Positions 1 to 64,000 of a stretch of 64,000 nucleotides of DNA are shown here, piece by piece (the stretch's first letter is position 1; the number at the start of each line of letters is the position of its first letter). This DNA comes from Burkholderiales bacterium. GTDB lineage: Bacteria > Pseudomonadota > Gammaproteobacteria > Burkholderiales > SHXO01. The notes beneath the pieces are model-generated. The model saw nothing but the letters and a program-made list of their open reading frames with translations, ran no database searches and had not been told where the DNA came from. The DNA is taken from NCBI GenBank assembly GCA_020854105.1, contig JADZGB010000043.1, forward strand, positions 1 through 64,000, read 5' to 3'. A program made the translations under genes and the position numbers.

Positions 1-943
1 TCAATGCGCCGCCGGCTGCAGTGTTCAGGGACATCGTGCCGCCCAGTTCCTGGCCGCCCGGTCCGTAGAACCTTCCGTTCATCTGTCCGTTCAGACCAAG
101 CGCATTGCTGCTGGCGGCGACGGTTCCCGAGAACGAATTCGTACCCGGGGCGTAGCTGAGGGTGGCCTGTGCGGGATTGAGGATGTCGAAGCGCACATCA
201 CCGAAAGGCGGCGGTGTGTCTCCCTGCCTGAGCAGGGCAGTACCCGATGTCGACAGGCCGATCTGGCGGGTGGCGAAATTGACATCTGCCTGGAGACTCG
301 CCCCCATGCCGAACTGGGTGCCGGCCGGCACACCGATGAAGTCGCCCGCGGCCGCGACGTAACGCCCGACCACCGAGCCGGTATAGGTCGCCGTGCCGGC
401 GACGGGCAGTGCGGCACCGGCAGTCGGTGCGCCGAACGACATGGCACTGATGGCCGAGCCGGCTCCCGAGGGAATGCTCCATGCGCCGAAGCTCTGATAG
501 CTCCATGCATTAGTGGCATGGTACGGATCGGAGATGGCGCCGATGACGGTCTGTCCGGAATTGGCCAGCGCACACAAGCCGCCGGCGCAACTCAGGCTGC
601 TGCCCGACGAGATGGTCCAGGAGGCCGAGGTGGCGGGTGTGGTGAACGTGAATCCGCGCAGGCCGCCGCTGGTGCGCGCGTTGTAGATCACGCCTGCGCG
701 GCTGGCCGCGGTATCGGTCGACACCGCGCCCCCGGAGGTGCGCGTCACTGACATGCCGTTGATGTTCACCGGGGTGCTGGCGGGCAGCGCGCCCCAGGAG
801 GTGAATGTCGTAGGCGTGACGGAGCCTCCGCCGCTGCTCCCTCCACCGCCCCCGCCGCAGGCGGCCAGCGCCAATGCCAGCGAGGCCGCGAGGATCCGGG
901 CCGAGAACATGGAAGTGCGTGAACTGCGCGCGGGATACGACAT
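1..943 (-). CDS. TbpB-like surface lipoprotein, 3' end cut by window edge
   Basis: The reading frame is open from an ATG at 943 to base 2 with no stop, so the C-terminus lies outside the window. The N-terminus is a lipoprotein signal ending LALAAC (Cys about residue 29), followed by a glycine/serine-rich linker. The last visible part, FYGPGGQELGGTMSL, is typical of the beta-barrel end of transferrin-binding-protein-like lipoproteins (the FxGpxAxExgG pattern). Such proteins sit on the outer membrane and may bind a host or metal-carrying partner; the ligand here is unknown. An alternative start is the ATG at 910, which keeps the lipobox. The family call is from motif memory. Confidence 0.7.
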   Translation of the reverse strand, partial: MSYPARSSRTSMFSARILAASLALALAACGGGGGGSSGGGSVTPTTFTSWGALPASTPVNINGMSVTRTSGGAVSTDTAASRAGVIYNARTSGGLRGFTFTTPATSASWTISSGSSLSCAGGLCALANSGQTVIGAISDPYHATNAWSYQSFGAWSIPSGAGSAISAMSFGAPTAGAALPVAGTATYTGSVVGRYVAAAGDFIGVPAGTQFGMGASLQADVNFATRQIGLSTSGTALLRQGDTPPPFGDVRFDILNPAQATLSYAPGTNSFSGTVAASSNALGLNGQMNGRFYGPGGQELGGTMSLNTAAGGAL

Positions 944-1059
944 CGATGCTCCGTCAAATCATTGAAAATGCCCGGCGCGGAGTATGGCGACAAGCTTCCT
1001 GTTGCCGCAAGGAGCACCGGCCGCCGAAGCGGCACAGTGTCGCGTGATAGCATCAGCGC

Positions 1060-1884
1060 GTGAGCCATGCCCCGTGCCTGCCTGCCCTGCACAGCGAACT
1101 CGACGTCCAGCGCTGGGACGGCCGAAACCTGCTCCCTGCCCGGGAAACGGTCATCGAGGAAGTGCCGGTTGCATTCGTCTATAACGGCATGGCGCACGCA
1201 GTCATGATGGCTACGCCATCGGATCTCGAGGATTTCGCGCTCGGCTTCTCGCTGAGCGAGGGCATCGTCGAGGATGCCGCAGAACTGCACGCCGTGGAGG
1301 TGGTGCCGCTGGACGAAGGCGTGCTGCTGCGCCTGGCCGTGGACGCCCGGCGCGCGCAGGCGCTGGAAGCGCGCCGCCGCGGCATTGCCGGCCGCTCCTC
1401 CTGCGGCCTGTGCGGAGTCGAGAACATCGATCAGGTGATGCGGCATCCGCGGCCGGTGGCCGGCACACTGCGCGTGCCGCACGCGCACCTGCAGGCCGCA
1501 TTCGAGGCGCTGAACGGCCTGCAGGTGCTCAATGCCAGGACCGGGGCGGTACACGCCGCGGGATGGACCGATGCGACGGGCACGGTGCGCCTGGTACGCG
1601 AGGACGTGGGACGCCACAACGCCCTCGACAAGCTGGTCGGTGCGATCGTGCGCGCCGGCCTGCAGCCGCAGGCCGGCTTCGCGCTGATCACCAGCCGCGC
1701 CAGCTTCGAGATGGTGCAGAAGGCCGCGACGGTCGGCATTCCCATTCTGGCGGCGATATCGGCGCCCACCGCGCTGGCGGTGCGCGTGGCGCGCGAGAGC
1801 GGCATGACGCTCGCGGGTTTCGCGCGCGATGGCACGCACAACGTCTACACGGGCGCGCAGCGCCTGACCGATCGAACAGGCTGA
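1060..1884 (+). CDS. fdhD: FdhD, formate dehydrogenase sulfurtransferase
   Basis: This 274-residue protein matches FdhD, which carries sulfur from the IscS cysteine desulfurase to the Mo-bisPGD cofactor of formate dehydrogenases in the cytoplasm. The SSCGLCG motif carries the two family cysteines at about residues 115 and 118, and the C-terminal half has the usual REDVGRHNALDK block. The start is GTG at 1060. No formate dehydrogenase structural gene lies in the window, so its partner enzyme must be elsewhere. It runs away from the divergent lipoprotein gene and ends one base before the convergent amidase stop, a very tight convergent junction. Confidence 0.93.
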   Translation: MSHAPCLPALHSELDVQRWDGRNLLPARETVIEEVPVAFVYNGMAHAVMMATPSDLEDFALGFSLSEGIVEDAAELHAVEVVPLDEGVLLRLAVDARRAQALEARRRGIAGRSSCGLCGVENIDQVMRHPRPVAGTLRVPHAHLQAAFEALNGLQVLNARTGAVHAAGWTDATGTVRLVREDVGRHNALDKLVGAIVRAGLQPQAGFALITSRASFEMVQKAATVGIPILAAISAPTALAVRVARESGMTLAGFARDGTHNVYTGAQRLTDRTG

Positions 1885-1885
1885 A

Positions 1886-3298
1886 CTAGTGCGCCGGCAG
1901 GGCCGGACGATGCCCGGCCCACGGCCGCAGCTGTTCGAAGACGCGTGCCGCGCGCAGCACCCGTGCGTCCTGGAAGCGTCCGGCGACGATCTGGATGCCG
2001 GCAGGCAGTCCATCGGCATTGAAGCCGCAGGGGCAGGTGGCCGCCGGCAACCAGGTGAGGTTGAACGGATAGCTGAAACCGGCCCAGCGCAGCCAGTCCC
2101 ATTCGTGCTGCGCCCAGTGCGCCGGAATCAGCCGGTCCGCCGGAAATGCCGCCACCGACAGCGACGGCGTGAGCAGCAGGTCGTAGCGCTGGAAGAACGC
2201 GTGCACGCGCCCGTAGTAGTCCAAGCGCTCTCCCTGCGCGCGGCAATAGTCGGCTGCGCTGTAGCGCATGCCGTGGCGGATGATGGCCACCAGTCCGGGA
2301 TCCATCCTGTCCGCCCAGCGCTCGAGCAGCGGCCCCAGCGTGCCGGCATAGGACGAGGCGAACAGGCAATGTTCCATCTCGATCGGATCGCCCCAGCCGG
2401 GATTGACCTCGTCCACGCGGCAGCCGGCATCCTCGAAGGCCAGCGCCGCGTCGCGCACCAGGGCGGCGATGTCCGGGTCCACCTGCAGGTAGCCGAGATC
2501 CGGGCTGTAGGCGATGCGCAGCCCGTCAATGCCGTGCCCGAGCCGTGCCATGAAGTCCTCGGGCGGAGCCTCCAGGCTGGTCTGGTCGCGATCGTCCGGG
2601 CCCGCCAGGGCCTGCAGCATGAGCGCACTGTCGGCCACGGTGCGCGACAGGGGCCCGACGTGCGAGATGAAGCCGTTGTTTGGCATCGGGTGATAGGGAA
2701 TGCGCCCGAACGAGGGCTTCATGCCGAACACGCCGCAGAAGGCCGCCGGCATGCGCACCGACCCGGCGCCGTCCGAGCCCTGATGAACGGGGCCGAGGCC
2801 GGCGGCGGCACACACCGCGGCGCCCGCGCTCGAGCCGCCGGCATTCATGCCGGGCTTCCAGGGATTGTGTGTGATGCCGGTGAGGGGGCAGTCGCCGTTG
2901 CCCTTCCAGCCGAACTCTGACACCGTGGTCTTGCCGATGGAGATGGCGCCGGCCGCGCGCATGCGCTCGACATGGACGTGATCGAGTTCCGGCACACGCT
3001 CGCGGAACACGTGCGAGCCGCCCATGGTGCGCACGCCGCGGGTGAAGGCCAGATCCTTGACGGTGGTGGGAATGCCGTGCAGCGGACCGAGCGGTGCACC
3101 GCCCATCACCTGCCGCTCGGCCTCGCGCGCCTGGGCCAGTGCGCTGTCGTAGGTCGGCGTGCACAGCGCATTGAGCACGGGATCGAGCGCCTGCGCCCGC
3201 TCGATGACGGCCTGCACCAGTTCCACCGGCGACAGGTCGCGCGTACGGATGGCGTGCGCGAGCGCGCTCGCCGGGGTGAAGCAGAGCTCTTGGTCCAC
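1886..3298 (-). CDS. amidase signature family enzyme
   Basis: A 470-residue amidase signature hydrolase. The catalytic triad can be placed: Lys81 (TTVKDL), cis-Ser about 156 (GGSSAGAA) and nucleophile Ser about 180 (GSDGAGSVRMP). The fold cleaves amides such as aliphatic amides or carbamoyl substrates; the substrate cannot be read from sequence. The frame is open far upstream, but I chose GTG at 3298 because GAGGAG stands eight bases before it and the family N-terminus begins there; the extra 90 upstream codons have no family character. It is divergent from a dicarboxylate/amino-acid symporter across about 80 bp, so the two may share control and handle related compounds. Confidence 0.88.
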   Translation of the reverse strand: MDQELCFTPASALAHAIRTRDLSPVELVQAVIERAQALDPVLNALCTPTYDSALAQAREAERQVMGGAPLGPLHGIPTTVKDLAFTRGVRTMGGSHVFRERVPELDHVHVERMRAAGAISIGKTTVSEFGWKGNGDCPLTGITHNPWKPGMNAGGSSAGAAVCAAAGLGPVHQGSDGAGSVRMPAAFCGVFGMKPSFGRIPYHPMPNNGFISHVGPLSRTVADSALMLQALAGPDDRDQTSLEAPPEDFMARLGHGIDGLRIAYSPDLGYLQVDPDIAALVRDAALAFEDAGCRVDEVNPGWGDPIEMEHCLFASSYAGTLGPLLERWADRMDPGLVAIIRHGMRYSAADYCRAQGERLDYYGRVHAFFQRYDLLLTPSLSVAAFPADRLIPAHWAQHEWDWLRWAGFSYPFNLTWLPAATCPCGFNADGLPAGIQIVAGRFQDARVLRAARVFEQLRPWAGHRPALPAH

Positions 3299-3333
3299 CA
3301 GGAATCTCCTCGTCGCGCACCCGTCCTGCGCAG

Positions 3334-3345
3334 TAGGGTACCCTA
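3334..3345. promoter_or_regulatory. 12-bp perfect palindrome in divergent promoter region
   Basis: TAGGGTACCCTA is a perfect 12-bp inverted repeat in the 80-bp gap between the amidase (minus) and the symporter (plus). Its place suggests an operator for a dimeric regulator serving both genes. No regulator gene is next to it, so this is inference from position and symmetry only. Confidence 0.4.
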
Positions 3346-3378
3346 GCCGCACACGACCGATCGTCCCGTCTTCCCTGC

Positions 3379-4629
3379 ATGCAATTCCCCCCGACCGACG
3401 CTCCGCCCGGACTCTGGGCGCGCTGGCTGGCGACGCCGCTGTACCTTCGCATCCTGGGCGCGCTGGTGCTCGGGCTGCTGACCGGCGTGGTGCTGGGAGA
3501 ACAGGCCGGCGCGCTGGCCATGCCGGCCAAGCTGATGCTGCGCATGCTCTCGGCCCTTGCACCGCCACTCATCCTGTTCGCCATCGTGCGCGCCCTGGTG
3601 ATGGCGGAACTGCCGGCGGGAACCGCGCCGCGCCTGGCGAAGCTGCTGCTGCTCAACACCACGGTGGCGATCGCCATCGGCCTGCTCGTGGCCAATCTGC
3701 TGCAGCCGGGAACGTGGCACGAGGTCGGCCCCACGCCGCCCGCTGCGGTGGCGAGGAACGCTCCCGGCCCGCTCGAGCAGTTCGTGGACAACATCCCGCG
3801 CAGCCTGCTGGGCCCGCTCACCGACAACGGCAGCGTGGTCTCGGTCATCATCCTGGCCATCGCCTTCGGCATCGCGCTGCGTCACCTGCGCGACCGGCCG
3901 CTGCGCACCGTGCGCGACGCGATCGACGTGGGCTTCGACGCGCTGATCGTCATCCTGCGATGGGTGATCGAGATCATTCCGTTCGGCATCTTCGGCATCA
4001 TTGCCAGCATCGTCGGCACCAAGGGTTTTGCCGCCTTCATCCCGCTCGGCGGATTCGTGGTCGCGGTGGTGCTGGCCCTGCTGCTGCAAGCGGGGTGGTA
4101 TCTCGTGCGCATCCGCTTCGGCTCCTGGGTGCGGCCGGGGCAGGTGCTGCGCGGCACGCGCGATGCGCTGGTGATGGCGTTCTCCACCGCCAGTTCCACC
4201 GCCACCATGCCGGTCACCTATGCCTGCCTGCGCGACAAGGTGGGATTGCGCGAGCGCTCAGCCAGCCTGGGCGCACTGGTCGGAGCCAACTTCAACAACG
4301 ACGGCACCGCGCTGTACGAGGCGATGGCCGCGCTGTTCATCGCCCAGGTGCTGGGAATGGAGCTGAGCCTGACCCAGCAGCTGCTGGTGGTGGTGACGAG
4401 CATGGCCGCGTCGGTGGGCGCGGCCGGCATTCCCGAGGCCGGACTGGTGACGATGACCATGGTGTTCATGGCGGTGGGGCTGCCGGTGGAATACATCGCG
4501 GTGCTGTTCTCGGTGGACTGGTTCCTCGACCGCTGTCGTACCACCATCAATGTAATGGGCGACATCAACGTGAGCGCGCTGCTCGACGGCAGGCAGCGCA
4601 GGGACGAACTGCTGGAGAAGGCGGGCTGA
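3379..4629 (+). CDS. dicarboxylate/amino acid:cation symporter (DAACS family)
   Basis: A 416-residue inner-membrane protein with many hydrophobic segments. It contains the serine-rich reentrant loop (STASSTATMPVTY) and the NNDGTALYEA motif of the GltP/DctA/glutamate-transporter family, which couples uptake of dicarboxylates or acidic amino acids to Na+ or H+. The usual NMDGT is NNDGT here. Length is normal for the family. The next gene starts three bases after its stop, so they are probably co-transcribed; the upstream divergent amidase may supply or use the same compounds. Substrate is not resolvable. Confidence 0.9.
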   Translation: MQFPPTDAPPGLWARWLATPLYLRILGALVLGLLTGVVLGEQAGALAMPAKLMLRMLSALAPPLILFAIVRALVMAELPAGTAPRLAKLLLLNTTVAIAIGLLVANLLQPGTWHEVGPTPPAAVARNAPGPLEQFVDNIPRSLLGPLTDNGSVVSVIILAIAFGIALRHLRDRPLRTVRDAIDVGFDALIVILRWVIEIIPFGIFGIIASIVGTKGFAAFIPLGGFVVAVVLALLLQAGWYLVRIRFGSWVRPGQVLRGTRDALVMAFSTASSTATMPVTYACLRDKVGLRERSASLGALVGANFNNDGTALYEAMAALFIAQVLGMELSLTQQLLVVVTSMAASVGAAGIPEAGLVTMTMVFMAVGLPVEYIAVLFSVDWFLDRCRTTINVMGDINVSALLDGRQRRDELLEKAG

Positions 4630-4632
4630 GGG

Positions 4633-6271
4633 ATGCAGACACAGGCAGCCGGTGAAACGCCGTCCGCGGCCACGCGCGTGAGCGTGCGCGAAGCGGTGTT
4701 CGCGCTGCTGCGCGACTTCGACATGACGACGATCTTCGGCAATCCCGGTTCGACGGAGCTGCGTATGTTCCGCGACTGGTATGTTCCGCGACTGGCCGGC
4801 GGACTTCCACTACGCGCCGGGCCTGCAGGAAAGCGTGGTGGTGGCGATGGCCGACGGCTTCGCACAGGCACGGCGCGCACCGGCACTGGTCAATCTGCAC
4901 TCGGCGGGCGGGGTCGGCCATGCGCCGGGCAGCGTGTTCACAGCCTGGCGCAACCAGTCGCCGCTGGTCATCGTCGCCGGTCAGCAGACGCGCGCGATGC
5001 TGCCCACCGACCCCTTCCTGTGCGCGCGCTCGGCCGTGGATTTTCCCGAGCCGTACGTCAAGTGGAGCCACGAGCCGGCACGTGCGCAGGACGTGCCGCT
5101 GGCGCTGTCGCAGGCGATCCACACCGCCCTGCAGAAGCCGTGCGGGCCGGTGTTCCTGTCCGTTCCGGAGGACGACCGGGACGCGCTCACCGAGCCGGTC
5201 GTGCCGCGCACGGTGGCGACCCGCTTCGCACCCGACCCCGTGGCGCTGGAGGCGCTCGCGTGCGCACTGGAGTCGGCACAGCGGCCGGCGCTGGTGGTCG
5301 GCGCGGCGATCGACCAGGATGGAGCGTGGGACGACCTCATCGCGCTCGCCGAGCGGCTAAATGCCGTGGTCTGGCACAGTCCGATGGCCGGACGCCGCGC
5401 GTTTCCGCAGAGCCATCGGCTGTTCGCCGGCTTTCTGCCGCCGCTGCGCCAGCCGCTCGCGCACCGGCTCGCCGGGCACGACGTGGTGCTGGTGATCGGC
5501 GCACCGGTGTTCCTGTACCACGTGCATAGCGAAGGCGAGTATGTCGCCCCGGGCACGCGCCTGTTCCATCTCACCGACGACGCCGAGCAGGCCGCGCGCG
5601 CACCGGTCGGGAGCAGCCTGTTCGCCAGCATCGGCCTGGGCGTGGCGCAGCTGCTCGCGCGCGTGCAGGCCACGCAGCGGCCGGCGCCGCAGATCGCGCC
5701 GCGCCCGGTAGTGCCCACGGGCAAGGATCCCATCAGCGGCGAGTTCGCCATGCACACGCTGCGCGAGACGTTTCCGGCGAACGCGGTGCTGGTGGAGGAA
5801 GCACCCTCGCACCGCAACGCGCTGCACGATCACTTCCGCGTGGATCGCAGCGGCGGCTTCTACGCCTGCGCCAGCGGCGGCCTGGGCTTCGCCCTGCCTG
5901 CCGCGGTGGGGGTGGCGCTGGCGCAGCGCCCGCGCAAGGTGGTGGCAGTGGTCGGGGACGGCTCCAGCCTGTATACCATCCAGGCCCTGTGGACAGCGGC
6001 GCGGCTCGCCCTTCCCATCACCTTCGTCATCCTCGACAACAGCGGCTATGGTGCGGTGAAGGCGCTCGGCGCGCGCATGGGCATCGGGACCATCCCTGGC
6101 TGCGATGTGCAGGGCGTGGATTTCGTTTCCCTCGCACGCGGTTTCGGCTGCCGTGCGTCCTGCGTTCAGCGTGCCGAAGACCTCGCCGGGGCACTGGGCG
6201 AGGCCCATGCGGCCGATGGTCCGTGGCTGGTCGAGGTGCGGATGAATCCGAATGCCGACACGATCTACTGA
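4633..6271 (+). pseudogene. mdlC: benzoylformate decarboxylase-like ThDP enzyme, frameshifted
   Basis: The N-terminal part (from ATG 4633) carries the NPGSTE motif and the rest is in another frame from about 4781, where NLHSAGG and the ThDP site VVGDGSS...LDN are clear. Both halves belong to one thiamine-diphosphate decarboxylase of about 540 residues closest to benzoylformate decarboxylase. The shift is caused by an exact 16-bp tandem duplication at 4764-4795; removing one copy restores ELRMFRDWPADFHYAPGLQE-type family sequence. The second copy supplies an ATG at 4781, so a protein lacking the first about 50 residues, including the catalytic-site NPGS serine, could still be made. Acetolactate-synthase-like or oxalyl-CoA decarboxylase-like activity is less likely. 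Confidence 0.85.
4764..4795. repeat. exact 16-bp tandem duplication inside mdlC-like gene
   Basis: TATGTTCCGCGACTGG occurs twice head to tail (4764-4779 and 4780-4795). The 16-bp gain shifts the frame by one base and splits the gene. Replication slippage is the simple origin, and loss of one copy would exactly restore the gene. Confidence 0.95.
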
Positions 6272-7718
6272 TCCGAAACGCACGCGATCGCCGCGTCTTG
6301 CCTGCGCCTGCCTCGCGCTGACCCTGGCCGCGTGTGCGAACGCGCGGGAATTCGACCTCGTCATCGCCAACGGCCGGGTGATGGACCCGGCCAGCGGACT
6401 GGACGCCGTGCGTCACGTCGGCGTGCGCGGCGGCAGGGTCCAGGCATTGAGCGCGTCGCCGCTCGACGGGCATCGGACCATCGATGCCACCGGGCTGGTG
6501 GTCGCACCCGGTTTCATCAATCTGCACTGGCACGGCACGCAGCCGCGCAGCAACACCTTCGAGGCGATGGACGGGGTGACATCGACCTTCGAACTGGAGA
6601 TCGGCGTCGCCGACGTGGACCGATGGTACGACGAGCGTGCCGGGCGCATGCCGATCAACTACGGCGCCGCGGTCGGGCACGCGCCGGTGCGCATGCGCGT
6701 GATGGACGATCCGGGCGCATTCGTGCCGGCCGGCCCCGCGGCACGCCAGCCGGCGAATGACGCGCAGCGTGGACAGATCCTGGAGGGCATCGAGCGCGGA
6801 CTGCAGCGCGGTGCGGTGGGCGTGGGCTTCGGCCTGGCCTACACACCCGCCGCCTCCCGGCGCGAGATCCTCGACAGCTTCCGTGTGGCCGCACGGTACA
6901 AGGCCGCGGCCTACGTGCATATCCGCGGCGCCTCCAGCGCCGGCAGCGCCGACCGCGAGGAGGGTCTGCTGGAGGTCATCGCACACAGCGCCGTGAGCGG
7001 TGCGCCGGTGCATGTCGCCCACATCAACAGCAGCGCGCAGGAGGCCGTGGACCGGCTGATGGAGGTCATCGCGCAGGCACGCGGGAACGGCGTGGACGTG
7101 TCCACCGAGGCCTATCCCTACACGGCCGGCATGACGCGGATCGAATCCTTCCTGTTCGATACCTGGGGCGACAAGCCCGAATCCGAGTACGCCAAGCTAC
7201 AGTGGGTGGCGACCGGCGAGCGGCTCACGCGCGAGAGCTTCCATCGTTACCGCCGGCAGGGCGGCTTCGTGCTCATCCACGCCAACACCGAGGCGCGCGT
7301 GCGTCAGGCGATCGTGCATCCGCTCAGCATGATCGCGAGCGACGGCTTCGACACCGAACCGCCCAGCCATCCGCGCTCGGCCGGCACCTTCACGCGCACG
7401 CTCGCGCGCTACGTGCGCGAGGAGCAGGTGCTGACACTGATGGAGGCGCTGCGCAAGATGACGATCATGCCGGCGCAACGCCTGGAGACACGCGTGCCGG
7501 ACATGGCGCTGCGCGGCCGGCTGGCCCCCGGCGCGTTCGCCGACATCGTCGTATTCGATCCGGCGACGGTGCACGACACCGCCACCTACGAGCAACCGGC
7601 CCGTTACGCGGTTGGCATGCGTCACGTACTGGTCAACGGCCAGCCGGTGGTCCACGACGGTGCGCCGGTGCCGGATGCGCTGCCCGGGCTGCCGGTGCGC
7701 GCGCCGCTGCACCAGTAG
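6252..7718 (+). CDS. D-aminoacylase-like amidohydrolase, lipoprotein
   Basis: A 488-residue amidohydrolase-superfamily protein. Residues 1-30 form a lipoprotein signal ending LTLAAC. The N-terminal composite domain (DLVIANGRVMDPASG) leads to the metal-site GFINLHWHG, an HxH as in N-acyl-D-amino-acid deacylases, and the C-terminal LAPGAFADIVVFDP closes the beta-sandwich. The predicted role is hydrolysis of N-acylated D-amino acids or related amides at the periplasmic face. ATG 6252 overlaps the preceding decarboxylase by 20 bases, implying one transcription unit with the symporter and decarboxylase. D-aminoacylases are usually cytoplasmic, so the lipobox is noteworthy. Confidence 0.82.
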   Translation: MPTRSTDPKRTRSPRLACACLALTLAACANAREFDLVIANGRVMDPASGLDAVRHVGVRGGRVQALSASPLDGHRTIDATGLVVAPGFINLHWHGTQPRSNTFEAMDGVTSTFELEIGVADVDRWYDERAGRMPINYGAAVGHAPVRMRVMDDPGAFVPAGPAARQPANDAQRGQILEGIERGLQRGAVGVGFGLAYTPAASRREILDSFRVAARYKAAAYVHIRGASSAGSADREEGLLEVIAHSAVSGAPVHVAHINSSAQEAVDRLMEVIAQARGNGVDVSTEAYPYTAGMTRIESFLFDTWGDKPESEYAKLQWVATGERLTRESFHRYRRQGGFVLIHANTEARVRQAIVHPLSMIASDGFDTEPPSHPRSAGTFTRTLARYVREEQVLTLMEALRKMTIMPAQRLETRVPDMALRGRLAPGAFADIVVFDPATVHDTATYEQPARYAVGMRHVLVNGQPVVHDGAPVPDALPGLPVRAPLHQ

Positions 7719-8076
7719 CTGCTGAAGCGAGGCGTCGCGACAGGGCACGGTCCACTGCTGGATCCCGGCCCCGGATCAAAGCATTCCGGGGCAGGCTTTC
7801 ACGCGCCGGGATGACGACACACCCGTCGCCCCGGCGAGATCCCCACACCCGTCGCCCCGGCAACCGCCGGGGTCCAGCATACAACGAAAGGTCAGTTCTA
7901 CTACGTGGATCCCGGCTTTCGCCGGGATGACGATGAGTTTGGGATGACGATGAGTTTGGGATGACGATGAGTTTGGGATGACGATGAGTATGGGATGACG
8001 ATGATGCTGGGATGACGAGGATATCGAGATGATGAAGGTCTGATCCCGGCGTTTGCCGGGCTGGCGACCGTCTTGC
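7719..8076. repeat. gene-free stretch filled with REP-like palindromes
   Basis: These 358 bases between two convergent genes hold no credible gene. They contain several copies of a palindromic element of the form GATCCCGGC-TTTC-GCCGGGATGACG (clear copies near 7909-7933 and 8040-8068, with degenerate copies at 7758-7815 and 7840-7880), plus the minisatellite listed separately. Related elements occur at 47987, 56981 and 61341. Confidence 0.75.
7926..8020. repeat. 17-bp minisatellite, about 5.6 copies
   Basis: GATGACGATGAGTTTGG is repeated head to tail: three exact units (7926-7976), two variant units (7977-8010) and a 10-base partial unit. The unit begins with the GATGACG tail of the adjacent REP-like element, suggesting the array grew from it by slippage. 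Confidence 0.93.
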
Positions 8077-12516
<4,440 letters not shown>

Positions 12517-12707
12517 TGTGCCAGCGCCCAGGCTCGTCCGGTGAGCCAGTCTCCGGGCACGCGGCGTGCGGAGCGCAGCATGCTCCGCAGCCCAGGGCCG
12601 CGATCCGGAGGGAGAGCAGGATGCACCGGCATCCGCGATGATGTAGGCATATCACGGTGGGTAGGCAGCACAACCGATCAAGGCCGGAACACGAGGTCTG
12701 CCGGGGG

Positions 12708-13400
12708 ATGCGGGATCCGGACGAGGCCGAGGCCCTGTTCGAGCTCCTGCGCGAGCAGATGCTGGCGGAGATCGAGTCGCAGGCCGAGTCGCTTTCCGGG
12801 CCGTTGCACGGACGCGTACTCAGCGACCGGGTGATGGCCGCGGTGGCGCGCGTGCCGCGCCACGAGTTCGTCCCGCTCGACGTGCGGCCATTCGCCTATC
12901 TCAACCGCGCGCTGCCGATCGGCTTCGGCAAGACCGTGTCGCAGCCGTTCCTGGCTGCGCTGATGATCGATCTGCTCGAGGTCGATGACTCGCACCGGGT
13001 GCTCGAGATCGGCACCGGCAGCGGCTATCACGCCGCGCTGCTGGCCGAGCTCGGAGCCAGCGTGTACACGGTCGAGCTGATTCCGGAACTGGTGACCCAG
13101 GCCGCCAGCCGCCTCGGCTATCACAACATCGCGGTGCGCATGGGCAACGGGCGCCTGGGCTGGCCCGAGCACGCACCCTACGACCGCATCCTGGTGACCG
13201 CTGCGGCGGAGCTGATCCCGGGAGAGCTGCTGATGCGGCTCACCAGCGGGGGGCGGATCGTGCTTCCGGCCGGAATTCCCGGGCAGCAGCAGCTCCTCAG
13301 CGTGGAGCGCACCCGCGATGGACGATTGCACATGAATGCCGTGCTCGGCGTGCATTTCGCCGCGCTGGACGAGGACGAGAGCCTGCACGGCAGCGGCTGA
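12708..13400 (+). CDS. pcm: protein-L-isoaspartate O-methyltransferase
   Basis: Contains the PIMT motifs FGKTVSQPF, VLEIGTGSGYHAALLA (SAM-binding motif I) and the final RIVLPAG region. The enzyme methylates isoaspartyl residues in aged proteins with SAM in the cytoplasm so they can revert to aspartate. I place the start at ATG 12708 (230 residues, normal size); the frame is open to a GTG at 12657 but the extra 17 residues are not family-like. A GAGG lies about 11 bases upstream. The 190-bp gap to the divergent lhr should hold both promoters; no motif was recognised there. Confidence 0.9.
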   Translation: MRDPDEAEALFELLREQMLAEIESQAESLSGPLHGRVLSDRVMAAVARVPRHEFVPLDVRPFAYLNRALPIGFGKTVSQPFLAALMIDLLEVDDSHRVLEIGTGSGYHAALLAELGASVYTVELIPELVTQAASRLGYHNIAVRMGNGRLGWPEHAPYDRILVTAAAELIPGELLMRLTSGGRIVLPAGIPGQQQLLSVERTRDGRLHMNAVLGVHFAALDEDESLHGSG

Positions 13401-13471
13401 GGGCCGGAGCCGGCGATGGCCGAAGGCGGACCTGCTCTGTTAATGTCCGGTCCAGTCGCTGGGGACAGGGC

Positions 13472-13909
13472 ATGGCGAGCAGATCACCCAAACGGTTCAG
13501 TGCCGGCGTGGTCGTGGTGCGGCACACGCGCGCCGGCTGGCGCTACCTGCTGCTGCGCGTCTATCGCACGTGGGACTTCCCCAAGGGCGGCGTGGAGGCC
13601 GGCGAGACGCCATTGCAGGCGGCCCGGCGCGAGGTCGCCGAGGAGACCGCCCTCACCGACCTGAGCTTCGACTGGGGCGAGCAGTTCGCGGAGACCGCGC
13701 CCTACAGCACCGGGAAGGTCGCGCGCTACTACGTGGCGGTGAGCAGCGAGCAGATCGCGTCGCTCCCGGTCAATGCCGTGCTGGGGCGCGCCGAGCACCA
13801 CGAATTCCGCTGGGTCGGGCAGGTCGAGGCCCGCCGTCTGCTGCCCGAGCGCCTTCAACCCGTGCTGGCCTGGGCCTGCGCGCTGGTCGAGCAGGTGCAC
13901 TCCCGCTGA
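13472..13909 (+). CDS. Nudix hydrolase
   Basis: A 145-residue single-domain protein with a clear Nudix box: G-GVEAGE, seven residues, RREVAEETAL, so GX5EX7REUXEE is met; the usual Gly near the end of the box is Ala. Nudix enzymes cleave nucleoside diphosphates linked to another group; diadenosine polyphosphate or similar substrates are typical of short members with a basic N-terminus like this one, but the substrate is not determined. It is 71 bases downstream of pcm on the same strand and convergent with the next gene. Confidence 0.9.
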   Translation: MASRSPKRFSAGVVVVRHTRAGWRYLLLRVYRTWDFPKGGVEAGETPLQAARREVAEETALTDLSFDWGEQFAETAPYSTGKVARYYVAVSSEQIASLPVNAVLGRAEHHEFRWVGQVEARRLLPERLQPVLAWACALVEQVHSR

Positions 13910-13916
13910 GCCCGCC

Positions 13917-14414
13917 TCACTTGCGCTCGGAGCTGGACTTGTCGATCTTCCCGGTGGCCGCATTCACCATCACGTTGCCGACGCGGCCGTCGGGCAGGCT
14001 GAACGAGTAGCTGTAGTAGGGGTGGCCGCGCCAGCTCAGCTCGTACTTCATGCGGTTCAGCTCCGCGGCGCGGAACTCGGCACTGGCCAGCTCGCGTACC
14101 TCGGGCTCCTCCACGCGGTGGCGCGTGCTGAGCATCTCGTACTTCTTGTTGCCTGCCTTCTGCTCCGACTTGACGATCGCGCCGCCTTCGCAGCGCATGC
14201 GATAGACGCGGTTGTCCGGTGCGACCAGCTCGACGTCGAAGCCCAGTCCGTTCTGCCAGTCGAGCTCCCATTCCGTCACCTGGCCGACCTGTTGCTGGCG
14301 CGCCGCGTCCAGGCACGCGTTGACCGCCCGGTCCACCTCGGGACCGAACTCGGCAGCGAATGCCGCTCCAGAGGCCAGCAGACCGGCGCCGATGGCGATG
14401 AGGGAAAGTCGCAT
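13917..14414 (-). CDS. periplasmic PepSY-like protein of unknown function
   Basis: A 165-residue protein with a clean signal peptide (cleavage after about AAFA, residue 20). Two repeats of the beta-alpha-beta kind (ELDWQNGLGFDVELV..., and a C-terminal ...VMVNAATGKID) resemble PepSY/putative protease-propeptide domains: the ending 'NAATGKI' is typical. One or more of these domains often inhibit or sense envelope proteases. The gene stops seven bases from the Nudix stop (convergent). Confidence 0.6.
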   Translation of the reverse strand: MRLSLIAIGAGLLASGAAFAAEFGPEVDRAVNACLDAARQQQVGQVTEWELDWQNGLGFDVELVAPDNRVYRMRCEGGAIVKSEQKAGNKKYEMLSTRHRVEEPEVRELASAEFRAAELNRMKYELSWRGHPYYSYSFSLPDGRVGNVMVNAATGKIDKSSSERK

Positions 14415-14561
14415 GTGCTCCTCCTGTCGATGGCGAGCGCTGTCGCCGTTTGCCTACATGATCGCGAAGCCGTGCAATGGCAAGAATACACGCCCGCGCA
14501 CATCGTGCGTGGCGGGCTATGATTGCCCGCGCCTTCCTGCACCGAACCCGCGCGCCGCCGC

Positions 14562-15092
14562 ATGCCATTCGCCTACTTCGATCGACTCTCCGCTGCGCGC
14601 AAGGCGATCTACCTGCGCAGCGACGCCATCGAACGGGTCGACCTTCCGCCGGGCCCGGACCTGCGCTCGCTGCTCGACGAACTGGCGCTGGCGCTGCGCA
14701 CGGAGAACCGCGCCCAGTCAGAGCGCCACGCGCAGGCCCTGTGCGACGAGCTCACCGGTCGCCTGCGCGTGCCGCGCGTGCGCGTACGTGTGCTCTCGGT
14801 TCGCCCGAGCGGGAACTGGGGCGAGCTGCACGGGCTGTACGAGCCGTTCGACGACGGCCGGCCGCCCCTGCTGAGCGTGTGGATGCGCACGGTCGCGCGC
14901 AGGCAGGTGGTGGCGTTCAGGAGTTTCCTGCGCACCATCCTGCACGAGCTGTGTCACCACCTGGACTACGAACTGTACGCACTGCCCGAGACCTTTCACA
15001 CCGAAGGTTTCTACAAGCGCGAATCGAGCCTCTATTACCAGATCCGCGGCGAGACGCCACGGCATCGGGCAGAGCGCGCCGCCGCGGACTGA
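14562..15092 (+). CDS. zinc metalloprotease-like protein with HELCHH motif
   Basis: A 176-residue protein with ILHELCHHLDYE, an HExxH zinc site at about residues 126-131, and a following glutamate-rich stretch that could give the third ligand. The frame opens at TTG 14523, but ATG 14562 (MPFAYFDRLSAA) is the more likely start. No signal peptide or membrane segment is seen, so it should be cytoplasmic. Similar small HExxH proteins are annotated only as hypothetical metallopeptidases. It is convergent with the SirB-like gene, with seven bases between stops. Confidence 0.65.
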   Translation: MPFAYFDRLSAARKAIYLRSDAIERVDLPPGPDLRSLLDELALALRTENRAQSERHAQALCDELTGRLRVPRVRVRVLSVRPSGNWGELHGLYEPFDDGRPPLLSVWMRTVARRQVVAFRSFLRTILHELCHHLDYELYALPETFHTEGFYKRESSLYYQIRGETPRHRAERAAAD

Positions 15093-15099
15093 AGGGCAC

Positions 15100-15480
15100 T
15101 CAGGTCCAGGGAAACGGACGCTTGGTGAGCGCTACCGAGACGATGTAGGCGAAGCTCGCCAGTGCCGCAGCGAAGGCGAGGCGGCGCACCGCGGGCGTGC
15201 GCCCGCGCTTGAGCGCGATGCTGCCCAGCACGATGTAGACGAGCAGTCCGGCCACCTTGGCCGTGAGCCAGCCGTCACGCAACGGCGCCTGGCCGATGCG
15301 AAATGCCAGCCATACCGCGGAGGCGAGCAGGACGGTGTCGACCAGGTGCGGCAGCACCTTGACCCAGCGCTGCTGCAGCCACTGGCTCCCTGCCAGCATC
15401 CATGCGCCGCGGACCAGGAACAGGGTCAGGCTTAGCGTCACGGCGCCCACGTGCACTGCCTTGAGCACCGCGTAGTCCAT
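15100..15480 (-). CDS. SirB2-family membrane protein
   Basis: A 126-residue protein with four predicted membrane helices. The N-terminal LKAVHVGAVTLSLTLFLVRG and central LPHLVDTVLLASA blocks are the conserved pattern of the SirB family (KxhHhxxVxlSxxlFxxRg ... pHxvDTxLLxs). Despite its name the family has no established biochemical role; histidines in the first and second helices are conserved, consistent with metal or haem contact. Start ATG 15480. Confidence 0.82.
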   Translation of the reverse strand: MDYAVLKAVHVGAVTLSLTLFLVRGAWMLAGSQWLQQRWVKVLPHLVDTVLLASAVWLAFRIGQAPLRDGWLTAKVAGLLVYIVLGSIALKRGRTPAVRRLAFAAALASFAYIVSVALTKRPFPWT

Positions 15481-15639
15481 CCCCGAAGGATATCAGGACG
15501 CGTGGCGGCTATTCCCGATACGGCGGATTTTCCCCTAGAATCGGAGCGCAGGGGTTGTGCATCGGCATACGCTCGGAAGCAGGCGCTGGCTCAGGGAGGC
15601 GGCCGTTCCGGTCGAATCCTGGACGAGAAGGAGTTGGCA

Positions 15640-16206
15640 GTGGCCCTGATTCTGGCGTTGGACTTGGCAGGCATGCCCAACCGCTGGCTGATCGTCGAGC
15701 AGGCGATCACCTACTACGCGCGCGACATGGTCGCCTGGTCGCTCGGAAAGACGGTGTGCACCTTCCATGGTGGCGTGTCGCGCATCACGGGCAGGCGCTC
15801 GGCGCTCTCGACCAAGAGCATCATCGCGATCCGGGGCGCCGCCGAGTTCGTTCGCGAGCAGCAGGCCGAGCCGCACCTCACCAATGCCGCCCTGTACCGG
15901 CGCGACCGCCACGTTTGCGGGTACTGCGGTGGCCGCTTCAAGGAGTTCAGCCTGTCGCGGGACCACGTCGTGCCCCTGCATCAGGGCGGCAGGGACCGCT
16001 GGATGAACGTGGTCACCGCCTGCCGCTCCTGCAACACGATCAAGGGAGGCCGTACGCCAGAGGCGGCGCGCATGCCCCTGCTGTACGCGCCCTACGTGCC
16101 GAACCGTCACGAGCATCTGATCCTGCAGAACCGGCGCATCCTGCAGGATCAGATGGAGTACCTCATGGCGCGCGTGCCGCGCCATAGCCGCCTGCATCAG
16201 GCCTGA
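15640..16206 (+). CDS. HNH endonuclease
   Basis: A 188-residue protein with an HNH domain: CGYCGGRF, then LSRDHVVPLHQGG, N in RWMNVVTACRSCN, so two CxxC zinc knuckles flank the ββα-metal site. I place the start at GTG 15640, preceded by AAGGAG six bases upstream; the frame is open back to 15451 but that would overlap the divergent gene's start. The N-terminal 80 residues (ALDLAGMPNRWLIVEQAITYYARD) are conserved in a chromosomal HNH family common in betaproteobacteria. Role is unknown; no cognate methylase is adjacent, so restriction is not supported. Confidence 0.85.
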   Translation: MALILALDLAGMPNRWLIVEQAITYYARDMVAWSLGKTVCTFHGGVSRITGRRSALSTKSIIAIRGAAEFVREQQAEPHLTNAALYRRDRHVCGYCGGRFKEFSLSRDHVVPLHQGGRDRWMNVVTACRSCNTIKGGRTPEAARMPLLYAPYVPNRHEHLILQNRRILQDQMEYLMARVPRHSRLHQA

Positions 16207-16298
16207 GCCGGGCGACTCCGGGACTCTCACTTCCGCCAGCGGCGGGCGCCGGCCGCCGTGTGCGCATCGAGGCGGCCGGCCACTTGCTGTGAGCACGC

Positions 16299-17255
16299 AT
16301 GAAATACAAGGACTACTACCAGACCCTCGGCGTCGAGCGTGATGCCTCGGAAGACGCGATCAAGAAGGCGTACCGCAAGCTCGCGCGCAAGTACCACCCG
16401 GACGTCTCCAAGGAGAAGAACGCCGAGGAGAAGTTCAAGGAGGTGGGCGAGGCGTACGAGGTCCTGCAGGATCCGGAGAAGCGGGCTGCCTACGATCAGA
16501 TGGGCGCCTACCAGCCGGGGCAGGACTTCCGGCCGCCGCCCGGCTGGGGTGAGCGTTTCGGCGCCTCGGATGGCTTCGGCGCTCAGGGCGGATTCGAGGA
16601 TCTCAACGACCTGGACCTGTTCGACATCCTCGCCGGACTTGGCGGGCGGGGCGCATTTCGCGGTTCCCGCGCCCAGGCCGGCGCGACCCCGGGCCGGGAC
16701 GCCGAAGTCGCCGTCACCGTTGGCGTGGAAGACCTGCTGCACGGCGCCGAGATCGAGATTCCCCTGAACTTCACCCAGATCCAGCCCGACGGACGCCTGC
16801 AGCGCGTGACACGCACGACCAAGGTGCGCATTCCGAAGGGGGCGAGCGACGGGCAGCGCCTGCGCGTGCCGGGCAAGGGTGCGCCCGGGCAGGGCGGCCC
16901 GGCCGGTGATCTGTACATCGACATCCGCCTGCGCCCGCACGAGCTGTTCAAGGTGACCGGGCACGACCTCTACCTGGAGGTGCCGGTCGCCCCGTGGGAG
17001 GCCGCGCTTGGCGCCAGCGTGGACATCCCGACGTTGACCGGCAAGGTCGCGCTCAAGGTTCCGCCCGGCTCGAGAGCCGGCCAGAAGCTGCGCGTGCGCG
17101 GCCGCGGCCTGCCCCGACCCAAGAGCGAGGAGCGCGGCGATCTGTATGCCGTGCTGCAGGTGGTGACGCCCTCGTCGATGAGCGAGCAGGAGAAGGACTT
17201 GTACCGGGAACTGGCGCGCGTCTCGTCGTTCAACCCGCGCGGGCATTTCGGATAG
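16299..17255 (+). CDS. cbpA: curved DNA-binding protein CbpA (DnaJ family, no zinc finger)
   Basis: A 318-residue class B J-protein. The J domain spans residues 1-70 with HPD at 33-35; a glycine/phenylalanine-rich linker follows and then two DnaJ C-terminal substrate-binding domains, with no cysteine zinc repeats. This matches CbpA, a DnaK co-chaperone that also binds curved DNA. The gene for its inhibitor CbpM starts seven bases after the stop, confirming the assignment. A third gene overlaps cbpM, so a three-gene operon is likely. Confidence 0.93.
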
Positions 17256-17262
17256 GCCGATC

Positions 17263-17574
17263 ATGACAGCAGATATCGCGGCCCTGCTCGGCGAGCACCT
17301 CCAGGTCGACGTGGAGGAGCTCGCACGCGCCACGGGCCTCAGCGGCGCCGAGGTCATCGAACTGACCGAGTACGGCGTGTTCGAGCCACTGTCGGGCGGC
17401 ACGGGGCATTGGTGCTATGCGGCGCGCTGCATCGCCGTTGGCCGCCGTGCGTCGCGCCTGCGCACCGATTTCGGTCTGGACCTGCACGGACTGGCGCTGG
17501 TGTCGGCGCTGCTCGAGCGCATCGACGACCTGGAGGACGAGTGCGCGCGCCTGCGCGCACAGTCGCTCGAATGA
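17263..17574 (+). CDS. cbpM: chaperone modulator CbpM
   Basis: A 103-residue MerR-like helical protein with an early helix-turn-helix-like segment (ELARATGLSGAEVIELTEYG) and a C-terminal coiled coil (ALLERIDDLEDECARL). In this family CbpM binds the J domain of CbpA and blocks both its DnaK stimulation and DNA binding. Position directly after cbpA supports the call. Its stop overlaps the next start as ATGA. Confidence 0.88.
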   Translation: MTADIAALLGEHLQVDVEELARATGLSGAEVIELTEYGVFEPLSGGTGHWCYAARCIAVGRRASRLRTDFGLDLHGLALVSALLERIDDLEDECARLRAQSLE

Positions 17575-18032
17575 ATGCGCGGGCGCGGCGCGGCGTGATC
17601 GCCGCCACGCTCGCCGCCTGGCTGGCGTTTCCGGCGCCGGCGCCGGGTCAGACCGGAGCGCCCCAGCCCGTGCCGGTCACGGCGCAGGGGCTGAAGGCGG
17701 CAGAGCGCCTGTTCGATGTTCCCGCCTACCGGCAGCTCGCAACGCGGCAGTTGTACCGCGCGCTGGCATCCCTGCCCGAGGACCGGTACACCTCGTCGGT
17801 GGAGGCACTGAAGGATCCCGAGGTCATCCGCATCCTGCGCGGGGTGATCGCGCGCAGCATGGCGCAGACGTACAGCCTCGCGGAGCTGGAGTTCCTGGCG
17901 CGCATGCTGTCCACCGACGAGGGGCGGTCCATCGCCGCGAAGGACGATCTGCTGCAGGACATGCTCACGCGCGAACTGATCGCCGCGGCCCTCACCAATC
18001 CGGAACTCGCGCGCCTCCTCGGCCAGCCCTGA
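17571..18032 (+). CDS. small secreted helical protein, unknown
   Basis: A 153-residue protein starting at the ATGA overlap with cbpM. Residues 1-29 are a signal peptide (LAAWLAFPAPAPG). The mature part is predicted all-helical, with RGVIARSMAQTYSLAELEFLARMLSTDEG resembling the C-terminal half of DUF2059-type periplasmic proteins, but the match is loose. Translational coupling to a cytoplasmic chaperone modulator is odd for an exported protein. Function unknown. Confidence 0.7.
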   Translation: MNARARRGVIAATLAAWLAFPAPAPGQTGAPQPVPVTAQGLKAAERLFDVPAYRQLATRQLYRALASLPEDRYTSSVEALKDPEVIRILRGVIARSMAQTYSLAELEFLARMLSTDEGRSIAAKDDLLQDMLTRELIAAALTNPELARLLGQP

Positions 18033-18094
18033 CCCCGACGCGCCATCCTGCTGCCCACCGGCACGGCCGCGGCAGCCACCGGCTCTAGCCGGAT

Positions 18095-18183
18095 CAGGTC
18101 CGCGCGCGGGCGCGGACGATGCGGCAATTCTTCGAATTCGCCTGTTCCCGGTGAGCAGGTCCGCGCGCGGGCGCGGACGATGC
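18095..18183. repeat. two direct 28-bp repeats each forming a GC hairpin
   Basis: The same 28 bases occur at 18095-18122 and 18156-18183. Each holds a perfect stem-loop GTCCGCGC-GCGG-GCGCGGAC. Between them is an imperfect AATTCTTCGAATT-type palindrome. They lie between the cbpA operon and the branched-chain amino acid operon and may act as a transcription-end or REP-like block; there is no T-tract. Confidence 0.85.
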
Positions 18184-18303
18184 CCCTGTGCCACTCGTGC
18201 GTCATGGCCCCGCGGCAGGCGTGCGGGCCTGCACTGCGGGACAGGCTATCATTGCGCGCTGCATGCCATCGCGTGACCTACAAGAATTCGCAGAGGAGAT
18301 CCC

Positions 18304-19506
18304 ATGCACAGGCACATGATCCGGCTGGCGCTGACACTCACGTTCCCCCTGGCGCTCACACTGGCGCTGGCGTTGCCGGGCGCGGCGCGGGTGCACGCCG
18401 CTGAACGCATCAGGATCGGCTTCCTGAGCACGCTGTCCGGGCCGTCGGCGGCCCTGGGCCTGGACATTCGCGACGGGTTCGCGCTGGCGATGCAGCAGAA
18501 CGGCGGCAAGCTCGGCGGGCTTCCCGCAGAGCTGGTCCTGGGCGACGATCAGCAGAACGCCGACACCGGCAAGCAATTGGTGGAGCGGCTTCTCAAGAAG
18601 GAGCGCGTGGATCTGGTCACCGGCATCGTGTTCACCAACGTCATGCTGGCGGTGGCGCCGGCAGTGTTCGAGGCGCAGACCTTCCTGATCAGCGCGAACT
18701 CCACCCCGCTGCAATATTCGGGCGAGGGCTGCAACCCGTTCTTCTTCAGCACCTCGTGGCAGAACGACGCCGTGCACGAGGCGGCCGGCAGGTTCGCCTC
18801 CGACAAGGGCTATGACCGCCTCGTGCTGATCGCGCCGAACTACCCCGCGGGCAAGGATGCGATGAACGGCTTCAAGCGCTTCTTCAAGGGGGCGGTGATC
18901 GACGAGATCTACACCCGGCTGGGCCAGCTCGACTACGCGGCGGAACTGGCCCAGGTGCGCGCAGCGAAGCCGAAGGCGGTGTACATCTTCCTGCCGGGCG
19001 GCATGGGCGTGAACTTCATCAAGCAGTATCACGCCGCGGGCCTGAATCGCAGCACCGTGCTGGTGGGTCCCGGCTTCTCGGCCGACGAGGACGTGATCAA
19101 GGCAGTGGGCGAACCGATGATCGGCATGTTCAACACGGCCCAGTGGGCGCACGATCTGGACAACGCGCAGAACCGTCGTTTCGTTGCCGACTTCCGCAGG
19201 CAGTACGGCCGCACGCCGACCATGTACGCGTCGCAGGGCTACGACGCGGCCCTCCTGATCGATGGCGCGGTTCGCGAGGTGAAGGGCAGGATCGAGGACA
19301 AGGCCGCGCTGCGCAGGGCGCTCGAGGCGGCGAACTTCGAGTCGGTACGCGGCGAATTCAGGTTCAATGTCAATCACGTTCCGATCCAGCACTACTATCT
19401 GCGCCAGGTGGTCAAGGGCGCGGACGGAACGCTCACCAACAGGCTGGTATCCACGGTCCTCGCCGCGCACGGGGATGCATACGCGACGGCGTGCAGGATG
19501 AGATAG
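18304..19506 (+). CDS. branched-chain amino acid ABC transporter, periplasmic binding protein
   Basis: A 400-residue type I periplasmic binding protein (Peripla_BP_6, LivJ type). A strong signal peptide ends around VHAA (residue 33) and the mature protein begins ERIRIGFLSTLSGPSAALG, the standard opening. GAGGAG lies six bases before ATG 18304. It is the first gene of a five-gene operon with two permeases and two ATPases. Members of this group also bind aromatic or other carboxylates, so the ligand may not be leucine. Confidence 0.93.
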   Translation: MHRHMIRLALTLTFPLALTLALALPGAARVHAAERIRIGFLSTLSGPSAALGLDIRDGFALAMQQNGGKLGGLPAELVLGDDQQNADTGKQLVERLLKKERVDLVTGIVFTNVMLAVAPAVFEAQTFLISANSTPLQYSGEGCNPFFFSTSWQNDAVHEAAGRFASDKGYDRLVLIAPNYPAGKDAMNGFKRFFKGAVIDEIYTRLGQLDYAAELAQVRAAKPKAVYIFLPGGMGVNFIKQYHAAGLNRSTVLVGPGFSADEDVIKAVGEPMIGMFNTAQWAHDLDNAQNRRFVADFRRQYGRTPTMYASQGYDAALLIDGAVREVKGRIEDKAALRRALEAANFESVRGEFRFNVNHVPIQHYYLRQVVKGADGTLTNRLVSTVLAAHGDAYATACRMR

Positions 19507-19571
19507 GCGCCAGGACTTCGGGCCGGGATCGGAACTCGACGGCACACGGCCCGGTCCCGGCGCGCCGGAAC

Positions 19572-20492
19572 ATGGACATGATCCTCTTCCTCGAGCAGGG
19601 CCTGAACGGCCTGCAGTTCGGGCTGATGCTGTTCCTGCTTGCCGCCGGGCTGACGCTCGTGTTCGGGATCATGGACATGATCAACCTGGCACATGGCTCC
19701 CTGTACATGATCGGTGCCTACCTGGCCGCGCTGATCCTGGGCAGCACCGGATCTTTCCTGCTCGCGGTCGCGGGCTCGCTCGCAGGCACGGCAGTGCTCG
19801 GCATGCTGCTCGAGATCAGCGTGCTGCGCCGGCTGTATTCGCGCGATCACCTGTCGCAGGTGCTGGCTACCTTCGCGCTCCTGCTCATCGCCAACGAATC
19901 GATGCGCATCCTGTTCGGATCCCAGGCGCTCACGCTCAATCCACCGGCGGTGCTGTCCGGCCCGGTCGAGCTTGCGCCGGGGTTCTTCTATCCGGCCTAC
20001 CGGCTGCTGATCATCGGCGTCGGCCTGGCCGTAGCGCTGCTGCTCTATCTGCTCGTGTCGAGGACGCGCATCGGCATGCTGGTGCGTGCCGGTGCCTCCA
20101 ACCGCGAGATGGCCCTGGCCATGGGGGTGAACGTCCGGGCCTTGTTCACCGCGGTGTTCGGTTTCGGTGCGGCGCTGTGTGCGCTCGCCGGCGCCATGCT
20201 CGGTCCCCTGCTCGCGGTCGAGGTGGGCATGGGCGAGGGCATCCTCATCCTGGCCTTCGTGGTCATCGTCATCGGCGGCATCGGCTCGATCCGCGGGGCC
20301 CTGGCCGGGGCCGTGATCGTCGGCGTGGTGGACACGCTCGGACGCACCCTGCTGCCGATGTCACTGCGCACGGTACTGCCTCCCACGGTGGCGGGCAACC
20401 TCGGGCCCTCGCTGGCCTCGATCCTGATCTACGTGCTCATGGCGGCCGTGCTGTTCTGGCGGCCGCAGGGCCTGTTTCCCGCGCGCGGCTGA
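19572..20492 (+). CDS. livH: branched-chain amino acid ABC transporter permease LivH
   Basis: A 306-residue inner-membrane protein with about eight helices. The opening LNGLQFGLMLFLLAAGLTLVFGIMDMINLAHG is the LivH hallmark (…GitmvfGvlgviNfAHG). I took ATG 19572, since the frame is open further upstream without family similarity. Its stop TGA (20490-20492) shares its last base with the ATG of livM. Confidence 0.94.
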   Translation: MDMILFLEQGLNGLQFGLMLFLLAAGLTLVFGIMDMINLAHGSLYMIGAYLAALILGSTGSFLLAVAGSLAGTAVLGMLLEISVLRRLYSRDHLSQVLATFALLLIANESMRILFGSQALTLNPPAVLSGPVELAPGFFYPAYRLLIIGVGLAVALLLYLLVSRTRIGMLVRAGASNREMALAMGVNVRALFTAVFGFGAALCALAGAMLGPLLAVEVGMGEGILILAFVVIVIGGIGSIRGALAGAVIVGVVDTLGRTLLPMSLRTVLPPTVAGNLGPSLASILIYVLMAAVLFWRPQGLFPARG

Positions 20493-21457
20493 TGGGCGTG
20501 CAGCTCGATCATCCGCTGCATGCCGCGGTGGCGCTGCCGCTGCTGGCTGCGCTGATCGTGTTCCCCTTCGTCGTGCTCGCCATCGACGAACCGTTCTACG
20601 TGGTGCTCGCGAGCCGCATCCTCATCTTCGCGCTGGTCGCCACCAGCCTGAACCTGCTGGTGGGCTTCGGCGGCATGGTGAGCTTCGGTCACGCCGCCTT
20701 CCTCGGCGCGGGCGCCTACGTGGTCGCGATCCTGATGCAGCACGGTGTGGCCTCGGCGTGGATCGCCTGGCCGGCGGCCGTGGCCGTCGCCGCGCTGGCG
20801 GCCCTGGCGATCGGAGCCGTGTGCCTGCGCACGCGCGGGGTGTACTTCATCATGATCACGCTGGCGTTCGCGCAGATGGTGTACTTCGTCTTCGTCTCCC
20901 TGAAGGCCTACGGCGGCGACGACGGCCTGTCGCTCGCGTCGCGTTCCGTCGTCGCGCCCGGCATCGACCTGAACTCGGACACGCTGTTCTACTACGTGGT
21001 GCTGGCCTTCGCGTCCACCGGCTTCTTCCTGTTCGCGCGCCTGGTCAATTCGCGCTTCGGGCGGGTGCTGCAGGGCATTCGCGAGAACGAGACACGCATG
21101 GAGGCTCTCGGCTACGCGGTCCATCGCTACAAGCTGGGTGCATTCGTGCTCGCGGGGGCGACGGCGGGACTGGGCGGCGCACTGCTGGTGAACCAGAACG
21201 AACTGGCAAGCCCGGGCACGCTGAGCTGGACGCAGTCGGGGATGCTGCTCACCATGGTCATCCTCGGCGGAGTCGGATACCTGTGGGGAGGCGTGATGGG
21301 CGCGGCCGCCCTGCTGCTGATGGAGGAGTTGCTCGCGGCGTACACCATCCACTGGCAGCTCGGCCTCGGCCTGGTGCTGCTCGCGGTGGTGCTGTTCGCT
21401 CCCAACGGGCTGGCAACGCTGGCGCGCGCGGCCGGACCAGGCGGGCGCGATGGCTGA
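20492..21457 (+). CDS. livM: branched-chain amino acid ABC transporter permease LivM
   Basis: A 321-residue permease with the LivM signature SLNLLVGFGGMVSFGHAAFLGAGAY and the EAA-like loop GRVLQGIRENETRMEALGY. It pairs with LivH to form the membrane channel. ATG 20492 overlaps the previous stop as TGATG, and the gene overlaps livG by eight bases, indicating strict co-expression. Confidence 0.94.
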   Translation: MGVQLDHPLHAAVALPLLAALIVFPFVVLAIDEPFYVVLASRILIFALVATSLNLLVGFGGMVSFGHAAFLGAGAYVVAILMQHGVASAWIAWPAAVAVAALAALAIGAVCLRTRGVYFIMITLAFAQMVYFVFVSLKAYGGDDGLSLASRSVVAPGIDLNSDTLFYYVVLAFASTGFFLFARLVNSRFGRVLQGIRENETRMEALGYAVHRYKLGAFVLAGATAGLGGALLVNQNELASPGTLSWTQSGMLLTMVILGGVGYLWGGVMGAAALLLMEELLAAYTIHWQLGLGLVLLAVVLFAPNGLATLARAAGPGGRDG

Positions 21458-22208
21458 GCTGCTGCGTCTGCGCGGCCTGATCAAGCGCTTCGGCGGCCTG
21501 GTCGCGACCGATGGCGTCGACCTGACAGTGCAGGAGGGCGAGGTGCACGCCCTGATCGGCCCCAACGGCGCGGGCAAGACCACGCTGGTGCACCTGATCT
21601 CGGGTGCGCTGCGCGGCAATGCCGGCTCGGTGTTCTTCGCCGGCGAGGAGCTCACGCACGCGCCGGTGCACGAGCGCGTGCGACGCGGCCTGGTGCGCTC
21701 CTATCAGGTGACCAGCATCTTCACGCGCCTGAGCGCGCTCGACAATGCGTTGCTCGCGGTGCAGGCGGCCGCCGGCTCGAGCATGCGCTTCTGGACTCCG
21801 GTGCGGACCGAACGCGCGTTCACACGCGATGCGCGCGCGCTGCTGATGCGCGTGGGACTGCTCGATCGCGCCGAGGTGGTCGCGGGCACCCTCGCGCACG
21901 GCGAGCAGCGCAAGCTAGAGGTGGCGCTTGCGCTTGCCGCGCGCCCGCGCCTGCTGCTGCTCGACGAGCCGTTGGCGGGTTTGGGGCCGGAAGAGTCGCT
22001 GCACATGGTGGAACTGATCGGGGGCCTGGCCGGAGAGGTCACCATCGTCCTGGTCGAGCACGACATGGATGCGGTGTTCAAGCTCGCGCACCGCATCTCG
22101 GTGCTGGTGTCGGGACGCATCGTCGCTACCGGCGCGCCCGACGAGATCCGCAGCGACGCGCGCGTGCGCCAGGCCTACCTGGGAGACGAGCTTGGCAGCG
22201 CTGCTTGA
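21450..22208 (+). CDS. livG: branched-chain amino acid ABC transporter ATPase LivG
   Basis: A 252-residue ABC ATPase with Walker A GPNGAGKTT, a LAHGEQRKLEVALAL signature region and Walker B LLLLDEPLAGL. The ABC signature is LAHGEQ, as is usual in LivG, in place of LSGGQ. The C-terminal extension (GAPDEIRSDARVRQAYLG) is LivG-type. It energises uptake together with LivF. Confidence 0.94.
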   Translation: MAELLRLRGLIKRFGGLVATDGVDLTVQEGEVHALIGPNGAGKTTLVHLISGALRGNAGSVFFAGEELTHAPVHERVRRGLVRSYQVTSIFTRLSALDNALLAVQAAAGSSMRFWTPVRTERAFTRDARALLMRVGLLDRAEVVAGTLAHGEQRKLEVALALAARPRLLLLDEPLAGLGPEESLHMVELIGGLAGEVTIVLVEHDMDAVFKLAHRISVLVSGRIVATGAPDEIRSDARVRQAYLGDELGSAA

Positions 22209-22902
22209 GATCCGCGACCTGGACGCCGGCTACGGAGCGAGCCAGGTCCTGTTCGGCCTGCAGCTGTCGATCGAGGCAGGCGAAGCCGCGACCCTGCTCG
22301 GGCGCAACGGCATGGGCAAGACCACCACGGTGCGCAGCATCCTTGGCCTGGTGGGGTCGAGCGCCGGCAGCATCCGCTTCCGCGGCGAGCGCATCGACGG
22401 ATGGAGCGCGGACCGCATCGCCCGCGCCGGCATCGCCGTGGTCCCCGAGGGACGGCAGATCTTCCCCAACCTCTCGGTGGAGGAGAACCTCGTCGCCTTC
22501 GGCGCCAATCGAAATGCCTCGTCGAGCCCCTGGGACCGGCAGCGCGTCTACGACATGTTCCCGCGCCTGCGCGAGCGGCGCACCAGCATGGGCGAACGGC
22601 TCTCCGGCGGCGAGCAGCAGATGCTCGCCATCGGCCGCGCCCTGATGACCAATCCGCATCTGCTGATCCTCGACGAGGCCACCGAGGGTCTGGCGCCGCT
22701 GGTGCGCGAGGAGATCTGGCGCTGCCTGCATCGCCTGCGCGGCGATGGCCAGACCATCCTGGTGATCGACAAGTACGTCGAACGCCTGATCGCGCTCGCG
22801 CAGCATCACACCGTTGTCGAGCGCGGGCGGGTCGCGTGGCACGGCACTTCCGCGGCACTGGAGCGGGATCACGCGATCTGGCAGCGCTATCTGGGCGTCT
22901 GA
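22192..22902 (+). CDS. livF: branched-chain amino acid ABC transporter ATPase LivF
   Basis: A 236-residue ABC ATPase: Walker A GRNGMGKTT, signature LSGGEQQMLAIGRAL, Walker B LLILDEATEGL. I chose the TTG start at 22192, which overlaps livG by 17 bases and has GGGAG upstream; the ORF is open earlier but has no family sequence there. The Walker B Glu is followed by ATEGL, a LivF variant. Last gene of the operon. Confidence 0.92.
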   Translation: MAALLEIRDLDAGYGASQVLFGLQLSIEAGEAATLLGRNGMGKTTTVRSILGLVGSSAGSIRFRGERIDGWSADRIARAGIAVVPEGRQIFPNLSVEENLVAFGANRNASSSPWDRQRVYDMFPRLRERRTSMGERLSGGEQQMLAIGRALMTNPHLLILDEATEGLAPLVREEIWRCLHRLRGDGQTILVIDKYVERLIALAQHHTVVERGRVAWHGTSAALERDHAIWQRYLGV

Positions 22903-22965
22903 TTCTCGCGGGCTGGTGTGCACGGGGGTGCAGATTCGCGGGAACAGCCGTTGCCTGGATCCCGG

Positions 22966-22994
22966 GATTGAAAATGCCCGGGTGAGCCGCATAT
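22966..22994 (+). promoter_or_regulatory. sigma-32-like heat-shock promoter of hsp20-lon
   Basis: GATTGAAA (-35 box with TTGAAA at 22968-22973), a 13-base spacer, then CCGCATAT (22987-22994) match the RpoH consensus CTTGAAA-N13/14-CCCCATNT with few differences. It lies about 80 bases before the small heat-shock gene and lon, both classic RpoH targets. Confidence 0.7.
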
Positions 22995-23044
22995 CGCCGA
23001 AAGACACCATAATCGCCGGAAAGCAACCATATCGCCGGCAAGAC
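22990..23044. repeat. three near-identical direct repeats in hsp20-lon leader
   Basis: CATATCGCCGAAAGACAC (22990), CATAATCGCCGGAAAGCAAC (23008) and CATATCGCCGGCAAGAC (23028) are three head-to-tail copies of an 17-20 bp unit. The first overlaps the -10 box of the heat-shock-like promoter, so they could be binding sites for a regulator or elements of the 5' leader RNA. Confidence 0.75.
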
Positions 23045-23072
23045 ATGTTGGGCCGGCACAGGGCATACACGC

Positions 23073-23474
23073 ATGAGATCCCGCTATCCGACCAGTTCCA
23101 TGTGGGCGCACGCCCTGGAGATGCTGGAGCAGGCCGACCGCCTGCACCGCCAGTTCTTCCAGCCGGGCCCTGCCGCGATATCGGCCTGGGAGCCGCCGGT
23201 GGACATCGTCGAGCACGACGATGCCTATCACGTCATCGTCGCGCTGCCGGGGGTGGACCCCTCGCGCATCCGCGTCTGGTTCGACGGTGCGGCGCTGGTG
23301 GTGACCGGCGAGCGGCCGCTGCCGGCCAGCTGCCAGGGCGGAGCGATCCGGCGGCTGGAGATTCCCTACGGACGCTTTCAGCGGCGCATCCCGATTCCCG
23401 CGGGGCAGTTCGAGCTGTTCGGGCAACAGGTCGAGAACGGCTGCCTGATCATCGGGCTGCGGCCGTTGTCGTGA
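23073..23474 (+). CDS. Hsp20 / alpha-crystallin small heat-shock protein
   Basis: A 133-residue protein whose residues about 40-130 form an alpha-crystallin domain (EPPVDIVEHDDAYHVIVALPGVDPSRIRVWF...LVVTGER). Small heat-shock proteins hold unfolded proteins for refolding by DnaK. The C-terminal I-x-I/V anchoring motif is not obvious after GLRPLS, so oligomer assembly may differ. lon starts 10 bases downstream; both probably use the sigma-32-like promoter. A Lon-linked sHsp suggests handing bound clients to the protease. Confidence 0.88.
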   Translation: MRSRYPTSSMWAHALEMLEQADRLHRQFFQPGPAAISAWEPPVDIVEHDDAYHVIVALPGVDPSRIRVWFDGAALVVTGERPLPASCQGGAIRRLEIPYGRFQRRIPIPAGQFELFGQQVENGCLIIGLRPLS

Positions 23475-23484
23475 GGACGCTGAC

Positions 23485-25938
<2,454 letters not shown>

Positions 25939-25957
25939 GGGCGGGCGAGCGCGAGGA

Positions 25958-25982
25958 ACGGGCCACCAGGGTGGCCCGTTTT
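25958..25982 (+). terminator. intrinsic terminator after lon
   Basis: Perfect 10-bp stem ACGGGCCACC / GGTGGCCCGT with an AG loop at 25958-25979, then TTT. It begins 20 bases after the lon stop. Confidence 0.85.
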
Positions 25983-26065
25983 ACTTGGAGTGCATACATT
26001 GACGCTGCTATTTCCAGACGCCCTCGGGTGTACCATCTGAACCGAGTCGACTCCGCAGGCAGCCC

Positions 26066-26662
26066 ATGTCCGTTCAACCCCGATCCCGCTGCACCGTGCC
26101 GGATTACCTTGCGCTGGAGCGTTCGACGGAGATTCGGCATGAATACCTCGATGGTGAGGTATTCGCGATGGGAGGTGCGAGCCACCTTCACAATATGGTT
26201 GTGAGCAATTTGGTGGGAGAGCTTCGTAATCAGTTGCGAGTCGGGCCATGCCGCGTCGTTGCTGCCGACCAGCGTGTCAAAGCGGGCTTTTCTGGCCTAT
26301 ACACCTATCCCGACGTGCTGGTGGTCTGTGGAACGCCACAACTCGAACAGCCAGGCGACACCTTGCTCAATCCGAAGGTCATCATCGAAGTCCTGAGCGA
26401 TTCGACGGAAGCCTACGATCGCGGCAAGAAGTTCGAGCATTACCGGGCGATCGAGACCCTGACCGATTATCTGCTGGTGTCGCAAGACCGCTATCAGATC
26501 GAGCGCTTCTCCCGCGAGGCCGGTGGCCGCTGGATCTACAGCGCGGAAGCCGGCAGCGATCGGTCGATGCAGATCGAATCGATCGACTGCGTGCTGGCGC
26601 TGCGCGAGGTGTTCGCCAAGGTCGACGGCGTGTCCGAACCCTTGGCAGCGCCGTATCGCTGA
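26066..26662 (+). CDS. Uma2-family (DUF820) putative endonuclease
   Basis: A 198-residue PD-(D/E)XK-fold protein. The pattern EYLDGEVFAMGGASHLHN, then TYPDVLVVCG (the acidic D), then PKVIIEVLSDSTEAYDRGKKFEHY (E-x-K-like) is typical of the Uma2 family, abundant in cyanobacteria and sporadic elsewhere. Uma2 proteins are considered nuclease-like but have no fixed role and often arrive by transfer. It lies alone after the lon terminator. Confidence 0.88.
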   Translation: MSVQPRSRCTVPDYLALERSTEIRHEYLDGEVFAMGGASHLHNMVVSNLVGELRNQLRVGPCRVVAADQRVKAGFSGLYTYPDVLVVCGTPQLEQPGDTLLNPKVIIEVLSDSTEAYDRGKKFEHYRAIETLTDYLLVSQDRYQIERFSREAGGRWIYSAEAGSDRSMQIESIDCVLALREVFAKVDGVSEPLAAPYR

Positions 26663-26788
26663 GGCAGATTTGTTTCACGGCATCGGCGCCTTCGAGTGGA
26701 GCTGCGTCACCGACTGGTCACTTTCCGCGATGCCCGGACCGGCCTGTGGGCGCGCTGCGATCCGGGGCCGTCGCACGGAGGAATCGTC

Positions 26789-27334
26789 ATGATTCGCGTT
26801 CTGGGTGTGTTCCTGTTCGGTCTGATCTCGCTCGCCGCCGCGCCGAGCGCCAGCGCGGCATCCTGTCCGGCGCTGCTGGATCAGAAGCTGCGCACCTTCG
26901 ACGGGCGCGAGCTGAATCCGTGCGACTACGCAGATCGTGCGCTGCTGGTGGTCAACACCGCGAGCCGCTGCGGCTTCACGCCGCAGTTCGGCAAGCTCCA
27001 GTCGCTGTACACGCGGTACAAGGACAAGGGGCTGATGGTGATCGGCTTCCCGTCCAACGATTTCCGCCAGGAACTGGCGACCAGCAAGGAAGCCGGGGAG
27101 TTCTGCCTGGCCAACTACGGCGTGACGTTCCCGATGATGGAGCTTTCCTCGGTCAAGGGGGCGGCCGCCCATCCGTTGTTCCGGCAGCTGGCCAAGGCGA
27201 CCGGCGAGGAGCCCGGCTGGAACTTCCACAAGTACCTCATCGCGCCAGGAGGGAAGAGCGTGTACAGCTTTTCCACCCGCACGGAGCCCGATTCCGCTGC
27301 GATCCTGGGCAAGCTCGAGCCGATGCTGAAGTAG
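26789..27334 (+). CDS. periplasmic glutathione peroxidase-like thiol peroxidase
   Basis: A 181-residue protein with a signal peptide (SAAAPSASAASC-like end near residue 23) and a GPx fold. The peroxidatic Cys is in NTASRCGFTPQ; the W-N pair is in GWNFHKYL. The family FPCNQFxxQEP motif is FPSNDFRQE here, so the usual active-site Gln is Asp in my alignment and the Cys of that motif is Ser. A second Cys in EFCLANYGVTF could act as resolving cysteine, suggesting thioredoxin-type reduction rather than glutathione. ATG 26789 is preceded by CGGAGG. Confidence 0.85.
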   Translation: MIRVLGVFLFGLISLAAAPSASAASCPALLDQKLRTFDGRELNPCDYADRALLVVNTASRCGFTPQFGKLQSLYTRYKDKGLMVIGFPSNDFRQELATSKEAGEFCLANYGVTFPMMELSSVKGAAAHPLFRQLAKATGEEPGWNFHKYLIAPGGKSVYSFSTRTEPDSAAILGKLEPMLK

Positions 27335-27514
27335 TTCAGGGCAAGCAGTCAGCCTGCGCTGAGCCGCTTGAGCTCCGGACGAAGGCCGTTCCGATCACGA
27401 TGAAGGCCATACCGATCACGAGAGGTAGCAGGCAGTAGGGTCGGCCTGTCGTGCGGCGATCGGCGCACGACGGGCGTATTGCACATTGCCGGTCTCGTCC
27501 CTAGAGTAGCGTCG

Positions 27515-28497
27515 ATGGGACGAAACGCGGTGTTTCTCTGCCGTCTGGTTGTCGTGTCGCTGGCCTGCGCGTGCCAACCCGGGCACGCGCGGGATTACCC
27601 GGCCCGGCCGATTCGGCTGATCGTCGCCTTCACACCTGCCGGCGCCACCGACGTGCTCGCCCGCATGATCGCCGAAGGCCTGGGCAGGCGCTTGGGTCAG
27701 CCGGTGACCATCGAGAACCGGCCCGGCGCGGGAGGCAACATCGGTGCCGCGCTGGCGGCGCGCGCGCGGCCGGACGGCTACACCCTGCTGATGGCACCGA
27801 CCTCGATCATGGCCATCGCCATGACGCTGTACAGGACGCCAGGGTACGATCTCACCCAGGATTTCGTCCCGGTATCGACCATCGCCAATGTGCCGCACGT
27901 GCTGGTGGCCGATCCCGGTCTGACCGTGACCACGCTGGGAGAGCTGCTCGCGCGCGCGCGGGCACGGCCAGGCTCCATCGCCTTTGCCTCGCAGGGCATC
28001 GGCACCGTCTCGCACCTCGAACTGGCGATGCTGGAGCAGTTGACCGGCACGCGCTTCGTGCACGTTCCCTACAAGGGCAGTGCGCCGGCGCTGCTCGATC
28101 TGCTCGGCGGACGGGTGGTGGCGATGTTCGACAGCATCGCCTCCGCGCTTCCGCAGATCCAGGCGGGGCGGCTGCTGCCGCTGGCGCGGTGGCACCGCCG
28201 GTGCGTGCGGCTGCGCTGCCGCGCGTGCCGACCGTGGCGGAGCAGGGCATCCCGGGCTATCGCGCGGAGTCGTGGCTGGGTATCCTGCTGCCGGCGCGCG
28301 CACCCGAGCCGGTGATACGGCGTCTGAACCGTGAACTGGTCTCCATGCTGGCCGATCCCGGCCTGCGCGCGGCGCTGGTCGAGCGCGGCTTCGAACCCCA
28401 GTCGTCCACGCCGGAAGAATACGCGGTGCGCATTCGGGCCGACGTCGCGCGCTGGGGCGAAATCGTGCGCCAAGCAGAAGTGGAACTGGAGGACTAG
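27515..28497 (+). pseudogene. Bug-family (TctC-like) periplasmic binding protein, frameshifted
   Basis: A tripartite tricarboxylate transporter binding protein of about 325 residues. The first part runs from ATG 27515 (signal peptide, then YPARPIRLIVAFTPAGATDVLAR) to GRLLPLA at about 28186; the family sequence then continues in another frame as VAPPVRAAALPRVPTVAEQG to the stop at 28497. An extra CG in GGCGCGGTGG near 28186-28190 (GGCGGTGG would be in frame) accounts for it. Bug proteins bind carboxylates in the periplasm, and orphan members are very common in betaproteobacteria. It precedes a CoA-transferase, a common pairing in carboxylate catabolism. Confidence 0.85.
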
Positions 28498-28561
28498 GTG
28501 TGACGAGCAGCGCAAGCAGGGATCCGCACATGCCTCGCGGCTCGTTCCGCGCCGCCGCAGC

Positions 28562-29773
28562 GTGAGCGGCGCTCTGGCGGGAATCCGCGTCCTCGACCTG
28601 AGCCGCATCCTCGCCGGGCCGATGGCGACGCAGACGCTGGCCGATCTGGGTGCCGAGGTGATCAAGATCGAGCGGCCCGGCCGCGGGGACGATACGCGCG
28701 CCTGGGGTCCGCCCTTCGTCACGGATGCTCAGGGGCGGCCGGGCACGGACAGCGCCTATTTCGTCTGCTGCAATCGGGGCAAGCAGTCAGTGACCGTCGA
28801 CCTGTCCCATCCGGAAGGGCAGGCCATCGTGCGCGCGCTCGCGCGGCAATGCGACGTGCTGGTGGAGAACTACAAGGTCGGCGATCTGGCACGCTTCGGT
28901 CTGGCATACGAGGACTTGCGCGCACTCGACCCGCGCCTGGTGTACTGCTCCATCACGGGGTTCGGACAGACCGGCCCGTACAGCGAGCGTCCCGGATACG
29001 ATCCGGTGGCCCAGGCACTGGGCGGGATGATGAGCATCACCGGCACTAGCGAAGGTCCGCCGCAGCGCGTGGGGGTCGCGGTGGTGGACGTGCTGACCTC
29101 GACCTGGTCGGTGATCGCGATCCTGGCCGCATTGCGTCACCGGGACATCAGCGGAGAGGGCCAGTACATCGACATGTCGCTGCTCGACGTGCAGGTCTCG
29201 ACCCTGGTCAACGTCGCGCAGAACTATCTGAGCGCCGGATTGGTGTCCGAGCGCAACGGCGGGGAGCATCCGAACGTGATGCCCTCGCAGAGTTTCGCCT
29301 GCGCCGACGGGCGCGTCATGCTGGCGGCGGCGAACGATCTGCAGTTCACCCGGTTGTGCCAGACACTGGGCATCGAGGCCGTCGCAGCCGATGCGCGTTT
29401 CGCGACCAACAGTGCGCGGGTGCACAACCGGGCCGAACTGGCGCACCTGCTGGAGCAGCGGCTGCTGACCGGCAACATGGTGGAGTGGGAGAGCCGACTG
29501 AACGCGGCTGGCGTGCCCTGCGGCCGCATCAACGACATCGCACAGGTATTCGCGGATCCGCAGGTCCGGCACCGGGGCATGCGGATCGGGATGGAACATC
29601 CGGTCGCGGGCGTTCTGCCGCTGGTCGGGAATCCGATCGACCTGTCCGCCACGCCGGTCGAGTACCGGTGCGCTCCGCCTCTGCTGGGGCAGCACACGGA
29701 GGAAGTGCTCGGGCGCCTGCTCGACCTCACGCCGCAGCGCATCGAGGCGCTGCGCGCCGCCGGAGCGATCTGA
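28562..29773 (+). CDS. type III CoA-transferase (CaiB/BaiF family)
   Basis: A 403-residue enzyme of the CaiB/BaiF/Frc family: GIRVLDLSRILAGPMATQTLADLGAEVIKIERPG opens the fold, and CCNRGKQSVTVDLSHPEGQ and the ITGFGQTGPYSERPGYDP block follow. It should move CoA between carboxylic acids (formyl-CoA, carnitine-CoA, succinyl-CoA type reactions). A VVDVLTSTW segment may hold the catalytic Asp. Start chosen at GTG 28562; no ATG fits, and the frame is open upstream without family match. The Bug-like binding protein gene just upstream suggests an organic-acid uptake/activation pair. Confidence 0.9.
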   Translation: MSGALAGIRVLDLSRILAGPMATQTLADLGAEVIKIERPGRGDDTRAWGPPFVTDAQGRPGTDSAYFVCCNRGKQSVTVDLSHPEGQAIVRALARQCDVLVENYKVGDLARFGLAYEDLRALDPRLVYCSITGFGQTGPYSERPGYDPVAQALGGMMSITGTSEGPPQRVGVAVVDVLTSTWSVIAILAALRHRDISGEGQYIDMSLLDVQVSTLVNVAQNYLSAGLVSERNGGEHPNVMPSQSFACADGRVMLAAANDLQFTRLCQTLGIEAVAADARFATNSARVHNRAELAHLLEQRLLTGNMVEWESRLNAAGVPCGRINDIAQVFADPQVRHRGMRIGMEHPVAGVLPLVGNPIDLSATPVEYRCAPPLLGQHTEEVLGRLLDLTPQRIEALRAAGAI

Positions 29774-29784
29774 GCCGCAATCCG

Positions 29785-29914
29785 ACCGGGACTGCCGCCG
29801 GGGTTGCTCCTGTGTCGGGGCCCCTGTGCCGGGACTTCTGCTTGGCCGGGACTGCTGCTGTGCCGGGACTGCTGCTGCATCGGCACTGCTGCCGCGCCGG
29901 GACTGCTACTGCTG
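29785..29914. repeat. degenerate tandem repeat, about 18-bp unit
   Basis: About seven imperfect copies of a CCGGGACTGCTGCTGTGC-like unit fill the gap between two convergent stops and reach the last codons of the minus-strand gene. Confidence 0.8.
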
Positions 29915-30307
29915 CGTCGGCGGGGTGTCGCGGCGGCTGTTGCGGATGATGGCCTGGGTGCTCGCCAGGCGCTCGCGCGCCTGACTCACATGCGTGTCGC
30001 AATCCACGTCACTGAGGGAGCGCAGCTGCGCGACTTCGCGGCGCATGACGTCGTTGAACTTGGCGCTGCCCATCTGGATCGTGTGGGCGGGATAGCCGGC
30101 GACCACCAGCAGCATCATGGTCGTGCTCTTCAGCTGTTCGGAGGTCGGTTCGTCCTCGCAGATGCGTGCGAAGGCGGCAGAACTCGCATTCGCCTCGAGC
30201 AGCGCATTGGCGTGGGCGTTCTTCGCCGCGTCGGTGTCGGCGCTGGCGGGAGACGTGAGCGCGCCCAGCATGGCAACGGCGAGCAGCGAAGTCAGGGTGT
30301 GATTCAT
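29906..30307 (-). CDS. small secreted protein, unknown
   Basis: A 133-residue protein with a signal peptide ending ASA (about residue 24). The mature protein is helical and charged, with one cysteine in ICEDE and one in DVDCDTH that could form a disulfide. No family recognised. Its last codons lie in the tandem-repeat tract. The upstream minus-strand gene ends 33 bases before its start, so it may be co-transcribed with the aldolase. Confidence 0.65.
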   Translation of the reverse strand: MNHTLTSLLAVAMLGALTSPASADTDAAKNAHANALLEANASSAAFARICEDEPTSEQLKSTTMMLLVVAGYPAHTIQMGSAKFNDVMRREVAQLRSLSDVDCDTHVSQARERLASTQAIIRNSRRDTPPTQQ

Positions 30308-30340
30308 CGTGGTCTCGAAGGAATGCGGGGATGTGCTGCG

Positions 30341-31003
30341 TCAGTCCTTGCCGGGTGCACGACGCTGCAGGGCATGATATCCGGCGGCGCGGCGCGCGTC
30401 CTCCAGGCGCATGCCGGCGGCCACCGCTTCGCGGATCTGGTTCTCGCGCGCTTCGATCTGCAATGCGATCTCCAGCACCTCGCGCTGGCGTGTCTTCGGC
30501 ACAGCCACCACGCCGTCGGCATCGCCGAAGAGCAGGTCGCCCGGTTCGATGCGCACCTCGCCCAGGGACACGGGCACGTTGCAGGCTTCCACCTGCACCC
30601 GGTCCTTGCCGGTACGCATGGTGGCACCACGGCTGAAGATCGGATAGCCGAGTTGCAGGCTGCGCGCGACGTCCCGGCACGCGCCGTGGATGACGGTGCC
30701 GGCAATCCCGCGCCGGTGGGCAACTTCGGTGAGGATGTCGCCCCAGACTGTCGCGTCCAGGCGACCCCCGTTGTCCAGCACCACCACCTCACCCGCCTGG
30801 ACCTCGTCGATGTAGTCTCCGACGGTTCCCGCCTCGGACCCGCAGGGGGCGTAGCGGACCGTGACCGCGTTGCCAAGCAGGCGGAAACCGGCGCTGAGCG
30901 GGCGGATGCCCAGGCATTGGCCGGTGATGCCACGGCGATCCAGTGCGTCGCTGACGGCAGCGACCGAGAGGCTGTTCCAGGAGTCGCGGGTGGCGGAATC
31001 CAT
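30341..31003 (-). CDS. RraA-like / HMG aldolase family protein
   Basis: A 220-residue protein of the RraA/4-hydroxy-4-methyl-2-oxoglutarate aldolase family. Conserved blocks are VSDALDRRG, the GxxGD-like TVGDYIDEVQAGEVVVLDNGG, and GTVIHGACRDVARSL, where the Arg-Asp pair supports Mg2+ and pyruvate binding. True RraA (RNase E inhibitor) lacks aldolase chemistry, and these are hard to separate; presence of the RD motif favours aldolase. Start ATG 31003; the longer open frame to 31309 is not family-like. Confidence 0.85.
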   Translation of the reverse strand: MDSATRDSWNSLSVAAVSDALDRRGITGQCLGIRPLSAGFRLLGNAVTVRYAPCGSEAGTVGDYIDEVQAGEVVVLDNGGRLDATVWGDILTEVAHRRGIAGTVIHGACRDVARSLQLGYPIFSRGATMRTGKDRVQVEACNVPVSLGEVRIEPGDLLFGDADGVVAVPKTRQREVLEIALQIEARENQIREAVAAGMRLEDARRAAGYHALQRRAPGKD

Positions 31004-31206
31004 GGCGGGGAGTAGGAAGTCTGCGGCCAGATTATAGATGGCGCCGCATCTCCGGTACGCAGCACCGGTTCTGGCTGCCTGGGAAATCCCTGATGTCGGT
31101 ACCGCCCGACAGATGAAAATTCGTCGCTCGAGTGTCGTCAATTTCGCACGTTGAACAGGACGCCGGGGGTGTGCCACACTCGGCTCCGTTCCGTAGGAGG
31201 CGAAAC

Positions 31207-31563
31207 TTGCCAGATAACTGTTCAAACATTCAGGCCCGGCACTCCTGGCGGCAGATTCTGCGCACCGGCTCCAGCCTGCTGGCTGCGCTGGCCGTGATGT
31301 CCACCACATCGGCCGCGCTCGCCGCGTCCGACACGCTGTACTACTTCGTGGACGATCGCGGCATTCCGCATTTCAGCAACGTGCCGGTCGACAAGCGCTA
31401 TCGGCCGTTCGCGCGCGTCGAGGTCACGCAGCAACCGACAGGGCAGCCGATCGACGATGACGGACAGCCGGTCCCCTATGCGGATCAGCCGCTGCCTTCG
31501 GAGGAAGTCGTGCAAGTCGAAATGTCGCAGGAGCATTTTCCGGTCGAGGTGCAGGAGCACTGA
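31207..31563 (+). CDS. secreted DUF4124-domain protein
   Basis: A 118-residue protein with a signal peptide (SLLAALAVMSTTSAALA) followed by a DUF4124-type domain: LYYFVDDRGIPHFSNVPVD matches the Y-x-W/F-V-D-x-x-G-xxHySd pattern. The TTG at 31207 is preceded by AGGAGG six bases away, which decides the start. The frame is open upstream to 31132. DUF4124 domains occur at the N-terminus of small periplasmic proteins and lytic transglycosylases; function unknown. Confidence 0.75.
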   Translation: MPDNCSNIQARHSWRQILRTGSSLLAALAVMSTTSAALAASDTLYYFVDDRGIPHFSNVPVDKRYRPFARVEVTQQPTGQPIDDDGQPVPYADQPLPSEEVVQVEMSQEHFPVEVQEH

Positions 31564-31815
31564 CCGGGGCGTGCGGCGCCCGGTTCTCAGGGCTGCACCT
31601 CATCGCGGGAGTGCTCCAGCGTCCCGCGCCAATCTTCGTTTCCGCCAGGGCCAGCGCACGCACGCCCGGCAGCCAGCGCCTTCCTTGACGCTTCCTCCGG
31701 GCCGGTGTTACAAGCAGTCGCAACGCAGCATCCCAGCAACATGGAGCATTCATGCTTCGTCTGCCGCGCACGCCCCGCGCGGGCCGGGCGAGGCATCAGC
31801 GGGAGGAGAACCGAG

Positions 31816-32262
31816 ATGAATCGTGGCGTGCGCCGCCCGAACCGGGGCGGCGAGACGGGCTTCACCCTTCTGGAGTTGCTGGTGGTGATCGTCATCATCG
31901 GCCTCCTTGCCGGATACGTCGCGCCCCGGTATTTCGCGCAGGAAGGAAAGTCCAGGATCCAGGTGACGCGCGCCCAGATCGATGCATTCGAGAAGGCGCT
32001 CGACCAGTACCGGCTCGACACCGGACGCTATCCCAGCACCGAGCAGGGCCTGAACGCGCTGATGCTCAAGCCCGGTGAGGAGTCCAGGTGGGCCGGCCCC
32101 TACCTGCGCAAGGACGTGCCCAGGGATCCGTGGGATCGGCCGTACGTCTACCGGCAACCGGGTGAGCGTGGCGAATACGATTTGTTGTCCTACGGCAAGG
32201 ACGGGCAGCCCGGCGGACAGGGCGAGGACGCCGACATCGGCACCGGCGCGGCGGCCAACTGA
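31816..32262 (+). CDS. gspG: major pseudopilin GspG
   Basis: A 148-residue pseudopilin: basic leader MNRGVRRPNRGGETG, then cleavage site G/FTLLELLVVIVIIGLLAGYVAPRYF with Glu5. The C-terminal YLRKDVPRDPWDRPYVYRQPG...DLLSYGKDG is the calcium-binding GspG body. It should be the main subunit of the periplasmic pseudopilus. First gene of an eleven-gene operon that ends at 41343; RBS GGAGGA precedes ATG 31816. Processing by a PilD-type peptidase encoded elsewhere is implied. Confidence 0.94.
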   Translation: MNRGVRRPNRGGETGFTLLELLVVIVIIGLLAGYVAPRYFAQEGKSRIQVTRAQIDAFEKALDQYRLDTGRYPSTEQGLNALMLKPGEESRWAGPYLRKDVPRDPWDRPYVYRQPGERGEYDLLSYGKDGQPGGQGEDADIGTGAAAN

Positions 32263-32288
32263 CGTTTCGAACCTGGATCGACGGAGAA

Positions 32289-33479
32289 ATGCGCTATCGG
32301 GTCAAGGCCGTCAAGTCGGGCGGGGCAGTCGTTTCCCTGGTCCTGGACGCTCGCGACGATCGGGACGCCAACCAGCAGGCCCAGGCCCAGGGCTACGTCG
32401 TGCTCGCGGTGCGCCGGGCGGGTGGGCTGGGCACGTTCGGCACGCTGGGTGGCGCGCGCTTCCCGCTGGTGCTGTTCACCCAGGAGCTGCTCGCCCTGCT
32501 GCGCTCGGGGATCAGCCTGGTCGAGGCGATCGAGACGCTGAACGAGAAGGAATCACGTGTCGCGACCGTGCAGGTGCTGAGCGGGCTGCTCGCCCGCCTG
32601 CGCGAAGGGCAATCGCTGTCGAGCGCCCTGCAGACCTTCCCCGACGCGTTCCCTGGCCTGTACGTCGCGACCGTGCGTGCCTCCGAGCGCACCGGCAGCC
32701 TGCCCGAGGCGCTGGCGCGCTACATCGCCTACCAGACCCAGTTGGACGCAGTGAAGAAGCACCTGGTGAGCGCCTCCATCTATCCCGCCATCCTGGTCGG
32801 TGTCGGGGGCGTCGTGACGCTCTTCCTTCTCGGCTACGTGGTGCCGCGCTTCTCCCACATCTACGCCGACATCGGAGGCGACCTGCCCTGGCTCACTCGG
32901 ATGCTGATGGCATGGGGCGGGTTCGTCGAGGCGCGCGGCGGTATGATCCTGGCCGCGATCGCGGCGGCCATCGCGGGCGCGGTGCTGTGGTTGCGCCAGC
33001 CCGGTGCCCGTCAGCGCCTGGCGCGCCTGTTCATGCGCTTTCCCGCGATCGGCGAGCGGGCGAGGGTGTACCAGCTCACCCGCTTCTATCGCACGGTCGG
33101 GATGCTGCTCACCGGCGGGACGCCGATCGTGCAGGCGTTAGGCATGGTCTCGGGTCTGCTCGACCAGGCGCTGCGCGGCAATCTCGACGTGGCCGTGCGG
33201 CATATCCGCGAGGGCCGGCCGATCTCCGCCGCCCTCGACGGGCAGGGGCTGACCACGCCGGTGGCGCTGCGCATGCTGCGCGTGGGCGAGCGCACGGGAA
33301 TGATGGGAGACATGATGGAGCGCACCGCGGCATTCCACGAGGAGGAACTGTCGCGCTGGGTCGAGCGCTTCACGCGCACCTTCGAGCCGCTGCTGATGGT
33401 CGTGATCGGCGTGGTGATCGGCGGCATCGTCCTGCTCATGTACTTTCCGATCTTCGAACTGGCGGGGAGCATCCATTGA
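32289..33479 (+). CDS. gspF: inner-membrane platform protein GspF
   Basis: A 396-residue GspF/PilC protein with two repeats of the T2SSF domain and three membrane segments (about residues 170, 220 and 370-390). The motif LFTQELLALLRSGISLVEAIE is family standard. It anchors the secretion ATPase at the inner membrane. Its stop overlaps the TTG start of gspE. Confidence 0.94.
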   Translation: MRYRVKAVKSGGAVVSLVLDARDDRDANQQAQAQGYVVLAVRRAGGLGTFGTLGGARFPLVLFTQELLALLRSGISLVEAIETLNEKESRVATVQVLSGLLARLREGQSLSSALQTFPDAFPGLYVATVRASERTGSLPEALARYIAYQTQLDAVKKHLVSASIYPAILVGVGGVVTLFLLGYVVPRFSHIYADIGGDLPWLTRMLMAWGGFVEARGGMILAAIAAAIAGAVLWLRQPGARQRLARLFMRFPAIGERARVYQLTRFYRTVGMLLTGGTPIVQALGMVSGLLDQALRGNLDVAVRHIREGRPISAALDGQGLTTPVALRMLRVGERTGMMGDMMERTAAFHEEELSRWVERFTRTFEPLLMVVIGVVIGGIVLLMYFPIFELAGSIH

Positions 33480-35164
33480 ATCCGCGCGATCTGGGAATGA
33501 CGCCGCTCGGCGCTGCCGATGTGGAACGGGCACAGCGTGCCGCGCATGCCAGCGGCAGGTCGGTCCTGGAAGTCCTGGAGGAGCAGTCGGGCCTCACGCC
33601 CGAGGCGTTCGTGCACAGCCTGGCGGGTGCACTGCGCTTCGAGGCGATCGACATGGCGCGCATGAACGAGCTGGCGCCGGCGTTCGACCTGCTGCCCTAC
33701 ACCGAGGCCCTGGCGCGCGGCTGCGTCCTGTTCCGGGCACCCGGCCAGGGGCTGGTGCTGGTGTTCGCCGATCCGTTCAATCCGGCGCTGCGTCCGTGGG
33801 CGGAGGAGCGCGTCGCGCACACGCTGCGCTGGGCGCTCGCGCACGCGAGCGAGGTGTCGGCCTATCTCGCGCGCCACGGCGAGACCATGCGTGCGATGGA
33901 CTCGGTGCTGGACGACACGGTGCGCGCCGACGTGGCGAGCGGGCGGCTGGAGGAACTGTCCCTGCGCTCGATCAGCGAGCACGACAGTCCCGTCGTGCGC
34001 CTGGTGCACTCCACCCTGTACGACGCGCTCAAGGCCGGGGCGAGCGACATCCACCTCGAGACATCGGCGATGCAGCTGGTCATCAAGTACCGGCTCGATG
34101 GCGTGCTGAGCATGATCGGTACCGCCAGCGGCCTGGAGATGGCCGAGCAGGTGATCTCGCGCATCAAGGTCATGGCCGAACTGGACATCGCGGAGCGGCG
34201 CGTGCCGCAGGATGGCCGCTTCAAGGTGCTGGCGCAGGGCCGCGAGATCGATTTCCGCGTCTCGATCATGCCCAGCATCTTCGGCGAGGACGCGGTCCTG
34301 CGCATTCTCGACAAGCAGAGCCTCACCGATCACGTCAAGGGCCTGAACCTCGAGGCGCTGGGCTTCGACGACGAAGCCCGCGCGACGCTGCGCCGCCTGT
34401 CGGCCGAACCCTACGGGATGCTCCTGGTGACCGGTCCCACCGGCAGCGGCAAGACCACCACCCTCTATGCGGCGATCTCCGAGATCAACCACGGCTTCGA
34501 CAAGCTCATCACGATCGAGGATCCGGTCGAGTACCAGCTCCCCGGCGTGCTGCAGATCCCGGTGAACGAGAAGAAGGGGCTCACCTTCGCGCGCGGGCTG
34601 CGTTCGGTCCTGCGGCACGATCCGGACAAGATCATGGTGGGCGAGATCCGCGACCCCGAGACGGCGCAGATCGCGGTGCAGGCGGCGCTCACCGGCCACC
34701 TCGTGTTCACTACCGTGCACGCGAACAACGTATTCGACGTGATCGGACGCTTCATGCACATGGGCGTGGATCCGTACAGCTTCGTCTCCGCGCTCAACGG
34801 CATCGCCGCGCAGCGTCTGCTGCGCGTGAACTGCGGCCATTGCGCGCAGGACCTGCCGCCCGAGGAGCGCCTGCTGCGCGAGTCCGGCCTGGCGCCGGAG
34901 GCGGTGCGCGGCTGGCGGCTGCGCGCTGGCGGCGGTTGCGGGCATTGCCGCGGTACCGGCTTCCGCGGGCGCAAGGCGATTGCCGAGATCATGGTGCTCA
35001 ACGACGAGATCCGCGAACTGATCGTCGCGCGCGAACCCATCCGCAAGGTCAAGGATGCCGCCCGCCGCGCAGGCACGCACTTCCTGCGCGAGGCAGCGCT
35101 CGATCTGGTGCGTGACGGCGAGACCAGCCTGCAGGAGATCAACCGTGTCACCCTGGTGGGCTGA
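33476..35164 (+). CDS. gspE: secretion ATPase GspE
   Basis: A 562-residue type II/IV secretion ATPase. Walker A is GPTGSGKTT (near residue 319), an Asp box and Walker B (IMVGEIRDPETAQIA) follow, and a tetra-Cys zinc module (CGHC ... CGHC around residues 453-487) is present as in true GspE. The N-terminal domain belongs to the T2SSE_N fold. I chose TTG 33476 because it overlaps the gspF stop; ATG 33497 is a possible alternative. It powers pseudopilus assembly. Confidence 0.93.
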   Translation: MNPRDLGMTPLGAADVERAQRAAHASGRSVLEVLEEQSGLTPEAFVHSLAGALRFEAIDMARMNELAPAFDLLPYTEALARGCVLFRAPGQGLVLVFADPFNPALRPWAEERVAHTLRWALAHASEVSAYLARHGETMRAMDSVLDDTVRADVASGRLEELSLRSISEHDSPVVRLVHSTLYDALKAGASDIHLETSAMQLVIKYRLDGVLSMIGTASGLEMAEQVISRIKVMAELDIAERRVPQDGRFKVLAQGREIDFRVSIMPSIFGEDAVLRILDKQSLTDHVKGLNLEALGFDDEARATLRRLSAEPYGMLLVTGPTGSGKTTTLYAAISEINHGFDKLITIEDPVEYQLPGVLQIPVNEKKGLTFARGLRSVLRHDPDKIMVGEIRDPETAQIAVQAALTGHLVFTTVHANNVFDVIGRFMHMGVDPYSFVSALNGIAAQRLLRVNCGHCAQDLPPEERLLRESGLAPEAVRGWRLRAGGGCGHCRGTGFRGRKAIAEIMVLNDEIRELIVAREPIRKVKDAARRAGTHFLREAALDLVRDGETSLQEINRVTLVG

Positions 35165-35173
35165 GGCGCGCGC

Positions 35174-35989
35174 ATGAGCTGGAGCGAACGCTTGGAGGTG
35201 CATCTGCATCCCTCGTCGCTGTCGATCCGGCGCACGCGGCCGTGGTCGAACGGCGGCACGGTCCGGGCCGTGCCGCTGGCGGTGCGCGGCACGGACGCTG
35301 CGGAGGTCTGGCGCGAGCCGCTGCAGGCGCTCGCGCACCTTTTCCAGGAGTCGCGCGAGCGCGGCAGCGTGCTGCGCGTGATCCTGTCCGACCACTTCGC
35401 GCGCTATGCCGTGGTGCCGTGGAGCGCCGATCTGGTGAGCGATGCGGAGCGCGTCGCGTTCGCCCGCCTGACGTTCGCGCAGATCTTCGGTGCGGCGAGC
35501 GAGGGCTGGGAGATCGCGCTCGACGACGCGCTCAGGGTTCAGCCGGCGATCGCGGCGGCAATCGATCGCGGCCTGCTGGCGGCGCTGCGCGAACTGTGTG
35601 GCGCGCGGCGCATGCGCCTGGCATCCGTGGTTCCGGCCCTCGTGCGCGACGTGAACCGGCATCGCGCGACGCTGCGCGAGGGCGACTTCTGGTTCGCCCG
35701 CATCGAACCCGGCCGCCTCGTGCTCGCCCTGCGCCGCAGTGCGGCGTGGTCGACCGTGCGCTCGCGTCGCCTCGATGCCGGCGGGAGCGAGGCGCTGGCC
35801 GCCGCGCTGCGCCAGGAAGCGATGGCCTGCGGCGCGGCACCGCACGGGATGCTCTATCTCGTAGATCCGGGCGCTTCGGTGCAGTCCGTGCCTGGCTGGC
35901 AGGTCGCCCGGCTGGACGCGGCGACCGCCGCTGCCGCCGCGGCGGCGCCGCGCGCGGCGGCGGCACGATGGAAGGCATTCCGGCCATGA
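35174..35989 (+). CDS. PilM/GspL-like cytoplasmic secretion component
   Basis: A 271-residue actin-like ATPase-fold-type protein with no membrane segment. Weak similarity to PilM or the cytoplasmic part of GspL: an early LEVHLHPSSLSIRR..., and a VILSDHFARYAVVPW segment. The C-terminal tail is an alanine-rich stretch. In operons of this shape it fills the PilM slot linking the ATPase to the PilN-like protein. It overlaps the next gene as ATGA. Confidence 0.65.
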   Translation: MSWSERLEVHLHPSSLSIRRTRPWSNGGTVRAVPLAVRGTDAAEVWREPLQALAHLFQESRERGSVLRVILSDHFARYAVVPWSADLVSDAERVAFARLTFAQIFGAASEGWEIALDDALRVQPAIAAAIDRGLLAALRELCGARRMRLASVVPALVRDVNRHRATLREGDFWFARIEPGRLVLALRRSAAWSTVRSRRLDAGGSEALAAALRQEAMACGAAPHGMLYLVDPGASVQSVPGWQVARLDAATAAAAAAAPRAAAARWKAFRP

Positions 35990-36531
35990 CCAGGATTCCC
36001 GCCATCGCGCTCGATTTCGCCCGCCCGGCAGCGGCGCTCGGCCGGGCCGGGCTCGTCCTGCTCGTGCTGGGGGCCGCCGGGCTGGCAGCGGCCGGGCTGC
36101 ATTACCGCGCCGTGGCACAGGAGGCGCGCGTGCGCGAGGCGCGCGTGACGCAGTTGCGTGAAATGGCACAGCGCACGCTGCCGGCGCTGGAGAGCGGGGC
36201 TGACGCATCGCCCGAGGCGCGCGAGCAGGTACGCAGGGCAAACGAGGTGCTGGGACAGATCAACGTGCCGTGGAGCGAGCTGTTCGCGGCCATCGAGAGC
36301 GCGCAGCACGAGGACATCGCGCTGCTCGCAGTGCAGCCGGATGCGCGCGCACGCAGCGTATCGATCAGCGGCCAGGCGCAGGACATGACCGGCGTGCTCG
36401 CCTACATGGGCCGGCTGGAGGCAGGCGGCAGGCTGCGCGAGGTGATGCTGATCGAGCACGAAATCAAGGTGAAGGAGCCAGCGCAGCCGACCAGATTCAC
36501 CTTGAACGCACGCTGGATGGAGTCGCAGTGA
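35986..36531 (+). CDS. PilN-like inner-membrane secretion protein
   Basis: A 181-residue bitopic protein: short cytoplasmic N-terminus, a membrane helix at about residues 17-37 (GRAGLVLLVLGAAGLAAAGL), a coiled coil (VREARVTQLREMAQRT), and a periplasmic ferredoxin-like domain with INVPWSELFAAIESAQHEDIALLAVQPD, typical of PilN/GspL C-terminal regions. ATGA start and GTGA end overlaps tie it to both neighbours. It likely forms the inner-membrane clamp with the PilO-like protein. Confidence 0.75.
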   Translation: MTRIPAIALDFARPAAALGRAGLVLLVLGAAGLAAAGLHYRAVAQEARVREARVTQLREMAQRTLPALESGADASPEAREQVRRANEVLGQINVPWSELFAAIESAQHEDIALLAVQPDARARSVSISGQAQDMTGVLAYMGRLEAGGRLREVMLIEHEIKVKEPAQPTRFTLNARWMESQ

Positions 36532-37088
36532 ACGCCGCGCATGGGGCCCGGCTGGGCTGGATCGCGAGGCGCGCGCTGCTCGGGCTGCGCTGGCCCGGGA
36601 TGGCCGGTGTGGTCATGGCCGCGGCGGCGCTGGTCATCGCGCTGGGCGCGGGCCGGCCGATGCTCGAGCGGCTGCAGTCGCTGGAACGCGAGGCACGCAC
36701 ACTGGGTGCGCGCAGCGCATCGACCGGTGCAGAGGCATCGCCCAGGACGCCGCACGGGCAGTTGTCGAACTTCTACGCCTTCTTCCCGCCGCCTTCGGCG
36801 CTTCCGGACCTGCTCTCGCGCATGCAGCGCGCGGCACGCGACAACGGACTGACGCTGCCCCGCGGCGAGTATCGGCTGGTGCGCGATCCGGCGTTCGCGC
36901 TGGCGCGCTACCAGATCACGTATCCGGTGCAGGGCGCCTACGCGCAGGTGCGCGGCTTCGTCAACGACGTGCTGGACGGCGTGCCGGCCGCGGCGCTGGA
37001 GGAGATGACACTCGAGCGCGATGACGTTTCGCAAGGCGTGCTGGAGGCGCGTGTGCGCTTTAGCCTGTACCTGGGGACGCAGCCATGA
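36528..37088 (+). CDS. PilO/GspM-like inner-membrane secretion protein
   Basis: A 186-residue bitopic protein with a membrane helix (VVMAAAALVIALGAG, about residues 29-43), a coiled coil and a periplasmic domain ending ARVRFSLYLG. The layout matches PilO/GspM, partner of PilN/GspL. The start is the GTG of a GTGA overlap at 36528. No catalytic feature is expected. Confidence 0.72.
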   Translation: MNAAHGARLGWIARRALLGLRWPGMAGVVMAAAALVIALGAGRPMLERLQSLEREARTLGARSASTGAEASPRTPHGQLSNFYAFFPPPSALPDLLSRMQRAARDNGLTLPRGEYRLVRDPAFALARYQITYPVQGAYAQVRGFVNDVLDGVPAAALEEMTLERDDVSQGVLEARVRFSLYLGTQP

Positions 37089-37648
37089 GTCGGAAACCGG
37101 GCGCGCGCCGCACGCTGATCCTGGTGGCACTGGCCGTCACCCTGGGCGCGGTGTACTGGGCGGAGAACCTCGAGGGCGAGGCGCCGGTCGAGGACGGGGT
37201 CGTGCCGGCCCTGCCGGCGCGCGAACCGACGGGCGCGCGAATGCAGCCGATGGCGCCCTCGTCCGTAGACGCGAAGGGCTCGCTCGATCTGGCGCGCCTG
37301 CATCGGGCGCCGGCGGCTGAACCGGGCGGTGAGCTGTTCGGGGAGCCTCCCGCGTCGATCGCACCGCCGCCTGCGCTGCCGGCGCGAGGCCGGCAGGCGG
37401 CGGTGCAGCCGGAACCGCCGCCACCGCCGCCCGAGCCGCCCCCGCTGCCGTTCAGATATCTCGGCCAGTTGCTGGAGGGCGAGCGCAGGATGGTGTTCCT
37501 CGTCGCCGGAGAGCGCAATCTGGTGGTCGGCGCCGGGGACGTGATCGACAACGTCTACCGCGTCGACGAGATCGGCGAGGACGCACTGAGACTGACCTAT
37601 CTGCCCATGAACGTACAACAGACCCTACCCACCGGAGCCGCGCAATGA
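37085..37648 (+). CDS. PilP/GspC-like periplasmic linker protein
   Basis: A 187-residue protein with one N-terminal membrane helix (LILVALAVTLGAVYW), a proline-rich linker with PEPPPPPPEPPPLP near residues 103-119, and a C-terminal HR-like domain (FRYLGQLLEGERRMVFLVAGERNLVVGAGDVI) like that of GspC/PilP, which binds the secretin N-domains. The proline linker probably spans the periplasm. Overlaps neighbours by ATGA at both ends. Confidence 0.75.
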   Translation: MSRKPGARRTLILVALAVTLGAVYWAENLEGEAPVEDGVVPALPAREPTGARMQPMAPSSVDAKGSLDLARLHRAPAAEPGGELFGEPPASIAPPPALPARGRQAAVQPEPPPPPPEPPPLPFRYLGQLLEGERRMVFLVAGERNLVVGAGDVIDNVYRVDEIGEDALRLTYLPMNVQQTLPTGAAQ

Positions 37649-39909
37649 CCGTCCGTCGCCGTGCCGCGATCGCGGCGGTGCTGTGCATGGTGCTGGCCGG
37701 CTGCGGCTCCATGTCGCAGGAGCAGCGCATCCGCCAGGAGATGCTGCGCGGTGATCCGGAGCAGGCGCTGGTGCAGCTCGAGCAGGCAATGCGCGCGAAC
37801 CCGGGGAACGCGCGCTATCGCCAGACCTACGAGCGCGAGCGTGCGCTGCTGGTCAACCGCTTCGTTGCCGATGGCGACCTGCAGCGCAGCGCCCAGCGCC
37901 ACGAGACCGCGCGCTCGCTCTACGCGCGCGCGCTCAAGTACGACCCGGGCAACGAGCGTGCGAAGGCCGGGATCGCGGCCCTCGAACTGATCGACCAGCA
38001 GAACGCCATCCTGAAGCAGGCGCGCGAGGACATCGCCGCCGACCGCCTCGAGGCGGCCGAGAAGCCGCTGCGCGAACTGCTCGCGCGCAACCCCGGCCAG
38101 CGCGAGGCGCGCGAGCTGCTCAATCGCATCGCCGATCGCCAGGCAGACCTGCAGATGCAGCCGGCGCCCTCGCCCGCGCTGAAGGGCGCCTTCGCCCAGC
38201 CGATCACGCTCGAGTTCCGCGACGCCAGCCTGAAGTCGGTGTTCGAGGTGATCTCGCGCTCGGCTGGCATCAATTTCGTGTTCGACCGGGACGTGCGCTC
38301 GGACACGCGCATCAACATCTTCGTGCGCGACACCTCGCTCGACGACGTGGTGAAGCTCATCCTGATGACCAACCAGCTCGAGCGCAAGCTGCTCAACGAG
38401 AAGACGGTCCTGATCTATCCCAACACGCCGGCCAAGCAGAAGGAATACAGGGAGCTGGTCGTGCGCAGCTTCTACCTCGCCAATGCCGACGTGAAGCAGG
38501 CGCTGAATCTGGTGAAGGGGATGGTGAAGACGCCAGACGTGTTCATCGACGAGAAGCTCAACCTGATGGTGGTCAAGGACACGCCCGATGCGGTGCGGCT
38601 GATCGCCAGCCTGATCCGCTCCATGGACCTGGCAGAACCGGAGGTGATGCTGGAGGTGGAGGTGCTGGAGATCGCCAGCACGCGCCTGCAGGAGCTGGGC
38701 GTCAGGTACCCCGAGGCCATCGCGCTGGGCAATCCCGCGAGCGACGCGGCCAGCTTCGTGCTGGGCGAGGATCGGCTCGAGGCGTTCACGGTCAATCCGA
38801 TCGCGGTGATCGACCTGAAGGCCCGCGACGGCGACGTGCGACTGCTCGCCAATCCGCGCATCCGCGTCAAGAACCGCGAGAAGGCGAAGGTGCACATCGG
38901 CGACCGCGTGCCGGTGGTCACCACCACTTCCACCGCGAACGTGGGCGTGTCCTCGTCGGTGAGTTACCTCGACGTGGGCCTGAAGCTCGACGTCGAGCCC
39001 AACATCTATCTGCGCGACGAGGTGGCGATCAAGGTCGGGCTGGAAGTGAGCAACATCACCGACACCCTCGATCTCGAAGGCGGTACCCGCGCCTACGAGC
39101 TGGGCACGCGCAACACCGCCACCACGCTGCAGCTGCGCGATGGCGAGACGCAGATCCTGGCCGGTCTGATCAGCGACGAGGACCGGCGCACCGCGCGCAA
39201 GGTGCCTGGACTGGGTGACTTCCCCGTGCTGGGGCGCCTGTTCCGCAGCGAGCTGGACGACCGCCGCAAGACCGAGATCGTGCTGCTCATCACGCCGCGT
39301 ATCGTGCGCAGCCTCGAGTATCCGCAGACGGCGGTGAGCGCGACGCCGGTGGGTACGGATGCCGCGATCGGCACCGTGCCGGTGCGCATCGGGCCGAGCA
39401 ACGGCGGTCAAGTCGCAATCGCCCCGAGCGGCTCGAGCATCACGTCTGCCGGTCCGATCCCGCGTCCGCTGCCGCCGCCGGCGGTCGGTACGCCGCCGCC
39501 CACACCGGACGGGGCGGATGCCGTGGATCGGGGCGAGGCAGCAGGCGCGGACGACGTGGTGGCGCGTGCGGCTGCAGGCGGTCCATCCGCATTGATGATC
39601 GCCGCGCCGCCCAGCGCACGCGGCGGCAGCGATATCGTCGTGTCCCTGTCGCTTCCGCCGGGTGGCGCGGCGCAGCACGCGAGCGCTGAACTGGTGTACG
39701 ACCCGCTGCAGCTGGAAGTGGTGGGAGGCAGCGGCGCCGCGCCTGGGCGCGTGCCGGTGCGTATCGACGGTTCCGCCGCGGTGCGCTTCCGCGTACTGCT
39801 CGCCGGCGGGCGCGCACAGCTGCGGGCCGAGAACGTGTCAGCGACCGATGCCGGCGGCAATCCCGTGGCGGTGTCGGCTCCCGGCCCGATCGAGATCACG
39901 GTGCAATAG
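37645..39909 (+). CDS. gspD: secretin with TPR-like N-terminus and C-terminal cohesin domain
   Basis: A 754-residue outer-membrane lipoprotein (lipobox LAGC, Cys20). Residues about 25-175 are a TPR-like helical region, then N-domains (ITLEFRDASLKSVFEVIS), then the secretin core (VPVVTTTSTANVGVSSSVSYLDVGLKLDVEP ... PGLGDFPVLGRLF ... ETEIVLLITPRIV). A proline-rich linker follows, and the last about 110 residues (IVVSLSLPPGGAAQHASAELVYDPLQLEVV...) look like a cohesin domain. The usual GspD lacks both the TPR region and the cohesin. The gate is the exit pore; the cohesin faces the outside or the periplasm. Confidence 0.88.
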   Translation: MTVRRRAAIAAVLCMVLAGCGSMSQEQRIRQEMLRGDPEQALVQLEQAMRANPGNARYRQTYERERALLVNRFVADGDLQRSAQRHETARSLYARALKYDPGNERAKAGIAALELIDQQNAILKQAREDIAADRLEAAEKPLRELLARNPGQREARELLNRIADRQADLQMQPAPSPALKGAFAQPITLEFRDASLKSVFEVISRSAGINFVFDRDVRSDTRINIFVRDTSLDDVVKLILMTNQLERKLLNEKTVLIYPNTPAKQKEYRELVVRSFYLANADVKQALNLVKGMVKTPDVFIDEKLNLMVVKDTPDAVRLIASLIRSMDLAEPEVMLEVEVLEIASTRLQELGVRYPEAIALGNPASDAASFVLGEDRLEAFTVNPIAVIDLKARDGDVRLLANPRIRVKNREKAKVHIGDRVPVVTTTSTANVGVSSSVSYLDVGLKLDVEPNIYLRDEVAIKVGLEVSNITDTLDLEGGTRAYELGTRNTATTLQLRDGETQILAGLISDEDRRTARKVPGLGDFPVLGRLFRSELDDRRKTEIVLLITPRIVRSLEYPQTAVSATPVGTDAAIGTVPVRIGPSNGGQVAIAPSGSSITSAGPIPRPLPPPAVGTPPPTPDGADAVDRGEAAGADDVVARAAAGGPSALMIAAPPSARGGSDIVVSLSLPPGGAAQHASAELVYDPLQLEVVGGSGAAPGRVPVRIDGSAAVRFRVLLAGGRAQLRAENVSATDAGGNPVAVSAPGPIEITVQ

Positions 39910-39918
39910 GGTCCGCGC

Positions 39919-40401
39919 ATGGCACGTCGGGCCGCGGTTCGCGGCTTCACCCTCATCGAGCTGATCGTGGCAGTCGCCATCCTGGGCATCCTGGCCACGG
40001 GACTGCTGCCTCTTGCCCAGCTCGCGGCCCAGCGCGGCAAGGAGCAGGAGTTGCGCATCGCACTGCGCGAATTGCGCGGAGCGATCGACGCCTACAAGAA
40101 GGCCGCCGACGAAGGCCGCATCGAGAAGAAGGTCGACCAGTCGGGATACCCGTCCGAGCTGGCCGTGCTGGTCGAGGGCGTGAGGGATGCCAGGTCGACC
40201 GAGGACAAGGCAGTTTATTTCCTGCGGCGCATTCCGCGCGATCCCTTCTTCGACGATGTCACCATCCCTGCGGAGAAGACCTGGGCATTGCGCAGCTACG
40301 ACAGCCCGCCGGACGATCCGCGCGCGGGCGACGACGTGTTCGACGTGTTCTCGCAGTCGCGGAAGGTCGGTCTGAACGGCGTACCCTACCGGCAATGGTG
40401 A
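39919..40401 (+). CDS. pseudopilin with type IV prepilin leader
   Basis: A 160-residue pseudopilin: leader MARRAAVRG then FTLIELIVAVAILGILATGLLPLAQ with Glu5. The body has no GspG calcium site; it contains DAYKKAADEGRIEKKVDQ and DPFFDDVTIPAEKTWALRSYDSPPDDP. It fits a minor-pseudopilin role (GspH/I-like). Ten bases after the secretin stop, overlapping the next gene by seven bases. Confidence 0.85.
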   Translation: MARRAAVRGFTLIELIVAVAILGILATGLLPLAQLAAQRGKEQELRIALRELRGAIDAYKKAADEGRIEKKVDQSGYPSELAVLVEGVRDARSTEDKAVYFLRRIPRDPFFDDVTIPAEKTWALRSYDSPPDDPRAGDDVFDVFSQSRKVGLNGVPYRQW

Positions 40402-40790
40402 GGCGCCGGCACCGCGGGCAGCGCGGCTTCACCCTGATCGAGCTGATCGTGGTGTTCGCCATCCTCGCTCTGCTGATCTCCCTGGCGGTGCCGCGCTACT
40501 TCGCGCACATCGATCGTGCGAAGGAGGCCACGCTCAGGCAGGACCTGCACGTGATGCGCGACGCGATCGACAAGTTTCATGGGGACAAGGGCCGCTATCC
40601 GGCCTCGCTCGAGGAACTGGTATCCGAGCGCTACCTGCGCTCGGTGCCGGTGGACCCGCTGACCGAGAGTGCGGCCACGTGGCGAAGCGTGTCCCCGCCC
40701 GCGGATGCGGACGCCGGGGGTGAACTCTACGACGTCAGGAGCGGAGCGCAGGGCAATGCCAGGGACGGGCGTGCGTATGCGGAGTGGTGA
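40395..40790 (+). CDS. pseudopilin, GspG/H-like
   Basis: A 131-residue protein with leader MVRRRHRGQRG then FTLIELIVVFAILALLISLAVPRYF, Glu5 present. The short body (DKGRYPASLEELVSERYLRSVPVDPLTE) resembles a GspG without the last strand. Second of three pseudopilins after the secretin. Overlaps the next gene by 14 bases. Confidence 0.85.
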   Translation: MVRRRHRGQRGFTLIELIVVFAILALLISLAVPRYFAHIDRAKEATLRQDLHVMRDAIDKFHGDKGRYPASLEELVSERYLRSVPVDPLTESAATWRSVSPPADADAGGELYDVRSGAQGNARDGRAYAEW

Positions 40791-41343
40791 GCACGCCGAT
40801 GCGCAGACGGGCTTCGCATTGATCGCGCTGCTGCTGGTGGTCGCGGTGAGCGGACTCGCGCTGGCAGCGGCGGCCCAGGTGTGGTCCACCACGAGCCGGC
40901 GCGACAAGGAGGAGGAGCTGCTGCGCATCGGATCGGAGTTCCGCCAGGCGATCCGCGGCTATGCGGCCAGCTCGCCGGCCGTGGAACAGTACCCGCTGCG
41001 CCTCGAGGATCTGCTGCTCGATCCGCGCTTTCCCTTCGTCAAGCGTCATCTGCGACGCATCTATGCCGATCCGCTCACCGGCAAGTCCGAGTGGGGTCTG
41101 GTCAAGATGGGCGAGGCGATCATCGGCGTGTACAGCCTCGCCGAAGGAAAGCCGCTGAAGAGCGCACTCGATCCTACGCTCGGCATTGCGGATCAGGCAC
41201 AGAGCTATCGCGACTGGGTCTTCGTCTATCGCCCGGGCGATGCCGGCGCCGGCAACCCGGAAGACCCGGATCATCCTCGTCCCGGCGGCAAGGCGCCGCT
41301 TCCCGCCGAACGAGAAGGCGACGGCCCTGCGCCCGTGCACTGA
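40777..41343 (+). CDS. minor pseudopilin lacking Glu5 (GspK-like position)
   Basis: A 188-residue protein with a class III leader (MRSGEHADAQTG) and FALIALLLVVAVSGLALAAAAQVWSTTSRR. The residue at position 5 is Ala rather than Glu, as seen in tip pseudopilin GspK. The body has FRQAIRGYAASSP, and the C-terminus is rich in Pro and Gly with charged residues. An in-frame ATG at 40756 is an alternative start. Last gene of the operon. Confidence 0.75.
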   Translation: MRSGEHADAQTGFALIALLLVVAVSGLALAAAAQVWSTTSRRDKEEELLRIGSEFRQAIRGYAASSPAVEQYPLRLEDLLLDPRFPFVKRHLRRIYADPLTGKSEWGLVKMGEAIIGVYSLAEGKPLKSALDPTLGIADQAQSYRDWVFVYRPGDAGAGNPEDPDHPRPGGKAPLPAEREGDGPAPVH

Positions 41344-41358
41344 AGCGTGTCTCCCGAA

Positions 41359-41377
41359 AGCCGCGCCGGACGCGGCT
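41359..41377 (+). terminator. hairpin after secretion operon
   Basis: AGCCGCG / CGCGGCT, a 7-bp stem with a 5-base loop, ends in CTTCG; only a weak T run, so terminator function is probable but not certain. It begins 15 bases after the operon stop. Confidence 0.5.
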
Positions 41378-41489
41378 CTTCGCGAGGCACTCCCGAGATC
41401 CGCTGCACGCCTGCGTCTTCGCGCGTTTGACCGCTAACCTTCGCCCTCGATAATCTTCGCGGCGATCGCTGACGTCAAAGGAGGACGAC

Positions 41490-41777
41490 ATGGATGCACT
41501 GCACGCTGCACTGCGCAAGATCCATGATCATCCGGGTCTGCCGGCGTCACTCACCCTGCAGTCGCTGATCGAGAGCCTGGATATGGGCGGCCCATTCGAT
41601 CTGTCCCGCCTGTACCAGCTGAACTACTCCGAATTCGAGTTGGCACTCGAACTGATGAAGCAGTGGCGCCTGGATACCTATCGGTACGAGCGTGGCTGGG
41701 CGGCGCAAGCGGCGCGAGGCGGGGTCGGCGCTGCACCTGCCAGCCAGGCCGAGCGTTATGCACAGTTGCACCAGTGA
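41490..41777 (+). CDS. small conserved-looking protein, unknown
   Basis: A 95-residue soluble protein with a strong RBS (AAAGGAGG seven bases before ATG 41490). The N-terminal half is helical (DALHAALRKIHDH), with YQLNYSEFELALELMKQWRLDTYRYERG. The tail is alanine/glycine-rich. No known domain recognised. It lies alone between the secretion operon and a convergent M48 protease gene. Confidence 0.65.
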   Translation: MDALHAALRKIHDHPGLPASLTLQSLIESLDMGGPFDLSRLYQLNYSEFELALELMKQWRLDTYRYERGWAAQAARGGVGAAPASQAERYAQLHQ

Positions 41778-42080
41778 TTTCCGGATTTGTCAACTGAAAT
41801 GTCGAAGTGCGGGGATTAACGCATAACCAACTGATTTGTTTATCAGAAACAGAGCCGCTGAGTGCGGTCGGGCGCGCGCGCGAAGTGCACTCGCAGGGCC
41901 TGCGGCCATCGCGCGTGCGCGTTGTGCACAGCGTTATCCACACCCTCCCGCCCAGAAGACAGCAAGGAGGGCAGCAAGGAAGGCAGCAAAGAAAACAGCA
42001 CAGAAAACAGGGCCCCGCAGGGTCCTGTTTCACTCCGGGGCCTCGCAGGGCCCTGCGCCGGTCCGTTGCGGTTGCTCGCG
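41778..42080. other. 303-base gap, terminator and repeats, no gene
   Basis: Contains a lower-GC part near 41780-41850, a purine-rich tract with GGCAGCAAGGAA-like repeats at 41963-42005, an intrinsic terminator and a 14-bp palindrome CGCAGGGCCCTGCG at 42044-42057. The + strand frame through the tract is rich in Lys/Ala/Arg but has no plausible start. Confidence 0.7.
42005..42030. terminator. bidirectional intrinsic terminator
   Basis: AAACAGGGCCC and GGGTCCTGTTT pair over 11 bp (one G-T pair) with a CGCA loop, giving T-runs on both strands. It can end the small gene at 41490 and the minus-strand M48 gene. Confidence 0.75.
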
Positions 42081-42953
42081 TCAATCGTGCTGGCGCGCCA
42101 GCGCGAGTCTGTCCGGTCCGGCTTCCCGCAGCAGCGCCACCGGGTGTGTCGGACGCGGCGACCTGTCCTCGTAGAGGGGCATCATCTTGGGCACGAGAGC
42201 CGTCAGCGACTCGATGCGCCGCTCACCGGCCGGATGCGTGCTCAGCCAGTCCGATTTGCCCTTCTGTCCGGTCGCTGCAACCATCTTCTTCCACAGCGCA
42301 GGAGCTGCGTTCGGATCGTAGCCCGCGCGCGCGGCGAGCTCGATGCCGATGCGATCGGCTTCCGATTCCTGCTGGCGGCTGTTGGGCAGCTGTACGCCGA
42401 CCGTCGTCGCGATCGCCGCAGCCTGCAGTGCCATCTGGCTGGTCATGGAGCCGGTGCCGAGAAATGCGCTCGCCAGCTGCAGCCCGATCTGCTGCGCCGC
42501 GGCGACGGACATGCGTTCAGACGTGTGCTTGGCCAGCGCATGCGCGATCTCGTGGCCCATGATCTGGGCGATCTCGTCGTCGCTGAGCTGCAGCTTCTGA
42601 ATGATGCCGGTGTAGATCGCCATCTTTCCCCCGGCCATGGCCCAGGCATTGAGCGTCTCCGGCTCGTCGATGACGACCACCTCCCATTTCCACTGCGCGG
42701 TTTCAGGACGGAACTTGACGGCCTGTGCGACCAGTTTTCCGGTGATCGTTTCGACCCGGCGCTCCAAGCTCGATCCCTGTTCGATCTTGCCGGATTCCTT
42801 CTTCAGGACTTCGGAGTAGGCCTGGGTCGATGCGCTGATGGCATCGCCCTCGGATACGAGCATGAACTGGTTGCGGCCGGTGACCGGCGCATTGGCGCAT
42901 GCAGACAGTGCGGCCGCGACCAGTACACCCGCGGCCAGGCGTTGCACGATCAT
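42081..42953 (-). CDS. M48-family metalloprotease, lipoprotein (LoiP/YcaL type)
   Basis: A 290-residue zinc protease. A lipobox LSAC gives Cys19, so it is a periplasm-facing lipoprotein. HEIAHALAKH (about residue 132) is the HExxH site and QQESEADRIG supplies the third ligand. Such proteases (LoiP, YcaL, BepA relatives) monitor outer-membrane protein assembly. GGAG nine bases upstream supports ATG 42953; an ATG at 42962 is possible. It probably runs to the terminator at 42005-42030. Confidence 0.88.
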   Translation of the reverse strand: MIVQRLAAGVLVAAALSACANAPVTGRNQFMLVSEGDAISASTQAYSEVLKKESGKIEQGSSLERRVETITGKLVAQAVKFRPETAQWKWEVVVIDEPETLNAWAMAGGKMAIYTGIIQKLQLSDDEIAQIMGHEIAHALAKHTSERMSVAAAQQIGLQLASAFLGTGSMTSQMALQAAAIATTVGVQLPNSRQQESEADRIGIELAARAGYDPNAAPALWKKMVAATGQKGKSDWLSTHPAGERRIESLTALVPKMMPLYEDRSPRPTHPVALLREAGPDRLALARQHD

Positions 42954-43182
42954 GGATGTCATCTCCAAGTGCTGGCGTTTGTCATGGCGCACAGTATAGC
43001 GAGAGCGACAGGCGACATTCGCGCAGCATGCCGGGCTGGCAAATGCGCCATGCACGAATCTAGAGGTGACGGTGCACGCGCCTTGCGGGGATCCCTTGCC
43101 AGCCTTCAGCAGCAGTCGTGCCGACCGGTGGTGCGCAGGGGCCACTGATACACTCGACATGGTGCCTTCGAGGATTCTCCCC

Positions 43183-43560
43183 ATGCAGTTGCGACGTCGA
43201 AATTCCCTCGCACCCGCGCTGCTGCGCTTGGCGGTGCCCATGCGACAAGGTCTGCTCCGGCTGCGGGTGCCAGGGCGCAGCCGGAGGCAGCTGGCCTTGT
43301 TCGTGGCCGGCGTGGGCAGCGCAGTGCTCGCATGGGGAGGCGATCCCGCCCCGGCGGGGCCGGAACCACAGCGCAGGCCCGACGCAGCCCAGGAAGTGCA
43401 GGAGGGCGATGTGCAGCTGTGGCTGCAGTACTACCAGCGTGAGCGCGGGCAGGACTGGGAACGTGCGCGGACGGGGACGCAGCGCACACCGGTCGAGGCT
43501 GATACCCCGCAACCTGCTCCGCAGGTCGATGCGCCGGGCCGCCGCGCAGCGGAGGACTGA
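43183..43560 (+). CDS. hypothetical membrane-linked protein
   Basis: A 125-residue protein with a basic N-terminus, one hydrophobic segment (LALFVAGVGSAVLAWGG, about residues 38-55) and a charged, proline-rich C-terminus with DVQLWLQYYQRERGQDW. The AGGA eight bases before ATG 43183 favours that start over ATG 43159. The region lies opposite a long antisense open frame, so coding status is not certain. No family recognised. Confidence 0.45.
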   Translation: MQLRRRNSLAPALLRLAVPMRQGLLRLRVPGRSRRQLALFVAGVGSAVLAWGGDPAPAGPEPQRRPDAAQEVQEGDVQLWLQYYQRERGQDWERARTGTQRTPVEADTPQPAPQVDAPGRRAAED

Positions 43561-43566
43561 TCCGGA

Positions 43567-43953
43567 TCAGTCCGCGGGCGCAGGCTCCGCGGCGTCGAAG
43601 TCGATCTCCACCCGTGCGCCGCTGGGGTCGAAGCAGAACATCTGCCACTGCGCACCGTCCGGCGACTTGCGCAGATCATAGGCCACCCCCGCCTTCTTCA
43701 GCGTTGCCGCCGTACGCGCTAGATCCCGGCCGGTGAAGGCGACGTGGTCGAGCGTCCCGCGCGCGTCCTCGGGCAATGGCCGGCCGGCGATCACGTGCAG
43801 CACCGCGACATCTGCGCAGTAGAGCCACACGCCGGGGAACGTGAACGGCGGCCGATAGCCCTCCTTCAGTCCGAGCAGCCCGATGTAGAAGCCCTTGCAC
43901 GCCTCGAGATCGTGCGTGAGCACGGTGAAGTGGTTCAGCCCGACGATCGCCAT
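43567..43953 (-). CDS. VOC-family (glyoxalase-like) protein
   Basis: A 128-residue vicinal-oxygen-chelate domain protein: GLNHFTVLTHDLEACKGFYIGLLGLKEG opens the first βαβββ unit and LDHVAFTGRDL the second; the FDPSGARVEI motif ends it. Candidate metal ligands are the His of GLNHF, the His of DHVAF and the Glu of EIDF. Substrate unknown (dioxygenase, lyase and resistance proteins share this fold). It ends the unit with the old yellow enzyme 23 bases upstream. Confidence 0.85.
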   Translation of the reverse strand: MAIVGLNHFTVLTHDLEACKGFYIGLLGLKEGYRPPFTFPGVWLYCADVAVLHVIAGRPLPEDARGTLDHVAFTGRDLARTAATLKKAGVAYDLRKSPDGAQWQMFCFDPSGARVEIDFDAAEPAPAD

Positions 43954-43976
43954 GGCCGGCTCCTGGTGTCGCAGTG

Positions 43977-45149
43977 TCAGCGCGCGACAGACGCCGCGCG
44001 ATACACCGCACGTTCGGCGTCCTGCTCGTCGAGCACGTTGCGGCGCCTGTCCAGCCACCATCCGTATTGCACGGGCCACTGTTCGAATCCGCCTTCGGCG
44101 TGCAGTGCCGCGGCGGCGTGCAGGGTCCAGTGCGGATCGAACAGCGCCTGCCGCCCGATCGCGACCAGATCGGCCTGACACGACTGCAGGATTCGCTCGG
44201 CCTGCTCGCCATCGAGGATGAGGCCGACCGCCATGGTCCGGATGTCCGCCTCGCGCCGCACGCGCTCCGCGAACGGCACCTGAAAGCCCGGCGTGCGCTT
44301 GATCCGTGCTGCCGTGGCCGAGCCGGCGATGCCGCCGGAGGAGCAGTCGATGACATCGATGCCCACGCCGCGGAGCGCTCGCGCCAGTTCCACCGTCTCG
44401 TCCGCGGTCCATCCGCCTTCGATGCCGTCGCTGGAGGAGACGCGGAAGAACACGGGCCGGTCCGCCGGCCACTCGGCACGTACGATCGCCGAGATCTCCA
44501 GGGCAAGGCGGATCCTTCCGGCGAAGTCGCCGCCGTAGGCATCCGTGCGCTTGTTGCTCAGAGGCGAGAGAAACGCGTGGATGAGGTAGCCATGCGCGCC
44601 ATGCACCTCGGCGACCTCGAAGCCGGCGGCGATGGCGCGCCGGGCACCCGCGCGCCACTGCACTTTCAGCTGCTCGATTTCGGCGAGCGTCAGTTCGTGC
44701 GGAACTAGCCAGCCCTCGCCGACCGGAACCGCGCTCGGCGCCACCACCTGCCATGGCTGCTCGCCGCGCGCGCGATCCGAGTCGTCCATCGGCCCGTTGC
44801 CATGCCACGGCCGCTGCATGCTCGCCTTGCGGCCCGCATGTGCGAGCTGGATCGCCGGCACACACCCCTGCGATTTGACGAAGTCGGTGATGCGGCGCAA
44901 GGGCGCGATCTGCTCGTCGGACCACACACCGAGATCTCCATGGGTGATGCGGCCGGCGCGGTCGACGGCAGCCGCCTCGGTGAAGATCAGGCCGGTGCGG
45001 CCGATCGCGAACTGAGCCAGATGGGCGAAGTGCCAGTCATTGGCGATGCCGTCCCGCGCGGAGTACTGGCACATGGGAGAGACGACGACGCGGTTCGGCA
45101 GAGTCAGGCCGCGCAGGGTGGTGGGCGACAGAAGCAGGGGTGTGGGCAT
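43977..45149 (-). CDS. NADH:flavin oxidoreductase, old yellow enzyme family
   Basis: A 390-residue FMN enzyme of the OYE/YqjM class. SPMCQYSARDGIANDWHFAHLAQ is the YqjM-type start with the flavin-contacting Cys; HAGRKASMQRPW and AHGYLIHAFLSPLSNKRTDAYGG follow. It reduces activated C=C bonds or nitro compounds with NAD(P)H in the cytoplasm. Co-transcribed with the VOC protein downstream. Confidence 0.92.
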   Translation of the reverse strand: MPTPLLLSPTTLRGLTLPNRVVVSPMCQYSARDGIANDWHFAHLAQFAIGRTGLIFTEAAAVDRAGRITHGDLGVWSDEQIAPLRRITDFVKSQGCVPAIQLAHAGRKASMQRPWHGNGPMDDSDRARGEQPWQVVAPSAVPVGEGWLVPHELTLAEIEQLKVQWRAGARRAIAAGFEVAEVHGAHGYLIHAFLSPLSNKRTDAYGGDFAGRIRLALEISAIVRAEWPADRPVFFRVSSSDGIEGGWTADETVELARALRGVGIDVIDCSSGGIAGSATAARIKRTPGFQVPFAERVRREADIRTMAVGLILDGEQAERILQSCQADLVAIGRQALFDPHWTLHAAAALHAEGGFEQWPVQYGWWLDRRRNVLDEQDAERAVYRAASVAR

Positions 45150-45164
45150 GGGGTGACAGTCGGT

Positions 45165-45638
45165 TCAGTTCTTGGTGCTGCTGTGCGGATGTGGCTGCGC
45201 GTGCTCGTGATGAAGCTGACGGTCGTGGTGGTCATGCATCTCCACCGGAACCAGGTTCAGTCGGCCGTGGCGTACCTGCGACTCGGCCATCAGCATGTTG
45301 GCGAAAGCCGTCACCTCGCGTGTGGCGCCGCGCAGCATCAGCGTTTCGAGGCAATCGCTGTGGTCGAGGTGCACGTGCATCGATGACAGCACCAGATGGT
45401 GATGCTCGTGCTGCAGGCTGGTCAGGCGCTCGGCCAGATCACGCGCGTGATGGTTGTAGACGTAGCTCAGGGCGGCGACGCAGTACGGCGCCTCGTTGCG
45501 CTGCAGGCGCTCGCTGCTCAGCAGATCGCGCAGGATGTCGCGCACCGCTTCCGAGCGGTTCTGGTAGCCCTTCTTGCGGATGAGTTCGTCGAACTCGTCC
45601 GCCAGGGTGCTGCTCAGGGAGATGGTGAATCGTTCCAT
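45165..45638 (-). CDS. nikR: nickel-responsive repressor NikR, with His-rich tail
   Basis: A 157-residue ribbon-helix-helix regulator. RHH domain: residues 1-45 (MERFTISLSSTLADEFDELI). The ACT-like domain carries the four nickel ligands His77, His88, His90 and Cys96 at the spacing of E. coli NikR (76/87/89/95). After residue 133 there is an unusual tail with eight histidines in 18 residues. Start ATG 45638. It lies divergent from a TonB-dependent receptor 184 bases away, a likely nickel-regulated target. Confidence 0.92.
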   Translation of the reverse strand: MERFTISLSSTLADEFDELIRKKGYQNRSEAVRDILRDLLSSERLQRNEAPYCVAALSYVYNHHARDLAERLTSLQHEHHHLVLSSMHVHLDHSDCLETLMLRGATREVTAFANMLMAESQVRHGRLNLVPVEMHDHHDRQLHHEHAQPHPHSSTKN

Positions 45639-45750
45639 GTTCCGGATCACGTCCAAGGCGCCGATGGTAGCGCAAACGCGTGGCGCGCGAGAAATGCCGA
45701 CCGCCTGCTGCCGACCGCCTGGGCTTGCTAACCGCGATGCAGGAACGTAG

Positions 45751-45782
45751 TATCAGCGCGTAAGAAGAATTAATTTTTGATA
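45751..45782. promoter_or_regulatory. candidate NikR operator (weak)
   Basis: TATCA at 45751 and TGATA at 45778 form a spaced inverted repeat in the AT-rich gap between nikR and the TonB receptor. Spacing and half-sites do not match the E. coli operator, so this is only a suggestion from location. Confidence 0.25.
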
Positions 45783-45821
45783 AGAAGTGCCGTTGACAAG
45801 AAGACAAATGGGGGAGACGCC

Positions 45822-47912
45822 ATGATGCCTAGTCGCCTGATCGGGGCAGTCGCGTTACTCGTGCTGCCGCATCAGGAAGTGTTCGGCGCCGAGGTGGAAG
45901 CACCGGAAGTCGAGGTGATCGGACACTACGAGACCGGTATCGGCACCTCGGATGCCGCGAGTGAAGGCAGCGTCACCCACAAGCGCATCGAAACGCGTCC
46001 GCTGCTGCGACCGGGCGAGCTGGTCGAGCTGGTGCCGGGCATGATCGTCACCCAGCACAGCGGCGGCGGCAAGGCCAACCAGTACTTCCTGCGCGGCTAC
46101 AACCTGGACCACGGCACCGACTTCGCGCTCACCGTCGATGGCATGCCGGTGAACATGCCCACCCATGGCCATGGTCAAGGTTACGCTGACATCAACTTCC
46201 TGATTCCCGAATTGGTGTCGGGTGTGGACTTCAGGAAGGGGCCGTACTTCGCCTCCGAGGGCGATTTCTCCACGGCCGGAGCGGCCCACATCCATCTGTT
46301 CGAGGAGATGCCGCGCTCGCTCGGCATGCTTACTGCCGGCACCGACGGCTACGGACGCATCGTGGCCGCCGCTTCGCCCAAGGCCGGCGCCGGACGCCTT
46401 CTTCTGGGCTTCGAGGCGCTCACCTACGACGGGCCGTGGGTGAACGAGGAAGACCTGCGCAAGTTCAACGGGGTGCTGCGCTACAGCCAGGGCGATGCCG
46501 CGAACGGCTTCAACGTCACCCTCATGGGATACGACTCCGACTGGACTGCCACCGACCAGATCCCCGAGCGCGCGGTGGCGAGCGGGGAGATCGACCGGTT
46601 CGGCACGCTGGATCCGAGCGACGGCGGCGAGACCTCCCGCTTCAGCCTGTCGGGCAATGTGCGGCACGCACTGGGCAACGGCCAGGCGCAATTGGATGCG
46701 TACATCATCCGCTATGCGCTCGACCTGTGGTCGAACTTCACCTATGCACTGGATGATCCATTGGCGGGTGCACCCAACGGCGATCAGTTCAAGCAGGCCG
46801 ACCGGCGCACCGTGTATGGCCTGCATCCGCGCTATGCGTGGAGCGGGAAGCTCGGGAGTGCGGAGGCCACCAATACAGTGGGTGCACAGGTTCGCTACGA
46901 CGACATCCGGCGCGTGGGCCTGTACTCGACCACGGACCGGAACCTCCTGTCCACCACGCGCGAGGACGGCGTGAATCAGCTCAGCGGCGGCATCTACTTC
47001 GAGAACGCGACGCAATGGACGCCGTGGCTGCGCTCGATCGCCGGCCTGCGCGCCGACTGGTTCCGCTTCGACGTCGACAGCAGCATCGCCGCCAATTCCG
47101 GGAAGGAGTCGGACAGCATCGTCTCTCCCAAGCTCGGGCTGGTGTTCGGTCCATGGGCAAGGACCGAGTATTTCGTCAACGCCGGCTATGGCTTCCACAG
47201 CAACGACGCGCGCGGTACGACCATCGCGGTCGATCCCAAGACACTGGACCCTGCCGATCCAGTCGATCCGCTGGTGCGAACCAAGGGTGCGGAGTTCGGT
47301 GTGCGCACCCAGCTCGTACCGAAGCTGCAGAGTTCGCTGTCTCTATGGTATCTCGAGCAGGAGTCCGAGCTGCTGTTCGTGGGTGATGCCGGTACGACCG
47401 AGGCGAGCCGCCCGAGCAGGCGGGGAGGTGTCGAGTGGATCAACTACTACCGGCCGCTGCCCTGGCTGCTGGTGGACGCCGAACTGGCGGTGGCCCGCGC
47501 ACGGTTCCGCGATGACGATCCCGCCGGCAAGCGCATTCCAGGGGCGCTCGAGCGCATGGCGCAGATCGGTATCACCGTGGAGGACCTCGGCCGCTGGTTC
47601 GGCAGCGTGCAGATGCGCTACCTGGGATCGCGCCCGCTCATCGAGGACAACAGCGTGCGCTCGGATTCGACCACGATCACCAATGCGCGGGTGGGTTACA
47701 GGCTCACGAAGAGCCTGCGCCTCCAGCTCGACGTGCTGAATCTGTTCGGCTCGAAGGATCAGGACATCGCCTACTTCTACGCCTCGTGTCTGCCCAGCGA
47801 GCTGGGCAGCGCGCCATGCCCCGCAGCAGCGCCGCGTGACGGAGTGGAGGACGTGCATTTCCACCCGGTAGAACCGCGCCAGTTCCGGCTGACGCTGGTG
47901 GGGACGTTCTAA
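45822..47912 (+). CDS. TonB-dependent outer-membrane receptor
   Basis: A 696-residue TonB-dependent receptor. A short signal sequence ends near VFGAE; a plug domain (LLRPGELVELVPGMIVTQHSGGG...FLRGYNLDHGTD) and a 22-strand barrel follow, ending LVGTF with a terminal Phe. There is a His-rich plug loop, MPTHGHGQGYADINFLIPE. The ATG at 45822 has GGGGGAGA just before it. Next to nikR, and so a possible nickel or other metal-chelate receptor. Specificity is inferred, not shown. Confidence 0.88.
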   Translation: MMPSRLIGAVALLVLPHQEVFGAEVEAPEVEVIGHYETGIGTSDAASEGSVTHKRIETRPLLRPGELVELVPGMIVTQHSGGGKANQYFLRGYNLDHGTDFALTVDGMPVNMPTHGHGQGYADINFLIPELVSGVDFRKGPYFASEGDFSTAGAAHIHLFEEMPRSLGMLTAGTDGYGRIVAAASPKAGAGRLLLGFEALTYDGPWVNEEDLRKFNGVLRYSQGDAANGFNVTLMGYDSDWTATDQIPERAVASGEIDRFGTLDPSDGGETSRFSLSGNVRHALGNGQAQLDAYIIRYALDLWSNFTYALDDPLAGAPNGDQFKQADRRTVYGLHPRYAWSGKLGSAEATNTVGAQVRYDDIRRVGLYSTTDRNLLSTTREDGVNQLSGGIYFENATQWTPWLRSIAGLRADWFRFDVDSSIAANSGKESDSIVSPKLGLVFGPWARTEYFVNAGYGFHSNDARGTTIAVDPKTLDPADPVDPLVRTKGAEFGVRTQLVPKLQSSLSLWYLEQESELLFVGDAGTTEASRPSRRGGVEWINYYRPLPWLLVDAELAVARARFRDDDPAGKRIPGALERMAQIGITVEDLGRWFGSVQMRYLGSRPLIEDNSVRSDSTTITNARVGYRLTKSLRLQLDVLNLFGSKDQDIAYFYASCLPSELGSAPCPAAAPRDGVEDVHFHPVEPRQFRLTLVGTF

Positions 47913-47986
47913 GACTCCTCATTCCACCGTGATTCCGATGCAAGCCAAGATGGAAGTGTGGAGAAAGACCCATTCGTTGGCGCTGG

Positions 47987-48006
47987 GCCCCGGCCTCCGC
48001 CGGGGC
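47987..48006. repeat. REP-like palindrome
   Basis: Perfect 8-bp stem GCCCCGGC / GCCGGGGC with a CTCC loop followed by GACG, a variant of the element at 7909 and 61341. It lies between the convergent TonB receptor and lyase genes. Confidence 0.7.
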
Positions 48007-48098
48007 GACGGGAAAGTGGGATTCGACGGTGGCCGATTACTCGGGTATCCAACGCAGCGTGCCCCAGCACTGCGGCCGTGCAGATGCGTGCGGGTGCC

Positions 48099-49244
48099 TC
48101 AGCGGTGCACGGCGGTGCGGATGCGTGCAAGTGCCTCGCGCAGGAGCGGGCGGGGGCAGGCGAAATTGAGCCTCAGGAAACCCGGTGCGCCGAATTGCGC
48201 GCCGTCATAGAGCCCGACACCGGCGGCTTCGAAATGCGCGACCGGATCGGGTAGCTCCAGCTCGCGCGCATCGATCCAGGCGAGATAGGTCGCCTCGACA
48301 TGCCATGTCTTCAGGCCGGGCAGGGCGGCGATGCCGGCTTCGACCAGATCGCGATTTCCCCGCAGGTACTCGACGAGGGCGCGCTGCCAGGACTGTCCCT
48401 CCCGATATGCGGCCAGCGTCGCGGTGTATCCGAGTCCGCCGACGTGGTGCACGATCCCGGCCATCGCACGCCGGATGCGCGTACGCATCGCCGCGTCCGA
48501 GGCGATGGCGAAGGCGCATCCGAGGGTGGGCAGATTGAACGTCTTGCTGGCCGACATCAGCGTGACGGTGCGGGCAGTGACATCGGCGTCGAGGCTGGCG
48601 AACGGGACGTGCGTCCGTCCGGGCTCGAGAAGCAATCCACAGTGGATCTCGTCCGAGGCGACCAGCAGGCCATGACGGTTCGCGAAGCCGGCGAGGCGTT
48701 CCAGTTCATCGCGCGTCCAGGCGCGGCCCGTCGGGTTGTGCGGATGGCACAGCAGCAGCAGTCTCGTGCGTGGCGTGACCGCCCGCTCGAGCGCGTCCCA
48801 GTCCCATTCCCAGCGTCGTCCGTCGGCAGACTGCACCAGATCGACCGTGCGCAGCAGGCGCTGCGCATTGCGGGGCGCGGACAGGAAGGGCGGATAGATC
48901 GGCAGTGCCGTCAGCACCTCTTCGTCCGCATCGGCCAGTGCACGTGATACGACATTGAGGCCGACCACCAGGCTGGGCAGCCAGACGATCCACTCCGGAT
49001 CCGCGGTCCAGCCGTAATCGCGCACCAGTGCCTCGCACACGGCAGGAGCGAGTTCCGCTGGCGGGTCCGTGTAGCCGAAGATGCCGTGCTCCACGCGCCT
49101 GCGCAGGGCATCCACGATCGCGGGCGCGCAACGGAAATCCATGTCGGCCACCCACATCGGGATCACGTCGCGGCCGGCATGGCGGTTCCACTTCGTGCTG
49201 CTGGTGGGGCGGCGGTCCGGGAAGGTGTCGAAGTCGAAGTTCAC
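48099..49244 (-). CDS. PatB/MalY-type aminotransferase/cystathionine beta-lyase
   Basis: A 381-residue fold-type I PLP enzyme. MNFDFDTFPDRRPTSSTKWNR...PMWVADMDF is the PatB/MalY N-terminus; the PLP lysine is in SASKTFNLP, and CHPHNPTGRAWT binds the cofactor. MalY/PatB enzymes cleave C-S bonds of cystathionine or cysteine conjugates. Residue set matches, and it stands alone on the minus strand. Alternative: class I aminotransferase. Confidence 0.9.
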   Translation of the reverse strand: MNFDFDTFPDRRPTSSTKWNRHAGRDVIPMWVADMDFRCAPAIVDALRRRVEHGIFGYTDPPAELAPAVCEALVRDYGWTADPEWIVWLPSLVVGLNVVSRALADADEEVLTALPIYPPFLSAPRNAQRLLRTVDLVQSADGRRWEWDWDALERAVTPRTRLLLLCHPHNPTGRAWTRDELERLAGFANRHGLLVASDEIHCGLLLEPGRTHVPFASLDADVTARTVTLMSASKTFNLPTLGCAFAIASDAAMRTRIRRAMAGIVHHVGGLGYTATLAAYREGQSWQRALVEYLRGNRDLVEAGIAALPGLKTWHVEATYLAWIDARELELPDPVAHFEAAGVGLYDGAQFGAPGFLRLNFACPRPLLREALARIRTAVHR

Positions 49245-49319
49245 GCGATGGCCGCAACAGTGGGGATGGAGCCAGTGTAGCGAGTTTCGCGTGTATTCCC
49301 TGCTTCCCCGAGGCTAGAA

Positions 49320-49346
49320 GAAACGGGCACCGAAGGTGCCCGTTTC
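49320..49346 (-). terminator. intrinsic terminator downstream of dnaE2
   Basis: GAAACGGGCACC / GGTGCCCGTTTC, a perfect 12-bp stem with a 3-base loop. On the minus strand it follows dnaE2 (stop 49466) and ends in CGTTTCTTCT, so it can stop dnaE2 transcripts before the next gene. Confidence 0.85.
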
Positions 49347-49465
49347 ACGGTGCGGCAGGCGTGCGGTGCCGGTCAGGCCCTGCGGCGGCGGCGCATGATG
49401 CTCGCTGTAAAGACAGTCGACATGGATTCGTCAAAGACCCGTGTCATGTCGCATCCCGCATGACA

Positions 49466-52400
49466 TCAGTGAAAGTCGCGCGAGCGCGCCTGCAGGCTGC
49501 CCAGCAGATGGGACAGATCGACCAGGCGCCCGGCGATCAGGTGTACGACCTCGCCGTCGCGCTCCAGCACGCCGTGCACGGCCATCAGGCGCGCACCGAG
49601 CAGCACGCGCCGCTGCGCCTCCGCCACCGCGCGCCACACCACCACGTTGACCATGCCGCTTTCATCCTCGAGCGTGAGGAAGATCACGCCGCTCGCGGTG
49701 TCCGGGCGCTGGCGCCCGATCACCAGTCCGGCGGCACGCACCAGCCGTCCGTGCGGCTGCGCACGCAGTTGCGCCGCGGTGAGAGCACGCGCACGCTGCA
49801 GGCGCGGGCGCAGCAGCGTGAGCGGATGGCGTCCCAGCGTCAGGCCGAGGCTGGCGTAGTCGGCTGCGATGTCCTCTCCTTCGCCAGGCGCCTGCAGCGC
49901 AGGCGTGCGATCGGCGATCGGCGCGTGGGCCAGCAGCGGCGGACGCGCCTCGATGCCGGCGATGCGCCACAGCGCGCACCGGCGGTGTCCCTCCACGCCG
50001 TTCAGCGTGCCGGCCGCGGCGAGCGCCTGGGTGTCGCGGCGGGTGAGCCGCGCCGCCAGTGCGAGCGCTTCGAAGTCGTGTGCGCCGGATGCACTCCAGT
50101 CCAGCGCACGGCGTGCGGCGACCAGGCGTGAAGCGGCATCCTGCGACAGGCCCTTGACCATGCGCAGGCCCAGGCGCAGCGCCGGTGCAGTCTGGCCGTC
50201 ACAGGCCTCCAGCACGCAATCCCACCCGCTCACGCGCACGTCCGGCGGCAGCACGCGCACCCCGTGGCGCTGCGCGTCCTGCACCAGTTGCGCGGGCGCG
50301 CAGAAGCCCATCGGCTGGCTGTTGAGCAGCGCGCAGGTGAAGGCTGCCGGTTCGTGGCACTTGAGCCAGCACGACACGTACACCAGCAGCGCGAAGCTGG
50401 CCGAGTGCGACTCCGGAAAGCCATACTCGCCGAAGCCGAGGATCTGCTGGTAGATCTGCTGCGCGAACTGCTCCGGATAGCCGCGCGCGCGCATGCCATC
50501 CTTCAACCGCTGCTCGAACGGTTCCAGCCCGCCGCGCCGCTTCCACGCCGCCATCGCCCGGCGCAGCTTGTCCGCCTCGTCCGGCGTGAAGCCGGCGGCG
50601 ACCACGGCCAGCTGCATCACCTGCTCCTGGAAGATCGGCACGCCCAGCGTGCGTTCGAGCACGCCGCGCACGTCCTCGGACGGGTAGGTGACCGGCTCCA
50701 GCCCCCGGCGCCGGCGCAGGTAGGGATGGATCATGCCGCCCTGGATCGGCCCCGGGCGCACGATGGCGACCTCGATGACGAGGTCGTAGAAGCACGCCGG
50801 TCGCATGCGCGGCAGCATCGCCTGCTGCGCGCGCGATTCGATCTGGAACACGCCCACCGTGTCGGCGCGGCCGATCATCTCGTACACCGCCGGATCCTCG
50901 GCCGGCACGTCGGCGATGGCGACAGGCCGGCCGTGCCATGCGCTCATCAGATCGAGTGCCCGGCGGATGGCGGTCAACATGCCCAGCGCCAGCACGTCCA
51001 CCTTGAGCAGGCCGAGTGCGTCGATGTCATCCTTGTCCCACTGAATGATGGAACGCTCCGGCATCGCCGCGTTCTCGATCGGCACCAGGCGCGAGAGCGG
51101 GCCGCGCGCGATGACGAAGCCGCCCACGTGCTGCGACAGGTGACGCGGGAAGTCGACGACAGCGTGCACTAGTTCCAGCAGCCGGCGGATCGCCGGGCTG
51201 TCCGGATCGAAGCCGCACTCGCGCAGGCGCTCGGGGCGCACCTGGCGCACGTCACCCCAGGCGAGGTTCTTCGCCAGGCGATCGACCTGGGCGAGATCGA
51301 AGCCGAGCGCCTTGCCGAGGTCGCGCACCGCGCTCCTGGTCCGATAGCGGATGACGGTGGCGGTGAGTGCGGCGCGCGTGCGACCGTACTTGCGATAGAT
51401 GTGCTGGATCACCTCCTCACGCCGCTCGTGCTCGAAATCGACGTCGATGTCCGGCGGCTCGTTGCGCTCCTTCGAGATGAAGCGCTCGAACAGCATCTCC
51501 ATGCGCGCGGGATCGACCTCGGTGATGCCCAGGCAGTAGCACACGGCGGAATTGGCGGCCGAGCCGCGTCCCTGGCACAGGATGCCCTGCTCGCGGGCGA
51601 AGCGGACGATGTCGTGCACGGTGAGGAAGTAGGCCTCGTAGCGCAGCTGCGCGATCAGCCGCAGCTCGTGCTCGACCATGCGCCGCGCCTTGGCCAGATC
51701 GAAGGGCTGGCGGCCGGTGAAGTGGCCGCCCCAGCCGGCGCGCTTCTGCGCGGCGGCACCGGGCGAGGGCACAGCATCCGGTGCGAGCGGCGCGCCGAAG
51801 CGCCACGCGAATCCAGACTCGGTCAGTTCGCGCAGCCACTGCGCGGGCGTACGCCCCGGCGGGACGATCTCCTCCGGGTATTCGTAGCACAGTTCGTCGA
51901 GCGAGAAGCGGCAGCGCTGCGCGACGTTGATGGTCTCGAACAGCAGTTCCGGCGGATACAGGCGGGCGAGCCGCTCGCGGCTGCGCAGGTGGCGCTCGCC
52001 GTTGGAAAACAGCGCCTGGCCGCACTGCGACAGCGACCGCCCCACGCGCACGGCAGTGAGCGCGTCCTGCAGCGCACGCCGCCCGCGCACGTGCATGTGC
52101 ACGTCGCCGGCGGCCACCAGCGGCACGCCGCCCTCGCGCGCGAGCTTCTCCAGTTGCGCCAGTCGCAGTGCGTCGTTCCCGTCCAGGAGCAGTTCGACGG
52201 TGACCCAGCAGCGCCCCGGAAAGCGCGTGCGCAGCCAGGCGATGTCCGCTTCCGGCTGCTCGCCCGGCAGCAGCAGCGCCAGGCAGCCGGGCAGGCCGTC
52301 GTCGAGGTCCGCGCGCGTGCAGCGGTACTCCCCCTTGTCGGCGCGGCGCCGGGCGCGGGTGATCAGGTCGGAGAGATTGCCGTAGCCGTCGCGATCGGTC

Positions 52401-52642
52401 GCCAGCAGCACCAGCCGCAAGCCGTTATCGAACCGCAGTTGCGTCCCGACGATGAGCGGCAGGCCGGCGTCCTTCGCCGCGACGTGGGCGCGCACCACGC
52501 CCGCCAGCGAGCACTCGTCGGTGATCGCCAGGGCCGAGTAGCCCAGCCGCACCGCGCGCTCCACCAGCTCCTCCGGATGCGAGGCCCCGCGCAGGAAGCT
52601 GAAGTTGCTGAGGCAGTGCAGTTCGGCGTAGGAGGGGGACAT
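49466..52642 (-). CDS. dnaE2: error-prone DNA polymerase DnaE2 (ImuC)
   Basis: A 1058-residue C-family polymerase. PHP domain at the start (MSPSYAELHCLSNFSFLRGASHPEELV), then palm with the PDIDVDFEHERREEVIQ catalytic aspartates, finger and OB domain near the C-terminus (LRAQPHGRLVRAAGLVIGRQRPDT). DnaE2 is the SOS mutagenic translesion polymerase that works with ImuA and ImuB. Start ATG 52642; a LexA box lies 15 bases upstream. It is separated from imuB by 2.1 kb, unlike the usual contiguous cassette. Confidence 0.95.
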   Translation of the reverse strand: MSPSYAELHCLSNFSFLRGASHPEELVERAVRLGYSALAITDECSLAGVVRAHVAAKDAGLPLIVGTQLRFDNGLRLVLLATDRDGYGNLSDLITRARRRADKGEYRCTRADLDDGLPGCLALLLPGEQPEADIAWLRTRFPGRCWVTVELLLDGNDALRLAQLEKLAREGGVPLVAAGDVHMHVRGRRALQDALTAVRVGRSLSQCGQALFSNGERHLRSRERLARLYPPELLFETINVAQRCRFSLDELCYEYPEEIVPPGRTPAQWLRELTESGFAWRFGAPLAPDAVPSPGAAAQKRAGWGGHFTGRQPFDLAKARRMVEHELRLIAQLRYEAYFLTVHDIVRFAREQGILCQGRGSAANSAVCYCLGITEVDPARMEMLFERFISKERNEPPDIDVDFEHERREEVIQHIYRKYGRTRAALTATVIRYRTRSAVRDLGKALGFDLAQVDRLAKNLAWGDVRQVRPERLRECGFDPDSPAIRRLLELVHAVVDFPRHLSQHVGGFVIARGPLSRLVPIENAAMPERSIIQWDKDDIDALGLLKVDVLALGMLTAIRRALDLMSAWHGRPVAIADVPAEDPAVYEMIGRADTVGVFQIESRAQQAMLPRMRPACFYDLVIEVAIVRPGPIQGGMIHPYLRRRRGLEPVTYPSEDVRGVLERTLGVPIFQEQVMQLAVVAAGFTPDEADKLRRAMAAWKRRGGLEPFEQRLKDGMRARGYPEQFAQQIYQQILGFGEYGFPESHSASFALLVYVSCWLKCHEPAAFTCALLNSQPMGFCAPAQLVQDAQRHGVRVLPPDVRVSGWDCVLEACDGQTAPALRLGLRMVKGLSQDAASRLVAARRALDWSASGAHDFEALALAARLTRRDTQALAAAGTLNGVEGHRRCALWRIAGIEARPPLLAHAPIADRTPALQAPGEGEDIAADYASLGLTLGRHPLTLLRPRLQRARALTAAQLRAQPHGRLVRAAGLVIGRQRPDTASGVIFLTLEDESGMVNVVVWRAVAEAQRRVLLGARLMAVHGVLERDGEVVHLIAGRLVDLSHLLGSLQARSRDFH

Positions 52643-52656
52643 GGCGAATCCGCTGA

Positions 52657-52672
52657 CTGGTAAAATATACAG
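52657..52672 (-). promoter_or_regulatory. LexA box upstream of dnaE2
   Basis: CTGGTAAAATATACAG (plus strand) fits CTG-N10-CAG with an AT-rich core. Read on the minus strand it ends 14 bases before the dnaE2 ATG at 52642. It gives dnaE2 a private SOS switch. Confidence 0.8.
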
Positions 52673-53017
52673 CAAGCGGATCCGCGTCGTCGCCCTGGCG
52701 AATACCGAGATCCACGTATACCACCAGAGGGGAGTTCCACGGCTGGATTTTGGCTGTCGCCCAAATGACGGTTGTCAGCACCCAACAGGCTTCACGCAGC
52801 CCGGAATTCTACAAGCCCAAATGTCGTGCCGACATCGAACATCTGCGTCTGTAGCGCTCTTTAAGACCCGGTGCCGAACGCGACCCTGCAATCCAGAACA
52901 ACGAGGTTCGACCGCAACAGAAACCGGATAAGCATCGCTTAAGGCGGCGGGTTCAGGCTGTCCCCATCGACGCTGCAGCAAGACGCAGCGTTCCATCCAC
53001 TGTTGCAGGAGGATTAC
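52673..53017. other. gene-free gap, nothing recognised beyond the LexA box
   Basis: About 345 bases without a plausible gene on either strand. It likely holds promoter sequence for dnaE2 and for the small secreted gene at 53018. Confidence 0.6.
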
Positions 53018-53419
53018 ATGAACGTCCGCATCATCGCCGCTGCCGCACTCGCCGCCGCCTGCCTCCCCGTGTTCGCCGAGACATCCGCGAACTCCGACTC
53101 GGTCAGCGCCAGTTTTGCGCGCATGCTCGAGCATCGACCCCATGCTGGACAGACCGGCGTCGGCAACTCGGTCGACGAGCGCGATCCGCTCGAAGCACTG
53201 GTTTACGCCGCGCTCCGGGGAGAGCATCCGGCTCCGGCTGTCGCTGCCGATCCCTACGCCGTCCAGATCGCCGCGAGCTTCGAGCGCATGCTCGCTGATC
53301 AACCGTACACGGGCCCGTTAATGCTCGGCTACCTCCCAGGCGGAATCGATCCGCTGGAAGCGGCGATCCGAACGCTGCTACTCGAACCAGGCAAGGCGAT
53401 GCTCGCCGGGTGGCGCTGA
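53018..53419 (+). CDS. secreted protein built of two repeats, unknown
   Basis: A 133-residue protein with a signal peptide ending PVFAE (about residue 21). It contains two copies of one motif: SFARMLEHRPHAGQ ... DPLEALVYAAL (about residues 31-67) and SFERMLADQPYTGP ... DPLEAAIRTLL (about 88-122). Strong RBS AGGAGG seven bases before the ATG. No family recognised. It lies in the island between dnaE2 and vapBC. Confidence 0.7.
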   Translation: MNVRIIAAAALAAACLPVFAETSANSDSVSASFARMLEHRPHAGQTGVGNSVDERDPLEALVYAALRGEHPAPAVAADPYAVQIAASFERMLADQPYTGPLMLGYLPGGIDPLEAAIRTLLLEPGKAMLAGWR

Positions 53420-53453
53420 GATCGTTCAGGGAGTTACGCACGCGTTGATCGAG

Positions 53454-53600
53454 ATGTACGGGCCGACGCCTGAGAGCATCGCCCTGCTACCTGATGCGTT
53501 CGGCGCCAGCCCGCTCCGTGCTCCAAAGAAGTACCGCGAGCGCGAGGCCTGGGACGCGGAGGGCTGGTACCGCAATATCGTGGCCGACTCGTTCGCTTGA
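53454..53600 (+). pseudogene. short ORF, probable gene remnant
   Basis: A 48-codon frame from ATG 53454 with sequence such as SPLRAPKKYREREAWDAEGW and the tail NIVADSFA. The frame has plausible codon use but no good RBS and no upstream frame, so it may be the tail of a lost gene. Confidence 0.35.
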
Positions 53601-53700
53601 GCGCACAGTACAGACGCATTCGCGTCAGGCGCGCTCGTGTCTGGTGAATCAGGTTCTCCCCGTGTGTGAAGCTTGCGAGGATCACGCCGGCGATGAGCAG

Positions 53701-53965
53701 AAAACCGGCGCGAGAGTCAGGTTGGCGAACACCTCGTGGGCTTCCACCAAAGGCTTCGCTGCGGCCGATTCCGGCGGGTTCGCGACAACGTTGTTTACGC
53801 GCGGCACGGAGAAGGTGCTGGCGATCCGCGGGGTCGAGTTCGAAGATGGATTTCTTCCGGGATCTCGTCGGCGCCTCGCTGGGCCAGATCGGCATTCTCG
53901 GCATGGCGCTCACGCAGACCGTCTGCACTCCGGCAATCGTGCCGTATTCGCTCGGTGGGGTGTGA
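53701..53965 (+). pseudogene. fragment of a lipase-like (class 3 type) gene, frameshifted
   Basis: One frame reads KTGARVRLANTSWASTKG... and TTLFTRGTEKVLAIRGVEFED, close to the N-terminal part of bacterial lipases that have an F-A-L/I-R-GTE motif. A second frame from about 53846 continues DFFRDLVGASLGQIGILGMALTQ, as expected next. One base too many near 53845 explains the shift. No catalytic GxSxG part remains, so it is dead debris. Confidence 0.5.
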
Positions 53966-54032
53966 TCCCGGAACCAGGTAGGTCTTGCAACGGTCTGTGT
54001 GAATGTGTAGATTGATGTGTAAGGAGCTACGC

Positions 54033-54230
54033 ATGGCCACTAATTTGTCTATCGACCCTGAGCTTATCGACCGCGCGCTCGAAGTAAGCGGTGAGCGCAC
54101 GAAGAAAGCTGCAGTGACGCTTGCGCTGCAGGAATTCATTGCGCGACGATCACAGGGACGCCTGCTCGAGCTGATGGGAAAGCTCGAATGGGATGAGTCG
54201 TTCGACTACAAGGTCGAACGCTCGCGGTGA
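54033..54230 (+). CDS. vapB: VapB-type antitoxin
   Basis: A 65-residue protein with an N-terminal ATNLSIDPELIDRALEVSGERTKKAAV (ribbon-helix-helix-like DNA-binding) and a C-terminal LELMGKLEWDESFDYKVERSR that binds the toxin. AAGGAG precedes ATG 54033. It overlaps the PIN toxin by 4 bases (GTGA). Typical type II antitoxin that autoregulates the pair. Confidence 0.88.
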   Translation: MATNLSIDPELIDRALEVSGERTKKAAVTLALQEFIARRSQGRLLELMGKLEWDESFDYKVERSR

Positions 54231-54631
54231 CGCTGCTGATCGATACGAGCGTCTGGTCGCTCGCGTTGCGGCGGGATACCGTCTCGGATGTCCCTGAAGT
54301 TTCCACATTGCAGCACGCCTTGTCTGGTGGTGATGTGGTCATCACCACCGGTCTCATCTTGCAGGAATTGCTGCAGGGGTTCGTCGGCGCCCGTGCCCAT
54401 GAGCAGATCGTAGATCACTTTGCTGCACTGCCGATGCTCAGTCCGTCGCGACAGGACCACATCGAAGCCGCAGAACTCAGAAATCGATGTCGTCGTGCAG
54501 GGGTGCAGGTGGGCACCATCGATGCATTGATTGCTCAGCTGTGCGTTCGACATCAACTCACGTTGCTGACCACCGACCGCGACTTCGACTACGTCGCCAG
54601 GCACTGCGCTTTGAAGCTTTGGCGCGCGTAG
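54227..54631 (+). CDS. vapC: VapC-type PIN-domain toxin
   Basis: A 134-residue PIN-domain RNase. The acidic active site is complete: Asp6 (LLIDTSVW), Glu in LILQELLQG, Asp in GTIDALIAQ and Asp in TTDRDFDY. VapC toxins cut tRNA or rRNA and are held inactive by VapB. GTG start at 54227 overlaps vapB. It lies inside the mobile-looking island between dnaE2 and imuB. Confidence 0.9.
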   Translation: MTLLIDTSVWSLALRRDTVSDVPEVSTLQHALSGGDVVITTGLILQELLQGFVGARAHEQIVDHFAALPMLSPSRQDHIEAAELRNRCRRAGVQVGTIDALIAQLCVRHQLTLLTTDRDFDYVARHCALKLWRA

Positions 54632-54730
54632 CGCGGCGGTGACTTCGTCAGGGATCTTCTCGGCGAGGCCCTCCGCCGGATCGGCAGCCCGTGAGCGCAC
54701 CAGCCTTCCGCTGACACGACGCCGACGCGA

Positions 54731-56164
54731 TCACCCGAATACCCCTTGCAGATACCACCCCCGCTGGCCCTGGCGCTCGCGGTAGATCCACAGCTGCCGC
54801 CCTTGCGCGTCGCTGGCGACGAAGTAGTCGCGGGCGACGTCGCCGCCGTCCCACCAGCCGCCTTCGATGCGCTCCGGTCCGCCGTGCAGGACGAGCGGTC
54901 CCTCCAGTTGCGGGGAGTCGTCGCGCTCGCGCAGCCGGCGCGGCGGATCGAGCAGCCACAACGGCCGGCGCGCCCGTGTCGCGGCCGGCTGCGCGGCGCC
55001 GGGTTCGCACGCGCGCCAGGCCTGCTCCGGCCGATGGTCGTCGCGGCATGCGATGCCGTGCACCGCGTCCTCGCCCAGGCGCGCGCGCAGGTGATCGACG
55101 ATCGACGAGCGTTCCTCGTCGGGCAGCATCTCCTCCGGGAACAGCGACAGGTTGCGCGAGGCAAGCGGGCGCGTTTCCTCGCTGTCGAACTGGATCGCCT
55201 CGACCCGTTCGGGCAGTTCGACGCGGGCGAGGCGCTCGCGCAGCAGACGCGCGATGCGTTGCGGATCGCGCGTGGGACTGGAGAAGCCGATCTGCACGAT
55301 CGTCGGCGCGCGTTCCTCGTGCTGCAGGATAAGCTTCAGGCGCGTCAGGCCACTGCCCCTGGCGCGCAGGTGACCGCTCAGTTCCACGATCAGGCGCTGG
55401 GCGGCGAACAGCAGTGGCCCGGTCTCGTGCACCGGCGCCGGCAGGGGCAGGCGGGCGCGATAGTGCGCAGGCGGACAGTAGGGCGTGCGCGGATCGGGCA
55501 GGCGTCCGAGCGCGCGGTCGAGTTCGTCGAGCAGCCCCTGGCCGAAGCGCCGGGCCACGCCCTCGCGCGGCAGATCGAGGCAGGCGCCGACGCTGCGCAC
55601 GCCCATCAGGGCGAGGGCGCGCAGCGTGTCCTCTGGCTGCGCCAGCAGCGTGAGGGGGAGATCGTGCAGTACATCGGGCAGTTGCGCCGACTTGGTCACC
55701 GCGCGACTAATGCCGGCGCGCGCGAGCAGGCGTGCCGCGCCGGGCGTGGGCGCAGTGGCGATGGCAGCGGCATATCCCAGTTCGGCCAGATCCTGGCTCA
55801 GGCGCAGCTGCATGGCGGGCAGGCCGCCGAACAGGGCCAGGCTGCCTTCGATCTCCAGCAGCACGGCGTCCGGGGCATCGATGCTCACCACGGGGGTGAA
55901 CTGCCCGGCCCAGCCGGCGATGCGTCCCAGCGCGCGGTGCTCGGCCCCGGCATCGCGTGGCCGGGCCTGCAGGTCGGGACACAGGGCGATGGCGGCCGAC
56001 AGGCTCATGCCGGCGGCGATGCCGGTGCTGCGCGCGGACGGATTGCAGGACAGAATCTGCGGGCGGTTGCCGCCGCCGTGGACGACGAGGGCCTGGTCAG
56101 CCGGTGATGCGCGCAGAAGTAACTGCAGCGACAGATCCGGGAAGTGCAGGCAGGACCACAGCAT
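54731..56164 (-). CDS. imuB: ImuB, Y-family polymerase-like protein
   Basis: A 477-residue protein of the ImuB class: SCLHFPDLSLQLLLRASPADQALVV opens it, and a conserved GIAAGMSLSAAIALCPDLQA follows, with no full set of catalytic acids as usual for ImuB. A likely beta-clamp motif is NLSLFPEE near residue 345. ImuB bridges ImuA and DnaE2 and is essential for SOS mutagenesis. Start ATG 56164; 26 bases after imuA. Confidence 0.92.
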   Translation of the reverse strand: MLWSCLHFPDLSLQLLLRASPADQALVVHGGGNRPQILSCNPSARSTGIAAGMSLSAAIALCPDLQARPRDAGAEHRALGRIAGWAGQFTPVVSIDAPDAVLLEIEGSLALFGGLPAMQLRLSQDLAELGYAAAIATAPTPGAARLLARAGISRAVTKSAQLPDVLHDLPLTLLAQPEDTLRALALMGVRSVGACLDLPREGVARRFGQGLLDELDRALGRLPDPRTPYCPPAHYRARLPLPAPVHETGPLLFAAQRLIVELSGHLRARGSGLTRLKLILQHEERAPTIVQIGFSSPTRDPQRIARLLRERLARVELPERVEAIQFDSEETRPLASRNLSLFPEEMLPDEERSSIVDHLRARLGEDAVHGIACRDDHRPEQAWRACEPGAAQPAATRARRPLWLLDPPRRLRERDDSPQLEGPLVLHGGPERIEGGWWDGGDVARDYFVASDAQGRQLWIYRERQGQRGWYLQGVFG

Positions 56165-56190
56165 GGCGATGTATCGTCACGGCAACAGGC

Positions 56191-56931
56191 CTAGGCGATG
56201 CCCTGGCGGATCCGGCGCGAACGCGCGGGCGCCGCGGAGATCCGTTGTACCGTGATGTTTCTCTGCGTGATGTTCTCCTGCGTGATGTCCGTCTGCGTGG
56301 CGGTCAGGGGCTGCCCGAACCCGACATCGAGCGTGAGCGGCGCGGCCCAGCCGCCGCCTCGGCGCTTGAGGATGTGCAGCGTGAGCCGGCTGCGTCCGCA
56401 GGCCAGCTGGATGCGCAGCGGTGCCGGCGAGGGCTGCGCCGCACAGCGCAGGGGAGAGAACAGCACGCCCAGGCTCTTGCCCTGCTCGGCAGCCGATTGC
56501 AGGCGGCGCAGCGCGCGCTCCGCCACCGCACCGGGCCAGGCGATCACGGCGGAGCAGGCACCCGAGCGCAGGCAGCGCTCGGCAGCCCAGAGCGTCTGTG
56601 CGTCGGACCGGGACTCCACCACGATGAGACGAGACAGATCGATGCCCAGGGCGTCGAAGGCGGGGGCGTAGGGCAGATAGGGCGGTGCAACCAGCGCCAG
56701 CCACTTTTCCTGTCGGGACATCCGCGCCAGAGCCGGCGCGAGCAGGCGCAGTTCGCCGATGCCCGACTGGGCGATCAGAAGTTCGGTCAGCGCGGCGCGG
56801 GGCCAGCCGCCACCGGGGAGCAGACCGTCGAGTTCGGCGAAACCGGTGGGTACGCTCTCGACGGTGACCTTCGCATACTGGCTGCCCCGCCATACGGCGG
56901 GGTGCTGAAGGACGTGATCGAGGGCGGACAT
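56191..56931 (-). CDS. imuA: ImuA, RecA-like accessory of translesion synthesis
   Basis: A 246-residue RecA-fold protein (SulA/ImuA family): SALDHVLQHPAVWRGSQYA and ELDGLLPGGGWPRAALTELL stand in the Walker region, without a good GxxxxGKT. Its C-terminal part holds a pentapeptide tract TDITQ/ENITQ/RNITV coded by a 15-bp DNA repeat. Follows lexA by 91 bases, and probably shares its transcript. Confidence 0.9.
   Translation of the reverse strand: MSALDHVLQHPAVWRGSQYAKVTVESVPTGFAELDGLLPGGGWPRAALTELLIAQSGIGELRLLAPALARMSRQEKWLALVAPPYLPYAPAFDALGIDLSRLIVVESRSDAQTLWAAERCLRSGACSAVIAWPGAVAERALRRLQSAAEQGKSLGVLFSPLRCAAQPSPAPLRIQLACGRSRLTLHILKRRGGGWAAPLTLDVGFGQPLTATQTDITQENITQRNITVQRISAAPARSRRIRQGIA
56252..56296. 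repeat. three 15-bp tandem units in imuA
   Basis: GTGATGTTTCTCTGC, GTGATGTTCTCCTGC and GTGATGTCCGTCTGC (plus strand) repeat head to tail without frame loss and code TQ-type pentapeptides at the ImuA C-terminus. Confidence 0.9.
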
Positions 56932-56980
56932 GGCTGGATGCTGATCACCAAGAAGATTCCATTACTGGACATTCCACTGC

Positions 56981-57007
56981 TGGATCCCGACTTTCGCCGG
57001 GATGACG
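56981..57007. repeat. REP-like palindrome between imuA and lexA
   Basis: TGGATCCCGACTTTCGCCGG then GATGACG, an imperfect copy of the element found at 7909 and 61372. It sits in the 91-base gap between lexA and imuA. Confidence 0.8.
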
Positions 57008-57022
57008 GTAGTCGCATTCGTA

Positions 57023-57631
57023 TCACGAGGCCTTGCCGTTGCGGATCACGCCGACCGCGATGCCTTCGATGGCGAAGGGATCGGTCTTCAGATCGACCAG
57101 GATGGGCGGAAAGTCCGCGTTCTCGGCGATCAGCTGCACCTGATTGCCCTGCCGCCTGAAGCGCTTGACGGTGACCTCGTCACGCAGGCGCGCCACCACG
57201 ACCTGTCCCGAGCGCGCCTCGTGCGTGCCGTGCACGGCGAGTAGGTCGCCGTCCAGGATGCCGATGTCACGCATGCTGGTGCCCTTCACCTTCAACAGGT
57301 AATCCGCGCGCGGCTTGAACAGCGACGGGTCGATCTGATAGCGGTGCTGGACGTGCTGCTCGGACAGGATCGGATGCCCGGCCGCGACCCGGCCGATGAC
57401 GGGAAGCCCCACGTTGAAGCTGTTGCGCAGCCGGATGCCGCGGGAAGCGCCGGGCAGCATCTCGATGTAGCCCTTGCGCTCGAGGGCGCGCAGATGCTCC
57501 TCGGAAGCATTGGCCGAGCGGAATCCGAGCTGCTGCGCGATCTCGGCTCGGGTAGGGGGAAATCCCGTTGATTGCAGGAAGTCGACGATCAACTGGAGCA
57601 CTTCGGCTTGACGTGGCGTGAGTTCTTCCAT
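57023..57631 (-). CDS. lexA: SOS repressor LexA
   Basis: A 202-residue LexA with numbering close to E. coli: cleavage site Ala84-Gly85 (VAAGHP), catalytic Ser119 (KGTSM) and Lys156 (TVKRF). The winged helix covers residues 1-65 ([18 protein letters not shown]). I chose ATG 57631; ATG 57643 is in frame. An open frame continues to 57994 but is not LexA-like. Represses its own gene and the imu/dnaE2 genes. Confidence 0.95.
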
Positions 57632-57659
57632 GGTTTTTCTCATCTTTGTTCTTTCTATA

Positions 57660-57675
57660 CTGTCAGTATATACAT
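57660..57675 (-). promoter_or_regulatory. near-consensus LexA box of lexA
   Basis: CTGTCAGTATATACAT (plus strand) is CTGT-N8-ACAT, one base from CTGT-N8-ACAG, centred about 37 bases upstream of the lexA ATG. Confidence 0.6.
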
Positions 57676-58028
57676 GCAAGGCGCAAATGCAAGCGATGAT
57701 CGGCTTGCGCATGACATCCTGGCCGGCTCTCGACCGTCGCCCCGGACCGGACAGCGCCGGCACCAGCCCAGTGGGCTCGCACTGTTGCGGTGCGTGCAGA
57801 CGCATCCTCCCCTCGGCCCGAACCCTCGCCCGACATCGGATTGACATGCGTAAGTGGATGACCCCAAAAGCATATGAGCAGATGACGACGACGCACCATG
57901 CGAGCGGCACGCTTCCTGCGATCGAGCTGCGCGTGCCGCGTTGCAGTACGAACAGCGCACGCGGGCCGCACATGGACTGTTGCGGCTCGAACAAGTCCGT
58001 TCATGCGCTCATCTACAGGGGTAGACCG
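57676..58028. other. 353-base gap with no recognised gene
   Basis: Lies between the divergent lexA promoter and the urtA remnant. Open frames on both strands have no RBS or family match. It should contain the old urt promoter. Confidence 0.5.
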
Positions 58029-58538
58029 ATGCAAAGACGCGATTTCCTCAAGTTGTCCGCCGCGATGGCAGGTGCCGCCACATTGCCCATGTCTCTCGAG
58101 GCTTTCGGTGCGAAGGACCCGGTCAGGGTCGGGGTTCTGCACTCGCTGTCGGGCACCATGGCGATCAGCGAGACCGCGCTGAAGAACACGGCACTCATGA
58201 CCTTCGAGCAGATCAATGCCGCGGGTGGCGTGCTGGGCCGTCCCATCGAGCCGGTGGTGGTCGACCTCGCCTCCAACTGGCCGCTGTTCGCCGAGAAGGC
58301 GCGCCAGCTCATCACCCAGGACAAGGTGGCGGCGGTGTTCGGCTGCTGGACCTCGGTGTCGCGCAAGTCGATCCTGCCGGTGTTCGAGGAACTCGACCAT
58401 CACCTGCACGAGCCGGTCATGATCGGCGAGGTCAAGGCGGACGGGCAGTTCGACGTCGTGTGGAAGACCAAGGGTCCGGTACGCGCCCAGCCATGGAGCC
58501 CGTTCATCGCGGGCAACGAGCCGAAGCAGGACCGCTAG
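58029..58538 (+). pseudogene. urtA: urtA, urea-binding protein, internal in-frame deletion
   Basis: The product has a Tat signal ([15 protein letters not shown]) and the start of UrtA ([20 protein letters not shown]) up to PVFEEL, then jumps directly to the C-terminal [20 protein letters not shown]...RAQPWSPFI. UrtA is usually about 420 residues; this is 169, so about 250 residues, including most of the ligand-binding cleft, are missing without frame loss. The junction lies near 58392-58400. Not functional as a binding protein. Confidence 0.88.
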
Positions 58539-58656
58539 GCGCGAGTGGCTCCGGTGCCCGGCTCGGGTACCGGGATGATGGCAGGTCGGGCCGCGCGCCC
58601 GCCCGGTTCGGCGACGTGCCGACGCGGCAACACGCACTCACGGGGACGGATACACC

Positions 58657-59427
58657 TTGGCTTCCATCATGCGGATCGCACGGCACCTGCTGTCGATTCT
58701 CGCCGTGCTGTCCGCGCTCGCGCCTGGACGCTCGGCGCTGGCGGTCGATGCAGCGCTGATCAGCCGGCTCGCCAACGACGATGTCGCCGGCAAGGTCGAG
58801 GCGATCGGCATTCTGGTCGCATCCGGCGACCCGGCTGCGCTGCCGCTGCTGCGCGCGCTGCAGGACGGCAATCTGGCGCGGACGCCGACCGGCCAGATCA
58901 TCATCGCCGAGCCAGAAGCGGCGGCGAAGGATGCAGTCACCATGCTTACCCTCGATCCGGCGCCGGAAGCGGTCCAGTCCGTCGGCATCAACAATCGCGT
59001 GCGTGGCGCGCTGGCATCGGCCTTGTCGGCCTTCCGACTGTTCTCGCATGAGCGCGACGAACGCCTGCAAGCGGCGAGGCAGCTCGCGAACTCGGCCCCT
59101 GCCTCGATTGGACCGATCCTGTCGAAGGTGCTGCAGACCGAGTCCGATCCCCAGATCAGGGAACTGCTCGCGCAGGTCGGCAATGTCGGCCCGGACCTCG
59201 GTCAGAGCTACATCATCGACTCGTTCATGGTGGTGGTGCTCGGCGGCGTGGGCCAGCTGGCGGGCACGGTGTACGCCGCGCTCGGCCTGGGCGTGGCGAT
59301 GAAGTTCATGGAGCCCTACATCGGCGCGGTCCCCACCAAGATCCTGATCCTGGTGCTGATCATCGCCTTCATCCAGAAGCGTCCGCAGGGGCTGTTCGCC
59401 CTGAAGGGCCGCGCAGTGGAGGCCTGA
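58657..59427 (+). pseudogene. urtB: urtB permease, internal in-frame deletion
   Basis: The N-terminal HEAT-like periplasmic domain of UrtB (LISRLANDDVAGKVEAIGIL...) is intact up to about LQTESDPQIRELL, then it goes straight to VGNVGPDLGQSYIIDSFMVV, near the C-terminus. Usual UrtB is about 530 residues; this is 256, and almost all permease helices are gone. The junction is near 59170-59180. Confidence 0.87.
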
Positions 59428-59429
59428 GC

Positions 59430-60488
59430 ATGGATGCCGCCCTCACGCTTGCCGGCAGCGCACGCGCACTGGCAACGCAGTACGGGCAGTGGCCGCCGCT
59501 GTTCGGTGCACGCGGCTGGGCCCACTGCTCGCCTTGGTGCTGACGGTCACGATCCTGGTGCCGGTGCTGTTCCTCGCAGTGCCGCAGAGCAGTCCGTTCC
59601 ATCTGTCCGCCTACTTCGTCACGCTCGCAGGCAAGATCATGTGCTACTGCGTGGTGGCGCTGGCGATGAACCTCGTCTGGGGCTACACCGGCATCCTGAG
59701 CCTCGGCCACGGGGTGTTCTTCGCGCTCGGCGGCTACGCGTTCGGCATGTACCTGATGCGCATGATCGGTCGCGAGGGCCAGTACCAGAGCGACCTGCCG
59801 GACTTCCATGGTGTTCCTCGACTGGAGGGCCTATCCGTGGTACTGGTCCTTCACCGACCAGTTTTGGTATGCCTGCCTGCTGGTCGTGCTGGTGCCGGGG
59901 CTGCTCGCGTTCATGTTGTTGTTCTTCCGCAACGACACGGGTTTCGGCGGCAACAACGGCTTCACCGACTTCAAGCGCATTCTCGGCCTGCGCATCGCCG
60001 ATCCCGTCACGCGCGCTACGCTGTTCACGCTGACAGGCGTGTACCTGGCCGCCGTGCTGGTCCTCTCGCGCGCCATCCTGCGCTCGAAGGTCGGCCGCGT
60101 GCTGACCGCGATCCGGGATTCGGAGAGCCGGCTGATGTTCTCCGGCTACAACCCCTTGGGGTACAAGCTGTTCATTTGGACCCTGTCGGCGGTACTGTGC
60201 GGAATCGCGGGGGCGCTGTACGTGCCGCAGGTCGGCATCATCAACCCGAGCGAGATGTCGCCGGCGAACTCGATCGAGATCGCCATCTGGGTGGCGGTCG
60301 GCGGGCGCGGCACGCTGCTGGGCCCGGTGCTGGGCGCCGCGCTGGTCAACGGCGCGAAGAGCTTCTTCACCCAGTCCTTCCCCGAGTACTGGCTGTACTT
60401 TCTGGGCCTGCTGTTCGTTTTCGTGACCCTGTTCCTGCCCAGGGGCGTGATCGCCATCCCCGGCATGCTGCGAGGGAGGAAGGCATGA
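59430..60488 (+). pseudogene. urtC: urtC permease, frameshifted and partly deleted
   Basis: The first part (LFLAVPQSSPFHLSAYFVTLAGK...GYTGILSLGHG) lies in one frame and the second (FLDWRAYPWYW..., NNGFTDFKRILGLR) in another. An extra C in GACTTCCATGG near 59806 accounts for the shift. A second defect: GLLAF is followed directly by MLLFFRND, where UrtC normally has about 27 more residues. A further shift may exist at the N-terminus: the ATG at 59430 that follows urtB ends early. Confidence 0.87.
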
Positions 60489-61299
60489 GCGCAGTGACCA
60501 TGAGCATCAGCGGGAGCGCCAGTACCGCCATCGGGCGAGTGGTGGGCGAGGGCGTCGACGTTTCGCACGAGGCCATCCTCTATCTGGAGGACATCACCGT
60601 CAGCTTCGACGGGTTCCACGCACTGAACAGGCTCACGCTCACGGTAGACAAGGGGGAACTGCGCTGTGTCATCGGTCCCAATGGTGCCGGCAAGACCACG
60701 ATGATGGACGTGATCACCGGCAAGACGCGACCGGGTGCGGGCAGTGCCTTCTTCGGCCAGACCATCGACCTGACACGCCTGACCGAGGCCCGGATTGCGC
60801 ACGCGGGCATCGGCCGCAAGTTCCAGAAGCCGACCGTGTTCGAGCAGCACACGGTATTCGAAAACCTGGAACTGGCGATGAAGGCCGACAAGCGCGTGCC
60901 TGCCTGCGCGCACGCGTGGATTCGAGTCAGTTCGACCGCATCGCCCAGACACTCGCACTGATTCGTCTGACGGCAGAAGCCGGCAAGTTCGCCGGCCTGC
61001 TCTCGCACGGGCAGAAGCAGTGGCTCGAGATCGGCATGCTGCTCATACAGGAGCCGCAACTGCTGCTGCTCGACGAACCGGTGGCCGGCATGACCGACGA
61101 GGAGACCGAGCGCACGGCGGAGCTGTTCAGGACGCTCGCGGGAGAGCACACGGTGATCGTGGTCGAGCACGACATGGAGTTCATCGCCAGCATCGCGAAC
61201 GTGATCACCGTCCTGCACGAAGGCAGCGTGCTGGCGGAGGGCTCGCTGGACAGGATCAGGAACGACGAGCGCGTGATCGAAGTGTACCTGGGAAGGTGA
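60485..61299 (+). pseudogene. urtD: urtD ATPase, frameshifted
   Basis: The first part (ATG 60485, IGPNGAGKTTMMDVITGKT Walker A) reaches LAMKADKRV near 60895; the rest (LRARVDSSQFDRIAQTLALIRL, GQKQWLEIGMLL, LLLLDEPVAGMTDEE) is in another frame to 61299. The frames meet around 60897-60902. Signature and Walker B are in the second part. ATGA overlap with urtC is kept, so the operon layout was normal before decay. Confidence 0.87.
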
Positions 61300-61340
61300 G
61301 TGATCGATCCAGCGGACAGTTCGCTGGTCGGGCGCATCGT

Positions 61341-61398
61341 CGCCCCGGCGAAAGCCGGGATGACGTGGTATTGGATCCCGGCTTGCGCCGGAATGACG
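61341..61398. repeat. two REP-like palindromes between urtD and urtE
   Basis: GCCCCGGCGAAAGCCGGGAT and GGATCCCGGCTTGCGCCGGA, both followed by ATGACG, are copies of the dispersed element. They interrupt an operon that is normally tight. Confidence 0.85.
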
Positions 61399-61484
61399 GC
61401 GTGTTGCGTTCGCCGGCATGACGGAGGTGTCATCTCCTGAGCCCGGCAGCGGAGATGACGGGAACGTTTGCGGATGACCCAAGC

Positions 61485-61856
61485 ATGCTGAGCATTTCGA
61501 ATCTCGACCAGTACTACGGTTCCAGCCACACGCTGCGCGGCATCCGCTTCGATGTGCCGGCAGGCAAGGTCACGGCAATTCTGGGCCGCAACGGCGTGGG
61601 CAAGACGACGCTGCTCAAGTGCCTGATGGGCGTGCTGCCGGTGCGCCGGGGCCGGGTTCACCTCCTGGGAGAGGACATCACCGCGGTGTCGCCGCACCTG
61701 CGCGTGCGCCGGGGCCTGGGCTACGTCCCCCAGGGTCGCGAGATCTTTCCGCGGCTGACGGTCGAGGAGAACCTGCTGATGGGCATGGCCAGCCTCCCCG
61801 GGGGTGTCCGCGACGAGATGGACGCGCACGCCCCGCGCAGCCTCCTCGCGGTCTGA
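61485..61856 (+). pseudogene. urtE: urtE ATPase, C-terminal half missing
   Basis: ATG 61485 begins MLSISNLDQYYGSSHTLRGI; Walker A GRNGVGKTT and Q-loop GYVPQGREIFPRLTVEENLL are present, then after MASLPGG the sequence changes to unrelated HAPRSLLAV and stops. Usual UrtE is about 230 residues; the ABC signature, Walker B and H-loop are missing. Confidence 0.88.
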
Positions 61857-61940
61857 CCAGCGCATCGCGTGCACGGTCGCGTCGCGCAGGTTTTTTTCTT
61901 CCGCTCGGCACTCGCACGCCAGGTACCGGTCGAACCTGGC

Positions 61941-62456
61941 ATGCGCTTCCCCCCTGGACGTTCCCATCGATTCGTTGCATGCCTGGTCGCGCTGGGCTGC
62001 GCCGGTGTGTCCGCCGCGGCCGATCGGCCCGTGCAGGACGACATCGAGCGCAACCTCCAGGATCGGCGTGCGCGCGCATTCGAACTGCAGATGGACCTGG
62101 AGCCCGGAGCAGCTCCGGCGCCGCTGCCGGAGACGCAGGTACGACGCTCCGTGGTCGTGCCGGCCCCGGGGACGGGTCTCGTGAACGACTACGACCTGCT
62201 CGATGTACTGCCCCGCGTTCCACCTGCTGGCGAGCCGGGAACCGTACAGGGTCCGCGCGACAGCGTGGCCGTTCCCGCTCTGGTGGACAGCCAGCGCCGG
62301 CGACAGCAGGGGCTGCAGGCGCAGACACGCGACATGCCGGAAGCACAGCGGCGCCAGGCGCTGGAGGCACAACGGCTACAATTCGAACGTGAATTGCAGT
62401 CCGAGCGGTTGCGCTCGGAGATAATCCGCAACTCGGACCGGGCCCTGCGTCGCTAG
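61941..62456 (+). CDS. secreted protein of unknown function
   Basis: A 171-residue protein with a signal peptide (FVACLVALGCAGVSAAA). The mature part is hydrophilic, Gln/Arg-rich and helical (SQRRRQQGLQAQTRDMPEAQ... and QRLQFERELQSERLRSEII), likely a coiled coil. The start ATG 61941 has no strong RBS. No family recognised. Confidence 0.6.
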   Translation: MRFPPGRSHRFVACLVALGCAGVSAAADRPVQDDIERNLQDRRARAFELQMDLEPGAAPAPLPETQVRRSVVVPAPGTGLVNDYDLLDVLPRVPPAGEPGTVQGPRDSVAVPALVDSQRRRQQGLQAQTRDMPEAQRRQALEAQRLQFERELQSERLRSEIIRNSDRALRR

Positions 62457-62514
62457 CGTACGCCGGTGTGCCAGCGGGCGGGTCCGGCCCTTCCGATCCA
62501 ACAAAGGAGATCCG

Positions 62515-63339
62515 ATGTCGAAGTCGATATTTCGCGCACTGACGGCGGCCTGCGCGACCGCCCTGGCCCTGACTACCGCTGCCCCCGTCCTTGCCGATGC
62601 GAAACTGGAACAGGCGCTGGCCGGCAAGCATCGCGACGCGAAGAATGTGGCCCGCGACCCGTACCGCCACCCCAGGGAGACGCTCGAGTTCTTCGGCATC
62701 AAGCCGGACATGACGGTGGTGGAGATCTGGCCCAGCGCCGGTTGGTGGACCGAGATCCTGGCCCCGTATCTGAAGGATCAGGGCAAGTACTACGCGGCCT
62801 GGTACGCGACCGGGTCCAAGAACACGCCCGAACCTCTGAAGGCACGGGAGAAGATGTTCGATGCAATGGTCGCGTCCCGGCCCGATGTCTACGGCAAGTT
62901 GATCAAGACCAGCCTGCTTCCGCCCGATTTCGTGGAGATCGCGCCCAAGGGCTCGGCGGACATGGTGCTCACTTTCCGCAGCGTGCACAACTGGGCCAGG
63001 CGAGGCAGCACGGACATGATGTTCAAGGCCTTCTACGATGCGCTCAAGCCGGGGGGCATTCTGGGGGTCAAGGACCATCGGGCAAAGCCGGGGACGCCGT
63101 TCCAGCAGCAGATCGACAGCGGCTACATGACCGAGGCCTACGTGATCGAGGCGGCCGAGCTGGCGGGCTTCCGCCTCGTCGGCTCGTCCGAGGTGAATGC
63201 CAATCCGAAGGACACGAAGGATCACGAGGCGGGCGTGTGGACGCTGCCGCCGACACTGATTCTGGGCGACAAGGATCGCGAGAAGTATCTCGCCATCGGT
63301 GAGAGCGATCGCATGACGCTGAAGTTCGTCAAGCCGTAG
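62515..63339 (+). CDS. secreted class I methyltransferase-like protein
   Basis: A 274-residue protein with a signal peptide (ALALTTAAPVLA, end near residue 26) and a Rossmann-type fold: VVEIWPSAGWWTEILAPYL stands where SAM motif I (E/DxGxGxG) would be, and DALKPGGILGVKDHRA resembles motif post-III. Motif I is P-S-A-G-W, which is not a normal SAM loop. AAAGGAG precedes the ATG. Known as a family of predicted secreted methyltransferases without a proven role. Confidence 0.75.
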   Translation: MSKSIFRALTAACATALALTTAAPVLADAKLEQALAGKHRDAKNVARDPYRHPRETLEFFGIKPDMTVVEIWPSAGWWTEILAPYLKDQGKYYAAWYATGSKNTPEPLKAREKMFDAMVASRPDVYGKLIKTSLLPPDFVEIAPKGSADMVLTFRSVHNWARRGSTDMMFKAFYDALKPGGILGVKDHRAKPGTPFQQQIDSGYMTEAYVIEAAELAGFRLVGSSEVNANPKDTKDHEAGVWTLPPTLILGDKDREKYLAIGESDRMTLKFVKP

Positions 63340-63359
63340 GCGCGGGCAGGGAGAGCGGC

Positions 63360-64000
63360 ATGGCATCGTCGATATCGGACGAGGTGGCTGCGCGCGCGCG
63401 CGAGCTGGAGCAGGCGGTGATCGCCTGGCGACGTGACCTGCACCAGCATCCTGAGCTGTCGAATCGGGAAACGCGCACGGCTGCGGTGGTCGCGACCCAT
63501 CTGGCGCGGCTGGGGCTGAAGCCGCGGACGCAGGTGGCCTACACCGGCGTGGTCGCCGTCCTCGACACCGGTCGCCCCGGGCCGGTGGTCGCGTTGCGGG
63601 CGGACATGGACGCGCTGCCGGTGGCCGAAGAGGTCGATCTGCCCTTCGCATCGAAGGAGCGGACCAGCTTCAACGGTCAGGACGTGGGCGTGATGCACGC
63701 CTGCGGCCACGATTGCCACGTGGCGATCCTCATGGGCGCTGCCGAACTGCTGGTCGGGATGCGCGACCGGTTGCACGGTGCGATCAAGTTCATCTTTCAG
63801 CCCGCAGAGGAAGGCCCGCCGCCAGGCGAGGAGGGCGGAGCGGCCCTGATGATCAAGCAGGGCGTGCTGGACAATCCCAGGCCGGATGCCATCTTCGGCC
63901 TGCACGTGTTCGCCGGCATCGATGCCGGCAAGATCGCCTATCGCCCCGGCCCCGCGCTGGCGAGCGCGGACCGCATCCGCATCCTGGTGCGCGGCGCGCA
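63360..64000 (+). CDS. M20-family amidohydrolase, start only
   Basis: Residues 1-213 are visible; the rest lies beyond the window. WRRDLHQHPELSNRE is the standard opening, MHACGHDCHVAILMGAA has the metal ligands, and FQPAEEG the general-base Glu pair. M20D enzymes (hippurate hydrolase, HipO/IAA-amino-acid hydrolase) cleave N-acyl amino acids. RBS GGGAG precedes ATG 63360. Confidence 0.92.
   Translation, partial: MASSISDEVAARARELEQAVIAWRRDLHQHPELSNRETRTAAVVATHLARLGLKPRTQVAYTGVVAVLDTGRPGPVVALRADMDALPVAEEVDLPFASKERTSFNGQDVGVMHACGHDCHVAILMGAAELLVGMRDRLHGAIKFIFQPAEEGPPPGEEGGAALMIKQGVLDNPRPDAIFGLHVFAGIDAGKIAYRPGPALASADRIRILVRGA

Follow-up and report, generated by a model that had tools for sequence, protein, structure and literature searches.

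We identified a putative sigma-32 promoter in front of the adjacent hsp20 and lon genes in the window (the whole 64,000-nt stretch of DNA analysed here), together with three tandem repeats running from its -10 element into the leader. With high confidence, we read this arrangement as a standard sigma-32 promoter for hsp20-lon in which the -10/start region underwent a recent, neutral tandem duplication that lengthened the leader. The original prediction had proposed both a sigma-32 promoter and a role for the repeats as operator sites or part of an RNA thermometer; the promoter stands, whereas the proposed role of the repeats is not supported. These findings provide, for an uncultured lineage of Burkholderiales, a well-supported predicted sigma-32 promoter of the hsp20-lon pair.

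The hsp20 gene (23073..23474, plus strand) encodes a small heat-shock protein of 133 aa (Pfam PF00011) and has homologues whose position upstream of lon is conserved, with lon directly 3' of hsp20 in all 80 relatives fetched. On the same strand and after a gap of 10 bp, lon (23485..25938, plus strand) encodes an ATP-dependent protease of 817 aa (Pfam PF05362/PF02190; TIGR00763, 922.7 bits against a cut-off of 608.05), and at this distance the two genes are probably cotranscribed. The nearest named relative was the Burkholderiales metagenome bin JAHCKU010000105 (hsp20 89% identical), which is the same locus as that of the sister species, hereafter referred to as G003. The upstream neighbour on the same strand, which ends at 22902, resembles an operon for a branched-chain amino-acid ABC transporter, a name given by sequence inspection without a family search. 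A second Lon, 45% identical to that of the window, is encoded at C29 of the same genome, and a sigma-32-like site, CTTGAAT-N13-CCCCACCT, was seen upstream of its gene (L144, G000:C29).

The promoter and the repeats lie within the stretch ...GGGATTGAAAATGCCCGGGTGAGCCGCATATCGCCGAAAGACACCATAATCGCCGGAAAGCAACCATATCGCCGGCAAGACATG..., where pattern matching placed a sigma-32-type -35 element, TTGAAA, at 22968..22973 and a -10 element, CCGCATAT, at 22987..22994 (both plus strand). These elements are separated by the 13-base spacer ATGCCCGGGTGAG, and the -10 octamer has one mismatch to the consensus CCCCATNT. The combination that had been claimed is present at 22968-22994, and it contains the three features expected of a sigma-32 promoter: a TTGAAA-like -35, a CCCCATNT-like -10, and a spacer within 12-15 bp. 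The -10 element lies 79 bp from the hsp20 start. From this promoter anatomy, transcription is predicted to start at 23000..23002 (plus strand), 6-8 bp 3' of the -10 element, giving a predicted 5' leader of ~72 nt (23001..23072, plus strand), in which we found no supported thermometer structure. We infer sigma-32 dependence: RNA polymerase bearing RpoH would bind TTGAAA-N13-CCGCATAT and initiate at about 23001, and the hsp20-lon transcript would be made when unfolded protein frees RpoH.

We further examined the signal across the genome. The strict pattern TTGAAA-N11-16-CCSCATNT matched once in the 64-kb window and in none of 100 shuffles, while the 4.07-Mb genome contained three matches, against zero for the reversed control pattern. 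Two of the three precede heat-shock genes, namely hsp20-lon and clpB; at the third, at C48, no heat-shock gene was recognised. Similar sites were found before grpE (CTTGAAA-N13-CCCCACTT) and before one groES copy (CTTGAAA-N13-GCCCATAC), and the genome encodes RpoH (406 bits, above the cut-off of 323), so that the sigma factor and the same signal at clpB, grpE, and groES occur together. A looser pattern (TTGA-N13-18-CCCATNT) gave 11 matches versus 7 for its reversed control and was dropped as too unspecific.

Comparison with relatives provided a phylogenetic footprint which, alongside the genome context and the similar heat-shock promoters elsewhere in the genome, backs the assignment of a sigma-32 promoter to hsp20-lon. 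In G003, all 14 bases of the two promoter elements, including those of the -35, were identical and the 13-bp spacing was kept, whereas the remaining intergenic region was identical at 53 of 118 aligned bases, with 38 window bases opposite gaps (hypergeometric, 3.6e-5). In a second genome of the same genus (G001, 97% complete), no match to the window hsp20 was found, and GTTGAAA-N13-CCCGATAT lies directly before lon (L142, positions 1346-1373). By inspection, the gene upstream of lon in G001 is unrelated to hsp20 and looks like a RidA/YjgF-type protein. Among 80 other hsp20-lon loci, promoter scores of at least 10/13 occurred upstream on the coding strand in 19, compared with 3 on the opposite strand and none in a downstream control that was mostly lon-coding; in the other 61, no sequence within 160 bp matched the E. 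coli consensus strongly. At the level of sequence, the promoter's presence and its conservation are demonstrated, the latter holding within the genus and being incomplete across the wider family. Overall, the promoter core persists where the length and sequence of the leader are free to vary.

The three direct repeats reported to extend from the -10 box into the leader proved to be real, forming tandem copies of ~19 bp at 22990-23047. Copy 1 (CATATCGCCGAAAGACAC, 22990..23007) overlaps the -10 box and is followed by copy 2 (CATAATCGCCGGAAAGCAAC, 23008..23027) and copy 3 (CATATCGCCGGCAAGACATG, 23028..23047), all on the plus strand, with the core ATCGCCG recurring at 22993, 23012, and 23031 in an exact 19-bp register. 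Tandem Repeats Finder reported an array at 22990-23043 (period 19, 2.8 copies, 81% matches, 8% indels, score 71), while a general, ungapped repeat finder saw a 10-bp core just twice. The triple array is imperfect, and a chance origin at the promoter site is unlikely because random sequence yields only ~0.1 array per 64-kb window at this score: 60 sequences of 64 kb with the window's dinucleotide statistics gave 6 arrays scoring at least 71, all of ~2 copies and with periods of 25-34. Two stronger tandem arrays were also observed in the window, at 7924-8032 (period 17, 5.6 copies, score 162) and at 29824-29912 (period 17/34, score up to 115).

The three 19-bp copies most probably represent a lineage-specific tandem duplication spanning the -10 box and the early transcribed region, which would have extended the leader to ~72 nt from the ~45 nt seen in G003. 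The repeats were absent from G003, where the alignment has a 27-base gap, and from the lon leader of G001, and no array in the other 80 hsp20-lon leaders scored as high as that of the window (maximum, 58). We infer that the repeats are neutral because they are not conserved, although the array holds its exact 19-bp core register through mismatches, as a selected element could also do. Loss of the array in G003, rather than gain in the window species, is a possible alternative, as the differing leader of G001 gives no indication of the direction.

A different explanation is that the direct repeats serve as operators, at which a repressor or activator acting over the -10/start region would subject hsp20-lon to additional control. 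The array does cover the -10 box and the start in three copies, its exact 19-bp core spacing is close to two helical turns, and it exceeds chance expectation. We nevertheless consider this reading improbable, given that the repeats are missing from both genus relatives and were also absent when sought upstream of other heat-shock genes (the clpB, grpE, groES, and rpoH regions examined). They are neither conserved before orthologues nor repeated before co-regulated genes, and by eye they lack the dyad symmetry typical of dimeric regulators. A genome search for spaced ATCGCCG pairs found no other triple array; pairs 8-16 bp apart occurred at 18 other places, each as an isolated pair, and the nine closest single-copy matches that were read elsewhere in the genome all lie inside open reading frames, some of them short or not obviously coding. 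With both single units and spaced pairs searched, a regulon-wide operator was rejected.

Alternatively, the duplicated -10-like segments CACCATAA and AACCATAT could function as additional promoters or as sites of sigma-dependent pausing shortly after the start. Copies 2 and 3 do open with CATAAT or CATAT after an A/C-rich stretch and so resemble a -10 element, but by eye neither has a TTGAAA-like -35 at the right distance, the segments are not conserved in G003 or G001, and sigma-32-dependent pausing at them is speculative, which leaves this explanation very improbable. A consensus scan for sigma-70 promoters within the repeats found none. There is likewise little probability that the duplicated -10/start segments constitute a recent, species-specific control element of hsp20-lon, whether as operators or as sigma-32-dependent pause sites.

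The least probable reading makes the repeats part of an RNA thermometer that would mask, at low temperature, the ribosome-binding site of hsp20, as in Pseudomonas, where small heat-shock genes have both a sigma-32 promoter and a ROSE-type thermometer (PMC3669281); it was rejected on the basis of folding at five temperatures, shuffled controls, and Rfam. The predicted RNA (from ~23001) would span copies 2 and 3 plus just the last part of copy 1, which lies partly 5' of the predicted start and would be only partly transcribed. The leader folded no better than its shuffles (z = +0.44, 137 of 200 shuffles as good), and the predicted unpaired fraction was nearly flat between 30 and 42 °C, both in the stretch before the start codon (0.48 and 0.52) and at the AUG (0.70 at both temperatures); the folding proposed at these two temperatures accordingly gave no sign of temperature-dependent opening. 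A GCCGGC/GCCGGC hairpin is possible at ~23034-23057, but it is stable and sits 5' of the AGGG without pairing with it. Moreover, the leader has no UUUU run, Rfam gave no match at E values up to 5, and the models gave neither a pairing of the ribosome-binding site that opens on heating nor a ROSE or fourU family or motif.

The operator, thermometer, and pause-site readings are possible ones, the positive evidence for them being confined to the position of the array. A standard sigma-32 promoter with a neutral duplication is the reading that we retain, and only a demonstrated regulatory effect would give the repeats significance.

Compared with published sigma-32 promoters, the hsp20-lon promoter matches in its TTGAAA, its 13-bp spacer, the heat-shock gene downstream, and the rpoH gene in the genome. 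The consensus has been given as CTTGAAA-N13-15-CCCCAT (PMC3168786), with a -10 of CCCCATWT/CCCCATNT that varies between proteobacterial classes (PMC6687850); the window promoter differs from it by an A, not C, before TTGAAA and by a G replacing the third C in the -10 element (CCGCATAT), a variant that also occurs in several betaproteobacterial hsp20-lon loci. In four such loci (L045, L051, L074, and L085), we observed a common variant, CTTGTAT/CTTGCAT-N14-CCGCATAT, with the same -10 G as the window. The HrcA operator CIRCE (TTAGCACTC-N9-GAGTGCTAA; PMC545781) is similar in being a heat-shock operator close to promoters and is present in the same genome before groES and rpoH, whereas the window repeats are direct rather than inverted and do not match it in sequence. 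No CIRCE (GCACTC-N9-GAGTGC) was found anywhere in the window, the hsp20 promoter included, and the only two in the genome are those before groES and rpoH, at L134 (G000:C3:108946-108966) and L137 (G000:C4:25345-25365). The copy before rpoH suggests that HrcA may repress the sigma-32 gene; a CIRCE upstream of rpoH has been reported in Geobacter sulfurreducens (PMC545781). Pseudomonas ibpA, likewise a small heat-shock gene, has a sigma-32 promoter too but carries a ROSE-like thermometer (PMC3669281), in contrast to the window leader, which has no supported thermometer structure. Finally, the adjacency of hsp20 and lon is known from hsp20.3 of acidophiles (PMC10490939), in which a small heat-shock gene also adjoins the Lon protease gene; the arrangement in the window shows no essential difference, and here the promoter has been analysed as well.
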